Part shown: positions 1 to 64,000 of the stretch, piece after piece
Position numbering within the stretch: position 1 is the stretch's first letter
Layout: every line of letters starts with the position of its first letter
From: Thermococcus sp. 21S7
Lineage (GTDB): Archaea > Methanobacteriota_B > Thermococci > Thermococcales > Thermococcaceae
Direction of reading: 5' to 3'
Length of the DNA stretch: 64,000 bases
Assembly (NCBI RefSeq): GCF_012027615.1
Contig: NZ_SNUT01000001.1
Span: 186,001 to 250,000 of the forward strand
Notes under the pieces: model-generated
What the model saw: the letters and a program-made list of their open reading frames with translations, nothing else
Database searches by the model: none
Told to the model about the DNA's origin: nothing
Position numbers and translations under genes: made by a program

Positions 1-448
1 GTCTTCCGTTCTCCAGTACTATCGTTATCCTGTAGTACTCACCGGTGTTTAGGGTGGTCATGACCTTTATCACACCCACCTCGTAGGGATTGAGATACGT
101 TATAGGGTTGCCGCTAACGTCTTGAAAGGTCAGATTGGCGGCGGGGATTAGGTTACCATCGATGAAAACCTGGACGGCATCGGAGCTGAAAGGAATAACC
201 TTCTTCCCGACGTTTTTGATGTAAAACGTGTATGTGTACGGGGTCGTTGTGTTGTCCACTGGTATCGAATTGGGGTCGTTTATTATTGCAAAATCCGTCC
301 TCAGCTGATCAGCGAGCATCTCACCCCTGTCATTTATACCATGGGCTATATCGGTGGTAACGTATGCAAGGGCCCCGGCAACGGTGCCGGCAATTATAAC
401 CGCAACGATGAACATTATGAGCTCACTCGCTGGTCCCCCCGCCGCCAT
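1..448 (-). CDS. flaG: Archaellum protein FlaG (ArlG), 3' end cut by window
   Basis: The visible 149 residues start at an ATG overlapping the flaF stop (TGATG) and run off the left edge, so the C-terminus is missing. Residues about 8-30 form one hydrophobic N-terminal segment (start MAAGGPASELIMFIVAVIIA), followed by a beta-rich extracytoplasmic domain, the layout known for FlaG. In the family FlaG and FlaF bind each other and connect the archaellum motor to the S-layer. Identification rests on this layout and on position directly after flaF; the order flaB-C-D-F-G is the Thermococcales arrangement. Confidence 0.85.
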   Translation of the reverse strand, partial: MAAGGPASELIMFIVAVIIAGTVAGALAYVTTDIAHGINDRGEMLADQLRTDFAIINDPNSIPVDNTTTPYTYTFYIKNVGKKVIPFSSDAVQVFIDGNLIPAANLTFQDVSGNPITYLNPYEVGVIKVMTTLNTGEYYRITIVLENGR

Positions 449-966
449 CAACTCACCTCCGTTGGACAGCCCCTGCTCTGACCATCCAGCAAGACTGCGG
501 TTCCGTTGTAGTGCCAGCTCAGCCTGAGCCAGCATCCATTGGCAAAGATGATCGTGAGATTGTGGAGTTTTCCATCCTCCCCAACGTTAGTCACATTTAG
601 GTTTGCAGTTTCCCCAGGGAGGAGATACGTGTAATTCTCAGCCCACCCGACGTTATCGTCGCTGATGTTGTACAGCGTTACGTAATCACCGTCGTATACT
701 CCGCTCCAGTGCGGCAGGTACTGGGTCTCCCCAGAGTTCTGAACGTAAAGGGTCAGATTGTAGTAACCGCTACCCCATGAAACGGAGCCTAAACTGGCGT
801 TCAGACCGAGCAGGGTGTTGAGTCTTGAAACCTTCAGTTCGTACCAATCATCCTGGGCGGCCCGAACGTTGGAGTAGCTGTTGTCCCATGCGGCATAGAG
901 TGTACTGGCGGCTAGTAAAAATGAAATGAAGATTATCGCTGCACTCGCTGAGACGCTGAAGCCCAT
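448..966 (-). CDS. flaF: Archaellum protein FlaF (ArlF)
   Basis: This 172-residue protein has one N-terminal membrane helix (residues about 5-25, SASAAIIFISFLLAASTLYA) followed by a beta-rich domain with several N-x-S/T sequons, which fits an S-layer-facing location. FlaF is known to form filaments with FlaG and to bind S-layer protein, acting as the archaellum stator. The gene sits between flaD and flaG, overlaps flaG by one base, and has a strong GGGGGG-type ribosome site just upstream of the ATG. Confidence 0.88.
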   Translation of the reverse strand: MGFSVSASAAIIFISFLLAASTLYAAWDNSYSNVRAAQDDWYELKVSRLNTLLGLNASLGSVSWGSGYYNLTLYVQNSGETQYLPHWSGVYDGDYVTLYNISDDNVGWAENYTYLLPGETANLNVTNVGEDGKLHNLTIIFANGCWLRLSWHYNGTAVLLDGQSRGCPTEVS

Positions 967-989
967 AGGCCGCCCCCCTGTGTGGTTCC

Positions 990-2339
990 TCAGATGCCGT
1001 AGAACTCATCGAGAGTCTTCTCCAGTATTTTGATTTCCCTTTCCAGCTTGTCAAGGACGTTCCTGTTGATTTTGAGACCCCTAAGCCTCTCGATGAAGAG
1101 CAGGCTTATGAGGTGGTCCTGAACGGTAAGCTTTTCGGCCGGCTTCCACTCGGGGTCTCTGTGGTGAGGCCTTGTGCCCTTGGCGTAGCGCAGGAGCTGG
1201 TTGAGCACCTCCTCGCTTATCCAGCCAATTTCATAGTAGAACTCAAGGACGCGCTCAAGGTTCTGGATGCCGACCCTGTCGATAAGGAATCCAAGCCACT
1301 TAAGCGCTATCATGGTCGATACTATGTCCTCAGGCAGTTTCTCAAGCCTGGCCTTCCTGGGCTCTTCCTCGAAGAGGAGGGTCGCTATATCCTCGGGAAT
1401 CTGGATTTTCTCGGCCATCTCAACACCACCTTCCTCAACTTTTTCCTCCTCAACAACCTCGTGAGCGGGAACCTCTTCAACCGCCGCCGTGGGGGCGGCC
1501 TCGACTTCTTCAATTTCTTCGGGAACCTCCGGAGCTTCAACTTCCTCAGTTACGGTGACCTCTTCCTCCGGAATAACCTCGGTGACCTCCTCCCCGGCCA
1601 CCTCCGGGAGTTCTTCCGCTTCTTCCACTTCGGGCTTTTCTTCGACCTCTTCAATCTCCACGACCTCTACTGGTGCTTCGACTATTTCCTCCGGCACCTC
1701 TGTGATGGTGACCTCCTCGGGGGCGGCCTCAAGCTCCGCCTGTGCCTTTGCCACCGCCTCTTCGGCCGCGGCCAGTTCCTCTTCACTGACCTCTTCACCC
1801 GCCTCTACCTTCTCCTGGAGTTCCTCAAGCTTCTCCTGAGCCTCTTCTAGTTTCTCAACGGCGGTCTGGGTCTCTACCTTTTCGGCTATCTCCTCCACCT
1901 TCCTGTGGAGTTCATCCAGCTTTTCAGTGATTTCGCTAGGAACTTCCTCCTCTTCGCCTTCGAGCATCTCCTCAAGCTTCTCTATCTTCTCGTGAACCTC
2001 TTCAACCTTCTTTGAAACAGTTTCAGCCTTCTTTTCCTGAACCTCGAACTTGGTGGACTCAAGGGCCTCCACCAGTCTGCTCAGCTGACTGCTGAGATCA
2101 GTGAGCCTCCTGCCCAGCTCATCGACACGCCTGTTGAGCTGCTCGTACTTGGTGGCCTGACTGCCGTAGGTATCGAGCACCTTCTGAATTATCTTCTCCA
2201 GCTGGTCATAGGTCAGGTTCTCCTTCCTGGCTATGAGCTTCTCCCTGAGGTCGTTGATGACTACCGTTGGAACCTTGCCCTTCAGTTCGGCAAGCTTTGC
2301 GTTGATGTCTGCCTCGGTGACGAGCCTTGCCATTTCCAT
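990..2339 (-). CDS. flaD: Archaellum protein FlaD/E with long acidic linker
   Basis: This 449-residue archaellum switch-complex protein has three parts. Residues 1-110 are helical with heptad-like spacing. Residues about 110-310 are dominated by Glu, Val, Pro and Ala. From about residue 314 (IPEDIATLLF) to the end lies the conserved FlaD/E domain. In Euryarchaeota, FlaC/D/E link chemotaxis (CheF) to the motor. The ATG at 2339 is preferred because GAGGTG lies 6 bases upstream; an internal ATG two codons later is possible. It directly follows flaC. The acidic middle is longer than in short FlaD/E proteins. Confidence 0.87.
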   Translation of the reverse strand: MEMARLVTEADINAKLAELKGKVPTVVINDLREKLIARKENLTYDQLEKIIQKVLDTYGSQATKYEQLNRRVDELGRRLTDLSSQLSRLVEALESTKFEVQEKKAETVSKKVEEVHEKIEKLEEMLEGEEEEVPSEITEKLDELHRKVEEIAEKVETQTAVEKLEEAQEKLEELQEKVEAGEEVSEEELAAAEEAVAKAQAELEAAPEEVTITEVPEEIVEAPVEVVEIEEVEEKPEVEEAEELPEVAGEEVTEVIPEEEVTVTEEVEAPEVPEEIEEVEAAPTAAVEEVPAHEVVEEEKVEEGGVEMAEKIQIPEDIATLLFEEEPRKARLEKLPEDIVSTMIALKWLGFLIDRVGIQNLERVLEFYYEIGWISEEVLNQLLRYAKGTRPHHRDPEWKPAEKLTVQDHLISLLFIERLRGLKINRNVLDKLEREIKILEKTLDEFYGI

Positions 2340-2342
2340 GCC

Positions 2343-2813
2343 TCACACCTCCGCGAGCACCTCGTAGATTATAGAGTCGAGGTCAACACCATACCCCGCG
2401 AGCACCTTGATGTCGTTTTTTATCTGTGCAAGTTCCAGCTTTAAGTCTTCCAGTTCCTTCCTGAGGTCCTGTATCTCGCTGGTGAGCGGGCTTTCCTGAC
2501 TCATCTGCTCCTTGAAGGGATTTATCTCCTGGCTGATAACCTCATAGAGCATCATGACGTCCTTGATGGTCTTGTCAAGTCGGTCTATGTCATCCCTGAG
2601 CTCCTGCATCTGCTTCTTGATGGTATCAACGCTTATCTTTATCCTCGGAATGTCGTTCTCTATCTCGTTGATTCTTTCCAGTATCTGGGTTATCTGCTCG
2701 TTCTCTTCCCTCTGCTCAACACGCTCTTCGAGCTCCTCCTCGAACACTGGTTCCTCGGCCACCTCTTCCTTGGGTTTTTTCTTGAACAATGATGAAAGGA
2801 ACTCTAGCGCCAC
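2343..2813 (-). CDS. flaC: Archaellum protein FlaC
   Basis: This 156-residue soluble protein has a basic start (MALEFLSSLFKKKPKEE), an acidic stretch, and then long amphipathic helices (residues about 40-145) typical of FlaC coiled coils. It is the cytoplasmic partner of FlaD/E in the switch complex under the motor. The start is GTG at 2813, the only in-frame choice with a purine-rich site (GGGGGA) upstream. It lies between the last archaellin and flaD with only 3 bases to flaD, so co-translation is likely. Confidence 0.85.
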   Translation of the reverse strand: MALEFLSSLFKKKPKEEVAEEPVFEEELEERVEQREENEQITQILERINEIENDIPRIKISVDTIKKQMQELRDDIDRLDKTIKDVMMLYEVISQEINPFKEQMSQESPLTSEIQDLRKELEDLKLELAQIKNDIKVLAGYGVDLDSIIYEVLAEV

Positions 2814-2826
2814 TAACCATCCCCCC

Positions 2827-3621
2827 TCACTGGAGCTCCATTATGTTCTCTGTATATGTCGATGGCGTGGTGAAGTCGATAACGCCGCCGGCGCCGTTTT
2901 CTGGTATAACCTTTCCGGTGACCTTCGTGGCCGGTGGGATTCCGAAGCCGTTGGTGGGGTTGGTGTCCTTGTCGAAGGGCAGGGCCCAGAGCATTATGGC
3001 GGCTATGTCCCCCCAGTTCATCGTCGGGTTTTCGTAGTTCTCCGCGAGGCTTCCGTCGCCGTCCTGAACAACGGCTATTCCAAAGAGCATGTGTCCACCG
3101 GAGGTTGCGTTGTAGAGGTTCTGCCATACGTCGGAAACGTTAGTAACCGTGGTCAACCCAACCGCACCGCTCCCGTATGGCTTCAGCTTAGAATCGTACT
3201 CGAAGATGTCCCTGATGTCCCCATTGTAGTGGAAGTAGCTGGCGTTTACGCTGGACCCGAGGTTGCCGTCTTTGTTGGAGTCAAAGTACCTGAAGACAGC
3301 CATCTTGGAGCCGTCGCTGAGGACGACCTTGACCTTCGAGAGGTCGATTCCTCCGGAGCCTGCATTCGGACTGACGTAGATGACCATCCTGGTTATATTG
3401 CTCACGGCCGGAGGACTCCCGTTGATGTAGCCGTAAACGTTCATTACCTTTATTCCGCTCGCTACCTCCTGAGTCGTCTGCCTGCCCGTGGCCATGGCTT
3501 TCTGCTGGAGATAGCCGCTGGTGCTTATGAGCACTCCTGCAGCCACCGCTGCCACGAGTACCATGGCTATGAAGACGATGAGCGTGCCGATGCCAATAGC
3601 CCCACGCATCCTAACGGGCAT
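2827..3621 (-). CDS. flaB4: Archaellin FlaB, fourth copy (longest)
   Basis: A 264-residue archaellin with the class III signal [18 protein letters not shown], cut by the prepilin-type peptidase after Gly. The following hydrophobic helix builds the filament core and the remainder forms the surface domain. Several N-x-S/T sequons suggest glycosylation. It is about 45-50 residues longer than the other three copies, with an insertion in the outer domain (around residues 90-190), so it may be a minor or special-position subunit. An ATG at 3621 was chosen over the preceding GTG at 3624. The number is by order from the promoter. Confidence 0.9.
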
Positions 3622-3635
3622 CACCCTTCACCCCC

Positions 3636-4304
3636 TCACTGTAACACCATCACCTTAGAGTTGTACGTGGCCGGGGTCGCGAAGTCTATGACGCCTGCGG
3701 CGCCGACCTCGGGTATGACCTTACCCACTATCTTCGTTGCAGGAGGAATACCCGGATTGTTGTTTTCGTCCCTGAAGACCACGGTTTTCAGGAGGAGCGC
3801 CACTATGTCACCCCACTCCAGGGTGGGATGGTTGACGTCCATCTCGTTGGCACTGTCGTGGATAACGGCTATTGCAAAGCTTGTGTTGCCCAGGGTGGTG
3901 TTGTTCCACACCTCCGTTGATATGTTGCCGCTGTTGAACAGATCATCTATGACGCCCCTGTAAAGTATCCCGCTGTAGTTATAGACGACGAGTCTAATCC
4001 CGTCGCTGAGGACAACCTTAACGTTGCTGAGGTCGATACCTTCACTCCCCGAGTTGGGGGCTATGAATATGGCCATCTTTTGGATGTTGCCCTTGCTCGG
4101 CGGGGTGGCGTTCGTATATCCGTAGATGTTAATGACTTTTATTCCGCTCGCTACCTCCTGAGTCGTCTGCCTGCCAGCCGCCTGAGCCTTCTGCTCAAGG
4201 TAGCCGGCGGTACCGATGATGACTCCGGCCGCCACTGCAGCTACAAGTACCATGGCTATGAAGACGATGAGCGTGCCGATGCCTATTGCACCCTTCCTCC
4301 GCAT
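3636..4304 (-). CDS. flaB3: Archaellin FlaB, third copy
   Basis: This 222-residue archaellin starts [20 protein letters not shown], with the processing site after KG and the conserved hydrophobic helix to about residue 35. The C-terminal motif A(A/P)GVIDF.TP.TY is shared with the other copies. Its helix-proximal segment (EVASGIKV) is closer to the fourth copy than to copies one and two, so the four genes form two pairs. It is followed 14 bases later by the fourth copy. Confidence 0.9.
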   Translation of the reverse strand: MRRKGAIGIGTLIVFIAMVLVAAVAAGVIIGTAGYLEQKAQAAGRQTTQEVASGIKVINIYGYTNATPPSKGNIQKMAIFIAPNSGSEGIDLSNVKVVLSDGIRLVVYNYSGILYRGVIDDLFNSGNISTEVWNNTTLGNTSFAIAVIHDSANEMDVNHPTLEWGDIVALLLKTVVFRDENNNPGIPPATKIVGKVIPEVGAAGVIDFATPATYNSKVMVLQ

Positions 4305-4361
4305 TGGCTATCACCCCCTAAAAATCTTCAAAGAACGAAAAGGGAAAGGGCCCAGAAGGAG

Positions 4362-4997
4362 TCACTGGAGGTCGACGATGTCCGTGGTGTAGGTGCTTGG
4401 CGTGGTGAAGTCGATGACACCCGGAGCACCGAACTCCGGAATAACCTTTCCGGTAATGTGGGTTCTCACTGGGATACCGTTGTTGTTATTGTAGAGGGCC
4501 TGCTTAACGTCAACGAGCAGGGCGGCTATGTCACCCTTGTTGAGGGTGGTACCGTCGATGGCGGACTTATCGTAGTCCTGTATCACGAGCGCCACATAGT
4601 AGTCACTGTCGGCGTTGGTCCAGAAGCTGGTGGAGAACACATTCGACGTGTTGGTACCGTCCTGGCTCTCCTTGTACTTGAGGTAGACCTGGGTCTCGTT
4701 GTTGGCGATGAGGATCTTGGTGTTGTTGAGGTCTATTCCGGCGCTGCCAGCGTTCGGAGTAACGTAAATGGCAAGCTTGTCAATGTAATCTCCACTGACG
4801 TGTCCGGTAACCCTCATGACCTGTATTCCGCTGGCGACCTGCTCGGTGCTGGCCCTACCAGTGCTGGAAGCCTTCTGCTGCAGGTAGCCGCTCGTGTTGA
4901 TAAGCACTGCCGCGGCAACGGCGGCAACGAGCACCATGGCTATGAAGACTATAAGGGTACCGATACCAACGGCACCCCTCTTCTTAACGAGCCTCAT
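4362..4997 (-). CDS. flaB2: Archaellin FlaB, second copy
   Basis: This 211-residue archaellin begins [19 protein letters not shown] with the standard class III cleavage site. The core helix and the [17 protein letters not shown]-terminus are nearly identical to the first copy, while the middle (residues about 70-160) differs. Blocks of DNA are identical to the first copy over more than 50 bases at a time (for example 4861-4919 against 5526-5584), pointing to recent duplication or gene conversion. It lies 14 bases after copy one; a gap of 57 bases separates it from copy three. Confidence 0.92.
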
Positions 4998-5011
4998 TCA
5001 CACCACCTCCC

Positions 5012-5662
5012 TCACTGCAGGTTCACTATGGCGGTCGTGTAGGTGCTTGGCGTGGTGAAGTCGATGACACCCGGAGCACCAAACTCCGGAACGACCTGTC
5101 CGGTGATGTGGGTCCTGACGGGTATTGCATTGCTGAAGAGGTCCTTAACATCAACGGTGAGGACGACTATGTCTCCCGAGTTCATGGTCGGGGAGGTCTT
5201 CTGAACACTGCCGTCGTAGTCCTGGATGACTATGATACCGAAGTTGGTCTTGTAAGTGCTGTTCGGCCACGCGCTGGCGGTGAATATGCTGTTGTTACCG
5301 TTGTCGTAGAGGTTGAGGCTGGAGTTGTACTTAAGAACTGCCTGGGCACTTCCGTTGCTGAGGATTATCTTGGTGTTGCTGAGGTCTATTCCGGCGCTGC
5401 CAGCGTTCGGAGTAACGTAAATGGCAAGCTTGGTTATTCCCTTGGGTGTGACACTATCATTGTAGTATCCAACAACCTGCATGACCTGTATTCCGCTAGC
5501 GACCTGCTCAGTGCTCTCCCTGCCCGTGCTGGAAGCCTTCTGCTGCAGGTAGCCGCTCGTGTTGATAAGCACTGCCGCGGCAACCGCCGCCACTAGAACC
5601 ATGGCTATAAACACAATCAGGGTGCCTATACCTACAGCACCTCTCCTGGTCCTGACCTTCAT
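5012..5662 (-). CDS. flaB1: Archaellin FlaB1, promoter-proximal major filament protein
   Basis: A 216-residue archaellin with signal [19 protein letters not shown] and core helix to about residue 40; the rest is the exposed domain with N-x-S/T sequons. As the first gene behind the promoter it is the likely major filament subunit, as reported for the first archaellin gene of other Thermococcales. The ATG at 5662 has a GGGGGTGCG ribosome site upstream. Archaellins are exported and added at the filament base by FlaI/FlaJ, which lie outside this window. Confidence 0.92.
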
Positions 5663-5710
5663 CTACCACGCACCCCCTGGGGGTTCTTTGCGTTGGAAAT
5701 TACGTTGGTC

Positions 5711-5720
5711 CAATATAAAG
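5711..5720 (-). promoter_or_regulatory. TATA box of the archaellum operon
   Basis: Read on the minus strand, CTTTATATTG follows the purine-rich AAAAAAGGC, a good TATA with BRE. It lies about 50 bases before the flaB1 ATG, leaving a short leader that carries a strong ribosome site. No other promoter is obvious until flaG, so the eight genes are probably one transcription unit. Confidence 0.7.
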
Positions 5721-5740
5721 GCCTTTTTTGTTTTTAGTAG

Positions 5741-5776
5741 TGTAGGTGGTTGTGTAGGTACATATGTAGGTACAGC
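5741..5776. repeat. Three 12-bp-period direct repeats upstream of the archaellum promoter
   Basis: TGTAGGT begins at 5741, 5753 and 5765, an exact 12-bp period. The second and third copies extend to TGTAGGTACA and the block includes TACATA. The block ends about 20 bp upstream of the operon TATA box, where an activator would bind. TACATA-like motifs upstream of fla promoters are known sites for EarA in Methanococcus; whether an EarA relative acts here is inference. Confidence 0.55.
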
Positions 5777-6220
5777 ACTCATCCCTCCGGGGCAAAGTCC
5801 CATATCGGGTGTTTGAGAGGACAGGAAGTTTTTGAGAAAAGCTTCACCAAAGAAACTTTGCCCGCGCAAAGTTTCCTAACGTGGAGAAGTATCACTTCGG
5901 TGGGTTTGAGAGTACAGGAAGCTTTTAGAAAAAAGCTTGACCAAAAGTTTGTAGCTCATCACAGAGAACGCTCCTGTAACCGATTTTATTCCCCAAGTGC
6001 CCATTTTCAAGCGAGAACACTTCGAAGAAACCATTGAACATGGTTTGCTCTCCATTGACGCCCTCCGGGCGTCGATTTAAAGGTTAAACCCTCACCAGGG
6101 GAGCAATTGAAAAGTTCTCACAATTAAACTTGGCCAGTAACGAAGAAAATCACTCGAAATTTAGCCTTTCAAAAGGAGCTACCAACTTTTGATGAAACTT
6201 TTGCTTGGCAAAAGTTTCTG
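5777..6220. other. Gene-free, hairpin-rich stretch between archaellum promoter and tRNA-Leu
   Basis: No convincing gene was found. Visible structures: a perfect 10-bp inverted repeat GAAACTTTGC/GCAAAGTTTC at 5852-5875; hairpin ACCAT/ATGGT at 6030-6044; GACGCCC-TCC-GGGCGTC at 6057-6073, nested inside TTGCTCTCC (6045-6053)/GGGGAGCAA (6098-6106, one mismatch); and a perfect 11-bp inverted repeat GAAACTTTTGC/GCAAAAGTTTC at 6194-6218. Two degenerate copies of a roughly 45-base unit (TTGAGAGNACAGGAAG...) start near 5814 and 5907. This could be degraded mobile DNA or an untranslated RNA; coding ORFs here look spurious. Confidence 0.5.
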
Positions 6221-6308
6221 TGGTGCGGGGGACGGGATTTGAACCCGCGAACCCCTACGGGACGGGACCCTAAATCCCGCGCCTTTGGCCAGGCTCGGCA
6301 ACCCCCGC
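6221..6308 (-). tRNA. tRNA-Leu (anticodon TAG)
   Basis: The minus strand folds as a class II tRNA. Acceptor stem GCGGGGG (6308-6302) pairs with CCCCCGC (6231-6225), then discriminator A and encoded CCA (6223-6221). The anticodon loop is TTTAGGG, giving TAG. A long variable arm (around CCGTAGGGG) and T-loop GGTTCAAATCC are present. No intron is seen. A likely TATA element (TTTTTAAAG on the minus strand, 6332-6340) precedes it. A perfect hairpin at 6194-6218 lies just past the 3' end. Confidence 0.95.
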
Positions 6309-6354
6309 GCGGATTGAACTTCTCCCCGGCGCTTTAAAAACTTTGAGGGGAAAG

Positions 6355-6398
6355 GCTTATAAGGACGTAAAGGAAGCTTTACGTAAAGGGAACTTTAC
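6355..6398 (+). promoter_or_regulatory. Promoter with tandem palindromic operator
   Basis: A TATA element (GCTTATAA, 6355-6362) is followed by two abutting 16-bp imperfect palindromes: GTAAAGGAAGCTTTAC (6367-6382) and GTAAAGGGAACTTTAC (6383-6398), each GTAAAG-N4-CTTTAC. They cover the expected start of transcription and end 11 bases before the first ATG, so a protein bound here would block transcription. The third gene of the operon encodes an XRE regulator, the obvious candidate for autorepression (inference). Confidence 0.7.
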
Positions 6399-6409
6399 AT
6401 GGTGAGAGC

Positions 6410-6790
6410 ATGGAGAGATGGAGAATCCTGGGCTACGCGATTCCGGCAACCACGACCGCGTTACTGGTCGTGGCGCTGGGGATTGGAAGCATTGCACTGG
6501 CTTTTGGCGTCCTGGCGGCGGCAATCGCGGTTTCGTTCCTCTACGCTGACTGGCTCAAAAAACGCGGAGAGGTTATAAGTGACGAGAGAACGCTCCGCAT
6601 CGAGGAGATGGCCTCACGGAGAACCCTCCAGGTGCTGGTACTGGCTCTAGCATTTGCGGTTGTGGTGCTTTCTGTTCTCTCCGAAAAGGACTCTGCTCTA
6701 AGAAGTGCATACTACCTGGCCCTTGGTCTGATGGTTCTGACCTCAATCCTCAAGCTGTACCTTAAGCATCACTACGCGAGGGTGATGTGA
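6410..6790 (+). CDS. DUF2178 family membrane protein, first copy
   Basis: A 126-residue integral membrane protein with two helices near the N-terminus (residues about 8-45), a cytosolic loop with the DUF2178 signature (ISDERTLRIEEMASRRT), and two more helices (about 75-115). Its function is unknown; the family is often encoded next to a small XRE regulator, as here. It is first in an operon with a paralogue, the regulator and an ABC exporter. Its stop abuts the GTG of the next gene. The ATG at 6410 has GGTGAG upstream. Confidence 0.75.
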   Translation: MERWRILGYAIPATTTALLVVALGIGSIALAFGVLAAAIAVSFLYADWLKKRGEVISDERTLRIEEMASRRTLQVLVLALAFAVVVLSVLSEKDSALRSAYYLALGLMVLTSILKLYLKHHYARVM

Positions 6791-7159
6791 GTGAAGTCCA
6801 GCTACGAAGGCCTGCTCGCCGGATTAATCGCCATGATAGTCATCGGCCTTGCATACTCAACCAAGTCGGGAAGGGCATCCCTAGCCGTGGGGATATTCCT
6901 CCTGAGCGTTCTCCTGGTCTACGCCCTGAACAGGTACTACAACTCCAGGGTGGGACGGATAGAAGACGAGAGAACCGAGCTGATAAGCGTCAAAAGCACG
7001 AGGAACGCATTCGCTGTAGTCAGCATAGTCCTCTTTGCCGAATACCTGTGGGAATACTCAAACGGAAACACGGAAACCGCCACAAAGTTGCTGATTCCGC
7101 TCGCGCTTGGTGTGGTTGCCCTCGTGGTCTCGCAGTACCACTACGAACGGGTGATGTGA
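6791..7159 (+). CDS. DUF2178 family membrane protein, second copy
   Basis: This 122-residue paralogue of the preceding protein has the same plan: two N-terminal helices, loop RIEDERTELISVKSTRNAF matching the DUF2178 loop, and two C-terminal helices. It starts at GTG immediately after the upstream TGA. Both copies end in YERVM/YARVM followed by TGA-GTG, so the second looks like a tandem duplication that kept the junction. Function unknown; perhaps a partner of the ABC exporter or a sensor for the regulator (inference). Confidence 0.75.
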   Translation: MKSSYEGLLAGLIAMIVIGLAYSTKSGRASLAVGIFLLSVLLVYALNRYYNSRVGRIEDERTELISVKSTRNAFAVVSIVLFAEYLWEYSNGNTETATKLLIPLALGVVALVVSQYHYERVM

Positions 7160-7369
7160 GTGAAGAACCGCCTGCGTGAGCTGAGAGAGGCAATGGGACT
7201 GACGCAGGAGGAGCTGGCGAAAACCCTCGGGGTTACGAGACAGACGATAATAGCCATCGAGAAGGGGAGATATGACCCCTCCTTGAGGCTGGCGTTCAGG
7301 ATAGCCCGCTTTTTCGGCGTTAAAATCGAGGACGTGTTCATATACGGGGGTGAGGGAAATGAACGTTAA
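7160..7369 (+). CDS. XRE-family transcriptional regulator
   Basis: A 69-residue protein consisting of one helix-turn-helix domain: [20 protein letters not shown] is helix one and two, [18 protein letters not shown] the recognition region. This is the short YozG/Cro-type regulator class (COG1476). The GTG start abuts the previous stop. It probably controls its own operon through the tandem GTAAAG-N4-CTTTAC sites at 6367-6398; that link is inference from position and symmetry. The 3' end overlaps the start of the next gene. Confidence 0.9.
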
Positions 7370-7726
7370 GAAGACCGCCGGGGGACTGGTCTACTTCCTG
7401 GGGGTGGCACTGGGGATGCTCAGACCGCCCGTTGAAAGGCTCGCCTGCATGAAGCTCCCCAGCGGAGAGGTCTGCAGGGGAATAAACACGCCGCTGCTCC
7501 TCATCGAGTTCGGCCTCATAATGGCCGGCGCCCTCCTCATCGGACTCGGGCACCGGTTCAAGAACGGGCACGAACTGAACGGATGGCTCGGGGTGACAAC
7601 GGGCATCGGCATGCCATAATCGGCGGTTACGCAGGGATAAAAGAGCTCTTTGCATTTGGTGTGGTGCTTGCCACCATTGGACTGCTCGTGTACAAGCTGG
7701 GGGTGAGGCGCAATGCCCATGGTTGA
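7359..7726 (+). pseudogene. Small membrane protein, apparently frameshifted
   Basis: An ORF from ATG 7359 (GGTGAG upstream) encodes two helices and stops at 7619 after GHELNGWLGVTTGIGMP. Another frame continues with AIIGGYAGIKELFAFGVVLATIGLLV, a clear third membrane helix, and stops at 7724-7726 overlapping the ABC ATPase start, which is the normal operon junction. The simplest reading is one gene of about 120 residues broken by a one-base change somewhere near 7560-7620, by mutation or sequencing error. Function unknown. Confidence 0.6.
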
Positions 7727-8471
7727 GGTTCTGAACCTGGAGAAGGACTACGGAAAGGTGAAGGCCCTCAAGGGAATAAGCTTCTCCATCAGCGAGGGCG
7801 AAATATTCGGGCTCATAGGGCCCAACGGCGCCGGAAAGAGTACCACACTCAAGATACTCTCAACCCTGCTCAAGCCAACCGGGGGAAGCGCGAAGATAGA
7901 CGGCCACGACGTGGTGAAGGAAGCCGACAGGGTCAGGGAGATCATCAGCTACCTGCCGGAGGAGGCAGGCGCCTACAAGAACCTCACCGGCTACGAATAC
8001 CTCCAGTTCATGGCTCGGCTCTACTCCAAAGACGACGAGAGGGCGGAAGAGATGCTCGAACTGGGGGTTGAGCTCAGCGGACTCGGGAAGAGGCTGCACG
8101 ACAAGGTGTCGACGTACTCCAAAGGAATGACGAGGAAGCTCCTCATAGCGAGGGCGCTCATGGTGAAGCCGAAGCTGGCGATACTGGACGAGCCGGCAAG
8201 CGGGCTGGACATAGTTAACGCGTACGAGATACGACAGACGATTAGGCGCTTTGCAAGGAGCGAGGGGGTCACCTTCCTGCTCTCAAGCCACAACATGCTT
8301 GAGGTAGAGTTTCTCTGCGACAGGGTGGCAATGATAGCGGGGGGAAGGATAGTTGAGCTGGGAACTCCCGGGGAGCTGAAGGAGAAGTACGGGGCAGAGA
8401 ACCTTGAGGAGGTCTTCATGACCGCGGTGGGGGCGCGGGCGAACGAGCCGATCGGGGGTGAGGGAGCATGA
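7713..8471 (+). CDS. ABC transporter ATP-binding protein (NatA-like)
   Basis: A 252-residue ATPase: Walker A GPNGAGKST (residues 36-44), signature YSKGMTRK in place of the usual LSGGQ, Walker B LAILDEP with D-loop SGLD, and switch His in LLSSHN. It powers the ABC-2 permease encoded next (4-base ATGA overlap). NatAB-type exporters move ions, drugs or peptides; the substrate is not evident. ATG 7713 has GGTGAG five bases upstream; ATG 7719 is an alternative. Confidence 0.85.
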   Translation: MPMVEVLNLEKDYGKVKALKGISFSISEGEIFGLIGPNGAGKSTTLKILSTLLKPTGGSAKIDGHDVVKEADRVREIISYLPEEAGAYKNLTGYEYLQFMARLYSKDDERAEEMLELGVELSGLGKRLHDKVSTYSKGMTRKLLIARALMVKPKLAILDEPASGLDIVNAYEIRQTIRRFARSEGVTFLLSSHNMLEVEFLCDRVAMIAGGRIVELGTPGELKEKYGAENLEEVFMTAVGARANEPIGGEGA

Positions 8472-9754
8472 GCGACTTCTGGGTGATGGCCAAGAAGGAG
8501 CTTAAGAACCTCTTCAGGGACAGAAAGTTGCTCTTCGGCCTCATAATAGTCCCCCTTATAATCTACCCCATGATGGGGAAGTTCATACAGGTGGGAATGG
8601 AGCAGGCAACAGGGACGACGCACGTGACGATAGTGAACTTTGACGAGGGACGTTACGGAAAAGCTCTCGTGGATGCGCTCAAGACTGCTCCCAACACCAG
8701 CGTAACCCTAGTAAACGCCACGACGCTCGAAGGAGCGCTTCAATGGGCGGTGGAGAATAAACAGAACGTCCTGGTGGTTATTCCCAGGGATTTCTCCGCC
8801 AAGCTGACGGCGAACGAAACCGCCACGGTTGAGATATACGGCATCTTTCTGAGCGTGGGAACGGGAATGAAAGAGAGCGTCAGTGAGGGCAGGATAAGCG
8901 CAGTCATAGGGATACTGAGCGAGGAGATAGCTCGCCTTAAGGTGGCCGCACTGGGCGCCGAAAATCCGGACGCAGTCCTGCATCCAATAACCGTGGAGAG
9001 CAGGTCTTACATAAACGACAGGGTGGTCGATGTCCCTCCGGGGGTCGTCTCGGGAGTGATAGCGTCCCAGGCATTCACGATACCCCTGATAATCTTCCTA
9101 ATGGTCATGATAACCTCACAGATGGCCGCTGGAGCAATAGCGAGTGAAAAGGAAAACAAAACGCTGGAAACGCTGCTTACACTGCCGGTTCCCAGGACCC
9201 ACATAGTCGGGGCCAAGATATTCGGAACCGCCATGATGGGTCTGGTCGCGGCGGTGGCGTACATGATAGGTATGCGGCAGTACATGGGCTCCTTCATGGG
9301 GGGAGACCTGGGGGTCAGCCTTGGAGACCTCGGCCTCGTGATAACACCCACGGGCGCCGCCCTATTCGCCCTAGTGGTGTTCCTGACGATAATAATCTCC
9401 CTCAGCCTGGCGATGATAGTGGCAACCTTCGCCGAAGACGTCCAGAGCGCAACAACGCTGGTCAGCGCGGTAATCCTGCCCCTGGCGTTCCCTGCGTTCA
9501 TACTCATGTACACCGACATAGGGGACCTTCCGGTGGTCTTTCAGTACGTCCTCAAAGCAATACCCTTCACCCATCCGATACTTGACTACAGATACGTGCT
9601 GGTGGAGAACTACGGAGCAATAGCGGCCAGTGCCCTCTACCTGGGAATCATAGCGGTGGCCATACTCTACGCAACGGCGAGGCTGTTCTCCTCCGAGAGA
9701 ATCCTGACGGCCCAGATAAGCTGGGGCAGGAGGAAGAAGAAAGCCGCCGAATGA
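8468..9754 (+). CDS. ABC-2 type permease (NatB-like)
   Basis: This 428-residue protein has the NatB plan: a short cytosolic N-terminus ending in KKELKNLFRDRKLLFG, one membrane helix (about residues 25-42), an external domain of about 160 residues, then five to six helices from about residue 195 on, with the cytosolic loop ASEKENKTLETLLTLPV typical of ABC-2 exporters. It pairs with the ATPase upstream and is the last gene of the operon; the T-rich stretch at 9757-9767 probably ends transcription. Confidence 0.85.
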   Translation: MSDFWVMAKKELKNLFRDRKLLFGLIIVPLIIYPMMGKFIQVGMEQATGTTHVTIVNFDEGRYGKALVDALKTAPNTSVTLVNATTLEGALQWAVENKQNVLVVIPRDFSAKLTANETATVEIYGIFLSVGTGMKESVSEGRISAVIGILSEEIARLKVAALGAENPDAVLHPITVESRSYINDRVVDVPPGVVSGVIASQAFTIPLIIFLMVMITSQMAAGAIASEKENKTLETLLTLPVPRTHIVGAKIFGTAMMGLVAAVAYMIGMRQYMGSFMGGDLGVSLGDLGLVITPTGAALFALVVFLTIIISLSLAMIVATFAEDVQSATTLVSAVILPLAFPAFILMYTDIGDLPVVFQYVLKAIPFTHPILDYRYVLVENYGAIAASALYLGIIAVAILYATARLFSSERILTAQISWGRRKKKAAE

Positions 9755-9764
9755 GCTTTCTTTT

Positions 9765-10178
9765 TTATTCTATCGGCACCCCGTCCTTGGTCCTCGGCGC
9801 GAGCCACTTCATTAATTTTCCGGGGTCTTTGGTTCTGATGATTATCGTTATCGGGCCCAGCGGCGACTCCTCGTTGAAGTTGACGACGCCCGCATAAGCT
9901 GCCTGCTTGTTGACCCTGATGATTATCTCTTCTCCAAAATAGCCCTCCTCAAGGAACGAGCGCGCGGTGTCGAGTATGGCCTGTCCCCGGAAGAGCTCGT
10001 AGAGCCTGCTCAGGGCCTTTCTGCTCTTCGTTTTGCCGGTCAGGATGATGTAATCGCCCCTATCGAACGCCTCGAACTCCAGGTCATGAACCAGGTTCAG
10101 CATGGCCCTCTTGACCTTCTCGATGTCCTCAGTCGGATAAACGTAAGCCTCGACCTCAACTTCCTCAAAGAGCTCCAT
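9765..10178 (-). CDS. UPF0201 (DUF54) RNA-binding family protein
   Basis: This 137-residue protein (starting [18 protein letters not shown]) closely resembles Pyrococcus PH1010 of the UPF0201/DUF54 family, known to have a ribosomal-protein-like alpha/beta RNA-binding fold. Conserved segments include [28 protein letters not shown] and the C-terminus [13 protein letters not shown]. Its exact role is unknown. The internal ATG at 10178 is preferred over an upstream start at 10229 because homologues begin there and the longer start would overlap the promoter zone. Confidence 0.8.
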
Positions 10179-10249
10179 CTTCTCACCCAGAAGAACCTCG
10201 CGGGAAGGCTTATAAACCCAACCGCCCAAATAGTTAGGGTGGCCTAATA

Positions 10250-11059
10250 GTGTTAGAGAACTTCGTGGCCAATCTCGCTGAGTGGATACTGAGCATCTCG
10301 AACGGCGAAATCATGTGGGTTGCCTTCTATGCCGGGCTTTTCGTCGCACTCATGACTTCCCTCGGTGCCATGGTGGCGATATTCGCCAAAAGCCTCCCCG
10401 AGGGCGGCGTTGATTTCGCCCTCAGCTTCGCCGCCGGCGTGATGATAGTGGCGGCCTTCACGAGCCTCATCCTGCCGGCGATAGAGAGCACCGGCTCCTT
10501 TGCCCCCGCTGGAATAGGAATAGCCCTCGGGGTGCTGCTCATCTACGCCATAGACCGCTTCCTCCCCCACGAGCACCTCGTCAAGGGCTACGAGGGCCCC
10601 AAATCCATGAAGGACAAACTGAGAAAGGTCTGGCTTCTAGTCATAGCGGTGATAATCCACAACCTGCCGGAGGGCCTCGCTGTTGGAACGTCCCTCGTCT
10701 ACAACCTTGAGGTCGGTCTGGTAACCACCATAGCCATAGGAATCCAGGACTTCCCGGAGGGGACCGTCGTCTCGCTGCCCCTCGCGACGATACAGAAGAA
10801 GCGCCTCGGGCCGATAGCAATGGGCGTGCTGAGCGGCTTCGCGGAGATGGCCATGGTGCTCCTCGGGGCGTATTTCTTCACACTCTTTGCCTGGCTCCTG
10901 CCGTACGGCCTCGGCCTGGCCGGCGGGGCGATGCTCTACGTGACCGTGAAGGAGATGATACCCGAGATATACAGGGGAGAAAATAGCGACACGCTGATAA
11001 CCCTGGGATTCTTCCTGGGCTTCTACGTGATGCTGTTCCTCGACTCAATGCTGGGTTAG
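10250..11059 (+). CDS. ZIP family metal transporter (ZupT-like)
   Basis: This 269-residue membrane protein has about eight helices. Metal-site motifs typical of ZIP transporters are [10 protein letters not shown] and [13 protein letters not shown], and there is a histidine-containing cytosolic loop ([10 protein letters not shown]). It probably imports Zn2+ or other divalent metals. It starts at GTG 10250; a TATA element (GCTTATAAAC) lies near 10207-10216 and also overlaps the divergent UPF0201 upstream region. Its 3' end overlaps the convergent UPF0200 gene by 15 bases. Confidence 0.88.
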
Positions 11060-11602
11060 AATCCTGTCGACCAGCTCCTTTACCCTTTTATCGTACTCGT
11101 CCTTCGTCCCATCGTTCACTACCATGTGGTCCGCCATTGCTATGACGTTTCCTATGCCGAACTTCAGCTCCTTCCAGTCGCGCTCCTCAAAGTCCTCCCA
11201 CGTCCTCGGGTCGTCGTGCCTTCCGCGGGCTTTGAGTCTGTCGAAGCGCATGTGCGGTGGCGTGTGAACGGCGAGTATTATTATTTCCTCCGTCGGAAAA
11301 GCGCTCCTGAAGGTTCCAACCTCGTCGAGGGAGCGGACGCCGTCTATAACGACGACCCTGCTGTCCTCAAGGAGGCGCCTCACCTTCTCGACCGTCAGCT
11401 TCGCAACGGCGTTCTGACCCAGCTCCTGCCTCAGGCGGATGCTCACCTTGGCAACGTTCTCCTTGGTCAGCTCCAGACCGCGCTTTACCGTCTCCTCCCT
11501 CACGACGTCTCCCATAGAAATGCTCGGAAAGCCTCTCCTCTCGAACTCCTTGACGATTCTGCTCTTTCCCGAACCGGGCATTCCAGTCACGATGATTATC
11601 AT
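11045..11602 (-). CDS. UPF0200 family P-loop kinase-like protein
   Basis: The 185-residue protein has Walker A GMPGSGKS at residues 7-14, a KRG..LTKENV segment and the motif RGRHDDPRTWEDFEERD characteristic of UPF0200. It is related to dephospho-CoA and nucleoside kinases, but archaeal dephospho-CoA kinase activity has been assigned to another family (DUF359), so I leave the substrate open. ATG 11602 is preferred over GTG 11611. Confidence 0.82.
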   Translation of the reverse strand: MIIIVTGMPGSGKSRIVKEFERRGFPSISMGDVVREETVKRGLELTKENVAKVSIRLRQELGQNAVAKLTVEKVRRLLEDSRVVVIDGVRSLDEVGTFRSAFPTEEIIILAVHTPPHMRFDRLKARGRHDDPRTWEDFEERDWKELKFGIGNVIAMADHMVVNDGTKDEYDKRVKELVDRILTQH

Positions 11603-11647
11603 AGTGCCCACGCCCGAGTAAAATAGGGAGATTTAAAAAGATTGGCC

Positions 11648-13828
11648 CTACTTCAGGAAAGCATCGAGGGTTCCCTTTCGCGCTTTTTCCACCTTTTTGG
11701 AGTCTTTTTTAGCACCCTTCGGCATCTCCACGCCGAAGTGACGAAACAAACCTTCAACCACTTTCATTCCGATGCCCTCGACCTCCAGGAGGTCCCTCAC
11801 CTTGGCGCGCATTATGTCCTCCTGGCTCCTGAAGCCGGCGTTGTAGAGCGCCCTCGCCCTCTTCCTTCCGATGTTGGGGAGCCTGACCAGCTCAAGAAGT
11901 TCCTCTCTGACTCCATGCCTCAGCCTGAGGTGCAGGTCTCTCAGGTAGTTCAGCACGTCTTCTTCCGGCTCGAAGAGCCTGTACAGCTCGATGAGGGAGT
12001 ACATGAGCCAGTCCGCGAGCTCCAGAATTCTGTAGAGGTCTCCGGGGTCCATGTTGTAGGTCTCGTATATCCTCGTCTCCGGAACCTCGTTTATCCAGTC
12101 GAGAAGCACCTTTGCCGTTTTTATCTGTCCTAAAAAGCCCTGGAAGCGCGAGTCCTCGTAGTACGGGATGTTCGTGTAAAGCTTGTCCTCCATCTCGTAT
12201 GCCAGGTCGAGGTAGTCCTCCATCTCCCGCCTCCGGGCGTTCAGAGTGGCCATGTCCGGCGTCGAGGCTATCAGCTGGAAGATTCCGAAGGGATTGGGGT
12301 TCCTCCCAATTGCTGGAAAGGCGTCCTTGAACCTCTTCGCCGTCAGCGGGTCGATGTAGAGCTGGGCGGTGCGCTTTCCGAAGGGGAGGGCTATGAAGCG
12401 GTCGTCCGTGTCCATGTCCACGAATTCGTTTTCGATGAGGAAGTAGACTATGTCCTTCGCCTTGTACTCTATCGAGCTGGTGTCATCCCGCTGGTGGAAG
12501 TAGAAGGTCTTCTCAAGGAAGCCTATCAGCTCTCTGAAGTTCGACACGCCGAAGTTCGTTATCAAAGCCAGAACCTGGCTCCTGAAGGCCTGCTCGTTGG
12601 CGAGCATCGAGAACAGCTTTTCAGGCTTTCCGTGGATGTACTTCTCCATCAGCTTCTTCGGGTCTTCCGTTCTGGCGACCACTATGGCCTCCCCAACCCT
12701 ATCGTACTTCGGCCTCCCTGCTCTGCCCATCATCTGCTGTATTTCGAGAACGGGGATGTCCGTCCAGCCGAAGCCGGCGTAGCGCTTGGTGTCCCGTATG
12801 ATGACGCGGAACGCGGGGAGGTTTATTCCGGCGCTGAGAGTCGGGGTGGCGGTTATTACCTTAATCAAACCCTCGCGGAAGGCATCCTCTATCATAGTCC
12901 TCTCTGCCCTGCCCAGGCCCGCGTGGTGGAAGGCGACGCCGCCCCGCAGTGCCCTCTTAAGCTTCTCGGTTGTGGGGTTGTCCTCTATCGAGTCTGCAAG
13001 CTCTTCGAGCCTCCGTTTTTCGGGCTTCGTGAGAAGACGTGATACCTTGGAGGACAGCGAGAGGGCCTCCTTCTCAGCAGAGCGGCGGGTGTTGACGAAC
13101 ACCAGCGCCTGCTTGCCCCTCTTGACCGCGTCAATCGCCAGACTCTCCCAGTTCTCCGGATAGCGCTCCCTCTTTCCGTCCTCCCATACAAGCTCCCCAA
13201 GGTGAAAAACGCCCTTCCTCAGCTCGACCGGCCGCCAGTCGCTCACAACGAGCTCCGCGTTGAGCCACTCCGCCAGCTCCCCGGCGTTTCCGACCGTGGC
13301 GCTCAGGGCCAGAATCTGGGCCCTGTCGAGCATGTGGCTGAGTATCATCTCCAGCGTCGCTCCTCTGTCGTAGGAGCCTATGAGGTGAACCTCGTCCGCC
13401 ACGACGAGTTTCACGTCGTTAATCCATCTCGCGCCGTGCCTCAAAAGGGAGTCGAACTTCTCGGCGGTGGCGACGATTATGTCGTACCTCCCGAGCCACT
13501 CATCGGTTGAATCGTAATCGCCGGTGGTTGCCGCAACGCGGAGGCCGAGAACTTCCCATGCCTTGAACTCCCGGTACTTCTCTTCGGCAAGGGCTTTGAG
13601 CGGAACCAGGTAGACCGCCTTTCCACCCTCGCGGAGGAGCCTGTTGGCCATGACTATCTCGCTCACCAGGGTCTTTCCGCTCGCGGTTGGGATGGCGAGT
13701 ATGAGGTTTTTTCCCTCCAGGACGCCGCTCTTCAGAGCTTCAGCCTGCGGCGGATAAAGCTCCTCTATGCCCCTCTCGATGATGACCCTCTTAATCCGCT
13801 CGTCGATCGGTAGTTCCCCAATCCTCAT
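11648..13828 (-). CDS. hel308: ATP-dependent DNA helicase Hel308 (Hjm)
   Basis: This 726-residue superfamily 2 helicase has motif I AIPTASGKT (45-53), DEVH box (145-148), LSATVGN, and motif VI QMMGRAGRP; then winged-helix, ratchet and helix-hairpin-helix domains (LVRLPNIGRKRARALYNAG, LLEVEGIGMKVVEGL). It unwinds forks with 3'-5' polarity in replication restart. The C-terminus KGTLDAFLK resembles a PCNA-interacting peptide, consistent with the known Hjm-PCNA contact in Pyrococcus. Its promoter (GCATATAAAAC on the minus strand near 13862-13872) is shared back-to-back with the divergent gene. Confidence 0.95.
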   Translation of the reverse strand: MRIGELPIDERIKRVIIERGIEELYPPQAEALKSGVLEGKNLILAIPTASGKTLVSEIVMANRLLREGGKAVYLVPLKALAEEKYREFKAWEVLGLRVAATTGDYDSTDEWLGRYDIIVATAEKFDSLLRHGARWINDVKLVVADEVHLIGSYDRGATLEMILSHMLDRAQILALSATVGNAGELAEWLNAELVVSDWRPVELRKGVFHLGELVWEDGKRERYPENWESLAIDAVKRGKQALVFVNTRRSAEKEALSLSSKVSRLLTKPEKRRLEELADSIEDNPTTEKLKRALRGGVAFHHAGLGRAERTMIEDAFREGLIKVITATPTLSAGINLPAFRVIIRDTKRYAGFGWTDIPVLEIQQMMGRAGRPKYDRVGEAIVVARTEDPKKLMEKYIHGKPEKLFSMLANEQAFRSQVLALITNFGVSNFRELIGFLEKTFYFHQRDDTSSIEYKAKDIVYFLIENEFVDMDTDDRFIALPFGKRTAQLYIDPLTAKRFKDAFPAIGRNPNPFGIFQLIASTPDMATLNARRREMEDYLDLAYEMEDKLYTNIPYYEDSRFQGFLGQIKTAKVLLDWINEVPETRIYETYNMDPGDLYRILELADWLMYSLIELYRLFEPEEDVLNYLRDLHLRLRHGVREELLELVRLPNIGRKRARALYNAGFRSQEDIMRAKVRDLLEVEGIGMKVVEGLFRHFGVEMPKGAKKDSKKVEKARKGTLDAFLK

Positions 13829-13900
13829 AGCCCCCAGCTCCGGGATTATTCCTCCGGCGGTTTTATATGCTTATCCCACGTACTCAACGGGGGGAGAGGT

Positions 13901-14464
13901 ATGAGGCTGAGGGTTCCCTACGTGCTCTTCGAGACAAGGACAGGGATGTACGGTGTGGACGCGTACTTTTCGCTGAGGGTGGAGAAACCCGAGAGGCGTG
14001 CAACGCTGATAAGAAAGGCCAAAGACCTGATAATTGCCGAGGAAAAGCCGAGGGGAGCACTCTTGGAGTGTGAGTCCGTCGTGGGGTACCTCACCTCACT
14101 CTTCGTGACCCTCTACGACCTCAGCGGCGAGAGGTTCAACGAGAGGGCACACCACATGAGGCGCTGGAGCATCTGGCGGCTCATAGGGATACCCACCGGG
14201 CATCAGCGGCACGTGGACAGGGACGAGGAGCTGGCCAAGAAGAACCGGGAGGCCCTGCTGGCCCTGGCGATAATGAGGAAGGTCCTCGGGATAAAGAGTC
14301 CCGCGGAGCTGGGGGAAACCGTGGTGAAACCCGGGGGCTATGCAGTCCTCGAATTCGAAGTGGACGGCCGGGAAGTCAGCGACCCCGTTTACAGGGAACT
14401 GCTCAAAATAGACTCCAACGCAGGAATGGCACTCCAGTGGCTGGGAAGGGAAAATAGGGAATAG
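13901..14464 (+). CDS. Uncharacterised Thermococcales protein
   Basis: I do not recognise this 187-residue protein. It is soluble and mixed alpha/beta, with no signal peptide. Notable segments are GERFNERAHHMRRWSIWRLIG (residues about 77-96; His-rich and Trp-rich) and TGHQRHVDRDEELAKKNREA, which could form a helical bundle or metal/nucleic-acid site. It starts at ATG after a strong GGGGGGAGAGGT site and is divergent from hel308 with a shared intergenic promoter, so a link to DNA metabolism is possible but not shown. Confidence 0.7.
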   Translation: MRLRVPYVLFETRTGMYGVDAYFSLRVEKPERRATLIRKAKDLIIAEEKPRGALLECESVVGYLTSLFVTLYDLSGERFNERAHHMRRWSIWRLIGIPTGHQRHVDRDEELAKKNREALLALAIMRKVLGIKSPAELGETVVKPGGYAVLEFEVDGREVSDPVYRELLKIDSNAGMALQWLGRENRE

Positions 14465-14469
14465 AAAAA

Positions 14470-15450
14470 TCATGCCTTTCCGTAGAGCCAGCAGGCGACG
14501 TAGTGGCCGTTCTCGACCTCCACCAGCGGGGGCTCTTTTTTGTCGCAGAGTCCCGCCTTGGCAAACGGACATCTCGGGTGGAAGCGGCATCCCTGGGGCG
14601 GGTTTATCGGGCTCGGCGGCTCTCCTTCTACCTTCATGCGCTTTGCCTTGAGCTCCCTCGACAGCTCCGGGTCGGGAACGGGTATGGCAGACAGCAGGAA
14701 CTTGGTGTACGGGTGGAGGGGGTTTTCGAAGATCTCTTCCGCCGGCCCGACCTCAACGAGCTTTCCGAGATACATAACGCCCATCCTGTGGCTCATGTAC
14801 TTAACGACACCGAGGTCGTGGCTGATGAACAGGTACGTGAAGCCGAACTCCCTCTGGAGGTCCTTGAGGGTGTTGAGGATGTTGGCCTGAACCGAAACGT
14901 CGAGGGCCGAGGTGGGCTCGTCGAGGACTATGAACTCCGGCCTGAGGGCCAGCAGTCTGGCGAGGGCTATTCTCTGCCTCTGGCCGCCGCTGAACTCGTG
15001 GGGATAGCGGTAGAGGTGCATCTCGTTGAGGCCGACGCTCTCCAAGAGCCTTATCACGAACTCCTCGGGGTCGTCAACGGGTATCTTGTGGAAGCGGACT
15101 GGTTCCATGATGACCTCGAAGACCGTCTGCCTGGGGTTGAGTGAGGAGTAGGGGTCCTGGAACATGATCTGGGCCTTCCGCCTGAACCACTTCATTTCCT
15201 CGCCCTTGAGCTTCGTGACGTCCTTGCCCTGGAAGATGATTTGACCGCTTGTGGGTTCGATGAGGCGGAGGATGGTCCTTCCGGTGGTTGTTTTTCCACA
15301 GCCGCTCTCTCCGACGAGACCGAAGGTTTCACCCCGGTTTATCCTGAAGCTGACGTCGTCAACGGCCTTAACGTAGCCCTCGGTTCTGAAAAGGCCCCTG
15401 ATGGGGAAATACTTCTTGAGGTTTTTAACTTCGAGTATCGGCTCGCTCAT
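14470..15450 (-). CDS. dppF: Oligopeptide ABC transporter ATPase (DppF/OppF type)
   Basis: The 326-residue ATPase has Walker [11 protein letters not shown]-loop [10 protein letters not shown], signature LSGGQRQR ([14 protein letters not shown]), Walker [13 protein letters not shown] and the C-terminal oligopeptide-transporter extension [16 protein letters not shown], whose cysteines bind an iron-sulfur cluster in some relatives. It is the last gene of the five-gene uptake operon and works with the DppD subunit as an ATPase heterodimer. Confidence 0.92.
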
Positions 15451-15459
15451 GGTATCACC

Positions 15460-16440
15460 TCAGTAAAGGTGGCACGCCACGAAGTGACCGGGCTCTATCT
15501 CCTTCAGCTCGGGGACCTTATCCTTGCAGACGCCCATGACCCTCGGGCACCTCGGGTGGAAGCGGCATCCCCCTGGCGGCTCTATCAGGTTGGGAACCGT
15601 TCCCGGGATGGTATCGAGCCGCTCTATCTTCGCCAGCGGGTTGGGAACTGCCCTGAGGAGACCCTGCGTGTACGGGTGGAGCGGGTTCTTGAATATCTGG
15701 TCAACGGAGCCAATCTCGACTATTTTACCCGCGTACATGACGGCAACGCGGTCGGCCATTTCCGCGACGACACCCATGTTGTGGGTGATGAGTATCACGG
15801 TGGTGTTGTACTCGCGCTTGAGCTTGTTCATCAGCTCTAGTATCTGGGCCTGAACCGTGACGTCGAGGGCGGTCGTTGGCTCGTCGGCGATGAGTATCTT
15901 GGGGTTGTTGGCGACGCCCGTTCCGATGACGACACGCTGTTTCATTCCTCCGCTCATCTCGTGGGGGTAGTTCTTTACCCTGTTCTCCGGGTCGGGGATG
16001 AGGACGCGGCGGAGAATATCGACGGCCTTCTTAAAGCCCTCTTTCCAGTCCTTGACCGTGTTGTGAACCACCATTCCCTCGGCTATCTGGTACCCCACCG
16101 TGTAGAGCGGGTCGAGCGACGCATGGGGGTCCTGGAAGATGTAGGCTATCTCCTTGCCCCTTATGTCCCTTATTTCCTCGGAGCTCAGCTTGAGAAGATC
16201 GACGGTCGAACCATCCTCTCTGTGGTAAATCACGCTGCCCTCCACAATCTTTCCGGGGCTCTCGATGAGCTGGGTGAGGGCGCGCGAGGTAACGCTCTTT
16301 CCACAGCCGGTTTCACCGACGAGCGCGAAGGTCTCGCCGCGGTAAACGTCGAAGGAGACCCTTTCGATGGCCTTGACTATTCCAGCGTAGGTGTAAAAGT
16401 GGACGGTCAGGTCGCGGACCTCAAGGATCGGCTCAGGCAT
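15460..16440 (-). CDS. dppD: Oligopeptide ABC transporter ATPase (DppD/OppD type)
   Basis: This ATPase (326 residues from ATG 16440, GGTGAG four bases upstream) has Walker A GETGCGKSV, FQDPHASLDP, signature MSGGMKQR, Walker B LIADEPTTALD, and the C-terminal Cys-containing element [14 protein letters not shown]. It overlaps the dppC stop by a few bases and precedes dppF by 9 bases. A longer start at 16449 (two extra codons plus Met) is less well placed to the ribosome site. Confidence 0.92.
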   Translation of the reverse strand: MPEPILEVRDLTVHFYTYAGIVKAIERVSFDVYRGETFALVGETGCGKSVTSRALTQLIESPGKIVEGSVIYHREDGSTVDLLKLSSEEIRDIRGKEIAYIFQDPHASLDPLYTVGYQIAEGMVVHNTVKDWKEGFKKAVDILRRVLIPDPENRVKNYPHEMSGGMKQRVVIGTGVANNPKILIADEPTTALDVTVQAQILELMNKLKREYNTTVILITHNMGVVAEMADRVAVMYAGKIVEIGSVDQIFKNPLHPYTQGLLRAVPNPLAKIERLDTIPGTVPNLIEPPGGCRFHPRCPRVMGVCKDKVPELKEIEPGHFVACHLY

Positions 16441-17611
16441 TGCTCTCACCCTCCTTCTTGGCCTTCTTAACCTTGAACTCTATGCTCCTCCTCGTCTTCG
16501 GGTCGAGGATGTCCCTCATCGTGTCACCGAGGAGGTTCCATCCGAGGGCCACGAGCATGATCATGAAGCCCGAGAACGTAACGAGCCACCAGTGCTCCGG
16601 GAAGTACTGGGAGCCGTCGTAGACTATCCTGCCCCAGTCCGCTATCGGCGGCGTTGCACCAAGACCGAGGAAGCTCAGGCCGGCCTCCATCAGGATGACG
16701 CCACCGAAGTCGAGGGTGATGTAGACGAGTATCGGCCCGATGATGTTGGGCAGGATGTGCTTGAACATTATCGTTCTGGAGCTGAGTCCTATGGCGCGGG
16801 CGGCTTCAACGTAGAGGCTCTCCCTCTCGGTGAGGGTCGAACCGCGTGTTATTCTGGCGTAGGCAGGCCACCAGACTATGATCATGGCGAGTATGACGGC
16901 GAGGAGCTTTCCGAGGTTGCCGGCGTCCTGGGGTTCAAGCGCGAAGAGCCACAGCACGAAGCTCTGGACGGACTCATGGGTGGAGATGAAGTTCTGAAGC
17001 CTCTGCGGGAGCACGGCGGAGAAGGCCATGGCGAGGATGAGCGCCGGGAAGGCCAGGAACACATCGGTGATGCGCATGACGAGCTCGTCAACCTTGCCGC
17101 CGTAGTACCCGGCGATGAGACCCAGGATGATGCCCAGGGGCACGCCGAGGACTATGACGACTATCGATATCACCAGGGAGACCCTGGCCCCGTAGAGGAT
17201 GAGGCTGACGAGGTCCCTACCGAAGTTGTCCGCACCCAGCGTGTAGTGGATGTTCGTGGTGTACTGGATGATGTTGTCCCCCCTAAGCTCGGTAACGTTC
17301 AGGAAGTACGTCGAGCCGGGCGGGGCGAGGTAGGTGCTCATGTTGTAGTTGGTCGGGAAGAACCGGTAGTTCCACGTGGCGAGGCTGGGGCCGAATATGC
17401 CGAGGAGCACAAACATCAGCACGAGCGCCAGTCCTATGAGGCCCGGCGGGGAGCGGTTGAGGGCGTAGAGCATGAGCTTCCATTCTTCCATCTTGGAGCG
17501 GTTTTTCTTCTTCCAGTCCTTCTTGAACAGACTTATGAAGCTTCCAAATCCCTCGACGAGCTTATCGGAGAGCTTGTCAAGAATGTTTGATTTGTACTCT
17601 TCCCTGCCCAT
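16433..17611 (-). CDS. dppC: Oligopeptide ABC transporter permease (DppC type)
   Basis: A 392-residue inner-membrane subunit with six predicted helices: one after a 60-residue cytosolic N-terminus (SPPGLIGLALVLMFVLLGIFG), then a long external loop with LGADNFGRDLVS, and five more. The EAA coupling loop EAARAIGLSSRTIMFKHILP contacts the ATPases. The C-terminus is basic. The extended N-terminal tail and a 60-residue external loop make it longer than bacterial DppC (about 300). Confidence 0.92.
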   Translation of the reverse strand: MGREEYKSNILDKLSDKLVEGFGSFISLFKKDWKKKNRSKMEEWKLMLYALNRSPPGLIGLALVLMFVLLGIFGPSLATWNYRFFPTNYNMSTYLAPPGSTYFLNVTELRGDNIIQYTTNIHYTLGADNFGRDLVSLILYGARVSLVISIVVIVLGVPLGIILGLIAGYYGGKVDELVMRITDVFLAFPALILAMAFSAVLPQRLQNFISTHESVQSFVLWLFALEPQDAGNLGKLLAVILAMIIVWWPAYARITRGSTLTERESLYVEAARAIGLSSRTIMFKHILPNIIGPILVYITLDFGGVILMEAGLSFLGLGATPPIADWGRIVYDGSQYFPEHWWLVTFSGFMIMLVALGWNLLGDTMRDILDPKTRRSIEFKVKKAKKEGESNA

Positions 17612-17627
17612 TTTATCACCCCCGGCG

Positions 17628-18662
17628 TCAGTACCTCACCCTCGGGTCTATCAGGGCGTAGAGTATGTCCACGACGAGGTTCGTTATGAGGAATATCAGG
17701 GCGAAGATCATGGTTATGGCCACGACCGCGGGGAAGTCGAGGTTCCTGATCGAGTCGATAACGTAGGAACCCATTCCCGGGAGGCCGAACACCGTCTCGG
17801 TGATAGGGGTTCCGCCGAGCAGTCCTCCGAACTGAAGGCCGAGGACGGTGACTATCGGAACCATGGCGTTCTTGAGGGCGTGGCGGTAGATTCCCCTCTT
17901 GGGAACGCCCTTGGCCTTGAGGAACCCAACGTAGTCGCTGCCTATGGCCTCAAGGAAGCTGTTCCTGACGAACCTGGCGAGAACGCCGGCACCCATGAAT
18001 CCCAGCGTGAAGCCGGGGAGCCAGAGCCTGTGGAGGTGCTGGCTGAAGGTCGAGAAGTCCCCGGTGATGAGGGCGTCTATCATTGGAATGTGAGTTATCT
18101 GGTGCTCGGGCGGGGCCGGGAAGCCGGCGAGGGTTATCCAGTGAACCTCGACGAAGAACACGTATATGAGAAGGTAGCCCAGCCAGAAGACCGGCATTGA
18201 AACGCCGGTGAGGGCGAAGAACCTGATGACGGTGTCTATCCACGTGTTTCTCTTAAGGGCCGAGATTATGCCAAGGGGAATACCTATTATCAGGATGAAG
18301 AAGAACGCCACCAATGCCAACTCAAACGTCACGGGGAAACGATCCCGTATATCGTCAAGGACGTAGTTGGACGTCCTCGGGTCGATTATGCTGTTCCGCG
18401 CCAGTCCGCTCACGAGGAACCAGTACTGGTCGTACCAGGGCTCATCGAGGTGGTACTCCTTCTTTATCTGCTCCATGTACGCCTGACTCGCCTTCTCACC
18501 GCCAGCCCATGCCCTGGCAACGTCCGCAGGGATAACGTAGGCGATCAGAAAGACTATGAGGGTAACTCCAATGAGGGTGGGGATAAACGTGAGGAGCCTT
18601 CTTATTAGGAACTTCTTCAGGTTCGCCAATCCGATTCCCCCCTGTGCCGTTGACTTTATCAT
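17628..18662 (-). CDS. dppB: Oligopeptide ABC transporter permease (DppB type)
   Basis: A 344-residue permease with six helices; the first follows KKFLIRRLLTFIPTLIGVTL, the typical DppB beginning. The EAA loop is FLKAKGVPKRGIYRHALKNA. The partner is DppC. Two starts are plausible: ATG 18662 (GGAG seven bases upstream) and TTG 18629 (GGGGGG upstream), the latter giving a start nearer to homologues. It lies 48 bases after dppA. Confidence 0.9.
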   Translation of the reverse strand: MIKSTAQGGIGLANLKKFLIRRLLTFIPTLIGVTLIVFLIAYVIPADVARAWAGGEKASQAYMEQIKKEYHLDEPWYDQYWFLVSGLARNSIIDPRTSNYVLDDIRDRFPVTFELALVAFFFILIIGIPLGIISALKRNTWIDTVIRFFALTGVSMPVFWLGYLLIYVFFVEVHWITLAGFPAPPEHQITHIPMIDALITGDFSTFSQHLHRLWLPGFTLGFMGAGVLARFVRNSFLEAIGSDYVGFLKAKGVPKRGIYRHALKNAMVPIVTVLGLQFGGLLGGTPITETVFGLPGMGSYVIDSIRNLDFPAVVAITMIFALIFLITNLVVDILYALIDPRVRY

Positions 18663-18710
18663 TCTAAATCTCCGCCAAAAACCACGAACAGAAAAAAAGA
18701 AAGATTAGAA

Positions 18711-20900
18711 TCAGCTGACACTTACCTCGACGCTCGTGAACTCGGTGGCGCCGTAGAGGAACGGGCCGACCCAGTTGTCGGAGTCGAGGTAGTCCGGGAC
18801 CCATCCGACGATGTAAACGTCGTACTCGCCGTGCTCAGTCTTGTCAAGGTAGGTCGGCCAGTTGTAGCTGTTGATGGTGACCTGGAAGCCGAGCTGGCTC
18901 CAGACGTTCTGGAGGAGGGTCATAATCTTCTCACGGGCGCTGTTGCCCTCGTTGTAGATGAGCTCAATCTTGTACTTGGTCGGGTCAACACCCGCCTGGT
19001 TGAGGAGCTGCTTGGCCTTGGCGAGGTTGTACTTGTACTTGGTTATGCCTTCCTCGGTGTAGCCCGGCCACGGCTTCGGTATCGGACCGTAGTTCCTGGC
19101 GAGGAGTCCCTGGTACACGACCTGGGAGATCTGGTCGTACGGGACGGCGTAGGCCATGGCCTCCCTGACGAGCGGGTCGTTGAAGGGCTCCTTCTGGGTG
19201 TTGAAGACGAGGAAGGTCAGTATCGGCTGGAGGATGTCGGTCTTAACGACGGACTTGAAGCCCTGAAGCTCAAGGCCCTTAACCGTGTCCATCTTCTCGG
19301 GCGGTATGACAACGACATCGGCGGTGCCGGTTTTGAACAGGTTGATCCTGGCCATGGCGTCGCTGTTGATGACGTAGATGACCCTCTTGTGGCCTGGGTT
19401 GGCGGTGGCGTTCCAGTAGTGCGGGTTGTACTCAAGGACTATGTAGGCGTCCTTCTGGTAGTCGGCGATGTAGAACGGTCCGGTTCCGACGGGCTTGTTG
19501 TGCATGAGCTGGTGGGTCGGGTCGCCCTTGCCCTCGCTCAGGTAGCTCCACCAAGCGCTCGGGTTGTGGCCGTTATCGCTCGCCTGGAGGGCCTCCTGGT
19601 ACTTGTCGCCGAGGAGATACTCCATCGGGACGACGCTGAGGAACGGGTCGGCGAGTATTCCGAGAACCGGGGCGTACGGAGCCGGGAGAACGAGCTTGAA
19701 GACTCCAGCGGTGTCGCCGTTGTAGCCAAAGAACTGCTTGAGCTCGTCGAGGCTCTTGACCTCGGTGCTCTTGCCGTTGAACTCGGCTATGAGTGGGTGC
19801 TCCTTGAGGTACTGGTCGAACTCCTCCTCCGTGATGGCCGCCGAGTGGTTAACGTCCATAAAGCTGTCAACCATCCAGCTGACGCTGTGGCCGAGCCTCT
19901 CAACGCGGAGGAAGGTGAAGGCAACGTCGGTGGCGTCGATCGGGTAGGTCTTGTCGTCCCACGGGTCGTAGGCCTGGACACCGCCGCGGATGAGGAAGTA
20001 CCACTCGGTACCATCCTCGTTGTGGGCCCAGGCAACGGCGAGGTCCGGGCTGACCTCCTCGGTCTCTTCCTTCCAGTAGGTGACGAGGGTGTCACCGACC
20101 TCGTGCCAGATCTCCCATCCAAAGGTCTCGTAGGTCATGGCCGGGTCAAAGCTCTCCGGCCAGCCGATGGTGGCTATGGTGTAGGTCTCGGGGTCGTTCT
20201 TGTAGTCCTTGATACCAATCTTGACGGAGGGAGCGTTCTGGTCCTCGCTGAGGAGGTCATAGCGCTCCGCAAGGGTCGGGTGGTAGTAGCGTCCCTTAAC
20301 CCAGTCCCAGTAAACACGGAGCTGCTTGTTCTGGCCGAGGATGACCTCCGGGGCGAGCTTGTTTCCGAGCATGTAGATGGCCTTGAAGAGCTCGGTTCTT
20401 ATGGTCGGGTCGGTCTGACGCCTGGCGGCCACAACGAGGGCATCGACGTGCTCATCGCGGAAGAAGGCCGGATCGATGGCACCAAATCCCTGACCCTTCT
20501 CCATGAGGGTCTTGACGTCCGGGGTATTGGCGGTGTCAACCTCGTACTCGACCTTTATGACCTTCCTGTCGCTCGGAACCTCAACGGTCGGGCTGGCGCC
20601 CTTCGGACCGACGACCACGACGCTCTTGTCGGTGACGATAACGTAGACGTCATCCATCTCCAGTATCCCAGGCTTTACCTCCGCGGGGGTCTGCGTCTGG
20701 GTGGCCGACTGACTTGATGTCGTGGTGGTGCCGCCGGAAGTCGCCTCAGAAGACGTGGTCTGGGTGCCCGTCGGGCTTCCAGTGGAGCTCTGTGGGATGG
20801 TGGTTGTCTCACCGTTACTTCCACCTATACAGCCGCTGGCTGCAACAGAAAAAACCACCAAAAAAACCACTAACAGGGCTATTGAACCTTTGGCCTTCAT
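18711..20900 (-). CDS. dppA: Oligopeptide ABC transporter substrate-binding lipoprotein
   Basis: This 729-residue SBP_bac_5 protein begins with a signal peptide and lipobox ASGC (Cys24), followed by a Thr/Ser/Gln-rich linker (residues about 30-72), a typical archaeal surface-anchor spacer. The binding domain includes TIATIGWPESFDPAM, DVAFTFLRVERL, VGTGPFYIADYQKDAYIVLE and VREAMAYAVPYDQI. It captures peptides or oligosaccharides; the family is mixed in archaea, so substrate remains open. It is the promoter-proximal gene of the transporter operon. Confidence 0.9.
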   Translation of the reverse strand: MKAKGSIALLVVFLVVFSVAASGCIGGSNGETTTIPQSSTGSPTGTQTTSSEATSGGTTTTSSQSATQTQTPAEVKPGILEMDDVYVIVTDKSVVVVGPKGASPTVEVPSDRKVIKVEYEVDTANTPDVKTLMEKGQGFGAIDPAFFRDEHVDALVVAARRQTDPTIRTELFKAIYMLGNKLAPEVILGQNKQLRVYWDWVKGRYYHPTLAERYDLLSEDQNAPSVKIGIKDYKNDPETYTIATIGWPESFDPAMTYETFGWEIWHEVGDTLVTYWKEETEEVSPDLAVAWAHNEDGTEWYFLIRGGVQAYDPWDDKTYPIDATDVAFTFLRVERLGHSVSWMVDSFMDVNHSAAITEEEFDQYLKEHPLIAEFNGKSTEVKSLDELKQFFGYNGDTAGVFKLVLPAPYAPVLGILADPFLSVVPMEYLLGDKYQEALQASDNGHNPSAWWSYLSEGKGDPTHQLMHNKPVGTGPFYIADYQKDAYIVLEYNPHYWNATANPGHKRVIYVINSDAMARINLFKTGTADVVVIPPEKMDTVKGLELQGFKSVVKTDILQPILTFLVFNTQKEPFNDPLVREAMAYAVPYDQISQVVYQGLLARNYGPIPKPWPGYTEEGITKYKYNLAKAKQLLNQAGVDPTKYKIELIYNEGNSAREKIMTLLQNVWSQLGFQVTINSYNWPTYLDKTEHGEYDVYIVGWVPDYLDSDNWVGPFLYGATEFTSVEVSVS

Positions 20901-20949
20901 TAATACCCACCCCTGTACATTAAGGGCATGAACAATAGGGTGAATGTAG

Positions 20950-20963
20950 TAATAAACCTTTCG
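20950..20963 (-). promoter_or_regulatory. Promoter of the dpp operon
   Basis: On the minus strand CGAAAGG-TTTATTA forms a BRE/TATA pair about 50 bases before the dppA ATG, leaving a leader of roughly 25-30 bases with GGGTGGGT as ribosome site. No palindrome was noticed around it. Confidence 0.6.
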
Positions 20964-21126
20964 ATACCACTAGCAGTACTATAAAGGCCCTCTAGATGCA
21001 CTATTGGTTACTTAGAGACAGCGTTCTCATAGTGCAACCTTCTGAGGATACCCGAAAAAACTACGAAAAGCTTAAATGAGATGGAGGGCTAAATAAAGGC
21101 GTAAAGCCTTTCAGCGGTGGTGGAAA

Positions 21127-21372
21127 ATGGTTAGGTCGTACGTTTTATTGACTGTGGAGATTGGGAAGGTCGAAAGCGTTATAGACGCCCTCAAACAGAT
21201 ACCGGGCGTTACGAGGGCGGACGCCGTCACCGGACCCTACGATGCGATAGTTCACATCGAGGCCAAGGACCTCGGTGAGCTCACCAGGAAGATACTCCAC
21301 GACATACACAACATCGATGGCGTCATAGACACTACTACCGCCATAGTCGTGGAGATGGAAGAAGAGGAGTGA
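21127..21372 (+). CDS. Stand-alone Lrp/AsnC ligand-binding (RAM) domain protein
   Basis: An 81-residue protein matching only the C-terminal effector domain of Lrp/AsnC regulators (beta-alpha-beta-beta-alpha-beta, with the turn VTGPYDAIVHIEA) and lacking a DNA-binding domain. Such small RAM proteins bind amino acids and can form mixed oligomers with full-length regulators. It sits next to the amino-acid/peptide transporter operon but on the opposite strand. Its ATG follows GGTGGTGG; its stop abuts the SRP19 stop. Confidence 0.88.
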   Translation: MVRSYVLLTVEIGKVESVIDALKQIPGVTRADAVTGPYDAIVHIEAKDLGELTRKILHDIHNIDGVIDTTTAIVVEMEEEE

Positions 21373-21720
21373 TCACCTCTTTTTCTTCCTGGATTTGTGC
21401 TTCTTCTTGCCTTTGGCTTTAGCCTGGGTTTTTCGGATTTCCCTGATCTTCTGGCTGATCATTTTGAGACTCTTCCCCTTGGGGTGCTTGCCCTCAATGC
21501 GGAGCATTCCCCTGAGCCTGTACTCTTCGTCTAGGCCCGCCAAACGGGGGTTGAGCTTCGACTCGTCCATCTCGATTATCTTCATGCCCAGTGCCCTCGC
21601 GGCATCCGCTATCTCCTGGATTTTCGGACCGTCAACGGCGAATTCCTTTCCGATTGCCCTGCCGTACCTTCTGCTCAACCGCGCATCAAGTTCGCTGGGC
21701 CACACCACAAACCGTTTCAT
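21373..21720 (-). CDS. srp19: Signal recognition particle subunit SRP19
   Basis: The protein (115 residues from ATG 21720) starts MKRFVVWPSELDARLSRRYG and contains the GRAI, KHPKGKSLKMI and basic C-terminal KKKHKSRKKKR elements of archaeal SRP19. It binds helices 6 and 8 of SRP RNA and prepares SRP54 binding. The upstream ATG at 21729 is less likely because the GGAAGGG site fits 21720. Confidence 0.95.
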   Translation of the reverse strand: MKRFVVWPSELDARLSRRYGRAIGKEFAVDGPKIQEIADAARALGMKIIEMDESKLNPRLAGLDEEYRLRGMLRIEGKHPKGKSLKMISQKIREIRKTQAKAKGKKKHKSRKKKR

Positions 21721-21778
21721 CCCTTCCACCTAACAAGGTTTAAAAGAGGAGCCGTTAAAAACCCTTTTGGTGGGAGGG

Positions 21779-22417
21779 ATGAATCCTTCGGAGTTCGAGG
21801 GTTATCTTTTGGGCCGCATCCACCGGGGAGACATAGTTCTCATTGAGTACCGCTCCACATACAGGATAGATGGATTTGCGTGGGGCTTTGTCATCCCTGC
21901 ACTGGCTAGGGTTGGGAGCATCGTAATCTGGGATTTCTTCGGAATCGGGAACCTGCTCTTCAAGAACTACGCCCGGAAGATGAAGGGGGAGGAGTACGTC
22001 CGGATTCTCGAACTTCTGAAGGATGTTCGCATTGTAAAGATAGGTCCAGGCAGCATAAGCTACGGGGAGGTCATAGAGGAAGTGACTCCTTCGTACAGGG
22101 TTCAGGATTTCATTAAAAATTACTACACAACAATCCAGAGGATGGAAAGACTTCCCCTGAAACCTACGCATGTGATCACCTTTGGACTTGCGAACTACAT
22201 AAACTTTGGAGGAAACGAAACCCTGAAGCACATACTGACGGCCCTCAGCACGATTCCGATGGAAGACTGGGCCACGCTGAACTTCGTCAACGTGGATATA
22301 CTGACGGCCGAACAGCTGGCCATTTTGGAGGAGATAGCGGCCGCTGTTTTCTTCGTGTCGGAGGATGGAATTAAAATAAAAAAGGGCGGTGAGATTTTTG
22401 ATTCGAGAGGGGGATAG
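21779..22417 (+). CDS. DUF257 family protein
   Basis: A 212-residue soluble protein from ATG 21779, which has GGGAGGG directly upstream. Its sequence (GRIHRGDIVLIEYRSTYRIDGFAWGFVIPALARVGSIVIWDF, cited in part) fits DUF257, a Thermococcales-restricted family related to RecA/KaiC-like folds but without an intact Walker A. Function unknown. It overlaps the start of trmI by about 20 bases and is probably co-transcribed with it. Confidence 0.7.
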   Translation: MNPSEFEGYLLGRIHRGDIVLIEYRSTYRIDGFAWGFVIPALARVGSIVIWDFFGIGNLLFKNYARKMKGEEYVRILELLKDVRIVKIGPGSISYGEVIEEVTPSYRVQDFIKNYYTTIQRMERLPLKPTHVITFGLANYINFGGNETLKHILTALSTIPMEDWATLNFVNVDILTAEQLAILEEIAAAVFFVSEDGIKIKKGGEIFDSRGG

Positions 22418-23159
22418 GGTTCTTTTGGTCGACAGGAGGGGAAAGAGGTACCTCGTGACGGTCTCGAAGGGGGAGTTCCACACCGACCTTGGTATAATCA
22501 ACCTCGGCGAGCTGGTGGAGAAGGACTACGGGGAAAGCGTTCTCAGCCACAAGGGCGAGGAGTTCAGGATACTGAAGCCGGACGTCAACGACATCATAGC
22601 GAAGATGCGTCGCGGCCCCCAAATCGTCCATCCCAAGGACGCTGGCATAATAATCGCCTACGCCGGCATTTCCCCTGGGAACACAGTGATAGAGGCCGGC
22701 GTTGGAAGCGGTGCTTTAACGATATTTCTCGCGAACATAGTTGGCCCTCAGGGCAGGGTCATCAGCTACGAACTCAGGGAGGATTTTGCAAGGATAGCCC
22801 AGAAGAACGTCGAACTCGCGGGCTTCGCCGACAGGGTCACGATAAAGCTCAAGAACATCTACGACGGTATAGACGAGGAAAGCGCGGATCACATAGTCCT
22901 CGACCTGCCCCAGCCGGAGAACGTTCTCCCCCACGCGGTTGAGGTTCTGAAACCGGGTGGCTACTTCGTCGCCTACACACCGTGCACCAACCAGGTACAC
23001 CGCTTTTTCCAGGCGTTTCAGGAGTACAGGGAGCACTTCTACAAACCGAGGGTCGTTGAGGTTCTCGTCAGGGAGCACGAGGTCAAGAGGGAGTGCATGA
23101 GGCCAAAGACGACCATGCTGGCGCACACGGGCTACCTAACGTTTATCCGGAAGCTCTGA
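22398..23159 (+). CDS. trmI: tRNA (adenine-N1)-methyltransferase TrmI (positions 57/58)
   Basis: This class I methyltransferase has SAM motif EAGVGSGALTIFLA, acidic SYELREDF and catalytic DLPQPENVLPHA, all as in archaeal TrmI, which makes m1A57/58 in the T-loop. The TTG at 22398 (giving MIREGDRV) is preferred because GGTGAG is just upstream and homologues start there; GTG 22389 would add three residues. Confidence 0.9.
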   Translation: MIREGDRVLLVDRRGKRYLVTVSKGEFHTDLGIINLGELVEKDYGESVLSHKGEEFRILKPDVNDIIAKMRRGPQIVHPKDAGIIIAYAGISPGNTVIEAGVGSGALTIFLANIVGPQGRVISYELREDFARIAQKNVELAGFADRVTIKLKNIYDGIDEESADHIVLDLPQPENVLPHAVEVLKPGGYFVAYTPCTNQVHRFFQAFQEYREHFYKPRVVEVLVREHEVKRECMRPKTTMLAHTGYLTFIRKL

Positions 23160-23249
23160 TTTTCAGCCTTTTGAATATGCGGCCTTTTCTTGAAAATTTC
23201 TCGTGGAGGAAGGTTTATTCCGAAATCTGTTCGCCCAGCTGGACCAAAG

Positions 23250-23286
23250 GTTAGCAACATCTTTATAAACACCTTTGGTTGCAAAC
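23250..23286 (+). promoter_or_regulatory. nfn promoter with two GTTn3AAC (SurR-type) sites
   Basis: GTTAGCAAC (23250-23258) lies just upstream of TATA TTTATAAA (23262-23269), and GTTGCAAAC (23278-23286) just downstream. They are arms of a 13-bp inverted repeat (AAAGGTTAGCAAC versus GTTGCAAACCTTT, one mismatch). GTTn3AAC is the published SurR site of Pyrococcus, a redox-switch regulator of sulfur/hydrogen metabolism. Sites on both sides of TATA suggest repression; SurR control is inference. Confidence 0.6.
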
Positions 23287-23329
23287 CTTTAGATGTCCAA
23301 ATTTGACCACCTGCACGGAGGTGTTCATC

Positions 23330-25653
<2,324 letters not shown>

Positions 25654-25660
25654 ACTTCCT

Positions 25661-26575
25661 TTATTTTTCTTTGAAGCACGCCTCCAGTATTGGATCGGGA
25701 ATGTGGTAATAGACGTTTCTGCCTTCTTTAACCTTCTCAAGGAACGAAGAATCGACGAGCGCCTTCAGAAGCCTCGCCAGCACGCTGTCGGCTACACTCT
25801 TTCCTTCTTTTCGTTCGAGGTACTCCTTTATCTCTTCCCACGTGTTCCTTCCGCTCGCAACTGCGCGCATTATCTCCAGGTAGCGTTTCCTCGCCGAGGA
25901 CCTCTTTGAGAGGAAGTTCTCGAATTCATCCATGGCAAGGGCATTCGCCTCCTCAAAAACATCATCAATTAGCTTCTCGGAGAGCCCTTTTTCCATGGCA
26001 TTTCTGCCGAAGAGAACCAGCCATCCCACTATTCCACCGAGCCTCTCAACTGCGGTCTCGATTAAGTCTTCCGGAGGAGCAAGTCCAACCTGCTCAAACC
26101 CCTGAATCAGGAAGTCCCTGCTCTGCTCCCCCGTGAACCTTGAGAGGGTAACCTCGTGGAAGTACCTGCCGTAGAGGGGCGCCTTGGGATCGTCCACGCC
26201 GAGGTAGTCATGGAGCAGGCCAACTTCAGAGCCAGTCATGACTATTCTCAGGTTCGAGTAGTCGTAGAGGTGAGCGATTAGGCCCGCAAACTCGCTCCCG
26301 ACAGGCCCGCGGAGGTACTGAACCTCGTCAAAAGCGAGGACAACGTCATACTTTTCCAGCTCACGGAAGAGCGCTATGAGGTCGGTTTTCTCCCCTTTCC
26401 AGGAAAAGCTTACCCCGAGGCTAAGAACCCGGAGACCGGCTATGTTTTTGAGCTCGGGTTTAATCTCCTCCCAGAGGTTACGGTTTTCGCGGAAAAATTC
26501 ATTGATGGAGCTTTCTATCCTTTTGGAAACTGCGCTTTGCGCAGCACCGTGATGATGGGCATACTGGCCGAGCCG
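25661..26575 (-). pseudogene. Archaeal ATPase (PF01637 type), N-terminally truncated
   Basis: An open frame of about 304 codons ends at 25661 but is closed by TAG at 26576-26578, with no good start there. It contains the Walker B region VVLAFDEVQYLRG, the MTGSEVGLLHDYLG sensor segment and a C-terminal winged helix, and aligns with the intact ATPase at 57315-58421. About 75 residues, including Walker A, are absent and not found in another frame upstream. An internal ATG at 26239 could give a 192-residue fragment. Likely a decayed copy. Confidence 0.75.
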
Positions 26576-26611
26576 CTAGACTTTTAACCTTCTCCAGAGT
26601 AGAAAAAGCGA

Positions 26612-26674
26612 GCGATGAAGACCTCTAGGGTATCTGAAGCCGTCTCCACGGCTGTGATGATGGTCAAAAACTGA
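26612..26674 (+). ncRNA. Candidate C/D box sRNA
   Basis: The order is GCGATGA (C-like, 26612-26618), 15-nt guide, CTGA (D', 26634-26637), 16 nt, GTGATGA (C', 26654-26660), 10-nt guide, CTGA (D, 26671-26674). The D'-C' spacer is a perfect hairpin AGCCGT-CTCC-ACGGCT, and GAGC/GCTC flank the ends. The C box has C for U at position 2 and the spacer is longer than usual, so this is a candidate only. Targets were not identified. Confidence 0.4.
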
Positions 26675-26728
26675 GCTCAATCCCCCGTTCTCCCGGAACA
26701 CTCATGGGAATAGAAAAGGACAGAACGC

Positions 26729-27133
26729 TCAAAGGCTCTCAAGGTACTCCGCATAGGCCTCCGCGGCCATGAGCTCCTTGAGTTCCTCGTCGAGGTTGCT
26801 CGGCTTGAGCTTGACGATCCAGTGCTCGTAGGGCTCCTCGTTGAGAACCTCGGGGCTGTCCTCAAGCTCCTCGTTGACCTCCACCACCTCGCCGCTGACG
26901 GGAGCGTAGACCTCGGAAACTGCCTTGACGCTCTCAAGCTCACAGAGAACGTCGCCCTTGTTGAGCTCCTTCCCGACCTCGGGAAGCTCAACGTAGGCAA
27001 GGTCTCCGAGCTCCTTCTGGGCGTAGTCGCTTATTCCAACGAGGACGGTTCCGTCCTCAAGAACCTGGACCCACTCGTGGTCCTTCGTGTAGTAGAGGCC
27101 TTCCTTGACCCTGTATTCGCCAACCTCAATCAT
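26729..27133 (-). CDS. gcvH: Glycine cleavage system H protein
   Basis: A 134-residue lipoyl carrier protein with the lipoylation site in ELESVKAVSEVYAPVSG (Lys of ESVKA) and the typical end EAYAEYLESL. It shuttles the aminomethyl group among P, T and L proteins, which are not in this window. ATG 27133 fits GGTGAT six bases upstream; ATG 27139 is an alternative. A promoter GGAAAGG-TTTAAATG (minus strand, 27164-27178) lies just upstream. Confidence 0.93.
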   Translation of the reverse strand: MIEVGEYRVKEGLYYTKDHEWVQVLEDGTVLVGISDYAQKELGDLAYVELPEVGKELNKGDVLCELESVKAVSEVYAPVSGEVVEVNEELEDSPEVLNEEPYEHWIVKLKPSNLDEELKELMAAEAYAEYLESL

Positions 27134-27184
27134 GAACATCACCGTCCACAATATCACCGTCGGGCATTTAAACCTTTCCGCGGG

Positions 27185-27565
27185 GAGGCTTATAAAACAC
27201 CCTCGAAAATTTTCGTCGCCTAACGAAGAACGATAACGGAAGTGGCAGAGTCCCCATAAAACTCCAATGCTGCTGAAGGGGCGCGACGCTCCTGAACTTC
27301 AGCGTGGGCCGGGACGCGGACCCATAATCTTCGGCACGGAGTTTGAGGTTAGAATCGAAAAGTTCGTGGATGGGGCGGAATTCGGCACGCAGAGTGCTGG
27401 GAACGTCTCCACCGCAGAGGCGCCGAAGAATCGGCGTGGACGTGAAAATCCGCCCCCTGAGGGGGAAATTTCTGGGAAGCGTCTGAGGCCCACGTCTGAT
27501 CGCCCTTCTGCCTGTGCTGCCGGTAACTGCACTGAAGCGCAGACGCTGGCGCCTTTTTCTTCTTT
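27185..27565 (+). ncRNA. Candidate structured non-coding RNA (or dispersed repeat)
   Basis: This 470-base gap has its own plus-strand promoter GAGGCTTATAAAAC (27185-27198) and a T-rich end GCCTTTTTCTTCTTT (27551-27565). Between them are several complementary arms: GCTGAAG/CTTCAGC (near 27271 and 27297), GGGGCGGA (27372-27379)/TCCGCCCC (27449-27456), perfect hairpin CGCCGA-AGAA-TCGGCG (27421-27436), and AGCGTCTG (27478-27485)/CAGACGCT (27540-27547). The pattern suits an RNA gene of about 330-340 nt. SRP RNA and RNase P RNA signatures are absent. ORFs on both strands cover it but look unlike proteins. Confidence 0.45.
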
Positions 27566-27572
27566 GCAAAAT

Positions 27573-27582
27573 CGTTATTAAC
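27573..27582 (+). promoter_or_regulatory. Promoter of the mrp (mnh) operon
   Basis: CGTTATTAAC serves as BRE/TATA-like element about 22-31 bases before the ATG at 27604, implying a very short leader or leaderless mRNA. It happens to match GTTn3AAC, but as a single site overlapping an A/T-rich box this may be chance. Confidence 0.45.
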
Positions 27583-27603
27583 TTCAATGCTTTAGATTCC
27601 CAC

Positions 27604-28209
27604 ATGAGCCGCGTCCCCTTCTACTTGAAAGAGCGACTCGACGCCCTCAGGGAAAGGGTTCTCCACGAAGAGTTTGAAGCCTCAAAGCTTCCTCCCTGGG
27701 AGAGGGTGATTCTGACGTGGGCCGCCCTGATGGCATTCTGGGTGGTCGTTTCGGGGAGCTTCAGAGCGAGAGATTTGATGCCGGGCGCAGTCGTTACGCT
27801 GATAATAGCGGCTTTCATGCGCGACCTGCTCACGGAGGACATACGGAGGAGCGGTCATATAGTGGAAAAGATTCTTTACTTCACTCTCCTCTACCTCCCG
27901 CAGTACGCGGTTATAATGGCCTTCCGCCTGCTGGAGAGCAACCTGAAGGTTGCGAAGAACGTGGTGTTCATGGACATCAAACCGGGAATAGTCAAGATAA
28001 AGACGGACCTGCACTCTGACACCGGAGTAACGATACTCGCCAACTCAATAACGCTGACTCCGGGCACATTAACGCTCGACGTGAAAAAGAAGCTCGGCGA
28101 GACCTACCTCTACGTCCACTGGATAGATTTGGAAACCCTCAACCGCGAGAAGGCTGGGGAAAAGATAAAGGGGGACATCGAGGAATGGCTCAAGAAGGTC
28201 TTCTGGTGA
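27604..28209 (+). CDS. mnhE: Mrp-type cation/proton antiporter subunit E
   Basis: The 201-residue protein has a 45-residue amphipathic N-terminus, two to three membrane helices and the MnhE signature GVTILANSITLTPGTLTLDV. It is the first gene of an eight-gene operon and part of the membrane antiporter complex exchanging Na+ and H+. An upstream in-frame ATG at 27514 is ignored because it lies before the promoter. Confidence 0.9.
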   Translation: MSRVPFYLKERLDALRERVLHEEFEASKLPPWERVILTWAALMAFWVVVSGSFRARDLMPGAVVTLIIAAFMRDLLTEDIRRSGHIVEKILYFTLLYLPQYAVIMAFRLLESNLKVAKNVVFMDIKPGIVKIKTDLHSDTGVTILANSITLTPGTLTLDVKKKLGETYLYVHWIDLETLNREKAGEKIKGDIEEWLKKVFW

Positions 28210-28454
28210 GTGCGTTCTACGTGCTCGTCTTCACTGCGATACTGATAACCTACCGTGTGGCCAGGGGGCCGACCCTGCCGGACAGAATAGTGGGTTTGAA
28301 CACGATAACGACGAAGGTGGTCGTCATAATAGCGGTCGTCTCGGTCATCAGGGGCGAGTACTACCTGGTGGACCTCGCGATAGTCCTGCTGATGGTGAAC
28401 GCCGTCGGTGGGCTTATACTCGCCAAATACATGGAGAGGAGAAGCCATGATTGA
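28206..28454 (+). CDS. mnhF: Mrp-type antiporter subunit F
   Basis: An approximately 82-residue protein with three membrane helices; the segment RVARGPTLPDRIVGLNTI is the MnhF signature. GTG 28206 overlaps the mnhE stop as GTGA, the usual coupling in this operon; ATG 28185 is an alternative giving seven more residues. Confidence 0.9.
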   Translation: MSAFYVLVFTAILITYRVARGPTLPDRIVGLNTITTKVVVIIAVVSVIRGEYYLVDLAIVLLMVNAVGGLILAKYMERRSHD

Positions 28455-28761
28455 GGTTCTGTTGCTGCTCTTTGGGGAGGCTGCCATGGTTTTCGGGGCC
28501 CTGGGGATACTTCGCTTTCCAGACGTTTACACCCGCCTCCACGCCGCAACGAAGTGCGACACTGGCGGAGCCATGAGCATAATCCTCGCCTTAATCCTGA
28601 TAATGGACGCTCCGGTGGTTGTTAGGGCCAAGTTCCTGGTGCTGGCCTTCCTGATAGCGATGATAAACCCAATGGTGAGCCATGCCATCGCGAGGGGAGC
28701 CTACAAATACGGGGTGAAACCAGAGGTAGTGGTGGATATGTATGCTTGGGACAATCCTTGA
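28447..28761 (+). CDS. mnhG: Mrp-type antiporter subunit G
   Basis: A 104-residue protein with three helices and the conserved segment GILRFPDVYTRLHAATKCDT. Its ATG overlaps the mnhF stop region by 8 bases. It forms the small EFG module with MnhE and MnhF, equivalent to MbhA-C of membrane-bound hydrogenase. Confidence 0.92.
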   Translation: MIEVLLLLFGEAAMVFGALGILRFPDVYTRLHAATKCDTGGAMSIILALILIMDAPVVVRAKFLVLAFLIAMINPMVSHAIARGAYKYGVKPEVVVDMYAWDNP

Positions 28762-28972
28762 CGTGGTCTTCGTAGCGATGATACTGTTGGCCGTGGGGGT
28801 CGTTGAAGAAAAGAACCTGGTTAGTGCGGTCGTTAAATACTCGCTCCTCAGTCTGCTCTTCGTCCTAGCCCTGTTCGAGCTCAAGGCCCCGGACGTTGCC
28901 CTTTCGGCGATAGTCGTCGGCGCGATAGTGATAGGCGTCTTCCTCTTCACAATAGAGGAGGTGACGAGGTGA
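28742..28972 (+). CDS. MbhD-like subunit (DUF4040, N-terminal part of MrpA C-domain)
   Basis: A 76-residue protein with three helices; SLLFVLALFELKAPDVALSA is the DUF4040/MbhD signature found in the C-terminal part of bacterial MrpA. Here it is a separate gene, as in Thermococcales hydrogenase modules. It overlaps mnhG by 20 bases and the next gene by 4. Confidence 0.85.
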   Translation: MLGTILDVVFVAMILLAVGVVEEKNLVSAVVKYSLLSLLFVLALFELKAPDVALSAIVVGAIVIGVFLFTIEEVTR

Positions 28973-29211
28973 GGAAGGTTGCTCTAATCCTCACTTTGGC
29001 CCTCGGGGCCCTCCTGCTTGACCTGAGCTATGAACCCTCGTACGGCGGGAGCTACGCCTACTACGTCGCCAACTGGGGCGAGATTGGAATCCCGAATCTG
29101 GTATCGGCGATCTTGGCCGGGTGGAGAGCCTACGACAGTCTCGGCGAGGCGAGCCTGCTGTTTACGGCAGTCATCGGCTTCTATCTGCTCCTTGGGGGGA
29201 AGAAGAAGTGA
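28969..29211 (+). CDS. MbhE-like subunit
   Basis: An 80-residue membrane protein starting at GTG (GTGA overlap with the previous stop), with one N-terminal and one C-terminal helix and a middle AYYVANWGEIGIPNLVSAIL. It matches the MbhE type, a segment that is fused to MrpA in bacteria. Function: part of the ion-translocating antiporter membrane arm. Confidence 0.8.
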   Translation: MRKVALILTLALGALLLDLSYEPSYGGSYAYYVANWGEIGIPNLVSAILAGWRAYDSLGEASLLFTAVIGFYLLLGGKKK

Positions 29212-29609
29212 AGATGAGCACCGTCGTGAGGAGCACCACCAAGATGGTAAGCCCGTTCCTGGTCACCTACGCGGCCTACATCATGCTCTACGGCCATCTA
29301 AGCCCCGGGGGTGGCTTTCAGGGAGGGGTGATTCTCGCGGTCGCGGTTATACTCCTCATAACCTCGCACGGCTACAAAAAGGTCCGGAAGAGGTTTCATT
29401 TCAACTGGGCGAGCCTGATAGAGAGCTCCGCAGGGGCCATGCTCGTCCTGCTGGGAATCGCCGGAATAGCCTTTGGGGCGTTCTACTCCAATTTCCTCCC
29501 GACGGAGGGGGGCATAATACTGCCCTTCAACATCATCGTCGGCCTTGAGGTCGGAGCGGCCTTCACATTCGTATTCTACATACTGCTGAGGTGGGTTGAA
29601 AGTGATTAG
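29208..29609 (+). CDS. mnhB: Mrp-type antiporter subunit B
   Basis: A 133-residue protein with four helices; YGHLSPGGGFQGGVILA is the classic MnhB signature. GTG 29208 overlaps the previous stop (GTGA); ATG 29214, two codons later, is also possible. Confidence 0.92.
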   Translation: MKMSTVVRSTTKMVSPFLVTYAAYIMLYGHLSPGGGFQGGVILAVAVILLITSHGYKKVRKRFHFNWASLIESSAGAMLVLLGIAGIAFGAFYSNFLPTEGGIILPFNIIVGLEVGAAFTFVFYILLRWVESD

Positions 29610-29892
29610 TCCGGAGCAGGCGGGAGTGCTCATAATGCTCGTGGGGATATACGGCCTGATGGCAAAAAGGGAGCCGATAAAGCTGGTGCTTTCCATAAAC
29701 GTGGTTTCCCTTGGCCTGGTGCTGTTTTTCATCGGCCTAGCCTACTCCCCGGGAAAGGACGTCCCCATAATGCCGACGAATCCGGTCGACCCGCTCCCGG
29801 CGACGCTGATGCTCACAACCCTTGTCGTTGACGTTGCCATAACGTCGCTCGCCCTGGCGATAATAATCCGCATGCGGAGGGATGGCCCATGA
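29602..29892 (+). CDS. mnhC: Mrp-type antiporter subunit C (NuoK-like)
   Basis: This protein of about 96 residues has three helices, with LVLSINVVSLGLVLFF and DPLPATLMLTTLVVDVAIT as MnhC/NuoK markers. GTG 29602 is preferred for its spacing to GGTGGG; TTG 29596 is the alternative. Confidence 0.9.
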   Translation: MISPEQAGVLIMLVGIYGLMAKREPIKLVLSINVVSLGLVLFFIGLAYSPGKDVPIMPTNPVDPLPATLMLTTLVVDVAITSLALAIIIRMRRDGP

Positions 29893-31388
29893 TTCCCCTG
29901 ATGGTAGCCTTCCCGCTCCTGTTTGCCTTCGTAATCGTAATCCTGGACACCCTGCGTGTGAAGAAGGGTCTAATAAAAGCCGCATTCATCCTCGGCGCAG
30001 TTCTTCCGACAGGGGTTCTCCCCCTTGGGAACGGAACGGAAGTTGTGGGCGGCTGGAGCAGGGTGGCGGGGATAGAGGTTGGAATCGGTGAAATCAACGC
30101 CCCTTTCATCGCCGGCGAGTTGATACTCTTCACAGTCGTTGCCCTCTGTTCCATCTCCTACTTCAATTTCCGAGACAAGAAGACCGCCAAGGCCCTCGTC
30201 CTATTCCTCTTGATGCACGCGGGTCTGCTGGGGGCGTTTCTTGCGAGGGATTTCTTCAACTTCTACATCTACATGGAGATTGCCTCGGTTTCGGCCTTTG
30301 CCCTGGTTGCATTCTCCGAAGAGCCCGGCTCCAAGAGGGCCGCCTTCAAGTACCTTATCCTCTCGCTGTTTGCATCCTACCTTTTCATCTTCGCGATAGG
30401 CCTCATATACATGGAGACGGGCTACCTCAACGTCGAGCTCGTGGCTGAAAACGCCCTCCCGAGCAGGGAGCTTAAAGTTGCCCTCGGAATAGCCTTCGCC
30501 TCCCTCCTCCTGAAGGCCGGCATATTCCCCCTTCACGGCTGGCTGCCCGATGCTCACTCCGTTGCTCTGACGCCCGCCAGTGCCCTGTTGAGCGGAATAG
30601 TCGTAAAAGCCCCCGCTTATGGCATGATACTCCTATTCTCGGCCCTGCCCGTCGGCGAGAGCCTGAAAACTGGGGCAATGGTTGTTGCTGCATCGTCCAT
30701 TTTCTTCGGCATAGCAATGGCGCTCCTTCAAAAAGATGCGAAGAGGCTCTTGGCGTACCACACCGTCTCACAGATGGGCTACGTGCTCCTTGGAATAGCC
30801 ACCTTCAACTTCACAGGGGCCGCTTACTACGCTATGGGGCATTCCCTCTTCAAGGGCGGCCTGTTCCTGAGCGTTGGGAGCCTTGGAAAGAAGTCAAGGA
30901 AACTGGGGAAGTTCGGCTACAGGAACGCTCCGCTCATGGCGTTCTCTGTGCTGATGCTCAGCCTTGCCATAGGAGGAATCTCGCCCCTCATAGGCTCCTA
31001 CGCGAAGGGGCTGATACATTCGGGTCTGCCCGATGGTTGGAGGTGGGTTGTCCCGGCCGGGACAGTGGGAACTCTCGTTTCGTTCACCAAGCTGAACTAC
31101 CACCTCTCGCGGGGAGAAACCGGAGGCATCGGGTTGATGTGGAAGCTCTCCTCCCTGGCACTGGCCCTAACCACCCTCTTCGCAGGTCTCTACCTCGGTG
31201 CGGGGCTCAAGCCGGCCGATGTCATCTACATCTCCGCCGCGGTGCTCACCTTCTTTGCCCTGAGGGCGCTGGGCGTCTTCGAGAGGGAGGTGCGGAGAGA
31301 GGCAAAAGACGTTGGAAGGGATGTAAACATGCTGGCGGCGGTTTTCGTAACCTTCATGCTGGCGGTGCTCCTACTCCAGCGGCTTTAG
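29889..31388 (+). CDS. mnhD: Mrp-type antiporter subunit D (NuoL/M/N-like)
   Basis: A 499-residue, about 14-helix proton-conducting subunit. FNFYIYMEIASVSAFALVAF and the KAGIFPLHGWLPDAHSVAL segment with Lys and His for proton transfer are clear. ATG overlaps the mnhC stop. No hydrogenase or NADH-dehydrogenase subunits follow, so the operon encodes an antiporter-like module alone, seemingly with a single NuoL/M/N-type subunit. Confidence 0.92.
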   Translation: MIPLMVAFPLLFAFVIVILDTLRVKKGLIKAAFILGAVLPTGVLPLGNGTEVVGGWSRVAGIEVGIGEINAPFIAGELILFTVVALCSISYFNFRDKKTAKALVLFLLMHAGLLGAFLARDFFNFYIYMEIASVSAFALVAFSEEPGSKRAAFKYLILSLFASYLFIFAIGLIYMETGYLNVELVAENALPSRELKVALGIAFASLLLKAGIFPLHGWLPDAHSVALTPASALLSGIVVKAPAYGMILLFSALPVGESLKTGAMVVAASSIFFGIAMALLQKDAKRLLAYHTVSQMGYVLLGIATFNFTGAAYYAMGHSLFKGGLFLSVGSLGKKSRKLGKFGYRNAPLMAFSVLMLSLAIGGISPLIGSYAKGLIHSGLPDGWRWVVPAGTVGTLVSFTKLNYHLSRGETGGIGLMWKLSSLALALTTLFAGLYLGAGLKPADVIYISAAVLTFFALRALGVFEREVRREAKDVGRDVNMLAAVFVTFMLAVLLLQRL

Positions 31389-31778
31389 CCTGGCCTCCCT
31401 GACAATGTCCAGCCCTTCAAGCTCCTCCCTCAGCTCCTCCAGCGTTCCGGTCATTCCGCTCACGTCTATGACCGCGACGAGTCCGGCCAGACCGATGGAG
31501 GAGAGTTCCTCCGATTCGCTGAAGAGTATGTTCGCCCCGTGCCTCCCAAAGAGGCCGCTTATCTTTGCCAAAACCCCCGGTCTGTCCTCGACGACGAGCT
31601 CCACTTCCACCAGCCGCTTCCCGGGCAGTGCTATCCGCTCCATGTGAACCTCGTTCAGGTCGGTGTCTATCTCCAGGAGGAAATACGCACCTTCCACCAT
31701 ACCCAGCTCGTAGGCGTAGTCCCTGGGAAGTTCAACCTTGCCGTTCTCCCGTATACGAACTATCTCGTAGTGCCGCAT
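31371..31778 (-). CDS. ACT domain protein with AbrB-like N-terminus
   Basis: A 135-residue protein. Residues 1-55 resemble a swapped-hairpin AbrB/SpoVT element (IVRIRENGKVELPRDYAYELG), and residues 55-125 form an ACT domain (VELVVEDRPGVLAKISGLFG, 16-18 residue ligand loop). Such proteins respond to amino acids; whether it binds DNA is not clear. It overlaps the end of mnhD convergently by 18 bases. Confidence 0.75.
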   Translation of the reverse strand: MRHYEIVRIRENGKVELPRDYAYELGMVEGAYFLLEIDTDLNEVHMERIALPGKRLVEVELVVEDRPGVLAKISGLFGRHGANILFSESEELSSIGLAGLVAVIDVSGMTGTLEELREELEGLDIVREARLKPLE

Positions 31779-31850
31779 ATGGTGACATTCTCACGGTAAA
31801 TAAAAGCCTTTGCGGAAGAATTATTAACCCGCCCGCCGTAGGAGGCCAAC

Positions 31851-32999
31851 ATGGAAATCATCGGGTACGTCTTCGTGATCATCGCATTCGCGAGGCTCCT
31901 TGCGGAAGGGTTTGAGAGACTCGGCTATCCCGGCTTCCTGGGTGAGATAACCGCGGGAATGATACTGAGCGCCGTTCTGATTGACATGCCCCGTGATCAG
32001 ATGCTCCTCATGGCTGAGCTCGGCCTCTTCTTCCTGATGATTTCGGCCGGCCTGGAGGTGACGCCGGAAGAGCTCCACTACGCCGGAAAAAAGACGCTGC
32101 CCCTCTACGTAGCCACCTATACCGTCATGCTGCTGGTGGCGCTTCCCTTCACAGGCTGGCGGCTTAACTCCGACGCCCTCATAGTGGCCGCGATACTCTC
32201 AACCGCATCGGCGCCCATAGTCCTGAGACTCAAGCGCTTCTTTGGAGAGGACTTCCTCCACGTTGCTCTATCCTATGCCGTCATAAGCGAGATAATGAGT
32301 CTGTTCATAGTTTACATGATGGTCAGGGTTCACGAGACCCCCGGGGACTACACCCCGGTCCTGGAGAGCGTACTGAAGGACGCGCTCTTCATCGGGGTTC
32401 TCATGTACATTAATTACATTATAGGAATAAAGCACAAGGTGATGATAATACGCTTCCTCCGCAGGCTCAAGAGCGATGAGGCCGTTTTTGGTCTCTTCAT
32501 GGTGCTCTCAACGTCTCTCGCCTTCATCAGCGATGAGATAGGCCTTCACTTCAGCATAGGGGGCTTCATGGCAGGTTTGATGATGCACAGCGACCTGGTT
32601 GGAACGAAGCAGTACGAGAGGCTCACGACCATAGTCAGCGGCGTTACGTACGGCATCTTCGCCCCGATATTCTTCGCATGGCGCGGCCTCAACTTCGAGA
32701 CCGAGCTGTCCTTCGTGGTGGTGGAGTTCTTCGTTCTGGTGTACGTCGTCAGGCTGGCGCTCTCGTCCATCATCGTCAGGCACCGGGACGTTCCAACGTC
32801 GGTCGTCAGGGGGGCTGGGATAGCGAGCTTCGGCGTCCTCGGCCTGCTCGTGGGTGAAATAGGCTTTGTCTCGGGCGTTTTAAGCCAGCACATGTACGCC
32901 ATGGCATCCCTTGCCAGCGTCCTTGGAATCTTCACCTCTGCCACCCTGGGCAGGGCGGTCAACCATTACCGGTTAAAAACCTCCAAAGAGGCCGCTTAG
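31851..32999 (+). CDS. CPA2 family Na+/H+ antiporter (NapA/KefB-like)
   Basis: This 382-residue membrane protein has about 12 helices. Markers are GYPGFLGEITAGMIL, the ISAGLEVTPEEL region and FISDEIGLHFSIGGFMAGLMM in the core. It lacks a C-terminal TrkA-N domain, so it is the short NapA-like type. It likely exports Na+ for H+. It is monocistronic with a TATA-like AATTATTAAC just upstream. Confidence 0.88.
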   Translation: MEIIGYVFVIIAFARLLAEGFERLGYPGFLGEITAGMILSAVLIDMPRDQMLLMAELGLFFLMISAGLEVTPEELHYAGKKTLPLYVATYTVMLLVALPFTGWRLNSDALIVAAILSTASAPIVLRLKRFFGEDFLHVALSYAVISEIMSLFIVYMMVRVHETPGDYTPVLESVLKDALFIGVLMYINYIIGIKHKVMIIRFLRRLKSDEAVFGLFMVLSTSLAFISDEIGLHFSIGGFMAGLMMHSDLVGTKQYERLTTIVSGVTYGIFAPIFFAWRGLNFETELSFVVVEFFVLVYVVRLALSSIIVRHRDVPTSVVRGAGIASFGVLGLLVGEIGFVSGVLSQHMYAMASLASVLGIFTSATLGRAVNHYRLKTSKEAA

Positions 33000-33039
33000 A
33001 GAGAGGCGCGGCGCATAAAGCGTCCTCCAACGTCGATAT

Positions 33040-33165
33040 GGTCCATAATCGTTCCTTTTCAATATAGCGAAACGTTTTTAAGTCTACCCCAGACTAGCGA
33101 GTAGAGGAATCGTTGATTTAGCCTATAATCGTCTAACTCGTGAGAAAAGAAAGGAGGAAGCTGAG
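33040..33165 (+). promoter_or_regulatory. pdaD promoter and long leader
   Basis: CGAAACG-TTTTTAAG (around 33068-33081) is the likely BRE/TATA, implying transcription from about 33100 and a leader of some 65 bases, longer than usual here. Three copies of AATCGT lie at 33047, 33108 and 33127. AAAGGAGGAAG (33150-33160) is a strong ribosome site. Function of the repeats is unknown. Confidence 0.45.
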
Positions 33166-33639
33166 ATGAGCTGGACAACCCCAAAGAGGGCATTTATAGG
33201 CGCCGCCTCCGCCGAGGGAGGCACTAAGCTCAACGCGTTTGATAACGCTCTCCTCAAGCTCGGCATAGGAAACGTCAACCTCGTCAAGCTGAGCAGCGTC
33301 ATTCCGGCCCACATCGAGTGGATAGATGAGGTGCACGACGTCCCGATTGGAATGCTGCTGCCGACGGTCTACGCCCACATCGAGAGCGATGAGCCCGGAA
33401 TGACCATCAGTGCGGCGCTTGGAATAGGCATCAGCGAGAACAACGAGGGCGGCCTCATCTACGAGTACGCCGGCTACTGCACCAAGGGAGAGGCTGAAGA
33501 CATGGTCAGGAAGATGGTCGAGGAAGGCTTCGCAATGCGCGGATGGAAGCTGGCGGAGTTCAAGGTCGCCAGCGCAAGCATCACCGTCAAGGACAAGCCC
33601 GCGGCGGCCATAGCGGCCGTGGTGATGTTCCCCTACTGA
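33166..33639 (+). CDS. pdaD: Pyruvoyl-dependent arginine decarboxylase
   Basis: The 157-residue proenzyme cleaves itself between Ser43 and Ser44 (LVKLSS|VIPAHIEW), turning Ser44 into the pyruvoyl cofactor. It makes agmatine from arginine, the first step of the thermococcal polyamine pathway. Other conserved parts are GGTKLNAFDNALL and SENNEGGLIYEYAG. The next gene, speE, uses agmatine directly. Confidence 0.95.
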   Translation: MSWTTPKRAFIGAASAEGGTKLNAFDNALLKLGIGNVNLVKLSSVIPAHIEWIDEVHDVPIGMLLPTVYAHIESDEPGMTISAALGIGISENNEGGLIYEYAGYCTKGEAEDMVRKMVEEGFAMRGWKLAEFKVASASITVKDKPAAAIAAVVMFPY

Positions 33640-33691
33640 GGGTGTGGTTTTTAAGTCCTTTCCCTTCTTCAGCTTTTAGAGGTGAGAGCTT

Positions 33692-34540
33692 ATGGGATTC
33701 AACGAGAAGGAGAGAGCCTTCATAGAGTGGTACCCTCGCGGTTACGGCGTCGGTTTTAAAGTGACCGACAGGCTCTTCGAAACCCAGACGGAGTATCAGA
33801 GGCTTGAGCTGTACGAGACGGAAGGCTTCGGCAAACTCCTCGTCCTCGACGGCACGGTTCAGCTCGTCGAGGTCGGTGAGGAGAGCTACCACGAGCCGCT
33901 GGTTCACCCAGTCATGCTCGCCCACCCCAATCCGAGGAGAATCCTCATCATAGGCGGCGGCGACGGCGGAACCCTCAGGGAGGTTCTGAGGCACGAAACC
34001 GTCGAAAAAGCCACTATGGTCGAGATAGACGAGACGGTGATAGAGGTCTCGAAGATATACCTGAACGTCGCGAAGGGCGCCTTTGAAGACCCCAGGGCGG
34101 AGGTAATGGTTGGCGACGGCGTGAAGTACCTCAGGGAGACCGACGAGCGCTTTGACGTCATCATAGTGGACTCCACCGACCCCGTCGGCCCGGCGAAGCT
34201 TCTCTTCAGTGAGGAGTTCTACCGCAACGCCTACGATAAGCTGAACGATAAGGGATTTTACATCACCCAGGCCGGGAGCGTCTACCTCTTCACCAACGAG
34301 CTGATAGACGCCTACAGAGCTATGAAGAAAGTCTTTGACCGCGTTTACTACTTCAGCTTCCCGGTGATAGGCTACGCATCGCCCTGGAGCTTCCTCGTCG
34401 GCGTTAAGGGCGACCTGGACTTCACCAGGGTGGACGTGGAGAGGGCAAGGAAACTCGACCTCTACTACTACGACCCGGAGAGGCACGAGACGCTCTTCCA
34501 GATGCCGAGATACGTCAGGGAACTCCTCGAAAGGGCCTGA
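33692..34540 (+). CDS. speE: Polyamine aminopropyltransferase (agmatine/spermidine synthase type)
   Basis: A 282-residue enzyme with decarboxy-SAM site [16 protein letters not shown] (near residue 87), acidic VEIDE, catalytic [13 protein letters not shown] and YYYDPE region. In Thermococcus kodakarensis the homologue transfers aminopropyl groups to agmatine. It has its own ribosome site (AGGTGAG) and follows pdaD by 52 bases, with a possible internal TATA (GGTTTTTAAGTC). Confidence 0.93.
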
Positions 34541-34600
34541 CCATTTTTCTTTTGCAAGCCTCGCCATTTAGGGCGGGAAGAGGTCAGCCTCTCCCAGCAC
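34541..34600. other. Terminator-like tract and possible IS200/IS605 right-end remnant
   Basis: After the speE stop comes a T-rich tract (CATTTTTCTTTTGC), then two hairpins: CTCGCC-ATTTAG-GGCGGG and AGAGG-TCAG-CCTCT. The first, within GCAAGCC...GGGCGGGAAGAGGTCA, resembles the end of TnpB-type IS200/IS605 elements in archaea. No TnpB gene is nearby; it may instead be a simple terminator. Confidence 0.3.
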
Positions 34601-34650
34601 GCATAGAAAAGGCTTATGAGGTTTCATCCCCACTACCCCCGGGGATTATC

Positions 34651-35367
34651 ATGAGGATTGAGGAACTCACCTGGCCAGAATTTGAGGAACTGAAAGGGCG
34701 TGTTGACACGGTCATACTACCCATCGGGAGCGTTGAAGCACACGGGAGACATCTACCCCTTGGAACCGACGTCTTTGCTCCGCTGGAGATAGGAAGGCGG
34801 GTTGAGGAGAGACTCCGCGAAATGGGACTGGAGGTTCTCATAGCCCCTCCCGTCTGGTACGGACACACGTTTGTTCTCGACGTGTATCCAGGAACGATAA
34901 ACGTTGATTCAGATGCTCTGAAGGCCTACGTACGTGAGATAATGCGCGAGTTCGCCGCCGAGGGCTTTCGGAGGATAGTCCTCCTCAACGGACACGGCGG
35001 CAACTACTCGCCGCTGGTTCTGGCGGCGGAAGAGGTCGCGGAGGAGTTTCCGGAGGTCGAAATCTGGCTCATAAACTGGTGGATAGACTTCAGGGAGGAC
35101 ATCCTGAGCATATGCTCCAGCCAGGGGCATGCAGGCCAGGACGAAACGTCCGTGATGCTCGCCATAAGGCCCGAACTCGTGAAGATGGAGAACGCCCGCG
35201 GGCAACGGAGGACCTCAAGGGTGAGGATAATCCGGAAGGACATCGGAAAGGAGCTGTTTCCGGATGGTGTTAACGACGATCCATCCCTCGCGACGGCCGA
35301 AAAGGGTGATGCAATTTTGAGCGTTGTGAGCGAGAAGATAGCCCGCCTCCTCGCGGGGGAGAGGTAA
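34651..35367 (+). CDS. Creatininase family amidohydrolase
   Basis: A 238-residue protein from ATG 34651 with the creatininase metal-site motifs LPIGSVEAHGRHLPLGTD, NGHGGNY and GHAGQDETS. The family includes creatininase, MftE peptidase and FAPy deformylase ArfB; the substrate here is unknown. Its stop overlaps the ATG of the next gene (TAATG), so they are co-transcribed. The promoter AAAAGGCTTATGAGG lies near 34609. Confidence 0.85.
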   Translation: MRIEELTWPEFEELKGRVDTVILPIGSVEAHGRHLPLGTDVFAPLEIGRRVEERLREMGLEVLIAPPVWYGHTFVLDVYPGTINVDSDALKAYVREIMREFAAEGFRRIVLLNGHGGNYSPLVLAAEEVAEEFPEVEIWLINWWIDFREDILSICSSQGHAGQDETSVMLAIRPELVKMENARGQRRTSRVRIIRKDIGKELFPDGVNDDPSLATAEKGDAILSVVSEKIARLLAGER

Positions 35368-36008
35368 TGGGACGCGAGGAGGTTCTCGCAGAGCTGGATA
35401 AACGCATAAAGCGCCTTGAGGCCGAGGTCGAACTCGCCGAGGAGAGGCTCCGCTATCTAGAAGACATCGGCGCTCCAGCTAGATACACAACGCCCCGGGG
35501 AGACGCGGGTTCCGTCTACTACCTCCTCCTCACGGCGGTCTGGGTGCTCCTCGGATTCATCGCCCTGATGGCCGTTGGCCACAGACTCCCCAGCGGCTTC
35601 AACATCCCCCTGCTTCCCTACGCCATCGTTGTGCTCGTCGTGGTGGTGCTCCCCCTCGCCTACTACTACCTGAGCCGGCGCGAGGAGCCGAAGACGCCGA
35701 TGGAGGAGGTCGAGGAGAGGGAAAGGCTCGCCAAACTAGTGCTCTCCCTTTTCTACAGGCCTCTGAGGGAGGCCGTTGAGAAAGATGACCGGAAGAAAAT
35801 GGAGAGCCTGGCCGAGGACCTCCTGAACAACCCGATTCTGGCGGACGCCATCGAGAGAACCAACGAGGGAGACCCCAGGGTCATGGCCTACGCCCTGTAC
35901 CTCTACGCCGCCTACCGCCCGGGGCTTGAGGACGAGGTGAGGGAGACGTTGAGGGCCGTCGGCAACAAACCCCTCAGGGCGCTCCTGTCATCCCTCGTGG
36001 AGGGCTGA
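35367..36008 (+). CDS. Uncharacterised membrane protein with N-terminal coiled coil
   Basis: A 213-residue protein: residues 5-33 are a short coiled coil (LDKRIKRLEAEVELAEERL), two membrane helices lie at about 48-70 and 78-100, and the rest is a helical cytosolic domain. I recognise no family. It is translationally coupled to the creatininase gene, suggesting a shared process. Confidence 0.7.
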   Translation: MGREEVLAELDKRIKRLEAEVELAEERLRYLEDIGAPARYTTPRGDAGSVYYLLLTAVWVLLGFIALMAVGHRLPSGFNIPLLPYAIVVLVVVVLPLAYYYLSRREEPKTPMEEVEERERLAKLVLSLFYRPLREAVEKDDRKKMESLAEDLLNNPILADAIERTNEGDPRVMAYALYLYAAYRPGLEDEVRETLRAVGNKPLRALLSSLVEG

Positions 36009-36080
36009 GGTTCCGACCGTCCCGGTATTTCTGGAGGAAGGTATATAACCGATGGCACCCTTCTCCCTCCGGTGAGAGGA

Positions 36081-36893
36081 TTGAGGCTGGAAGTTCTAAG
36101 CAGGGAAGATATGAACGCCCTCTCCAGGGAGCTGAGCAGGGCTGGGATTATGAACAGAACCCGGGAGGAGGTAACCTCGGAGATTTCCCACTACGTGGTC
36201 GTGAAGGGCACCTACGCCGAACTCGTGGAGAAGGCCGAGGGGATAGGGCCCCTCCAGGAGAGCCTGGACGAACTGGAGTTCGCCTTCGAGGAGATGGTAT
36301 CCGAGTGGGAGGTGGGGGAGGAAAAAGCCCTCGACGGCCTGTTCGACGAATCCGACCTGGGCAGGCTGCTCGTGCTCACGGCGCTGATGGAGAGCGGCGC
36401 GGTGGTTGAAGAGGACGGAAAGCTGGTGCTGGTGAAGAGGCCAGTCCTCGATGGCCTCAAGGTGGAGCTTCGCTTTCCAATAGACGAGATTGAGGAGTAT
36501 CTCGAAGAGCTTGAGAAGCGCTTTGAAACCGGCATGATAACCGAGTACACTATGGAAAAGAGGTACTTCGTCGAGGTAATGGAGGTTGAGGGGGAACTCA
36601 TCGAGGCGGCGCTTGAGATAGCGGAGGAGTACGCGACCGAGGAGAGCCTGGTGGAGGCCACCTTCGAGGGCATAGCCCGCTCGGTTCTGGCGGACATCAT
36701 CCTGGAGCTGGCGGAGAAGCACCGGAAGAAGAACGACCTCATCAAGGCGCTTCTGGAAATGGAGCCGATAGTCGTTAAGGGGGAGCGCGAGAGGCTCAAC
36801 GTGTACTTCGACGAGGAGGCGATAGAGGACTTCCTCAAGGAGCTTCAAACGCTCGGCTACCTAAAGGTCAAGGGCAACAGGATATGGGTTTGA
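36081..36893 (+). CDS. Uncharacterised acidic protein
   Basis: A soluble, Glu-rich protein of 270 residues from TTG 36081 (GGTGAGAGGA just upstream); GTG 36072 would add three residues. It contains two beta-alpha segments (ISHYVVVKGTYAELV and LVLVKRPVLDGLKVELRF) and a C-terminal part resembling a winged helix (FLKELQTLGYLKVKGNRIWV). Family not recognised. A clear TATA GTATATAACC lies at 36041-36050. Confidence 0.65.
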   Translation: MRLEVLSREDMNALSRELSRAGIMNRTREEVTSEISHYVVVKGTYAELVEKAEGIGPLQESLDELEFAFEEMVSEWEVGEEKALDGLFDESDLGRLLVLTALMESGAVVEEDGKLVLVKRPVLDGLKVELRFPIDEIEEYLEELEKRFETGMITEYTMEKRYFVEVMEVEGELIEAALEIAEEYATEESLVEATFEGIARSVLADIILELAEKHRKKNDLIKALLEMEPIVVKGERERLNVYFDEEAIEDFLKELQTLGYLKVKGNRIWV

Positions 36894-36966
36894 TTCCGTT
36901 CTCCTCCCCTATTCCTCCGTAAAATTTTAAAAGGGCTTTTCTCATCTAACGCCGGAGGTGGTGGCA

Positions 36967-37110
36967 GTGGCGGAGCTGAGGGCTGTTGTGTTCTACGACC
37001 GCGACGGCACCCGCTACTACCGCTGCCCGCGCTGTGGAAGGCTCTTCAGAAACTCAAAGGACTACACCAGGCACGTGAACAGGGCCCACGGGCACCTGTT
37101 CAGGAAGTGA
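36967..37110 (+). CDS. Small C2H2-type zinc-finger protein
   Basis: A 47-residue ORF from GTG 36967, with GGAGGTG six bases upstream. It contains [20 protein letters not shown] then NRAHG, i.e. C-x2-C-x12-H-x5-H, a classical C2H2 finger, with basic ends. Such mini zinc fingers are common in Thermococcales and may bind nucleic acid or a protein partner. Monocistronic with its own promoter (AAAATTTTAAAAGGG near 36920). Confidence 0.75.
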
Positions 37111-37216
37111 TTCCCTATTCTTCTGCCATTTCCCGGTTTCAGTTCTTTAACATCCCGAGGGATGAGGAGAACGGCCAGGGCTGAAAAAAGTGATGAGCGG
37201 TAGGGCTTTCCGACCG

Positions 37217-38224
37217 TTAGTCCCTGATTATTATCTCCTTCGTGAGCTTGACCGTGAACGTCTTGCCAATCTTCTCCCTCTCGACCAGCTGCTTCTTCTC
37301 AAGCTCCTGGATGATTCTGCTTATCGTCGGCCTGGAGTAGCCGGTCAGCTCCGGCAGCTCCTCCTGCTTAACGGTTCCCCCCCTGTCCAGGATGGCCTTG
37401 ACGACTATGCGCTCCTTCTCCGTCAGCACCTCGATGGGCACCCTGTTGGCCGCCCAGCGCTTCTTGGCGTAGTAAATCGAGAGGGGAACCGCCACAGCCA
37501 GTGACAGCAAAACTGCCGCCACTATCGTTACCCAGTTCGTCTCCTTGGGCTGAGATGGGAGCTTTATATCCAAATTCTCCTTGTACCAGTAGGTCTGATA
37601 ACCCATCCCCTGAAGCTTGATCTCGATGTCCTTTGACATCCCCGCACCCATCAGTATCACCAAATCGGGATGGAGCTTCTTCAATGCGTTGAGGGTGGAG
37701 TCCGAAAGGGCATCCTCTTGAGTTAACAGGAGTGGGAGGCCGTATATCATCGCCCACCTCGCAGCGGCAAGCGTTGAGCCGTAATCACTGGAACTTGCCA
37801 GAACCACCGTGTCGTATCCATTTGGATAAAAGTGCAGCGCCAGCTTTGCCGCCGTTTCCGTTCTAACCGCACCGCCTATTCTCTCAACGACGAAGCCCAT
37901 GTTCAGCAGCTCGTCCTGGACGGTGTCGCTGATTGCCTGGGAATCACCGATTATGAGCACGTGATTCCAGCCGAACTGGGCGTAGCTCTGAAGCTGGGCG
38001 ATCGTCCCGGGGTCTAGCTCCTTTGGGTTGACCGGGAGAATCGGAACGTCGAGCATCTTAGCGTAGGGAAGCGCGACGATGTAATCAATCATATCGTCGT
38101 TTCTAACTAGGATTAAATCGTACTTGGGCCTCTCCTCCTTCGTTTGCTGTGCGGAGGAGAGGGGAGCGAGGAACGATGAGAATACGAGCAGGATAAGCGC
38201 CAGCGTCAAGGCCCTTTTAACCAT
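37217..38224 (-). CDS. Membrane-anchored winged-helix regulator with cell-wall-binding-repeat-like outer domain
   Basis: A 335-residue protein. Residues 1-25 are a signal peptide; 35-210 form an extracellular domain with DLILVRNDDMIDYIVALPYA, ILPVNPKEL and VLIIGDSQAIS typical of cell-wall-binding repeat 2 proteins. A membrane helix lies at about 230-250. Residues 265-335 are a MarR/IclR-like winged helix (EEQ.LPELTGYSRPTISRIIQELEKK). The layout suggests one-component signalling from outside to DNA. Target unknown; it is divergent or isolated from its neighbours. Confidence 0.75.
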   Translation of the reverse strand: MVKRALTLALILLVFSSFLAPLSSAQQTKEERPKYDLILVRNDDMIDYIVALPYAKMLDVPILPVNPKELDPGTIAQLQSYAQFGWNHVLIIGDSQAISDTVQDELLNMGFVVERIGGAVRTETAAKLALHFYPNGYDTVVLASSSDYGSTLAAARWAMIYGLPLLLTQEDALSDSTLNALKKLHPDLVILMGAGMSKDIEIKLQGMGYQTYWYKENLDIKLPSQPKETNWVTIVAAVLLSLAVAVPLSIYYAKKRWAANRVPIEVLTEKERIVVKAILDRGGTVKQEELPELTGYSRPTISRIIQELEKKQLVEREKIGKTFTVKLTKEIIIRD

Positions 38225-38269
38225 TCCATCACCTGAAAAAAGGGTAGGGAAAGCTCCTTAAAAGGTTTT

Positions 38270-38944
38270 TCAAAGCTCCAGGGTTTCGCCGGGTTCGAGG
38301 ATTACGACCTCCGCTTTGTCCCCGACCAGTTTCCTGAACTCCTCGGGGTCTGCTGAAATCGGGGGCCAGGTGTTGTAGTGCATCGGCACGACCTTCCTCG
38401 GCCTGAGGAACTCCACGGCCTTGGCGGCCTCGCGCGGCCCCATCGTGAAGTGGCCGCCTATAGGCAGCAGGGCAACGTCTATCGGCCCGTATAGCTCGGC
38501 GAAGAGCTCCATGTCCCTGAAGACAAAGGTGTCGCCGGCGTGGTAAATCCTGACGCCGTCGATCTCGATTATGTAGCCGCAGGCGCTTCCTATGCTGTAC
38601 TTGCCGTCGCTGCTGGAGTGCCAGGCCGGAACCTGGACGATTTTAACCCCATCAACCTCCGTCGGGCCGTAGTTCATTCCGATGGTCGTTATGCCGCTCT
38701 CGCTCTCAACGAGGTAGTTGGCTATGTCATACATCGCAACGATTTTCGCCCCGGTTCTCCTGGCTATCGCTGCCGCATCGCCCACGTGGTCGCCGTGGGC
38801 GTGGGTCACGAGTATCAGGTCAGCCTCGACCTCCTCTGGCTTGGCGGCAGCCGCTGGATTGCCCGTCAGGAACGGGTCTATCAGAATCTTCTTGCTTCCC
38901 TCTATCAGAAAGGCCGCGTGGCCCAGAAACCTCACCTTCACCAT
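38270..38944 (-). CDS. UPF0173 metal-dependent hydrolase
   Basis: A 224-residue metallo-beta-lactamase-fold protein with HAHGDHVGDA motif, GHAAFLIEG start, YHAGDTFVF and PIGGHFTMGP, matching UPF0173 (YtkL-like). It is probably a Zn-dependent hydrolase; the substrate is unknown. The ATG follows a GGTGG site; transcription is away from putP, leaving a 254-base shared intergenic region. Confidence 0.88.
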   Translation of the reverse strand: MVKVRFLGHAAFLIEGSKKILIDPFLTGNPAAAAKPEEVEADLILVTHAHGDHVGDAAAIARRTGAKIVAMYDIANYLVESESGITTIGMNYGPTEVDGVKIVQVPAWHSSSDGKYSIGSACGYIIEIDGVRIYHAGDTFVFRDMELFAELYGPIDVALLPIGGHFTMGPREAAKAVEFLRPRKVVPMHYNTWPPISADPEEFRKLVGDKAEVVILEPGETLEL

Positions 38945-38984
38945 GAAACCACCCCGTGGATATAATAACCTGGACTAACTTAAG

Positions 38985-39192
38985 TCTTTCGGGTTGCGGC
39001 CGGTGCAACCGTCACCGAACGGTACAGGCGTCCCTCCGTAGTCCGGGTTACGAACGCAATTAGGTACAAGGGATTGTGTAGTAATAGTGGCACAATGTAA
39101 CAAAATGCACCTTTACTGGACATAAAAAGACAATCCTGTACAAAAAAGGGCAAGATTTATAAATATGGACATTACTGAATATTGATGGTGAT
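38985..39192 (+). promoter_or_regulatory. putP upstream region and promoter
   Basis: TATA ATTTATAAAT (39155-39164) is followed by GGTGAT and the ATG at 39199. Upstream are a hairpin GGTTGC-GGCCG-GTGCAACC (about 38992-39010), ATTGTG/CACAAT (12-base spacer, near 39073-39096), and GTACAAGGGATTG against CAATCCTGTAC in opposite orientation. These may be regulator sites; none matches a regulator I recognise. Confidence 0.45.
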
Positions 39193-39198
39193 CCAATA

Positions 39199-40665
39199 AT
39201 GGAGGGCCAGACTCAAATACTGATTGTTCTGGTTCTGTACCTTTCGTTTTTGATAGGGTTCGGGGTTTATCAGGGAAGGAAGGCAAAGAGCGGCAAGGAC
39301 TTCGCCATCGCGGGCAGGCAGCTTCCGGGCTGGATAGCGGCTCTCTCAGAGCGCGCCACCGGTGAGTCGGCGTGGGCACTCCTGGGCCTCCCAGGTTTCG
39401 CATATGCCGCCGGTCTCTCAGCGATATGGGTTGCGGTTGGATGTGTTGCGGGTATCATCGCGGCGTGGACCATCTTCGCCGGAAGGCTCAGGAGGGAAGC
39501 CGAGAAGTACGACGCGACAACGTTCATCGACTACATCGCCAGGCGCCACTCCGACGCCGAGAAGTGGATAAGGATACTCGGCAGCGTTACCGTGGTGTTC
39601 TTCTTTTTCTTCTACGTCGGTGCCCAGTTCCTCGGCGGCGGAAAGACGCTGAACGCTCTCTTCGGCGTTGACCCTAAGATTGGAATGCTGATAACCGCGG
39701 TGATAATCCTGCCGTACACCGTCCTCGGAGGCCTCAAGAGCGTTGCCTACACCGACACCGTCCAGGCGATAGTCATGATACTCACCCTCACCATAGCCCC
39801 GATAGTGGGTCTCATATACATCGCCAACCACCCGGATGTTTTCGCCCACTCGGTTTCCAGCGCCCTGGAGATGTCCGGGCCAGAGTACTCCACTATCCTC
39901 GGCGGCCTCGTCGGAGGTGCGGCGTTCGTCTTCGTCATAGCCGAGTTCTCCTGGTTCTTTGGCTACCTCGGTGGAATGCCCCAGCTCAGCATCAGGTTCA
40001 TGGCAATCAAGGACGAAAAGAACGCCAAACTCGCCAGGAACGTCGGCGTCAGCTGGACCATACTGGCCTACATCGGTGCCCTCCTCATAGGATGGATTGG
40101 AATAGCAATCTTCGGCCCGACCGGCCTTGAGGACCAGGAGGCCGTTATGCCCTCGGTCATGCTGAAGCTGTTCCCGCCGTTCCTCGCGGCGATATTCATA
40201 ACCGGTGCGATAGCGGCCATGCTCTCGACTGCCGACTCGCTGCTCATACTCTCCGCCACCGAGCTCTCGGAGAACCTGCTCAAGCCCTTCGTTTACAAGG
40301 AGGACTTCGACCCGAAGAGGAGCCTCAAGCTTTCGAGGATCACCACCGTCGCCCTGGGTGTCATAGCGCTAGTTACCGCCTACCTCGTGCCGTCAAAGCT
40401 CATCTACACCATCGTCGGCTACACCTGGGCCGGAATAGGCGACACCTTCTCCGTGATAGTCATAATGACCCTGTTCTGGAAGAGGTTCCACGGAAGGGCC
40501 GTTCCGCCGACCATCGTAACGGGACTGCTGTTCACCATCTTCTGGATCAGCTCTGGGCTTGAGAAGGTCGTCTCGGCAAGGCTCATGACCTTCATCGTGA
40601 CCGCCGTGGTTGCGGTGATAGCGACCTACGCCCTGAAGCCCAAGGAGGCAGCCGCCACCACCTGA
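39199..40665 (+). CDS. putP: Sodium/solute symporter (SSS family, PutP-like)
   Basis: This 488-residue protein has about 13 helices and SSS motifs: GRQLPGWIAALSERATGESAW, the YTDTVQAIVM segment and STADSLLILSATELSENL with Na+-site Ser/Thr. It is closest to proline symporters; proline or another amino acid would fit an amino-acid-fermenting host. T-rich DNA (GTTTTGTTTTTATCC) after the stop is a likely terminator. Confidence 0.88.
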   Translation: MEGQTQILIVLVLYLSFLIGFGVYQGRKAKSGKDFAIAGRQLPGWIAALSERATGESAWALLGLPGFAYAAGLSAIWVAVGCVAGIIAAWTIFAGRLRREAEKYDATTFIDYIARRHSDAEKWIRILGSVTVVFFFFFYVGAQFLGGGKTLNALFGVDPKIGMLITAVIILPYTVLGGLKSVAYTDTVQAIVMILTLTIAPIVGLIYIANHPDVFAHSVSSALEMSGPEYSTILGGLVGGAAFVFVIAEFSWFFGYLGGMPQLSIRFMAIKDEKNAKLARNVGVSWTILAYIGALLIGWIGIAIFGPTGLEDQEAVMPSVMLKLFPPFLAAIFITGAIAAMLSTADSLLILSATELSENLLKPFVYKEDFDPKRSLKLSRITTVALGVIALVTAYLVPSKLIYTIVGYTWAGIGDTFSVIVIMTLFWKRFHGRAVPPTIVTGLLFTIFWISSGLEKVVSARLMTFIVTAVVAVIATYALKPKEAAATT

Positions 40666-40799
40666 GTTTTGTTTTTATCCATTGATGTCCTTTTTAGCCC
40701 ATTAGAGCTTTACTTTTCCCCCTCCATGCTCATATTTGCCTCGCTGTCCTTTTTAGGAAAGCTTATATAGAATTCCACCGAGTTTAGGCCGGTGATGTG

Positions 40800-42179
40800 A
40801 TGACGTTTGATTACTTCTTCAAGCCAAAGGCTATAGCGGTTATCGGGGCATCCAACGATCCGCTCAAGCTTGGCTATGAGGTCTTCAAGAACCTCAGAGA
40901 TTACAAAGACGGCAAGGTTTACCCGGTGAACGTCAAGGACGAGGTCGTTCAGGGAGTCAAGGCGTATAAGAACGTAAAGGACATTCCTGACGAAGTTGAC
41001 CTGGCGGTCGTCGTCGTTCCGAAGCGCTTCGTCAAGGGCACCATAGAGGACTGCGGCGAGAAGGGCGTCAAGGGAATAATCCTCATCACCGCCGGTTTCG
41101 GTGAGGTTGGCGAGGAGGGCAAGAAGGAAGAGCGCGAGCTCGTTGAGATAGCCCACAAATACGGAATGCGCATAGTCGGCCCCAACTGCGTCGGTATAAT
41201 GAACACCCACAACGCCATGAACGCCACCTTCGTGACCAACGCGAAGAGGGGCGACATAGCCTTCATAAGCCAGAGCGGCGCACTCGGAGCGGGAATCGTC
41301 TACAAAACCGTCAAAGAGGGAATAGGCTTCTCAAAGTTCATAAGCATAGGCAACATGGCCGATGTGGACTTCGCCGAGTTCATGGAGTACCTCGCCGACA
41401 CCGAGGAGGACAAGGCAATCGCGCTCTACATCGAGGGCCTGAAGAACGGAAGGGCCTTCATGGAGATAGCCAAACGCGTTACCAAGAAGAAGCCCGTCAT
41501 AGTTCTCAAGGCAGGAAAGAGCGAGAGCGGAGCGAGAGCGGCATCTTCTCACACTGGCTCCCTGGCGGGTTCATGGAGGATATACGAGGCCGCTTTCAAG
41601 CAGAGCGGCATAATCGTCGCCGACACGATAGACGACATGCTCAGCATGGCTCGCGCTTTCACCCAGCCCCTGCCGAAGGGAACCCGCGTCGCCATAATGA
41701 CCAACGCCGGCGGACCTGGAGTTCTCACCGCGGACGAGATAGACAAGCGCGGATTAAAGCTCGCCAACCTCGAAGAGGAGACTATCGAGGGACTCCGCTC
41801 GTTCCTTCCGCCGATGGCGGCAGTCAAGAATCCGGTTGACATGATCGCGAGCGCCAGGGGAGAGGACTACTACAAGACCGCAAAGCTTCTCCTCGAAGAC
41901 CCCAACGTTGACATGCTCATCAGCATATGTGTCGTTCCGACCTTCGCGGGCATGACGCAGACCGAGCACGCGGAGGGTGTTATCAGGGCCGTTAAGGAGG
42001 TCAACAACGGCAAGCCGGTTCTCGGCCTGTTCATGGCAGGCTACGTGAGCGAGCCCGCGAAGGAGGTTCTTGAGAAGGCAGGCATTCCGAGCTACGAGAG
42101 GCCGGAGGATGCCGCTGCTGCAGCCTACGCCCTCGTGGAGTTTGCAAAGGCTAAGGGAATCTTGAAGGAAGAGGAATGA
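40800..42179 (+). CDS. acdA: ADP-forming acyl-CoA synthetase, alpha subunit
   Basis: A 459-residue alpha subunit with the CoA-binding start AVIGASNDPLKLGYEV, VGPNCVGIMNTH, and the phospho-histidine in SSHTGSLAGS (His251). It makes ATP from acyl-CoA, ADP and phosphate with a separate beta subunit, not present here. Being upstream of iorAB suggests aryl-acetyl-CoA is the substrate (ACS II-like), which is inference. ATG 40800 preferred; TATA GCTTATATAG at 40761-40770. Confidence 0.92.
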   Translation: MTFDYFFKPKAIAVIGASNDPLKLGYEVFKNLRDYKDGKVYPVNVKDEVVQGVKAYKNVKDIPDEVDLAVVVVPKRFVKGTIEDCGEKGVKGIILITAGFGEVGEEGKKEERELVEIAHKYGMRIVGPNCVGIMNTHNAMNATFVTNAKRGDIAFISQSGALGAGIVYKTVKEGIGFSKFISIGNMADVDFAEFMEYLADTEEDKAIALYIEGLKNGRAFMEIAKRVTKKKPVIVLKAGKSESGARAASSHTGSLAGSWRIYEAAFKQSGIIVADTIDDMLSMARAFTQPLPKGTRVAIMTNAGGPGVLTADEIDKRGLKLANLEEETIEGLRSFLPPMAAVKNPVDMIASARGEDYYKTAKLLLEDPNVDMLISICVVPTFAGMTQTEHAEGVIRAVKEVNNGKPVLGLFMAGYVSEPAKEVLEKAGIPSYERPEDAAAAAYALVEFAKAKGILKEEE

Positions 42180-42190
42180 GGTGATTTTGG

Positions 42191-44137
42191 ATGGCGAAGG
42201 TTACCGACATGGTTTTGTGGGACAAGCCCGGGGAGAAGGTCATACTCCTCGGCAACCAGGCCATAGCGAGGGGTGCCCTGGAGGCCAACATAGCCGTTTT
42301 TGCGGCCTATCCCGGAACCCCCAGTTCAGAGCTTACCGATACGATGGCGATGGTGGCGAAGAAGGCAGGAGTCTACATGGAGTACTCCACCAATGAGAAG
42401 GTCGCCTTTGAGACCGCCCTTTCCGCGGCATGGAGCGGCCTCAGGGCCATGACGGCCATGAAGCACGTCGGACTGAACGTCGCGGCAGATACATTCATGA
42501 GCGCCGTCGGAATGGGCGTTGAGGGCGGATTCGTCATAATGGTCGCCGACGACCCGAGCATGTGGAGCAGCCAGAACGAGCAGGACACCAGGGTTTACGC
42601 GAAGTTCGCCAACGTTCCGGTTCTCGAACCCAGTGACCCGATGGAAGCCAAGGAAATGACGAAGTACGCCTTCGATCTGAGCGAAAAGTTCAAGCACTTC
42701 GTCATCCTGAGGACGACCACCAGAACGTCTCACGCCAGGGGAGACATCGTCCTCGGAGAGCTGCCAGAGGAGATAAAGCAGGGCAAGAGGAAGTTCGGCG
42801 AGTTCAAGAAGGACCCGAGCAGGTTCGTCGACATTCCGGCACACTCAAGGCGCTTCCACCCGCAGATACTTGAGAAGATAGAGAAGATCCGCGAGGAGCT
42901 CAACGAGTGCCCGTTCAACTGGATAGAGGGCGACGAGAGCGCCAAGGTCGGTATCATCGCTCCGGGACTTGCATACTCATACGTGAAGGAGGCCCTTCAC
43001 TGGCTCGGCGTCGAGAACGTAAAGGTCCTCAAGCTCGGAACCCCGTTCCCGGTTCCCTATGGCCTGCTTGAGAAGTTCCTCGACGGTCTTGAGAAGGTTC
43101 TCATCGTTGAAGAGCTTGAGCCGGTCGTTGAGGAGCAGGTCAAGACCTGGGCCTACGACAAGGGTCTGAAGATCCCGATCCACGGAAAGGACCTCGTGCC
43201 GAGGGTTTACGAGATGACCACCAGAAGGGCAGTCGAGGCCATAGCCAAGTTCCTCGGCCTTGAGACCCCGGTGAACTTCGAGGAGCTCGACGAGAAGTAC
43301 GAGAAGGTTAAGGGAATGGTTCCGCCGAGGCCGCCGAGCCTCTGTCCAGCCTGTCCGCACAGGAACACCTTCTACGCCATAAAGAAGGCCGCCACGCCGC
43401 GCGCCATATTCCCGAGCGACATCGGCTGTTACACCCTCGGTGTCCTCCCGCCGCTCAAGGCGGTTGACACGACAGTCGCGATGGGAGGTTCAATCGGTGT
43501 CGCCCACGGCCTCAGCATAGCCCTCAACGGCTCCGTTGCTGAGGACGAGCACAAGACCGGCAAGGAGAAGAAGGTCGTCGTGGCAACGATAGGGGATTCG
43601 ACGTTCTTCCACACCGGCCTTCCCGCCCTGGCCAACGCGATCTACAACCGCTCCAACGTCCTCATAGTCGTCGTCGACAACCTCGTCACGGCAATGACCG
43701 GCGACCAGCCGAACCCGGGAACCGGCGACACCCCGCACGGACCCGGCAAGCAGATAAAGATCGAGGAGGTCGCCAAGGCCCTCGGCGCCGACTTCGTCGA
43801 GGTCGTCGACCCGTACGACATCAAGGCCACCGTCGAGACCATGAAGAGGGCCCTCCAGGTCGAGGGAGTGAGCGTCGTCGTCACCAGGCGCGTCTGTGCC
43901 CTCCACAGGATAGGAGAGCTCAGGAGGGCCAGGATACAGTGGCCCATCTACCAGGTCAACGAGGAGAAGTGTACCGGCTGTAAGGTCTGTATAAACGCCT
44001 ACGGCTGTCCGGCAATCTACTGGGACGCCGAGAGCGGTAAGGCCAAGGTTGACGAGCTCATGTGCTGGGGCTGCGGCGGATGTGCGCAGGTCTGTCCGTT
44101 CGACGCCTTTGAGAAGGTCAGGGAGGGAGAGATATGA
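42191..44137 (+). CDS. iorA: Indolepyruvate ferredoxin oxidoreductase alpha subunit
   Basis: A 648-residue subunit with pyrimidine and TPP-binding domains ([31 protein letters not shown]) and a C-terminal ferredoxin domain with [14 protein letters not shown] and [12 protein letters not shown] (two [4Fe-4S] clusters). It oxidatively decarboxylates aryl pyruvates from Trp, Tyr and Phe to aryl-acetyl-CoA and reduces ferredoxin. The product is a substrate for the upstream synthetase; iorB overlaps its stop. Confidence 0.95.
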
Positions 44138-44742
44138 AGGAGTACAACATCGTTATCACCGGAGTTGGCGGCCAGGGAATCCTCACCGCCGCCAACCTTC
44201 TCGGCTGGGCCGCCCTCCGCGCCGGCCACAAGGTCAGGATGGGAGAGGTCCACGGAATGAGCCAGCGCTTTGGTTCGGTCATCGCCTACGTCCGCTTTGG
44301 AGAGGAGGTTTACGGCGCGATGGTCCCCGAGGGGAAGGCCGACGTCATCCTCTCCTTCGAGCCGGTCGAGGCGCTCCGCTACATCAACTACCTCAAGAAG
44401 GGCGGCCTTGTCTTCACGAACGCCAGGCCGATACCGCCGGTTCAGGTTTCGATGGGCCTGGCCACCTATCCGAGCCTCGACGAGATAAAGAAGGTCGTCG
44501 AGGAGGACTTCCAGGCCAAGTTCATGGCCTTCGACGCCGAGGACCTCGCGGTCAAGGCCGGCCACGTGATAACGACCAACGTCGTCCTCATAGGCGCGCT
44601 GACCCAGACGCCCGGCTTCCCGCTCTCGGCGGAGCACGTCAAGGAGGTCATCCGCGTCAGCGTCCCGCCGAAGGCCGTCGATGTGAACATGAAGGCCTTC
44701 GACCTCGGTGTCCAGGCCGCAAAAGAGATGCTGGGGCTCTGA
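44134..44742 (+). CDS. iorB: Indolepyruvate ferredoxin oxidoreductase beta subunit
   Basis: A 202-residue gamma/C-domain-like subunit with [20 protein letters not shown] and [19 protein letters not shown], as in Thermococcus IorB. ATG overlaps the iorA stop (ATGA). It completes the heterotetramer. T-rich sequence after the stop (CACAATTTTTATTAATTT) probably ends this operon and also serves the next promoter. Confidence 0.95.
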
Positions 44743-44798
44743 TGCCCTTCCACAATTTTTATTAATTTCGAGCGTTAGTAACTTTCTGGTGTTCCTGA

Positions 44799-46412
44799 GT
44801 GGAGTGCATAGAAGGGGATGTAATAACTTCCACCAAAAGCGGATGCTGGGCATTTTCAGACGATGAACGATGGTACCTCTTTGAATGGGTCGACTACCTC
44901 ATCAGAATTGACGCGGATGAGGTCTTTATCGGCAAGGCAAAGGCAAGAAAACTGAAGAACGGGTCATTCCTGGTGTCAATCGGCAATTTTATCGGGGACA
45001 CCGAAGTAGTGGGAATCAAAAATGGAGAAATCTGTTTTAAACGCCCAGCAAAGGTCCTCTCCATCAAACTCTCAAAGATGTACCCCAAAAGGTTCTCGTC
45101 TTTAGACGGCCACTGGGTGGAGCGGCTCGCGGAGGTTCAGGACTCATTTATAGAGAGCCTCACGGGGGACGTTGTAAGGTACTCAATCAGCATGCCCTTC
45201 CAGCTGGAATCACCAACGGCTTTCACGGTCATGGAGAGCGATGAGCCCATCAACGAACTCTTTGCGTATCACTACCTCCGCACAAACGGTGAACGAATCA
45301 TCGGGGCCTTTGAAACGGTAACGCATCGCATGAAGAGAGAGCTGGTGGTGGAGGAGGAATGGATGAGGCCCCATGAGATCGATGAGGTAACTCCCGAAAC
45401 GCTCCTATCCATTGCCCAGCACCCCGAATACCTCGCTCCCGCGGGAGGAGACGTTTTGCTCCGGAAACACCTCGATGGCTACATCCCAACGAGGGTTATG
45501 GGCTTTCGGCGGTACGAGAGCGCCGATACGAAGGAGAATCGCTTTGTCAAATATTTTCTCAACATGCTCGTTGAATGGAGCGAGCGCGTCGTTGAGGCCT
45601 TTGAAAACAACCCCCCGGCCGAACTGAACTCCATTAAGGAACTCCTCAAAGAGCTCGAGTTCATTAAAAGCGACGGGGTCTGGGAAGACGTTGGGGAGAT
45701 GACGCTCTTCCCGTACACCTCACAGACGCTTTTGAAGGGCGACGGCTACCGCGACCTGCTTGAGCTTTACAGGGAGTTCACATCCTACGTTCCGTTCTTT
45801 GAGGAAGTGAAGAGGGCAGTAGACAGCAGGGACGTAGCGAAGCTTTACGAGTACTGGGCTTTCTTCAGGCTCGTGGAGGAACTTGGTGAGGTCCTTGGAG
45901 AGAAGAGACTCAGAATTGTCGTCACACTCGCTGGAGAAATCTCAGAAAGGGGAGACGTTTACGCCCAGTTCGACAACGGCTGGCGGCTCTACTACAACAA
46001 GCGGCTGACCCCCGGGAAGTGGAGCTACTCCGTAACGCTGAGGCCGGACTTCTCACTTTTCACAGGCAATCCAAGTAGCAGAGGTACACGGCTCGTGGGA
46101 GTCTTCGACGCCAAGTTCAAGCTTGATGCCGTGGATGAAAACAGAGAAATTGAAAATTTCGATGAACTGGACGAGAACGCCGAGAAAACCGGGAGATACG
46201 AAACGTGGGCAAAGCTGGAGGACATCTACAAGATGCACACCTACAGGGACGCGTTAGGATGCAGGTTTGCGGTGGTGGTTTATCCGGGAAGGAAGAGCGT
46301 GTTTTTTGATGCGAAAACTGGTAAACATGAGGACATATCGCTGGAATCGGCAATCTTGGACGGAATTGAAGGGGTTGGTTACTTGAGTTTTGTTCCGGGG
46401 GTGATGGAATGA
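44799..46412 (+). CDS. McrC-like protein: DUF2357 with PD-(D/E)XK nuclease domain (PDDEXK_7)
   Basis: A 537-residue protein starting at GTG 44799. The N-terminal part resembles DUF2357; the middle contains the RVMGFRRYESADTKENRFVKYFLN segment; the C-terminal nuclease has RPDFSLF (near residue 413) and VFDAKFKLD (near 436), the D and DxK of PDDEXK_7. The next gene encodes an McrB-like ATPase with ATGA overlap, so the pair forms a modification-dependent restriction or related defence complex. The upstream iorB belongs to core metabolism, so this gene marks the edge of the accessory island. Confidence 0.85.
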   Translation: MECIEGDVITSTKSGCWAFSDDERWYLFEWVDYLIRIDADEVFIGKAKARKLKNGSFLVSIGNFIGDTEVVGIKNGEICFKRPAKVLSIKLSKMYPKRFSSLDGHWVERLAEVQDSFIESLTGDVVRYSISMPFQLESPTAFTVMESDEPINELFAYHYLRTNGERIIGAFETVTHRMKRELVVEEEWMRPHEIDEVTPETLLSIAQHPEYLAPAGGDVLLRKHLDGYIPTRVMGFRRYESADTKENRFVKYFLNMLVEWSERVVEAFENNPPAELNSIKELLKELEFIKSDGVWEDVGEMTLFPYTSQTLLKGDGYRDLLELYREFTSYVPFFEEVKRAVDSRDVAKLYEYWAFFRLVEELGEVLGEKRLRIVVTLAGEISERGDVYAQFDNGWRLYYNKRLTPGKWSYSVTLRPDFSLFTGNPSSRGTRLVGVFDAKFKLDAVDENREIENFDELDENAEKTGRYETWAKLEDIYKMHTYRDALGCRFAVVVYPGRKSVFFDAKTGKHEDISLESAILDGIEGVGYLSFVPGVME

Positions 46413-48715
46413 GCTTCACAAAAGAAGATGCCGAGAACCTTCTGGAAGAGGTCCGGAGGGAGTTCCTGGGAAAAGTCAAAGAAGAATCTTTCAAGCAGAC
46501 TAAAATTAGGTACTTCGATGACCATCGGATTGTAGAAATCAAATTTGACCTGTGGCGCAGATACATGAACGGGAAGGAGTACGGAATATCGTACATGTGG
46601 ACGGTTTACTTAAGAACCCAGAAGATTAGGTACGGGCTTGCCGTTTCCTGCTCCTCCACAGACGCCAGCGAGAGAGTGTTAACCGAACTGCTCGGGAAAG
46701 ACGCGATTGAATCTCTGGAGGATAAAGGCTTCTCCATCATAAGGTTCGACCGCAGGGTAATGCTCGGAAGAGAGCTACCCCTAGATGCCTTTGATGAAAC
46801 TCAAAAGGAAGAAAGCGTGCGTCTGATGGCGAGCGTGCACGCACTTATCGGAGACAGTATCGCTACTCTCCGGGGGGCGTTATGTTTCAACACAACAGAT
46901 GACCCCTTAGTCGTGGCACTACGGGACATGAAAGCCCGTTACTGGGAGGAATGGAAGAATAACGGAGAACCACTGATTCAAAAGGCCCGGGAAAACGTTA
47001 TTAGGTTCGCCAAAGGCGAATCACAAGAATTGAACATCCCCTCAGACATTTCGGGAGATGCCGGACGGTTACTGTGGTTCGTTGCGGGAGGAGTTAGCGA
47101 CAGAGGGGACCCCGAGGGAATCAGGGAGTTCTTAAGGGCACTGATGGAGGCTTCTCCAGCCGATGCTCTCGGACTCGTGCACGAATACTCCCGTAAAATA
47201 AAAGGAACCAGCATTTTGGGCATCATAAACCTGGCGGCGCTGGTTTATCCCGAGGAACTCATGCCCCTGTGGGGCAGTGATAAGGAAACCAGAGGCATCT
47301 TAAATCCCACAAGCTCTAAGTTGTTGGGGCTCAAGAAGAAAGCATCAAAGCTTAAGCTTGATGAATACGAAAATCTGCGCGACAGAATAAAATACGCCGC
47401 CGAAGAGATTGGGGCATCAAATCTGTTTGAGGTGGCGTTTTATCTAATGAGGATGAGCAAGAACAAACTGCAGACCGTGTCATACAAGGAAAAGCACATA
47501 TTACAGACTTATTTGTTAAATGACTATCTCTCTTTGCGGGGCTACCGCTATCCCCAACACCTCGTCTCCCAGTTCTACACCGCCCTCAAAACCAAGGGCT
47601 TCGTAATCCTCTCCGGCCTCACGGGCACAGGTAAAACAAAGATCGTTCAGGAGCTGGCGAGGCTTCTGGATTATTCAAAGAGAAACTTCCTGTTCCTATC
47701 GGTTCGCCCTGACTGGCGTGATTCCAAACCCCTGCTCGGCTACTACAACCCCCTGACGGGAGGATACCATAAAACCAGCCTTCTGAAGTTCATCATGAAA
47801 GCCATCAAAGACTACGAAGACAACAGAGGCAATGCTACCCCATATTTCGTAATCCTCGATGAGATGAACCTCGCTCATGTTGAGTACTACTTCGCCGACT
47901 TCCTCAGTGTTCTCGAGAGCGGAAGGGATGGAAGCGGCTTCACACGGGAGGGAATAAAGCTCCACGACAGCGAGGAAATCGAGGTTTTTGAAGGCATTCC
48001 TTGGGAGCTGAAGCTTCCACCCAACCTCTACATCATCGGGACGGTGAACATGGACGAGACCACTTACTCGTTCAGCCCTAAGGTTCTCGACAGGGCTTTC
48101 ACGGTGGAGTTCCACGATGTCGAGCTTGAGGGATACCCACCGGGGAGTGGGGAAAGCAGACTGCCCAACGAAGCCGTTGAAGCTCTAAGGGACTCAATAC
48201 TGGAAGACCTCCGCGGTAAGAGCGGCCAGTTCCTCGCGCGTTCGAAAGAGGGGATAAACGAAGCGGTTAAGGAGCTAAGGGACGCTAAAAACGGGGAGTA
48301 CTGGAGGATTCTCACTGAACTGAACAAAGCCCTCGAGCCATACGACATGCACTTCGGCTACCGCGTCGTTGATGAGATTGCACTGTTTGTCCAGAGCGCC
48401 AAGGAGAGTTGGGAAAACGGAATCGTCGAGTTTGAGAGTGACGACGAAATCTTCGACCTTGCACTTCTCATGAAGGTTCTTCCCAAGTTCCACGGGAACA
48501 GAAAGAAGCTCGAAGAACCACTAAAGGCCGTTTTGGGACTGTGCCTCTCAGAGAACGCAGGAATTGACGTCCGGGAGCTCAGGAGAGAGGAGGTTATGAA
48601 CCTCCTCAAAAACTGGGAAACCCAAAGGGAGAACTTCCGCTTCAAGCACACGGCCAAAAAAGCCCTCCGCATGCTCCGCCAGCTATACGAGATAGGCTTC
48701 GCGAGCTTCAGCTAA
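46409..48715 (+). CDS. McrB-like AAA+ ATPase/GTPase
   Basis: A 768-residue protein. Residues 1-380 form a unique N-terminal region without a recognised base-recognition fold. The AAA+ domain follows: Walker A SGLTGTGKTK (near 403), Walker B YFVILDEMNLAHVEYYFADF (near 480), and the McrB-type segment GTVNMDETTYSFSPKVLDRA (near 547), in place of the NTAD motif of E. coli McrB. It should assemble as a ring driving the nuclease encoded upstream. The N-terminal domain may decide the target. Confidence 0.85.
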   Translation: MSFTKEDAENLLEEVRREFLGKVKEESFKQTKIRYFDDHRIVEIKFDLWRRYMNGKEYGISYMWTVYLRTQKIRYGLAVSCSSTDASERVLTELLGKDAIESLEDKGFSIIRFDRRVMLGRELPLDAFDETQKEESVRLMASVHALIGDSIATLRGALCFNTTDDPLVVALRDMKARYWEEWKNNGEPLIQKARENVIRFAKGESQELNIPSDISGDAGRLLWFVAGGVSDRGDPEGIREFLRALMEASPADALGLVHEYSRKIKGTSILGIINLAALVYPEELMPLWGSDKETRGILNPTSSKLLGLKKKASKLKLDEYENLRDRIKYAAEEIGASNLFEVAFYLMRMSKNKLQTVSYKEKHILQTYLLNDYLSLRGYRYPQHLVSQFYTALKTKGFVILSGLTGTGKTKIVQELARLLDYSKRNFLFLSVRPDWRDSKPLLGYYNPLTGGYHKTSLLKFIMKAIKDYEDNRGNATPYFVILDEMNLAHVEYYFADFLSVLESGRDGSGFTREGIKLHDSEEIEVFEGIPWELKLPPNLYIIGTVNMDETTYSFSPKVLDRAFTVEFHDVELEGYPPGSGESRLPNEAVEALRDSILEDLRGKSGQFLARSKEGINEAVKELRDAKNGEYWRILTELNKALEPYDMHFGYRVVDEIALFVQSAKESWENGIVEFESDDEIFDLALLMKVLPKFHGNRKKLEEPLKAVLGLCLSENAGIDVRELRREEVMNLLKNWETQRENFRFKHTAKKALRMLRQLYEIGFASFS

Positions 48716-48862
48716 TTCTTTGCCCTTTTTATCTTATGCATCTTTCATGCTCCTGCTGGTCGAAGCTGATACGAATTGGTAGGAGTTTTCCGGGAGCAAA
48801 ATCATAAGTAGACACAAAAACATTATTACTCTCAATCACCAAGCTACATATTGGTGTCCCCC

Positions 48863-50392
48863 ATGAAAGTGGTTGTTTATGACGGAGCCGACACCATCGG
48901 TGGGTCAAAAATCTACATAGAGGAGAACGGGAACGGGCTTTTCTTGGACTTTGGGATGAATTTTGCAAGATACTCCCGGTACTACGAGGAATTCATAAGC
49001 GAACGGACTGCAAGGGGGATTTACGACCTCTGGCGCCTTGACCTGATACCAAAGCTCAACATTTATCGGGCGGACTTAATCCCGAGAGATCTTGCGAGCG
49101 AAGTTGTCCGATACCCAAAAGTCCCGGTCAATGCGGTCCTAATAAGCCACGCTCACCTCGACCACGTTGGTAACATCGCTCTTCTCGATGAGAGCATCCC
49201 AATTGTCGGCTCCCCGACAACGCTCGTGATTCTCAAGGCCCTGAACGACACTTCCAGCGGAGGGAGCCACTTTGGAATTGAGCTTCCCTATTACAAAATC
49301 AAGAAAAAGAAAGACTCGGAAGGCTACATTCTGGAAGTCGACAGAAAAGCTGATTACCCTTCAAGAAGTGTCATTCTTACCGAAAAAGCAGGAGAACTCG
49401 ATAAATTTCTGTTTTATTCTGCAAAAACCAAGAAGAAAATCATTCCAAACGATGTGAAGATCCTTGACGGGGAAGACCTTGGCTTTGAGGTTAAAGCATT
49501 CAGCATTGACCACTCAATCTACGGTGCCACCGCCTACATAGTGGAAGGGGATGTCAGTTTGGCTTACACCGGAGATTTTAGACTCCATGGGAAAAACGGC
49601 AACGAAACGAGGAAATTTATCAAGGTGGCAAAGAGTGCGAGCGTCCTGATTACCGAGGGTACCCGGGTAGGCCGGGAAGAGCACGAGAACGTCTCGGAGC
49701 AGGAGGTCTACGAGAACGCCCTAAAGATCGTTGAAGAAGCCAAGGGGCTTATAATAGCGGACTTCTCGGCGAGGAACTTTGAGAGGCTTGAGAGCTTTAA
49801 GGAAATCGCAGAGAAGACTGGAAGGGAGTTAGTGGTCACGGCAAAAGATGCCTACTTCCTGTACGCCCTGAAGATTGTTAACGGCGTTGACCGGCTTAAT
49901 GGTCTGAAAATCTACGAGAACTTCAAGGCCAGCCGACAAAAGTGGGAAGAACTCGTGGTCTGGAGCAACTACTCCGAGTACTACGTCTCCCCCTTCGAGA
50001 TCAGAGAGAATCCAGAAAATTACATCCTTTGCTTCTCGTTTTACGACATGCCACACCTGCTAGACATAATGCCCAACAGCGGGACTTACATCTACTCCTC
50101 AAGCGAGGCCTTCGGGGAGGAACAGGAGTTCAGCTTTTTGAGGCTCTGGAACTGGCTGAAGTACTTCCGGTTTGAAGTCCGCGGGTTCAGGGTGGCCGGA
50201 GATGGTAGGCCGGTCTTTGAGAAAGGTCTGCATGCTTCAGGACACATCTCGAGGGAGGAACTGATAGAGGTTATTAACGAGATCGACCCGGACTACATCG
50301 TTCCAGTTCATACAGAGAACCCATGGTGGTTTAAGGATAACTGGGGTGAAAAGGCCATTGTTCTGAAAAACGGAGAGAGCTGGGAGGTCTGA
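48863..50392 (+). CDS. Beta-CASP metallo-beta-lactamase nuclease (RNase J-like)
   Basis: A 509-residue protein with MBL motif 2 HAHLDH (residues 96-101), motif 4 AYTGDFRLHG, and beta-CASP C-terminal elements ASGHISREEL and YIVPVHTE. This predicts a Zn-dependent RNase or DNase with 5'-end activity. Its middle is divergent from standard archaeal RNase J. It lies about 150 bases after the McrB-like gene on the same strand, with a likely own promoter; a link to the McrBC-like pair is by proximity. Confidence 0.8.
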   Translation: MKVVVYDGADTIGGSKIYIEENGNGLFLDFGMNFARYSRYYEEFISERTARGIYDLWRLDLIPKLNIYRADLIPRDLASEVVRYPKVPVNAVLISHAHLDHVGNIALLDESIPIVGSPTTLVILKALNDTSSGGSHFGIELPYYKIKKKKDSEGYILEVDRKADYPSRSVILTEKAGELDKFLFYSAKTKKKIIPNDVKILDGEDLGFEVKAFSIDHSIYGATAYIVEGDVSLAYTGDFRLHGKNGNETRKFIKVAKSASVLITEGTRVGREEHENVSEQEVYENALKIVEEAKGLIIADFSARNFERLESFKEIAEKTGRELVVTAKDAYFLYALKIVNGVDRLNGLKIYENFKASRQKWEELVVWSNYSEYYVSPFEIRENPENYILCFSFYDMPHLLDIMPNSGTYIYSSSEAFGEEQEFSFLRLWNWLKYFRFEVRGFRVAGDGRPVFEKGLHASGHISREELIEVINEIDPDYIVPVHTENPWWFKDNWGEKAIVLKNGESWEV

Positions 50393-50448
50393 GTATAAAT
50401 TTTGTTGCTCGCTCCTTTCTCCCCGATACTTGTCAACTTATCTTTCAA

Positions 50449-50784
50449 TCACTTCTCACAACAACAGGTTGACCTTAGTATGTCTGCTGCTACGTGGAGA
50501 ACCCCTGAGATTAGCAGGATCAGCAGTAGCAGTATTAAGAGGGAGGGGATTAGTGGCAATAACAGTATTACCATTATTATCAACGCTATGACGAGCCAAA
50601 TCTTTACGATTTTTTCATCTATCTCTTTGTTAATAGCCCAGTATATTGGTAAGAACAACAACAGGAGCGCCGCTATAGTTGCGATCGTTGTCCCCAACAC
50701 CACTCTGCCGAACACCCCACCAATCACAAAACCCAATAACAACATCCCCAACAGCCGCGTCAAGACTCTTTTCTTGCCAGCCAT
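50449..50784 (-). CDS. Small multi-pass membrane protein
   Basis: This 111-residue protein (ATG 50784, GGTGG upstream) consists of three to four hydrophobic segments with Leu/Ile-rich repeats (LLILLLLILLISG) and a C-terminal CCCEK. The family is not recognised. It converges on the beta-CASP gene and is followed upstream by the ADP-ribosylglycohydrolase on the same strand, so it may belong to that group. In defence islands such small membrane proteins are sometimes effectors; this is speculation here. Confidence 0.6.
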   Translation of the reverse strand: MAGKKRVLTRLLGMLLLGFVIGGVFGRVVLGTTIATIAALLLLFLPIYWAINKEIDEKIVKIWLVIALIIMVILLLPLIPSLLILLLLILLISGVLHVAADILRSTCCCEK

Positions 50785-50835
50785 GTTTCCACCTTCATGG
50801 CCCATTGCCATTTTAGAACCGATTCTATCATTTTG

Positions 50836-51963
50836 TCATTCTAATCTTTGATGCATGCCGTTCGCAAGTATCTCCTCAGTTTGGTTTAGCGCGTCCAAGA
50901 ACTTGTGAGGTAACATGTTCCCACCAAACAACGGCTCCACTAAAGAGGGAGGAAACTCTGTGATGCCATGAAGCGCGCCCGAGAGGTATCCTACTATCGC
51001 CCCAATGGTGTCGCTGTCCTTGCTGTTTAAGACAGCGGTGGAGAGAGCTTTGTCCAGGTTGTTTCCATATAGGATCATAGTGTAGAGGGCCATGGGCACG
51101 GTCTCGAGAAGGTATGCCCCCGAGCCGACGGCTTTGTTCATATCAAACAGTGTCCAGCCGTCCCGAAGTGCCATCTCCAATACCCTATCCACAAAGTCCC
51201 ACGCGGGCCCGGAGTATCTGTTATTGAACTTGCCAAAACGCGGCCTGTAGACCGAGGAGTCCCCTTCGACTTCCCTCGCAATTTCAACATATTCGTCTTT
51301 CCACCACTCTGGTTCAGGGGGCTTATTTTTGGTGAGCAGTTTCCAGAGGAGGTTAGTGAACGATACCGCTGAAGAGATCGCTAACCTATCGTTGTGGGTG
51401 AGACAGGTCATGATAACGGAGTCGCTAAATGTGCTGTGTGACTCGCTTAGGAATGGTGGTATCACGACTGGGGAGAGCTTCATTAACGCCCCGTTACCGG
51501 CACTTTCGACTCCCGCCAAGTACCAAGGCATGTTCAGCTCCTTATACCTCTTGATGAACTTTTTAACGCTCCTCCCAATTCCAATTATTCTCTCCTTTGT
51601 AAACCGGTCTGCCAGTTTTTTGGGGTTAAACCATCCTTCCTCCAAAAATACTTCCAAAGACAAGAATGTCAGCTGTGTGTCATCCGTGATGTGGGAGGTA
51701 GGAAAGTATCTGGATAACACCCTCATTTCTGGTTCCTCTGGTGGTTTACCTTCTATCGGCGCGCCTAGAGCGTCGCCTATCGCGACCCCCAAGAGCATGC
51801 CCTTAATCTTGCTTAGGGGCACATTGCTAGGTGGCCTTAGTTTTTTGTAGAGTACCTCAGATTGTTCGGCGTTTATTACCCCCGCGTCGAACAGGGCGTC
51901 CATTATGCACAGGTTGTCCCCGCACTCTGACAGTTTTTGGTCCGGCCTGTTGGTGCCCTCCAT
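50836..51963 (-). CDS. ADP-ribosylglycohydrolase family protein, first copy
   Basis: A 375-residue protein. After a 50-residue N-terminal extension come the DraG/ARH motifs KIKGMLLGVAIGDALGAPIE, ITDDTQLTFL (metal ligands) and SKDSDTIGAIVGYLSGAL. The family removes ADP-ribose from proteins or nucleic acids with two Mg2+. It is about 50-70 residues longer than the second copy at 54632-55582. It is encoded opposite to the second copy. ATG follows GGTGTGAAAA. Confidence 0.88.
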   Translation of the reverse strand: MEGTNRPDQKLSECGDNLCIMDALFDAGVINAEQSEVLYKKLRPPSNVPLSKIKGMLLGVAIGDALGAPIEGKPPEEPEMRVLSRYFPTSHITDDTQLTFLSLEVFLEEGWFNPKKLADRFTKERIIGIGRSVKKFIKRYKELNMPWYLAGVESAGNGALMKLSPVVIPPFLSESHSTFSDSVIMTCLTHNDRLAISSAVSFTNLLWKLLTKNKPPEPEWWKDEYVEIAREVEGDSSVYRPRFGKFNNRYSGPAWDFVDRVLEMALRDGWTLFDMNKAVGSGAYLLETVPMALYTMILYGNNLDKALSTAVLNSKDSDTIGAIVGYLSGALHGITEFPPSLVEPLFGGNMLPHKFLDALNQTEEILANGMHQRLE

Positions 51964-52008
51964 TTTTCACACCCTTAGGTTCATAACCCTCTACTGCTTG
52001 TGATCAGC

Positions 52009-52794
52009 TTACAGAGCTCTCTGCCCAGATGGGGGACTTGGAACTTCTAAAAATAGATAGGGGATCAGTTCACTACAGATGTCTCTCTGTCCGATCTGCC
52101 AGACAAGGCTGTCTAGGTGGATCATATTTACTCCCGGCTGTGTCTTCTTGATCTCTTTGAGGACTTCGTCCCAAAAGTGTCTTACTTCCTCGTCCTTGAG
52201 GTCTCTCCCGACGAGTTTTGCTGTTAGTCGCTTTACCCTAACGTCCACCGGTATGGGGATTCCTGAAAAATCAAAGTCCGTGTGCCCCGTGAGAGTGAGG
52301 ACTAGACCCAGTGTTTTCATGGCAAAGACTATCGTTTTATCATTTCTTTTTTGCCCCATGACCCTCGATAACTCTACCCATATTCTTTTAAAGCCCTTTG
52401 AGACGTCCTCAGGGCTTGACATCCACAGTTCCCGGGCTAGATGGCTGTCGAGGAACTTATCAATCCGTTTTAGTTTGGCGTTTTGAAGTCGTTCCTTCAT
52501 ATAGAACTGGCTGAGGAGAGTTTTCATGTCCTCTAGAGTTTCGGGGATTGGGTTCTCTTTGATCAACCTGTGAAGTGGTGGCCAGTATTTTTTCTCCGCC
52601 GGCCCCTTTAACTGGTAGTCATTTAACGCGGCCATGACCATCAGGGTCGCAAATTTCCCAAACCCATACCTTGGGAGTTGGTCTAGAAGCCTAGCTTCCG
52701 GTTCATTAGCCACTATTCTGTCCCAGACTTCAAGAGGAATCTTGGAAAGGACTTTTCCAACTTCTTGGACCCTAAGAAATGAAAAAGAGTCCAA
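52009..52794 (-). CDS. AGOG-type DNA glycosylase/AP lyase
   Basis: A 261-residue protein from TTG 52794, chosen because AGGAGGGG sits six bases upstream; a longer frame to 52899 would overlap the preceding gene by 100 bases. It has the AGOG elements GFGKFATLMVMAALNDYQL, NDKTIVFAMKTLGLV (catalytic Lys of DKTIVF), IPIPVDVRVKRLT (Asp) and HLDSLVWQIGQ. AGOG excises 8-oxoguanine via a helix-hairpin-helix fold. Here it lies among defence-like genes, so substrate specificity may differ. Confidence 0.75.
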   Translation of the reverse strand: MDSFSFLRVQEVGKVLSKIPLEVWDRIVANEPEARLLDQLPRYGFGKFATLMVMAALNDYQLKGPAEKKYWPPLHRLIKENPIPETLEDMKTLLSQFYMKERLQNAKLKRIDKFLDSHLARELWMSSPEDVSKGFKRIWVELSRVMGQKRNDKTIVFAMKTLGLVLTLTGHTDFDFSGIPIPVDVRVKRLTAKLVGRDLKDEEVRHFWDEVLKEIKKTQPGVNMIHLDSLVWQIGQRDICSELIPYLFLEVPSPPSGQRAL

Positions 52795-52796
52795 GA

Positions 52797-53090
52797 TTAA
52801 CCCCTCCTGAATATTACTTTTACGACCTTTCTGTTCCGAACCTCCGGATAAGCTTTCCAGCCCGCAGCGAGCCAGCCTTTTCTCGCTTGGACGTGCCATT
52901 TTTTCTCGCTGTTCTCATTGGCCCACCAAGCAGCGTACTTGTAGGCAGATTTTGGTAAACTAAACTTCTCGTCAAGCGTTTTCAGTTTGTTTTCGAGCTC
53001 TGCGGGGGAAATTTCTATCCTGTCTTTATCTGTCTGGAGCTGGAGCCAGGCCTTCAACACACCATATTTGCTTTCGCGGATGTTTTCCAT
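52797..53090 (-). CDS. DUF7662-like small protein
   Basis: A 97-residue protein from ATG 53090 (GAGGTGG upstream) matching the DUF7662 pattern: FSLPKSAYKYAAWWANE, WHVQARKGWLAAGW and a terminal VVKVIFRRG. The family is mainly found in bacteria and archaea beside mobile or defence genes; function unknown. It precedes the AGOG-like gene by two bases and shares its ribosome-site region, implying co-translation and a joint task. The minus-strand promoter is probably ATCTTAAATAG near 53130. Confidence 0.7.
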   Translation of the reverse strand: MENIRESKYGVLKAWLQLQTDKDRIEISPAELENKLKTLDEKFSLPKSAYKYAAWWANENSEKKWHVQARKGWLAAGWKAYPEVRNRKVVKVIFRRG

Positions 53091-53235
53091 ATTAAGCCAC
53101 CTCATATATACTGTGGCATTTTGACTATTTAAGATTTTCTATTATTGAGTTTATTTCAAACTCAAGACAGAAAGGGTTAAATACTCAGGACACATAAACA
53201 GTTGATGAAATAACAACAAAACCGGGGGATTGCCC

Positions 53236-54069
53236 ATGGAGATACTGTTTACAAGGGAATTCTGGGAAGAACGGGAAGAGCACAGAAAGAAGATACTGCA
53301 CACAGTCCAGGAGTTTATAACGAACTCCACTAGAGACAAACTGACCCAGCTCGTAGGGGAGATCTGGGCGCTAAGGTTTACGTACAAGGACTTGGATTGG
53401 TACATAGAAAAGAGGGTTCTTAAGTACAGTACTCCGGAAGACCTTGCAAAGGCGTTTAAGATACTGATAGATGAAAGCCTGCCTCTGTCAGAGCGTCTTA
53501 AAATTAAAATTCCCGGCTTTGGCTCGGGCGCAGTCTCAGAAATCCTGTTTTCGCTGAACCCCAACAAATACCCAGTATACAATCGAAAGTTCATCATAGG
53601 CGCGACAAAACTTGGGTACAAGATAGATCTCCTTAAGCACACAATTCGGTTGACCCCAGAGACCCTAAACGAGCTTATTAGAGTACACGAACAGATACTT
53701 GCCGACTTTTCAGGCCTCAGGGACGAGATAATAAAAAGGACAGGGATTGAAGTTCCAAAATTTGACTTTACTGACGGGATGCTGTGGAAAGTCGCTCAAG
53801 ACGAGATCTCCGTCAAAGAACTCTTGAATTGGAAACGCCCCACGAAGCTAATGGCGCTTGAGGATGTTGACACGGTCTTGAAGGCTCTGGAGAAGGGCAT
53901 CTCGAAATATGCTGAGCTCCTCAATGAGGGCGAACACGAAGAGGCTGCCCTCGAGAAGGCCGCTTTTTACACGGAGGGAGTGCTTGAGGCCTATGGTGTT
54001 GACCTGAAAGAAGTATCCGACCTCTTCAGGGCGCTGGAGGAACTGCTGGGTAGAATTGTCAAAAAATGA
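53236..54069 (+). CDS. Unrecognised protein with helix-hairpin-helix-like motif
   Basis: A 277-residue mostly helical protein from ATG 53236 (GGGGGAT upstream). It holds IPGFGSGAVSEILFSLNPNK (residues about 93-112) followed by YPVYNRK, resembling helix-hairpin-helix DNA-binding units found in DNA glycosylases and in N-terminal regions of some McrB-like proteins. No catalytic domain is seen. It is divergent from the DUF7662/AGOG pair and is followed by the DUF6884 gene, suggesting a shared regulation from the intervening region. Confidence 0.65.
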   Translation: MEILFTREFWEEREEHRKKILHTVQEFITNSTRDKLTQLVGEIWALRFTYKDLDWYIEKRVLKYSTPEDLAKAFKILIDESLPLSERLKIKIPGFGSGAVSEILFSLNPNKYPVYNRKFIIGATKLGYKIDLLKHTIRLTPETLNELIRVHEQILADFSGLRDEIIKRTGIEVPKFDFTDGMLWKVAQDEISVKELLNWKRPTKLMALEDVDTVLKALEKGISKYAELLNEGEHEEAALEKAAFYTEGVLEAYGVDLKEVSDLFRALEELLGRIVKK

Positions 54070-54084
54070 ATTTGGGTGGTAGAC

Positions 54085-54555
54085 ATGCCGAAATGTTTGT
54101 GTATTGCAACGTGCGGTTCAAAGAAAATCTGGAGCGTTGACCCCAACATTCCAAAGTACGTGCCGGCTAAAGATGCGTATGTAGGTCCCTTATCGAAGAA
54201 AACGATAGAATATGCCCAGACGTTCCACCCTAAGAGCTATGTGATCCTCTCCGCCAAGTACGGGTTTTTGCTCCCGGACGAAAAGATCTCGGACTATGAC
54301 GCATACTGCAGCAAGAACCCCGCAATAACGATCCAGGAACTGAAAAAACAGGCTGCTGAAAAGAAAGTGGATGGCATTGCACTGAAAGACTACAACAAAG
54401 TGATAGTTATTGGTGGCAGATGTTACTGCGACTGGGCCAAAAAAGTCTTTGGGGAGGATAAGGTTGAGTGCCCACTGGCAGGCCTGCCGATAGGCAAAAT
54501 GCTCCAGCGGCTTAAAACGGCTATAACTTCAAGAATCCCCTTAGTCAAGTGTTGA
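54085..54555 (+). CDS. DUF6884 family protein
   Basis: A 156-residue protein from ATG 54085 with family motifs CIATCGSKKIW, YVPAKDAYVGPLSKK, YVILSAKYGFLLPDEKIS and VIVIGGRCYCDWAKKVF. DUF6884 has a Rossmann-like fold and occurs in mobile and defence contexts; the conserved Lys and Asp/Tyr residues suggest nucleotide or nucleic acid processing, without proof. It follows the previous gene by 15 bases. Confidence 0.75.
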   Translation: MPKCLCIATCGSKKIWSVDPNIPKYVPAKDAYVGPLSKKTIEYAQTFHPKSYVILSAKYGFLLPDEKISDYDAYCSKNPAITIQELKKQAAEKKVDGIALKDYNKVIVIGGRCYCDWAKKVFGEDKVECPLAGLPIGKMLQRLKTAITSRIPLVKC

Positions 54556-54631
54556 GAGTTTAATATTCTATTTATTTCCAGTGATTAAAAAGCACAAAAG
54601 GGATACTGATAGTTAGTTGGAGTGTGACATT

Positions 54632-55582
54632 ATGAAAGCCGAACCCAAACTCGTATCACGTCTCAAGGGAGGCCTTTGGGGCGTCATCGTTGGAGACGCC
54701 TTTGGTTTTCCCTTCCAGTTTACCCCTAAAGACACGATGGAAAGGAAGTACTCCAACCCCGCCGAGATCCCAATGAAAAATGGGCTATGGAGTGATGACT
54801 CCTCTTTAACCCTAGCAACTGCTCATGCACTAACAGAGGGATATCACCTTGAGAAGATCGCGGAGAACTTCCTCCGCTGGTATCAGGATGGCGAATTCAC
54901 GCCAAAGGGTTACGCGTTTGATGAAGGCATTACAAGTTCACGGGCAATAGAACGCATCGCGGAAGGAGTTCCTCCGCTTGAGGCCGGGGGTAATGGGGAA
55001 CGGGACAACGGCAACGGTTCGCTTATGAGGATTCTGCCAGCAACGTATTACACTTACTTTAAAATGGGCCCTCTGGAAGAGAAACTCTGGCTAATCCACG
55101 AGGTCTCGATGATAACTCATGCCCATCCCCGCTCACTGGTCGGCTGTGGGATTTATTCACTAGTAGTCTGGAACCTCCTGGATGGCATGGACAAGTTCGA
55201 GGCGTACTACAAAGCAATACGAGCAACGGAAGAACTCTACTCAGAGGAACCCTTTGCCAAGGAGCTCACGCATTATGAGAGGGTTCTGAGCGGAAAAATT
55301 CACGAGATCGGTAGGGACAAGATCAGGGGAAGCGGCTACGTCGTCCACACGTTGGAGGCTGCTTTGTGGGCCTTCCTGAGAAACGAAAGCTTTGCTGACG
55401 CAATAAAAGAAGTGGTCTCCCTTGGGGAGGACACAGACACAACCGGAGCAGTCACTGGTGGCCTGGCCGGAACATACTACAGGATTGATAACATTCCCGA
55501 AGACTGGCTTGAGAAAATCGAGACACGGGAGTATGTTGAAGAGATAATCAACGCCTTTATCGATAGCTTGTTAGGCGATTGA
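54632..55582 (+). CDS. ADP-ribosylglycohydrolase family protein, second copy
   Basis: A 316-residue DraG/ARH protein from ATG 54632 with GGLWGVIVGDAFGFPFQF, LWSDDSSLTLAT and SLGEDTDTTGAVTGGLAG. It is shorter than the first copy and not its close duplicate. It most resembles the decayed fragment at 56873-57130. It probably cleaves ADP-ribose from protein or nucleic-acid adducts. A preceding TTG-based start at 54617 is less likely. Confidence 0.88.
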   Translation: MKAEPKLVSRLKGGLWGVIVGDAFGFPFQFTPKDTMERKYSNPAEIPMKNGLWSDDSSLTLATAHALTEGYHLEKIAENFLRWYQDGEFTPKGYAFDEGITSSRAIERIAEGVPPLEAGGNGERDNGNGSLMRILPATYYTYFKMGPLEEKLWLIHEVSMITHAHPRSLVGCGIYSLVVWNLLDGMDKFEAYYKAIRATEELYSEEPFAKELTHYERVLSGKIHEIGRDKIRGSGYVVHTLEAALWAFLRNESFADAIKEVVSLGEDTDTTGAVTGGLAGTYYRIDNIPEDWLEKIETREYVEEIINAFIDSLLGD

Positions 55583-55583
55583 G

Positions 55584-55740
55584 ATGAGTGTGGAGCTAAT
55601 AAAGACAGTAGCCAGCTTCTCGGTTTGGTTGGGGCTTTTATTTTTTCCTTTTGATACTAGTACGACTCTTCTGGGACGCGTTGATAGAGTTTCTGGCAGA
55701 GGTTTATGATGAAGTGAAGAAAAGGAGGAGAGTCCGATGA
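55584..55740 (+). pseudogene. Possible small membrane protein with frameshift
   Basis: From ATG 55584 one frame reads MSVELIKTVASFSVWLGLLF, a membrane helix, then stops at 55709. A second frame from about 55660 reads RLFWDALIEFLAEVYDEVKK and stops at 55740, overlapping the next ATG (ATGA). Removal of one base near 55660-55665 joins them into a protein of about 50 residues. This could be a recently broken small gene or an over-reading; no family is known. Confidence 0.35.
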
Positions 55741-56813
55741 ATAAGCTGGCTAGGTTTGTAAGGCCCGAGGGCATTACGGTTGAGGAATTCCTAGCTGAGG
55801 CGGGCGAACACTTGGGGATAGGAGGAGTTGAAGATTTCCTGAGGGAACTTGAGGCGGCGTACGAGGGCACATGGCAACGGGAAAAGCTCCTCTATGCTGA
55901 CGGCTACATAAAGTTGCTCACCAGCATTGCCGAGTACTACAGGAAAAAACACGAAGAATCCAATAAAGACGAGCGCAAAAGGCTCTTGAATGAACTTATG
56001 GAAGCTTTTGGCGACTTTACCTACAAAAAGAGAGCAGCTGAGTACTACATCAATGCCGCGAGCGTCGCAACTTCAGTCTCCCTGATTTACTTCCCTCAGC
56101 AGAATTACCCGGAAGAGGCTGAGAGGTACCTGAAGCTAGCAGTGGAACTTGAAGAAAGGGCCATGGAGCTGGGCGTTGTCCCGAGGTACTACGCGATAGC
56201 ACTGAACAATCTTGGGACTCACTATTACGAAACCAACCGCTCTGAAGAAGCGCTCCCCGTGCTCAAAAAGGCGTTGGAATACGCTGAGAACCCAAAAGAG
56301 AGGGGGCTCGTTCTCCACAACCTCTCACTGACTTACGCTGACCTGGGAATGAAAAAGGAGGCAGTTAATTGCATGGTGAAGTCAATTTGCATCCACTACT
56401 CAACACAGCACGAGTTTGGGGATGTTTCGCTTTATGACAAGGACATTAACCAGGTAGTTGAAATGACCGGCGACGCTGGTACAGATATCTTCGCGTTGGA
56501 AATTGCGCTCGACTTGATTGGAGGGAACTTGAGTGCAGAGAGGGCTAAGAAACTGCTCGAACAGATTGACCGCGATGAATGGCCCCTTACCAATGCTCTA
56601 CTCTCAATCCTGAATGGGAGAGAGCCCGCGTTGTCGAACGAAATAGTCGGATGTGAGAAGCTCCTCAAAGACGTTGCGAAGGCCGTAGGGAACAAAAACA
56701 TAGCAGAACTGGACCGGAAGCGCCGGCAGCAACATCCCTCCCAAGAGGATATATGGAAGCGCTGGATTGACTCCTTGGAAGAGCTCGGACTATACTCAAA
56801 AGAGGAGCTTTGA
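55737..56813 (+). CDS. TPR repeat protein
   Basis: A 358-residue helical protein with tetratricopeptide-like repeats at about residues 95-235 (AAEYYINAASVAT, YPEEAERYLKLAVE, YYAIALNNLGTHYYETNRSE, GLVLHNLSLTYADLGM). It is a scaffold or sensor protein with no enzymatic motif. It begins inside the stop of the preceding short frame. Its neighbours are a second ADP-ribosylglycohydrolase and an ARH remnant; in defence islands such proteins often mediate assembly (inference). Confidence 0.8.
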   Translation: MNKLARFVRPEGITVEEFLAEAGEHLGIGGVEDFLRELEAAYEGTWQREKLLYADGYIKLLTSIAEYYRKKHEESNKDERKRLLNELMEAFGDFTYKKRAAEYYINAASVATSVSLIYFPQQNYPEEAERYLKLAVELEERAMELGVVPRYYAIALNNLGTHYYETNRSEEALPVLKKALEYAENPKERGLVLHNLSLTYADLGMKKEAVNCMVKSICIHYSTQHEFGDVSLYDKDINQVVEMTGDAGTDIFALEIALDLIGGNLSAERAKKLLEQIDRDEWPLTNALLSILNGREPALSNEIVGCEKLLKDVAKAVGNKNIAELDRKRRQQHPSQEDIWKRWIDSLEELGLYSKEEL

Positions 56814-56872
56814 AGCGCCTCTCCCCTTTATTTAGACTGCAAAAAAGAAAGTAAGTTTTTGCCAATTTTTGC

Positions 56873-57130
56873 TGTCCGATAAGGTTCTCGATGAACGCGT
56901 CAATTATTCCTGAAATATTTTCTTGCATCGTTTTTTGGAACCACTCTTCGGGGATGTCTTCACGCCATAGTACGTCCAGCTAATCCGCTCACAACGGCCC
57001 CGGTTGTGTCAGCGTCTTCTCCTAGGGAGACCACTTTCCCTATTGCATCAGCAGAGCTTTCGGTTCTCAAAAATGCCCAGAGGTTGCTTCAAGGGTGTGA
57101 ACAGAGCAGCCACTCCCTCTGGGCATCATC
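56873..57130 (-). pseudogene. Remnant of a third ADP-ribosylglycohydrolase
   Basis: On the minus strand the fragments RGSGCSVHTLEA, WAFLRTESSADAIGKVVSLG-EDADTTGAVVSGLAG and DIPEEWFQ...ISGIIDAFIENLIG appear in order, in different frames, matching the C-terminal 85 residues of the intact protein encoded at 54632-55582 (RGSGYVVHTLEA..., VVSLGEDTDTTGAVTGG...). At least two frameshifts separate the pieces. The N-terminal two thirds are missing. The gap from 57131 to 57270 shows no clear gene. Confidence 0.8.
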
Positions 57131-57278
57131 AAGATATCCTTCGGTATACACCACCATACTGTTCACATTTTTGACATGTTCAATTTAGTCCTTTGGTAAA
57201 CGTGACTAATATACATTCTCTCCAATGGATAATGCCTCTCCGGCTTCAGCTGACCCTCTATTTTTCGAAACCCTTATA

Positions 57279-57316
57279 ACTTACCCCGGGGTAAGTAACT
57301 TACGGTGGGGTAAGTT
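57279..57316. repeat. Pair of CTTACCCC-type palindromes at the 5' end of the ATPase gene
   Basis: ACTTACCCCGGGGTAAGT (57279-57296) is a perfect 18-bp palindrome. AACTTACGGTGGGGTAAGTT (57297-57316) directly abuts it, with 7-bp arms. Centres are 19 bp apart. TATA element CTTATAAC (57273-57280) touches the first palindrome and the TTG start lies at the end of the second, so they cover the promoter and transcription start. Confidence 0.85.
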
Positions 57317-58421
57317 GCTGTTTGACCTCCAACCTAAAACAAGGAAAGAGGACCTGTACGATAGGGAAAGAGAACTTGAGGCGTTTAACGAGGCATTGAA
57401 GCTCGGAGAGAGGCTGGTTCTCATCCTGGGCATACGACGTCTTGGAAAGAGCTCCCTCCTCAATGTTGCGCTCTCAGAGTCAGGCCATCCCTACGCCAAA
57501 ATAGACGTTCGCTCCCTGTACTTCACCCACGGCTCCATTCCGCAGGAAATCCTCGCGAAAAGAATCCTGAGTTCGCTCATCGAATCCATTCCCCCAAGTG
57601 GAAAGCTCAGGCTCGGCATGACGGAGGCACTTTCATCAATCCGGGGAATCCGCCTTTCGGGAGTTCACGTGGAGTTCGAGAAGAAGCCCGACTTAGCTGA
57701 AATCCTTGAAAAGGTGGACTCCTGGGCGGAGAGTGAAGGAAAACGGGTTATCATAGCATTTGACGAGGCCCAGTACCTCCGACTCTCTGGCATACAGTAC
57801 GATGGGCTGATAGCTTATGCCGTTGATAACCTTCCAAACTTAACCTTCGTTCTAACGGGCTCGGAGGTTGGAATGCTCCACGACTTTCTCGGCCTTGATA
57901 ATCCCAAGAAACCGCTTTTCGGCAGGTACGCCAGGGAAATAACGCTGGAGAGATTCAGCCGGGAACGGAGCATTGGGTTCCTGGAAACGGGTTTCAAAGA
58001 GCTTGGAATCGATATAAGCCCTTCGGAGCTCGGACGAGCCGTTTATAAACTCGACGGAATCGTGGGCTGGCTGAGCATGTACGGCTACCTCAGGGGAATC
58101 CGAAAGCTCCCGGAAAGGGATGCCTTGAATGAGCTGTTCCACAGGGCACAGGCTCTGGTATTGGATGAACTTTCCTCCCTGCTTTCACACAGCAGGCGGT
58201 ACGGGCTCATACTGAAGGCCGTCGCCATGGGGAACAAAAGGTGGAGCGATATAAAGGAGTATCTGGAGTTCAAAGCGGGCCGGATAAACGACTCAAAGTT
58301 CTCCAGTCTCCTGAAGAACCTGGTGAAGTACGGCTATCTGAATAAAAGTGCCGATGGGTACATCATTCCCGACCCCATTGTTGTGGAGGTTATCAAGAAA
58401 TCCCAGCTTACCCCCAGGTAA
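57315..58421 (+). CDS. Archaeal ATPase (PF01637/STAND-like AAA+), palindrome-flanked
   Basis: A 368-residue protein from TTG 57315 (GGTGGGG upstream, start LLFDLQPKTRKEDLYDR as in homologues); the longer frame from 57225 would begin before the promoter. Walker A is GIRRLGKSSLL, Walker B VIIAFDEAQYLRLS, sensor VLTGSEVGMLHDFLG, and the C-terminus is a winged helix (IKEYLEFKAGRINDSKFSSLLKNLVKYGY, in part). This Thermococcales-expanded family has unknown roles, perhaps mobile. The stop codon lies inside a third palindrome. Confidence 0.88.
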   Translation: MLFDLQPKTRKEDLYDRERELEAFNEALKLGERLVLILGIRRLGKSSLLNVALSESGHPYAKIDVRSLYFTHGSIPQEILAKRILSSLIESIPPSGKLRLGMTEALSSIRGIRLSGVHVEFEKKPDLAEILEKVDSWAESEGKRVIIAFDEAQYLRLSGIQYDGLIAYAVDNLPNLTFVLTGSEVGMLHDFLGLDNPKKPLFGRYAREITLERFSRERSIGFLETGFKELGIDISPSELGRAVYKLDGIVGWLSMYGYLRGIRKLPERDALNELFHRAQALVLDELSSLLSHSRRYGLILKAVAMGNKRWSDIKEYLEFKAGRINDSKFSSLLKNLVKYGYLNKSADGYIIPDPIVVEVIKKSQLTPR

Positions 58422-58441
58422 GCTCCTTACCCCCGGGTAAG
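58406..58441. repeat. Pair of CTTACCCC-type palindromes at the 3' end of the ATPase gene
   Basis: GCTTACC-CCCA-GGTAAGC (58406-58423) contains the ATPase stop codon; CTTACCC-CC-GGGTAAG (58426-58441) follows. Centres are 19 bp apart, exactly as in the pair at the 5' end. The same core therefore marks both gene ends. Confidence 0.85.
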
Positions 58442-58564
58442 CCAACATCCCTCAGATCCACAGTGTTCCAGAAATGCAGAAGACGTAGGAACCCCCCGAT
58501 CAATCAGAGTGTCCCAAAATGGGCCGAAAATTATGGAGTAAAAGATTCCAAGGGGCAGGAGGTT

Positions 58565-59137
58565 TCACCACTCCTCCTCTTCCTCGATGAGGCCGTACTT
58601 CTCCAGCTCGCGGAGGAGCTTTCTGACGGCTTCCCAGGCGTCGTGTTCGCTCTTCGCTCCGGAGCAGACTATCTTTCCGGACGAGAAGAGCAGTATAACC
58701 GCCCTCGGCTCCTTGACGCGGTAGATGACGCCGGGGAACTGCTCGGGTTCGTACTCACAGTTCGGCAGGCTGAGGGCAACGGCATCGAGGTTGAACTCCA
58801 TGCCTATGTCGCCGCTGAAGACCATGTTCTGGATGTCAATCTGCGGGGCGCGGCCGAACTTGGCGCCTATCTTCTTGAGCATCTGGATGAGCTTGTTGAC
58901 GGCGCGCTCTATGTCCTCAACGCTCTTGGCGCCGGTGACGACGAGCTTGCCGGAGCTGAATATCAGAAGAGCAACCTTGGGCTCCTCGAAGCGGCAGATG
59001 ATGCCCGGGAACTCCTCGGGGTTGTACTTGGAGTTGGGGCAGATTTCAATGACTTTCTCAAGGTTGAGCTGGGTGAATAAGTCCACAGAAGCGACAATAT
59101 TCTCAATCCTGAGCTTTACATTGCTCATATCTACCAA
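58565..59137 (-). CDS. tbp: TATA-binding protein TBP
   Basis: A 190-residue basal transcription factor made of two imperfect repeats, each with CxYxPEEFPG..I and [15 protein letters not shown] / [15 protein letters not shown], and an acidic tail EEEEEW. It starts at TTG 59137 (GGAGGTG six bases upstream; [17 protein letters not shown] as in Pyrococcus); ATG 59128 is internal. The promoter ATTTATAAAG on the minus strand lies near 59170-59180. Confidence 0.97.
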
Positions 59138-59339
59138 GGCTTACACCTCCAGATGGTGGGTTTAAAAACCCTTTATAAATGAGGCGGATTGAGTTTTTAA
59201 AGGTTTAGGTCACAACGGCCAGGGGAGCGGAGGAAATGCACATAAATGTTCAGGCAGGGGTTAGAACTTTCTTAAGTGCCGGTAACTAAAAATCAAGAAG
59301 GCTTAAAAGGTGTTGGGCAGAGCTGGGGGTGGTGAGACC

Positions 59340-59762
59340 ATGAGAAACACGATGGTTTTAGTAAGGACCGACAACTTCCAGAAGGCCAGCATCGCTCTGG
59401 CTGACCTGGTGCGCTACGGAGGTATGCAGATACGCGGCAACCCGAGGATTATCCCTCCCGCTCTCTCCGACTGGGCCTTTGAGAAGATAAGCGGCGAAAG
59501 GCCAAGGAGACGCTTCAGGGCACACGTGATCGCCCAGATAGACCTCGCGCCGGCGAAGGCAATCGGCAGGCTTATGGACATACATCCACCCGCGCACGTT
59601 CTCGTGATTCCCCCCGATACTGAAGTCTGGGAAGAACTGATGCGCCTCTGGGGAACTTTCGAGAAGCTCAAAGGTTTCCACCCGCCGAAGAGAACCAGAG
59701 CGGAGGAGCTGAGGAAGAAGCGCGAGAAAGGGATGGAGAACGAAGGATTGGAGGAGTTTTAG
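59340..59762 (+). CDS. DUF356 family protein
   Basis: A 140-residue protein from ATG 59340 (GGTGAG upstream), starting MRNTMVLVRTDNFQKASIALADL, matching archaeal DUF356. It has a basic C-terminal tail (RTRAEELRKKREKG) and mixed alpha/beta body with PPAHVLVIPP. Function unknown, conserved in Thermococcales and methanogens. Its stop overlaps the convergent vapC-like gene by 4 bases. Confidence 0.8.
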   Translation: MRNTMVLVRTDNFQKASIALADLVRYGGMQIRGNPRIIPPALSDWAFEKISGERPRRRFRAHVIAQIDLAPAKAIGRLMDIHPPAHVLVIPPDTEVWEELMRLWGTFEKLKGFHPPKRTRAEELRKKREKGMENEGLEEF

Positions 59763-60214
59763 GGAAGGACCATTAGACCCTCCTTTTCTCCAGCGTTTTT
59801 AAGGTCATTGTCTAACGTTCCCAAAGTACCAACCTCATAAACAAGGCATGTAGCGAGGATTATGGCATCGTTTGGGAGTAGGTTGTGTTTCCTCATAAGC
59901 CCATAAGAGAGTCCGAGAACCTCGTCATCTGCAGGTAGTATGTGAAACTGTTCAATGAAATCTCTTGGCTCGTCGGAAAGTATCACAGTACTTATTTCCC
60001 CGCGTTTTTTGATTGTAAACGGTGAACGTCCGGTTTTAAGGGCAATGTAATGAAAAAGGAACTCGCTGAAGACTATATCGTTAATGAGAGGAACCATACC
60101 ATTATTTAAAATCTCCTCAAAGAGGGAGACCGCCAGAGGATTACCTTTCAAACCCTCAATTAAAAGGGATGAATCCACGAATATTAACTCATTGGAGGTA
60201 CCACTCTTCTTCAT
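59759..60214 (-). CDS. PIN-domain ribonuclease toxin (VapC-like)
   Basis: A 151-residue PIN protein with acidic residues in FVDSSLLIEGLKG, FSEFLFHYIA, LPNDAIILATC and LGTLDNDLKN, the four-acid site of VapC. It is predicted to cleave tRNA or rRNA. The ATG lies within the 3' end of the antitoxin-like gene (overlap about 26 bases). Confidence 0.85.
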   Translation of the reverse strand: MKKSGTSNELIFVDSSLLIEGLKGNPLAVSLFEEILNNGMVPLINDIVFSEFLFHYIALKTGRSPFTIKKRGEISTVILSDEPRDFIEQFHILPADDEVLGLSYGLMRKHNLLPNDAIILATCLVYEVGTLGTLDNDLKNAGEKEGLMVLP

Positions 60215-60359
60215 TTACATCCCCCTTGAATCTGCCGAGGTACTTGGAGAGAACATTCCTTTTCAGCCCTTTTCCTAGCTCCCTCTCAACTAGAATCTCA
60301 ATTTTCCTCCTGAGGATACGCTCCATCCAAGGGGGAACCTTCACAACTATCTCGCCCAT
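60189..60359 (-). CDS. VapB-like antitoxin
   Basis: A 56-residue protein from ATG 60359 (GGTGG upstream) starting MGEIVVKVPPWMERILRRKI. The short beta strand followed by a basic helix fits a ribbon-helix-helix antitoxin, ending in GRFKGDVNEEEWYLQ for toxin binding. It overlaps the VapC-like gene, so both are translated together. The start could also be 60371. Confidence 0.75.
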   Translation of the reverse strand: MGEIVVKVPPWMERILRRKIEILVERELGKGLKRNVLSKYLGRFKGDVNEEEWYLQ

Positions 60360-60403
60360 AAGACCACCCAATAAAGAATTAAAACAAAAGGCGATTTAAA
60401 CTT

Positions 60404-60946
60404 TCACTTCTTCTTCCGCTTCTTAATCTTGATGTTAGCAATGTCGCCGAGCGTCGGCTCGTAGTCCCTCGGGATGCTCTTCTTCTCTAGAACCTCCTCC
60501 CCGGAGGTCTCGATGAGTTTTATTTTGAAGTACTTCTCCAGCTTTTTCGCTTCCTTTATCGTCGGCTCGCGGTGGCCGTGGGCGATGGCGCGGAGGTCGT
60601 TCATGGAGAGCCCGACCTCGTGGGAGAGCTCCTCGTAGCTCTTTCCAGAGCGCTGTATCGCCCTGTAAACCCTCTCGGCGTAATCCTCGACGATCTCCTC
60701 CGTGTACAGCGGCCTCTCGGTCTTGGGCTTGGATGAAGGCCTCGGCCTAGCCGGCCGTGAATAGGCTCTCCTCGTCGGCCGCCTTCCGGTGGGCATTATG
60801 CTGAAGGTTCCGGGCTTCTTCCCGCCGTATTTCTCAAAACAGCGGTCGCAGACGAGAACTTCAGCCCCCTCGATCCTTATCCTGTGACCGGGACCTCTTA
60901 TCGGCGCCCCACATACCTCACAGTACCTTGGCTTGGCCTTCCCCAT
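60404..60946 (-). CDS. Archaeal multiprotein bridging factor aMBF1
   Basis: The 180-residue protein from ATG 60946 has an N-terminal zinc ribbon (CEVCGAPIRG...VCDRCFEKYG), a basic Pro/Arg-rich linker (about 60-90), a Cro-type helix-turn-helix (SYEELSHEVGLSMNDLRAIA), and a Lys-rich tail. It is a translation/transcription-linked factor in archaea. A longer frame to 61090 overlaps the divergent gene and is rejected. Confidence 0.92.
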   Translation of the reverse strand: MGKAKPRYCEVCGAPIRGPGHRIRIEGAEVLVCDRCFEKYGGKKPGTFSIMPTGRRPTRRAYSRPARPRPSSKPKTERPLYTEEIVEDYAERVYRAIQRSGKSYEELSHEVGLSMNDLRAIAHGHREPTIKEAKKLEKYFKIKLIETSGEEVLEKKSIPRDYEPTLGDIANIKIKKRKKK

Positions 60947-61016
60947 CTCAACCACCTTCTTGCTCCACATAAGGCTGGGAGTCAGGCTTTTTAAACCCCA
61001 CGATGAGCTTATATCG

Positions 61017-61523
61017 ATGGCGGAAGTGAAGATAGAGCGGCTCCCCCAGCTTGACCAGGAAACGCTGGAAAGGCTCATCGAGATATACATGAGGGGTTAC
61101 GAGGGCATGCGTGAGTACGGCGGCGAGGGGGAGAGCTACGCGAAGCGCTACCTCCGGTGGTGCTGGAACAAGGCGAAGGACGGCTTTTTCATCGCCAAGA
61201 TTGGCGACGAGATAGCGGGCTTCATAGTCTGCGACGCGGACTGGTACAGCAAGTACGAGGGAAGAACCGTCGGGGCGGTCCACGAGTTCGTGCTCGACAA
61301 GAAGTTCCAGGGACACGGCATAGGGCACTTGCTCATGGAGAAGTGCCTAGAGTACCTGGGGAAGCACAACGACAGAATAGAACTCTGGGTGGGCGAGAGG
61401 AACGAGAAGGCCATCAAGTTCTACGAGGACTACGGCTTTAAGAAAGTCGGCCAGAGCGGGATATGGGTGCGCATGGTGAAAGACCTGAGGAGGGACGATG
61501 CACCCCGGGAAAAGGGGAAGTAG
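61017..61523 (+). CDS. GNAT family N-acetyltransferase
   Basis: A 168-residue acetyltransferase with GNAT motif A VLDKKFQGHGIGHLLMEKCL (acetyl-CoA Q/RxxGxG/A) and ELWVGERNEKAIKFYEDYGFK. Substrate unknown; RimI-like or metabolite targets are both possible. It is probably leaderless (TATA CTTTTTAAAC near 60986-60995). The next gene follows after 8 bases. Confidence 0.88.
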   Translation: MAEVKIERLPQLDQETLERLIEIYMRGYEGMREYGGEGESYAKRYLRWCWNKAKDGFFIAKIGDEIAGFIVCDADWYSKYEGRTVGAVHEFVLDKKFQGHGIGHLLMEKCLEYLGKHNDRIELWVGERNEKAIKFYEDYGFKKVGQSGIWVRMVKDLRRDDAPREKGK

Positions 61524-61531
61524 GTGGTTTG

Positions 61532-61825
61532 ATGTCCTGCATAAAACCGCCCGAGCCCGAGAAGGTGATGAACTTGAAAGAGGAGAGTTTCATACGCGAA
61601 GGTAAAGGCAGGCTGAAGGTCGTCATAGAGAGCGAGGGCGAGACCCTGGAAACGACTGTTAGGGGCTCTCTAAAGAGTGTTGAGGAAACAGCCGAGATGC
61701 TGGGCGTAGAGGCGAAGGACGGGAGGTTGGAGGCCACCGTCGATGGCGTCAGGGTCAGAATGGAGCGCGGAAGGCTGGAGATGGAGTTCGAGAACGGGGA
61801 CAGGCTGAGAATTGAGAGGGACTAG
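61532..61825 (+). CDS. Small uncharacterised protein
   Basis: A 97-residue protein from ATG 61532 (GGTGG upstream), beginning MSCIKPPEPEKVMNLKEES. It is rich in beta strands alternating Glu, Arg and Val (RMERGRLEMEFENGDRLRIE). It resembles no family I can name with confidence. It is coupled with the upstream GNAT gene and overlaps the convergent EamA gene by 4 bases. Confidence 0.65.
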   Translation: MSCIKPPEPEKVMNLKEESFIREGKGRLKVVIESEGETLETTVRGSLKSVEETAEMLGVEAKDGRLEATVDGVRVRMERGRLEMEFENGDRLRIERD

Positions 61826-62682
61826 GCGTAGAGACCTATCATGAGGACACCCAAGGCTGTTAGAACGAGGGCGAGGGCTAGCCTCCCCGTAAACCTTTCT
61901 TTTAGGAAGATCACCGCCATGATTGAGGCCATTATCGGGCTTGACTCCGTTACCGGCGTCGCTATGCTTGAGCCCGCAAACTTCAAGGCCAAAGCAAAGA
62001 AGTACTGGCCTAGGATCGTGCCGAGGAGGGTTATAACGAACACCAGCCCCCAGCCCCGCGTGCTGAGCCTTCTGACGTCGTTCCTTATCTTTGGAACAAA
62101 GGCGAACGAGGCCAGCGCACCGGAGCTTATTCTCAGTCCGATGACGGCAGAGGCGCTCCCCCCACTCACCAGCCAGTCCGTCACTATTACGGCAAAGGTC
62201 CAGAGGAGCTGGGCAGAGAAGACGTAGGCGAGTCCCCTCCAGTCTATTCCGCCGCCCCTGGAACCCTCCGAGGCGGTAGCGACAACGGCCGCCACTATGA
62301 AGAGAGCACCCAGGAGAAGGCCTCCTGTCAGGGGCCTGCCGAGGGTGTAGTGGGCTATGAACATCGTTATTATCGGATGTGCGGTGACGAGAATCGCCGC
62401 GCGGGAGACGCCTAGGTGGTTCATGCCCTCAAGGAAGAACCAGTCGGCGAGGGTGAAACCGAGGACTCCCGAAACCACAAGGATAGCCCACTGCACGACC
62501 GAAAACCTAGGGACGCCCAGATACAGAACCAGAGGAATGTAGAAGAGCGCGCTGAGTATTAGCCTGACCACATTCAGCGAGAGGGGGTTGATGTCCCTCA
62601 TTGAGACCTTGGAGAGGACGGAAGCAAGGGCCCAGACGAAGGCCGCCGAAAGGGCAAGTATCACCCCGAGGGTTATGTTCAT
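61822..62682 (-). CDS. DMT superfamily transporter (EamA type)
   Basis: A 286-residue protein with ten predicted helices in two EamA repeats (residues about 5-135 and 150-285). Typical segments are SVMSRDINPLSLNVVRLI-like ALASVLSKVSMRDINPLS, and GSSIATPVTESSPIMASIMA. It probably exports metabolites or amino acids. It has no operon partner in the window. Confidence 0.85.
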   Translation of the reverse strand: MNITLGVILALSAAFVWALASVLSKVSMRDINPLSLNVVRLILSALFYIPLVLYLGVPRFSVVQWAILVVSGVLGFTLADWFFLEGMNHLGVSRAAILVTAHPIITMFIAHYTLGRPLTGGLLLGALFIVAAVVATASEGSRGGGIDWRGLAYVFSAQLLWTFAVIVTDWLVSGGSASAVIGLRISSGALASFAFVPKIRNDVRRLSTRGWGLVFVITLLGTILGQYFFALALKFAGSSIATPVTESSPIMASIMAVIFLKERFTGRLALALVLTALGVLMIGLYA

Positions 62683-62746
62683 GGTATAACGAGGACACGC
62701 TCGTGTTATAAGGCTAACGATTCGAGGTGGGTAGAAAAGAAGGAAA

Positions 62747-63151
62747 TCACCTCACAGGCGGCCTGAACTTGTAGCCGTAGAGGATTATTCCGTCCTCCTC
62801 GAACTCCCTTATCTTCTTGGTGACGACCTCGACCTCCATTCCGAAGTCTATCTCCTCGGGGTCAACGTCGGTCAGCTGGGCGAGGACGACGGGTCCCTCC
62901 TCAAGCTCTATCAGTGCCAGCGGGAAGGGCTTGTAGTACTCGAAGCCGCTCGGCGGGTTTCTGACTATCGTCCAGCTGATGACCTTGCCCTTTCCGCTCA
63001 GCTCGATTTCCTCGACGTTTCTTGAGCCGCAGACCGGGCAGATCGACCTCTTCGGGAAGTGGACGTGGCCGTTCTCGCACTTTCCGCCTATGAGCCTGTA
63101 CTTCTCACGGAAGTGCCTCCAGTAGCGGGAAACCTGCATCGGGCGCGCCAT
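62747..63151 (-). CDS. DUF35 zinc-ribbon/OB-fold protein of the thiolase-HMG-CoA synthase complex
   Basis: A 134-residue scaffold protein: N-terminal zinc ribbon (CENGHVHFPKRSICPVC, four Cys) and a C-terminal OB-fold (KGKVISWTIVRNPP). In archaea it holds acetoacetyl-CoA thiolase and HMG-CoA synthase together to channel acetoacetyl-CoA to mevalonate synthesis. It directly follows the thiolase gene with one base between. Confidence 0.92.
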   Translation of the reverse strand: MARPMQVSRYWRHFREKYRLIGGKCENGHVHFPKRSICPVCGSRNVEEIELSGKGKVISWTIVRNPPSGFEYYKPFPLALIELEEGPVVLAQLTDVDPEEIDFGMEVEVVTKKIREFEEDGIILYGYKFRPPVR

Positions 63152-63152
63152 T

Positions 63153-64000
63153 TCAGACCCTCCTAAAGACGTTGACCGTTATGTTTGAACCGGTTCCACC
63201 AATGTTCTGGGTCAGGCCGATTTCCGCATCCGGCACCTGGCTCGGCGCCTCGCCGCGGAGCTGGAGGACAGCCTCAACCGTCTGGTAAACGCCTGTGGCT
63301 CCGACCGGATGACCGCGGGCCTTGAGTCCGCCCATCGTCTGTATCGGGTAGTCCGCGTCAATGGCTATCTGTCCCTCCTTGGCCAGCTTCGCTCCCTCCC
63401 CCTTCTTCGCGGCGCCGAGGGCTTCGAGGCTTAAAGCGGCCATGACGGTGAATGCATCGTGAACCTCGAAGAAGTCGATGTCCTTTGCCTCGACGCCCGC
63501 CATCTTGTAGGCCCTCTCTGCGGCGACCTTGGCCGCCTTGAGGGTGAGCAGGTCTTCCCTGCTGGCGAGGCTTATGGTGTCTATGGCGCGCCCCATTCCG
63601 GCAACCTCGACCCACTTCTCCTTCGGAACGCCAAGCTCCTCCGCCTTCTCAGGCGTGGTGATTATCACAGATGCCGCACCATCGCAGACCGGCGAAGCAT
63701 CAAACAGCTTGAGCGGGTCGGCAACATAGGGGCTCTTGAGGACGGTCTCGACCTTAATCGGGCGCTTGAACATGGCGTAGGGGTTCTTGGCGCCGTTGGC
63801 ATGGGCGTTGACCGCGAAGAGCGCCAAATCCTCCTCGGTGTAGCCGTAGGCCTTCATGTAGTAGCGCATGATGAGGGCGTTCAAAGCTACGAAGCTCGCC
63901 CCGTGGAAGAGCTCCCACTCGGCATCGGCAGCGTAGGCGAGGTAGCGCGTCGCGTCGCTCGGCCAGGCGTCGGTCATCTTCTCGACGCCGACGACGGCAA
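63153..64000 (-). CDS. Acetyl-CoA C-acetyltransferase (thiolase), 5' end beyond window
   Basis: The visible 282 residues hold DFFEVHDAFTVMAALSLEALG, GGLKARGHPVGATGVYQTVE (catalytic His) and GGTGSNITVNVF, all of archaeal thiolase; the nucleophile-containing N-terminal part lies outside. The frame continues past 64000, so the first ATG at 63977 is internal. With the DUF35 protein it makes acetoacetyl-CoA for mevalonate/ether-lipid synthesis; the HMG-CoA synthase gene is expected just upstream outside the window. Confidence 0.93.
   Translation of the reverse strand, partial: AVVGVEKMTDAWPSDATRYLAYAADAEWELFHGASFVALNALIMRYYMKAYGYTEEDLALFAVNAHANGAKNPYAMFKRPIKVETVLKSPYVADPLKLFDASPVCDGAASVIITTPEKAEELGVPKEKWVEVAGMGRAIDTISLASREDLLTLKAAKVAAERAYKMAGVEAKDIDFFEVHDAFTVMAALSLEALGAAKKGEGAKLAKEGQIAIDADYPIQTMGGLKARGHPVGATGVYQTVEAVLQLRGEAPSQVPDAEIGLTQNIGGTGSNITVNVFRRV

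Follow-up and report, generated by a model that had tools for sequence, protein, structure and literature searches.

Conserved SurR sites on either side of the TATA box of the xfn (nfnII) operon in Thermococcus sp. 21S7 suggest repression in the absence of sulfur

Two exact GTTn3AAC motifs, GTTAGCAAC (23250-23258) and GTTGCAAAC (23278-23286), lie on either side of the TATA box TTTATAAA (23262-23269) in the promoter of the xfn/nfnII genes of Thermococcus sp. 21S7, as the initial annotation had correctly noted (all positions refer to the window, that is, the whole 64-kb stretch of DNA analyzed). The features of this locus are listed below.

23242..23258, minus strand: upstream SurR site GACCAAAGGTTAGCAAC with the core GTTAGCAAC at 23250-23258, identified from the sequence
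23262..23269, plus strand: TATA box TTTATAAA, identified from the sequence, with TTTATAA in 80 of 80 promoters
23278..23286, plus strand: downstream SurR site GTTGCAAAC, followed by CTTTAGAT, identified from the sequence
23290..23294, plus strand: probable transcription start region, placed by the TATA-to-start distance reported for T. kodakarensis (PMC4247193)
23317..23323, plus strand: ribosome binding site GGAGGTG, identified from the sequence, with the same or a very similar sequence at the equivalent position in the relatives compared
23330..24208, plus strand: xfn/nfnII small subunit, 292 aa, GTG start (PDB 5vj7_B, E 3.9e-156; 5jca_S, NfnI, 3.4e-66)
24205..25653, plus strand: xfn/nfnII large subunit (PDB 5vj7_A, E 3.2e-245; 5jca_L, 1.2e-222)

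The frame of the large subunit overlaps the end of the small-subunit gene (23330-24208 and 24205-25653), and this arrangement suggests that the two genes share one operon. Translation most likely starts at GTG 23330, with GGAGGTG at 23317-23323; many relatives have one additional residue after the start codon and are otherwise arranged in the same way. The TTG at 23279, which is the start given in the list of open reading frames, was rejected, given that the ribosome binding site belongs to GTG 23330 and that the relatives are arranged alike.

So which of the related enzymes does this operon encode? Both subunits are closer to the P. furiosus structure 5vj7, which we take to be P. furiosus Xfn, than to 5jca, which is NfnI according to the label of its PDB listing: the bit scores are 521.8 (5vj7_B) vs 226.6 (5jca_S) for the small subunit and 817.2 (5vj7) vs 742.7 (5jca) for the large one. 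NfnI is not the best match, as is most obvious from the E-values of the small subunit (3.4e-66 for 5jca_S vs 3.9e-156 for 5vj7_B). On these similarities, we take the operon to be Xfn/NfnII rather than NfnI, and NAD-linked electron bifurcation is therefore not secured. The two structures are named as the two from P. furiosus, 5JCA and 5VJ7, in one review (PMC6405883), and reviews describe NfnII as devoid of NAD+-dependent activity; its bifurcation is called unknown in that review (PMC6405883), and elsewhere bifurcation by NfnII is put forward as a proposal, the acceptor being undefined (PMC6085437). The former review places NfnII in all sequenced Thermococcales (PMC6405883). Contrary to this claim, G073 and G078, both single contigs and about 99% complete, seem to have no Xfn, their best E-values being no better than 6.9e-11 and 5.8e-48, respectively.

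The end of the upstream core is 3 nt away from TATA, and the complete upstream site, read on the minus strand, differs from the long motif GTTn3AACn5GTT by one mismatch (the outer AAC changed to GAC). The downstream site together with CTTTAGAT reads GTTn3AACn5GAT, which again differs from the long motif at one position (GAT instead of GTT). Judging from the promoter map of T. kodakarensis (PMC4247193), the BRE is probably located directly upstream of TATA and overlaps the upstream SurR site. In the same archaeon, the median distance from TATA to the start site is reported as 23 bp (PMC4247193); by analogy, transcription of xfn would start about 23 bp after TATA, at approximately 23290-23294, and the downstream site would sit between TATA and this point. 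The initial annotation described a 13-bp inverted repeat centered on TATA. The arms (23246-23258 and 23278-23290) pair at 12 of 13 positions; the midpoint of the repeat is 23268 and that of TATA is 23265.5. In our reading, this repeat is no separate element but consists of two SurR motifs that point outward. We do not favor a hairpin in the mRNA, given that both the upstream arm and TATA precede the likely start point.

Could such an arrangement have come about by chance? The window contains 25 GTTn3AAC sites (coding and intergenic together), that is, about one per 2.6 kb rather than the one per 4 kb assumed originally, compared to 12.1 (sd 3.3, largest 19) expected from 100 dinucleotide shuffles of the window. 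When 25 sites are placed at random, at least one pair 9-40 bp apart is found somewhere in the window with P = 0.26, so the assertion that spacing within 40 bp is unlikely by chance does not follow from the spacing alone. The explanation of the pair as a coincidence between copies of a frequent 6-base motif is compatible with this value and also with the background rate at which exact sites 19 nt apart occur elsewhere in the family: irrespective of TTTATAA, there are 43 such places in 42 of the 94 family genomes, and the 9 that are elsewhere compare with 21 in the reversed control (one strand counted). Outside the xfn promoter, the spacing of the pair is not enriched. What speaks for non-randomness is the single occurrence of the pair in the genome along with the constant distance of both positions from TATA across 80 orthologous promoters. 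In the 2.37-Mb genome, exact sites separated by 19 nt were found as a pair only at this place (reversed pattern, 0), and the exact pair with TTTATAA occurs in 34 of the 94 family genomes, once in each and always at the xfn promoter (reversed control, 0). Of the 80 orthologues, which amount to about 27 effective sequences, 73 have sites within one mismatch at both offsets. We consider the probability of a chance pair to be negligible; weak as the argument from spacing is, the question of chance is settled by this conservation. A second place in G001 (G001:C11:84965-85001) has two exact GTTn3AAC sites 19 nt apart, without TTTATAA between them.

The comparison underlying these statements covered 94 family genomes in which relatives of the first gene were sought, with some match in 93. 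The 80 promoters that were counted belong to orthologues of at least 64% identity (30 loci from the first search and 50 more) and were aligned on TTTATAA, which is present in each of them. Left out were G003, G036, G045, G063, G064, G073, G078, G082, G083, G085, G088 and G091, whose best E-values are too weak for an orthologue of at least 64% identity and 10 of which are under 90% complete. Also outside the counts are G055, in which each site has one mismatch (judged by eye), G052, with only a partial gene, and a separate contig scan in which 3 of the 80 loci listed exceed 50% identity (L031-L033).

In these promoters, a GTTn3AAC starting at -12 from the first base of TTTATAA is found within one mismatch in 80/80 and is exact in 43/80, and one starting at +16 is found within one mismatch in 73/80 and is exact in 60/80; both are exact in 34/80, and the downstream site has two or more mismatches in 7/80. 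Thus, conservation of the sites upstream of orthologous genes, which had been suggested as a check, is borne out, and loss of the motif in close relatives, the observation named as contradicting the proposal, was not found among the 80 orthologous promoters. The upstream long form AACn5GTTn3AAC is exact in 41/80, with an outer triplet AAC in 74, CAC in 5 and GAC in a single promoter, that of the Thermococcus sp. 21S7 window; the downstream long form is exact in 0/80 and has one mismatch in 41/80. In genus g3, the upstream core is GTTn3AAT in 9/9 promoters and the downstream site is exact in 3/9. Shuffling of the flanks yielded means of 0.44 (at -12) and 0.45 (at +16) sites among the 80 promoters, with the largest values of 4 and 3, and a mean of 0.001 for both sites within one mismatch; these are mononucleotide shuffles with TATA held fixed that do not model relatedness, and the effective number of sequences after down-weighting at 80% identity, 26.9, is to be read alongside them.

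A different question is how much of this constraint is due to SurR. The weighted information content is 1.47 bits for the upstream and 1.25 bits for the downstream motif bases, compared to 1.45 for TATA, 0.29 and 0.44 bits for the upstream and downstream flanks, respectively, and 0.39 for the n3 of the downstream site. Bases outside the motif are conserved as well, namely, those of the upstream site's spacers, which average 0.85 bits, and those that separate TATA from the downstream site, which average 0.80. Because of this conservation and the location of the upstream AAC at the expected position of the BRE, a part of the constraint may pertain to the core promoter rather than to SurR. Taken further, this argument would turn the motif into elements of the core promoter (BRE, TATA, initiator), or into the site of another regulator, so that the match to SurR would be incidental. 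Compatible with this interpretation are positions that are conserved outside the motif, at -7 (1.63 bits) and at 8-10 (0.97-1.98 bits) relative to TATA, as well as the fact that the TATA box itself, TTTATAAAC, is one mismatch away from GTTn3AAC, such that, with one mismatch allowed, offset 0 (40/80) also scores, along with -1 (16) and 39 (10). However, the GTT (-12) and the outer AAC (-20) both precede the BRE, with 1.0-2.2 bits per base; among the 11 TTTATAA of the window (both strands), this one alone has both sites within one mismatch; and exact sites in the 80 promoters are confined to four offsets, -12 (43), +16 (60), -26 (21) and -57 (1), those at -26 continuing the long motif upstream. 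We regard an incidental match to SurR as extremely unlikely. At position 59172 of the window, another TTTATAAA is accompanied by a one-mismatch GTTn3AAC starting at -12, without a downstream site within one mismatch.

The interpretation of the motifs as SurR sites is complemented by the presence of the regulator. The genome encodes a SurR orthologue (L171:2301-3023, 240 aa) in which the CxxC is CTEC and which matches the PF0095 structure 2qlz with an E-value of 3.5e-91; P. furiosus PF0095 is named SurR in the literature (PMC6981617). The gene adjoins, in divergent orientation, pdo (TIGR02187 over the cut-off), and a long SurR motif, placed by its coordinates, lies between the two. Genome-wide, GTTn3AACn5GTT has 38 matches (strands summed) vs 7 for the reversed pattern. 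Two exact GTTn3AAC sites in the xfn promoter, their conserved position in orthologous promoters, and a SurR with a CxxC in the same genome are features of the SurR regulon, some members of which also have the long form. This agrees with the P. furiosus SurR regulon (Lipscomb 2009, 2017; Yang 2010, as cited), in which the motif is GTTn3AAC or GTTn3AACn5GTT, SurR has a CxxC, and binding is reported to be abolished by sulfur; the motif type and the CxxC are the same here. Reduced SurR is described as binding DNA, and oxidation of the CxxC by sulfur as abolishing the binding (PMC8595942 among the sources). Taken together, the conserved sites, the SurR gene in the same genome and the published statements on orthologues make SurR control of xfn well supported. 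The proposal that electron bifurcation is under the sulfur switch is thus supported with regard to the switch; with regard to bifurcation, the identity of the operon as Xfn/NfnII does not secure it.

The connection between SurR and nfn, however, is not new: the literature already has the motifs as well as negative control of Nfn by SurR, Nfn being counted among the genes regulated in this manner (PMC8595942). For T. piezophilus Nfn II/Xfn, the same type of operon, Table 2 of that paper gives two short GTTn3AAC sites, at distances of 44 and 72 nt to the start codon (PMC8595942). In Thermococcus sp. 21S7, the corresponding distances are 23330-23286 = 44 and 23330-23258 = 72, counted from the last base of the site to the first base of the start codon; the counting in T. 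piezophilus may differ, but the difference of 28 is equal either way. Those data, as far as the table goes, pertain to another species and consist of positions only, without TATA or mutational analysis. In some promoters, repression is described as requiring an upstream site together with a downstream one, a finding credited to work on T. kodakarensis. In that archaeon, Hidese et al. reportedly found in 2017 one SurR site on each side of TATA, both needed to repress FNOR1. FNOR1, for which the same sulfur response is reported, may be the orthologue of the present operon. We have to conclude that the site pair is correct and already explained, SurR control of xfn/nfnII having been described in relatives. 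The present case is one more species supporting the sulfur switch SurR as governing which ferredoxin-NADP oxidoreductase is made; with the regulation itself established, the comparison of 80 promoters adds a sharp geometric rule, with sites at -12 and +16 from TATA.

The hypothesis that appears to accommodate these facts, and that we consider very probable, is that the xfn (nfnII) promoter is repressed by SurR through both sites when sulfur is absent and is released by the redox switch. The sites, their geometry in relatives, the SurR gene with its CxxC and the identity of the operon are observed; DNA binding, the redox switch and the direction of regulation would carry over from the papers on orthologues, and it is from these that we infer SurR occupancy and repression in Thermococcus sp. 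21S7. Without elemental sulfur, reduced SurR would occupy both sites, one of them overlapping the BRE upstream of TATA and the other between TATA and the start point, and TBP/TFB and RNA polymerase would thereby be unable to assemble or start. Sulfur would oxidize the CxxC pair, SurR would leave the DNA, and Xfn would then be made, linking ferredoxin and NADP(H) for sulfur-dependent growth. Repression is the likely mode because of the positions of the sites and because orthologues or likely counterparts rise with sulfur: FNOR1 of T. kodakarensis is reported to be more abundant with sulfur, SuDH II of T. onnurineus, likened to PF1910-1911, to be detected only with sulfur, and nfnII of P. furiosus to rise with sulfur (PMC6405883).

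Might SurR activate xfn instead? Sites downstream of TATA or overlapping BRE/TATA are said to repress and those upstream of TATA to activate, so the upstream site could help to recruit TBP/TFB while the downstream site merely tunes expression; moreover, FNOR2 of T. kodakarensis is reported to be activated by SurR bound in its promoter, and the direction of regulation is therefore not readable from the sites alone. Nevertheless, the upstream core ends only 3 nt before TATA, and it is a site overlapping BRE/TATA that is reported to repress mbs; furthermore, the orthologues are reported to rise with sulfur, that is, when SurR lets go. In addition, the geometry is different in the paralogue of 37% identity, where the long motif, judged by eye in 25 promoters, lies farther upstream of TATA than in xfn, an arrangement that would fit the reported activation of FNOR2, should this paralogue be its counterpart. 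We regard activation of xfn by SurR as very unlikely and retain repression as the preferred reading.

A more tentative suggestion concerns the fixed spacing, 28 bp start to start with the long motifs pointing outward around TATA. It might reflect a specific assembly of two SurR dimers that forms a clamp on both sides of TATA, an idea that we consider possible but rather doubtful; with the same reservation, such a clamp might have been kept family-wide despite the decay of single bases, in distinction to the wider upstream spacing in the paralogous nfn promoter.

The paralogous promoters that were read, among those listed, number 25 for the group of 37% identity and 19 for the group of 45% identity. 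Among the former 25, there are 8 (L167, L168, L169, L208, L211, L212, L222 and L223) whose TATA box is itself an exact SurR site (GTTATAAAC), and in 7 of these 8, a further exact GTTn3AAC follows 5 nt later, so that TATA is inside a long SurR motif. The genome that carries this xfn operon also has a paralogous nfn promoter (L161, G000:C1:348734-349284); its downstream site has one mismatch, and its long motif, GTTCTCAACCTTTGGTT, is exact and more distant from TATA on the upstream side.

Follow-up and report, generated by a model that had tools for sequence, protein, structure and literature searches.

What role could an RNase J-like protein play behind a restriction enzyme? The question is raised by a stretch of 64,000 nucleotides from Thermococcus sp. 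21S7, here called the window, in which an McrBC-like gene pair is followed on the same strand by a gene for a beta-CASP metallo-beta-lactamase (MBL) protein. The initial annotation of this DNA had suggested that a 5'-end nuclease could degrade the fragments produced by the McrBC-like enzyme. Searches of the open literature found no report of a beta-CASP protein, a metallo-beta-lactamase or an RNase J associated with McrBC. McrB proteins with an NxD signature, in which E or D usually comes next, form a separate branch of which no member had been characterised as of the CoCoNuT census (PMC11090510).

The McrC-McrB pair

The first gene (44799-46412, forward strand) encodes an McrC-like nuclease subunit with DUF2357 and PDDEXK_7 families above the Pfam cut-off (PF09823, E=3.7e-29; PF04411, E=5.8e-14). 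Its PD...DxK catalytic motif is complete, and as both RPDF at 415 and FDAKF at 436 (DAK 437-439) are present, the nuclease looks intact. The McrB gene (46409-48715, forward), an AAA_5 family match, overlaps it by 4 nt, McrC first. The AAA+ motor (residues 369-768, 47513-48715, forward) carries Walker A (GLTGTGKT, 403), Walker B (VILDEMN, 481) and, at 547, NMDET, in which the McrB signature is shortened to NxD. These Pfam matches and catalytic and ATPase motifs bear out the proposed McrBC-like pair of a DUF2357/PDDEXK_7 protein and an AAA+ ATPase with NMDET, which is the sole McrBC of the host genome (G000, 2.37 Mb). In the PDB, credible sequence relatives of the motor are limited to solved McrB structures; the PADLOC candidate PDC-M26A matches McrB at E=1.6e-51, the best stretch covering only 306-431 of 724.

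The pair shares with the type IV McrBC systems of E. coli K-12 and Thermococcus gammatolerans an AAA+ motor with a variable N-terminal reader, a DUF2357-PD-(D/E)XK partner and an overlapping gene pair, but differs in the DUF2357/PDDEXK_7 class of its McrC, an NxD rather than NxxD signature, the gene order C-B and an unrecognised reader domain. With the NxD branch and the CoCoNuTs it has in common the NxD signature followed by E (NMDE) and accessory nucleases in the operon, whereas its McrC nuclease motif is intact, a beta-CASP protein stands in place of HEPN and the host is an archaeon; CoCoNuTs are nearly absent in archaea (PMC11090510). A Pfam search of the window neighbourhood found no HEPN gene, and the combination that marks CoCoNuTs, a lost or inactive McrC nuclease with HEPN or another RNase, is not what the window contains. 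The locus is best explained as a type IV, McrBC-type restriction module from the NxD/DUF2357 branch, dependent on modification or structure of the DNA and predicted to be active in restriction.

An exchanged reader

The N-terminal part of McrB (residues 1-368, 46409-47512, forward) is an exchangeable, presumed target-recognition region, as indicated by an AF2 model and by comparison with a sister locus in genome G034. The two loci are 93% identical in DNA and their McrC proteins 91% identical; McrB residues 369-768 are 92% identical to those of the sister protein encoded at L090, and residues 1-368 are unrelated. The presumed reader has thus been exchanged while the motor stayed, so that the target is probably unlike that of the sister locus. 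A search for full-length relatives of the window reader found them in no more than two other Thermococcales, there too as part of McrB. In keeping with the initial annotation, which had seen no recognised modified-base reader here, neither Pfam nor PDB sequence searches returned a match for the N-terminus, and none of the known reader domains (YTH, EVE, B3 or SRA) gave a family match. The fold prediction that had been suggested for this part of the 768-residue protein, built on 3 sequences, gives a fairly confident alpha/beta domain (1-155), then helices of low prediction quality (157-350), with no significant fold match in the PDB. The E. coli McrB DNA-binding domain is among the non-significant matches (E about 0.3), a resemblance that is a lead only. 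These sister loci, with the same motor and a swapped reader, are a ready natural system for mapping McrB specificity and the target of the reader.

The beta-CASP protein and its arrival

The MBL protein (48863-50392, forward) was identified as a beta-CASP metallo-beta-lactamase of RNase-J type fold by Pfam (Lactamase_B and RMMBL, both above cut-off), motifs and fold match. All of its catalytic motifs, D29, HAHLDH (96-101), H217, D238, E265, H461 (ASGH) and H483 (PVHTE), are invariant in an alignment of 15 relatives, which confirms the earlier description of a complete RNase J-like protein. ATG 48863 is a likelier start codon than TTG 48851, since relatives begin at or near the equivalent methionine. 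The closest solved sequence and fold is EF2904 (PDB 2AZ4), followed by archaeal RNase J, and although confidence in the modelled fold is moderate (pLDDT 68), the family assignment is unambiguous. The protein shares with EF2904 and RNase J the fold and all MBL/beta-CASP motifs, but is only about 20% identical, is without the long C-terminal domain and has an accessory, mobile distribution linked to restriction genes. In the DNA-specific beta-CASP proteins SNM1 and Artemis motif C is without histidine; the window protein has one (H483), and neither SNM1 nor Artemis is among its best 50 fold matches. The literature searched reports no activity for any member of this family, and a scan of viral contigs found no relative that would point to a viral origin. 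The possibility that this is the sole housekeeping RNase J of the genome, which would have spoken against the initial annotation, is ruled out: the host encodes three beta-CASP proteins, and aCPSF1 (L001) and RNase J (L002) lie elsewhere.

The site itself is a hot spot. The indolepyruvate ferredoxin oxidoreductase genes iorA-iorB (42191-44742, forward) form its conserved left border, and in 14 loci, the window included, a DUF2357-McrC lies 0.6-0.7 kb downstream of iorA. In the window the MBL gene stands after McrBC, not before it, across a gap of 147 nt from McrB and with no translational coupling. It arrived with an 8.5-kb cassette inserted between McrB and an ATPase gene at about 48722-57242 (blastn against G034 breaks at 48721/57243), with a GC content of 0.48 compared to 0.548 for the window. 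In G034 the McrB stop directly adjoins the archaeal ATPase gene, with 93% DNA identity on both sides of the break, and McrC and the ATPase gene are also close together in several further genomes, which indicates that the window gained the insert rather than that G034 deleted it. No perfect direct repeats of at least 10 bp were found at the insert junctions; an imperfect GCTTCAGCTRA repeat was seen there by eye.

Downstream of the MBL gene, the insert holds on the reverse strand a small hydrophobic protein with no Pfam family (50449-50811), an ADP-ribosylglycohydrolase family protein (50836-51963; PF03747, E=7e-46), an AGOG-like DNA glycosylase family protein (52009-52899; PF09171, E=9e-28) and a DUF7662 protein (52797-53105; PF24698, E=1.8e-6). 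On the forward strand follow an uncharacterised protein whose gene accompanies MBL in locus L072 too (53230-54069), a DUF6884 protein (54076-54555; PADLOC candidate PDC-M57A, 9e-18, and weakly DpdC), a second ADP-ribosylglycohydrolase family protein related to the pTBMP1/PYG1 cassette gene discussed below (54617-55582; PF03747, E=9e-71) and the TPR protein of that cassette (55737-56813). At the right edge lies a reverse-strand remnant of a third ADP-ribosylglycohydrolase gene (56963-57088, translation GKVVSLGEDADTTGAVVSGLAG), so that one insert holds two such genes and the remnant of another. Beyond it is the archaeal ATPase_2 gene with an MCM-type winged helix (57225-58421, forward), which directly follows McrB in several relatives. 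At its 5' end (57278-57316) we observed a near-palindromic pair, AACTTACCCCGGGGTAAGT and ACTTACGGTGGGGTAAGTT, and blastn aligns this stretch to a copy in inverted orientation close to where the ATPase_2 gene of G034 ends; an operator or a mobile-element end is possible.

Linkage to McrC across archaea

The survey covered 94 Thermococcales genomes, with linkage defined as an MBL gene within 10 kb of an McrC. MBL occurs in 28 of the 94 genomes, DUF2357-McrC in 33-34 and PF10117-McrC in 37. Fourteen of the 26 placed MBL genes lie at most 10 kb from an McrC, compared to 0.39 expected under uniform placement and to none of 40 type I methylases taken as a control. As near-duplicates are present among the linked loci (L080/L081, L074/L076, L084/L085), these are not 14 independent events; in the MBL tree the linked or unlinked state switches at least 11 times, with both McrC classes intermixed. 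Seen from McrC, MBL is within 10 kb of 9 of 35 DUF2357-McrC genes (74% of these loci are without it) and of 7 of 45 PF10117-McrC genes. Most McrBC loci lack MBL, which makes it an optional accessory and rules it out as an obligate partner. The linkage in relatives that the initial annotation had proposed to look for is therefore real but facultative. Nor do the data support a link specific to the pair in the window: MBL joins PF10117 as well as DUF2357 loci, it belongs in the window to the 8.5-kb cassette, and the genome of the nearest relative of the window pair, G034, has no MBL. McrC class does predict the McrB motif, DUF2357 going with NxD and PF10117 with NxxD, without exception among the McrB proteins whose motif could be located.

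MBL is mostly the first gene of the linked operons, on the same strand and with 3-nt gaps or overlaps. This tight geometry, to McrB, McrC or the gene c7, is seen in L066, L069, L073, L074, L076, L079, L084 and in Archaeoglobi. The gene order is MBL-c7-McrB-McrC in L066, L075 and L131 (and in L117 as far as the contig end), MBL-McrC-McrB in L073 and MBL-McrB-McrC in L074, L076 and L142. Among 59 Archaeoglobi genomes, MBL lies within 6 kb in 6 of 10 full PF10117 McrC loci, or in 7 with L120, where MBL and then an McrB-like gene stand at the contig end. A Thermoplasmatales locus (L146) reads MBL-TPR-McrB-McrC(DUF2357).

MBL has other partners as well. In Archaeoglobi, as in L142 and L131, an RmuC-family gene lies upstream of McrBC and shares its last 4 nt with the start of MBL; in some loci, e.g. 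L131, a CARF-like HFX_2341/winged-helix protein precedes RmuC. A Lokiarchaeota locus (L122, 7995-16121) encodes on one strand MBL, HerA, a NurA-like protein that does not reach the Pfam cut-off, a calcineurin-type phosphoesterase and then an SMC/Rad50-type ATPase, a run that is read here as HerA-NurA-Mre11-Rad50. Proteins of family c37 were observed near MBL in L076, L079, L071 and L072, one of them in fusion with a methyladenine glycosylase domain of Tag-like type. Counting the AGOG-like genes as well, DNA glycosylases accompany MBL repeatedly.

In L068, L071, L072, L079 and the Thermococcus barophilus plasmid pTBMP1 (L184), MBL is followed by a cassette of a hypothetical protein (c24), a class II amidotransferase, GGCT, an ADP-ribosylglycohydrolase and a TPR protein, which resembles a small-molecule or base-modification pathway within a restriction island. 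pTBMP1 carries on one strand HSDR_N-MBL-hypothetical-amidotransferase-GGCT-ADP-ribosylglycohydrolase-TPR-DUF2357-McrB, and its part from amidotransferase to TPR corresponds to module III of PYG1, a genomic island in Pyrococcus yayanosii (PMC5126054). PYG1 and pTBMP1 alike combine McrBC with the TPR, ADP-ribosylglycohydrolase, GGCT and class II amidotransferase genes (PMC5126054). pTBMP1 also has MBL, as the window does, there heading the run, whereas PYG1 has no MBL among its listed genes (PMC5126054). The window cassette differs from both in being rearranged, with glycosylase and DUF6884 genes.

Discussion

The MBL protein may be an accessory RNase-J-type nuclease behind the window McrBC, drawn from an archaeal family that has recombined again and again with McrBC operons of both McrC classes and with other DNA-degradation modules; on gene content and neighbourhood we consider this reading as a whole, cooperation with the pair included, about as probable as not. 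As expected from their families, McrB would recognise invading DNA and then translocate, McrC would cut it, and the MBL protein would degrade the resulting nucleic-acid ends, probably 5'-ended DNA strands, so that the cut becomes irreversible. The first part of this scheme, that the McrBC-type pair cuts foreign DNA, is probable from its sequence. In Thermococcus kodakarensis, deletion of two McrBC systems, whose class may differ from that of the window, raises plasmid transformation, which argues that archaeal McrBC restricts DNA (PMC13385129). The second part, degradation of McrBC products, is plausible given the neighbours of MBL in other loci (RmuC, HSDR_N and HerA-NurA-Mre11-Rad50). Because these act on DNA ends, DNA is favoured as the substrate by the neighbourhood, whereas the RNase J type fold and motifs favour RNA, or RNA and DNA both; DNA ends are the inference we favour. 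RNase J itself prefers RNA. Purified aRNase J of Haloferax cleaves both RNA and single-stranded DNA, and its partners RecJ3 and RecJ4 act in DNA damage recovery, so a dual use of MBL is not far-fetched (PMC10470531).

The main rival holds that recombination-prone islands carry MBL and McrBC alike, and that the two come together through insertion into a shared hot spot, with no joint function. The window suits this account, since its MBL came in an insert at iorAB, where DUF2357-McrBC recurs; MBL also occurs at iorAB without McrBC in L065 and L067, and the majority of McrBC loci do without it. It fits less well the tightly packed operons elsewhere, where MBL comes first on the same strand, and type I methylases, which are likewise island genes, show no such linkage. 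Eight linked Thermococcales loci (L068, L069, L073-L076, L080 and L081) lie away from iorA, and the linkage recurs in the operons of Archaeoglobi; for these the iorAB hot spot alone is ruled out as its source, and we regard cohabitation without function as rather unlikely overall.

We give a similarly low probability to the MBL protein acting as an RNase that degrades invader transcripts, or host RNA in an abortive response, beside DNA cutting by McrBC. The RNase J/EF2904 fold, the RMMBL domain and the motif-C histidine would suit such a role, and with the CoCoNuTs there is already a group of NxD McrBC systems for which RNA is the predicted target (PMC11090510), but the window McrC retains its DNase motif and MBL has DNA enzymes (RmuC, HerA-NurA-Mre11-Rad50) as its neighbours in other lineages. 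Somewhat less likely still is that the functional partners of MBL are the genes of the ADP-ribosylglycohydrolase/GGCT/amidotransferase/TPR cassette, which would form a system of its own and simply share a location with McrBC. MBL does head all or part of this cassette with no McrBC nearby in L071, L072 and L077 and upstream of McrBC in pTBMP1, and the same genes are found in PYG1 (PMC5126054); yet many MBL-McrBC operons have none of them save the small c7 (L066, L075, L084), and L073 and L142 have no spacer gene whatever.

The recurrent first position of MBL in McrBC operons of several archaeal groups suggests a helper nuclease for restriction. More tentatively, archaea might possess compound McrBC operons, headed by a beta-CASP nuclease dedicated to them, for a multi-step restriction in which processing by MBL, and not cutting alone, would eliminate the invader, with RmuC, a CARF-like regulator and the ADP-ribosylglycohydrolase/GGCT/amidotransferase/TPR module as optional parts. 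With operons that recur in Thermococci and Archaeoglobi and one example in Thermoplasmata, this beta-CASP family is a testable candidate for finishing off the fragments of archaeal restriction.
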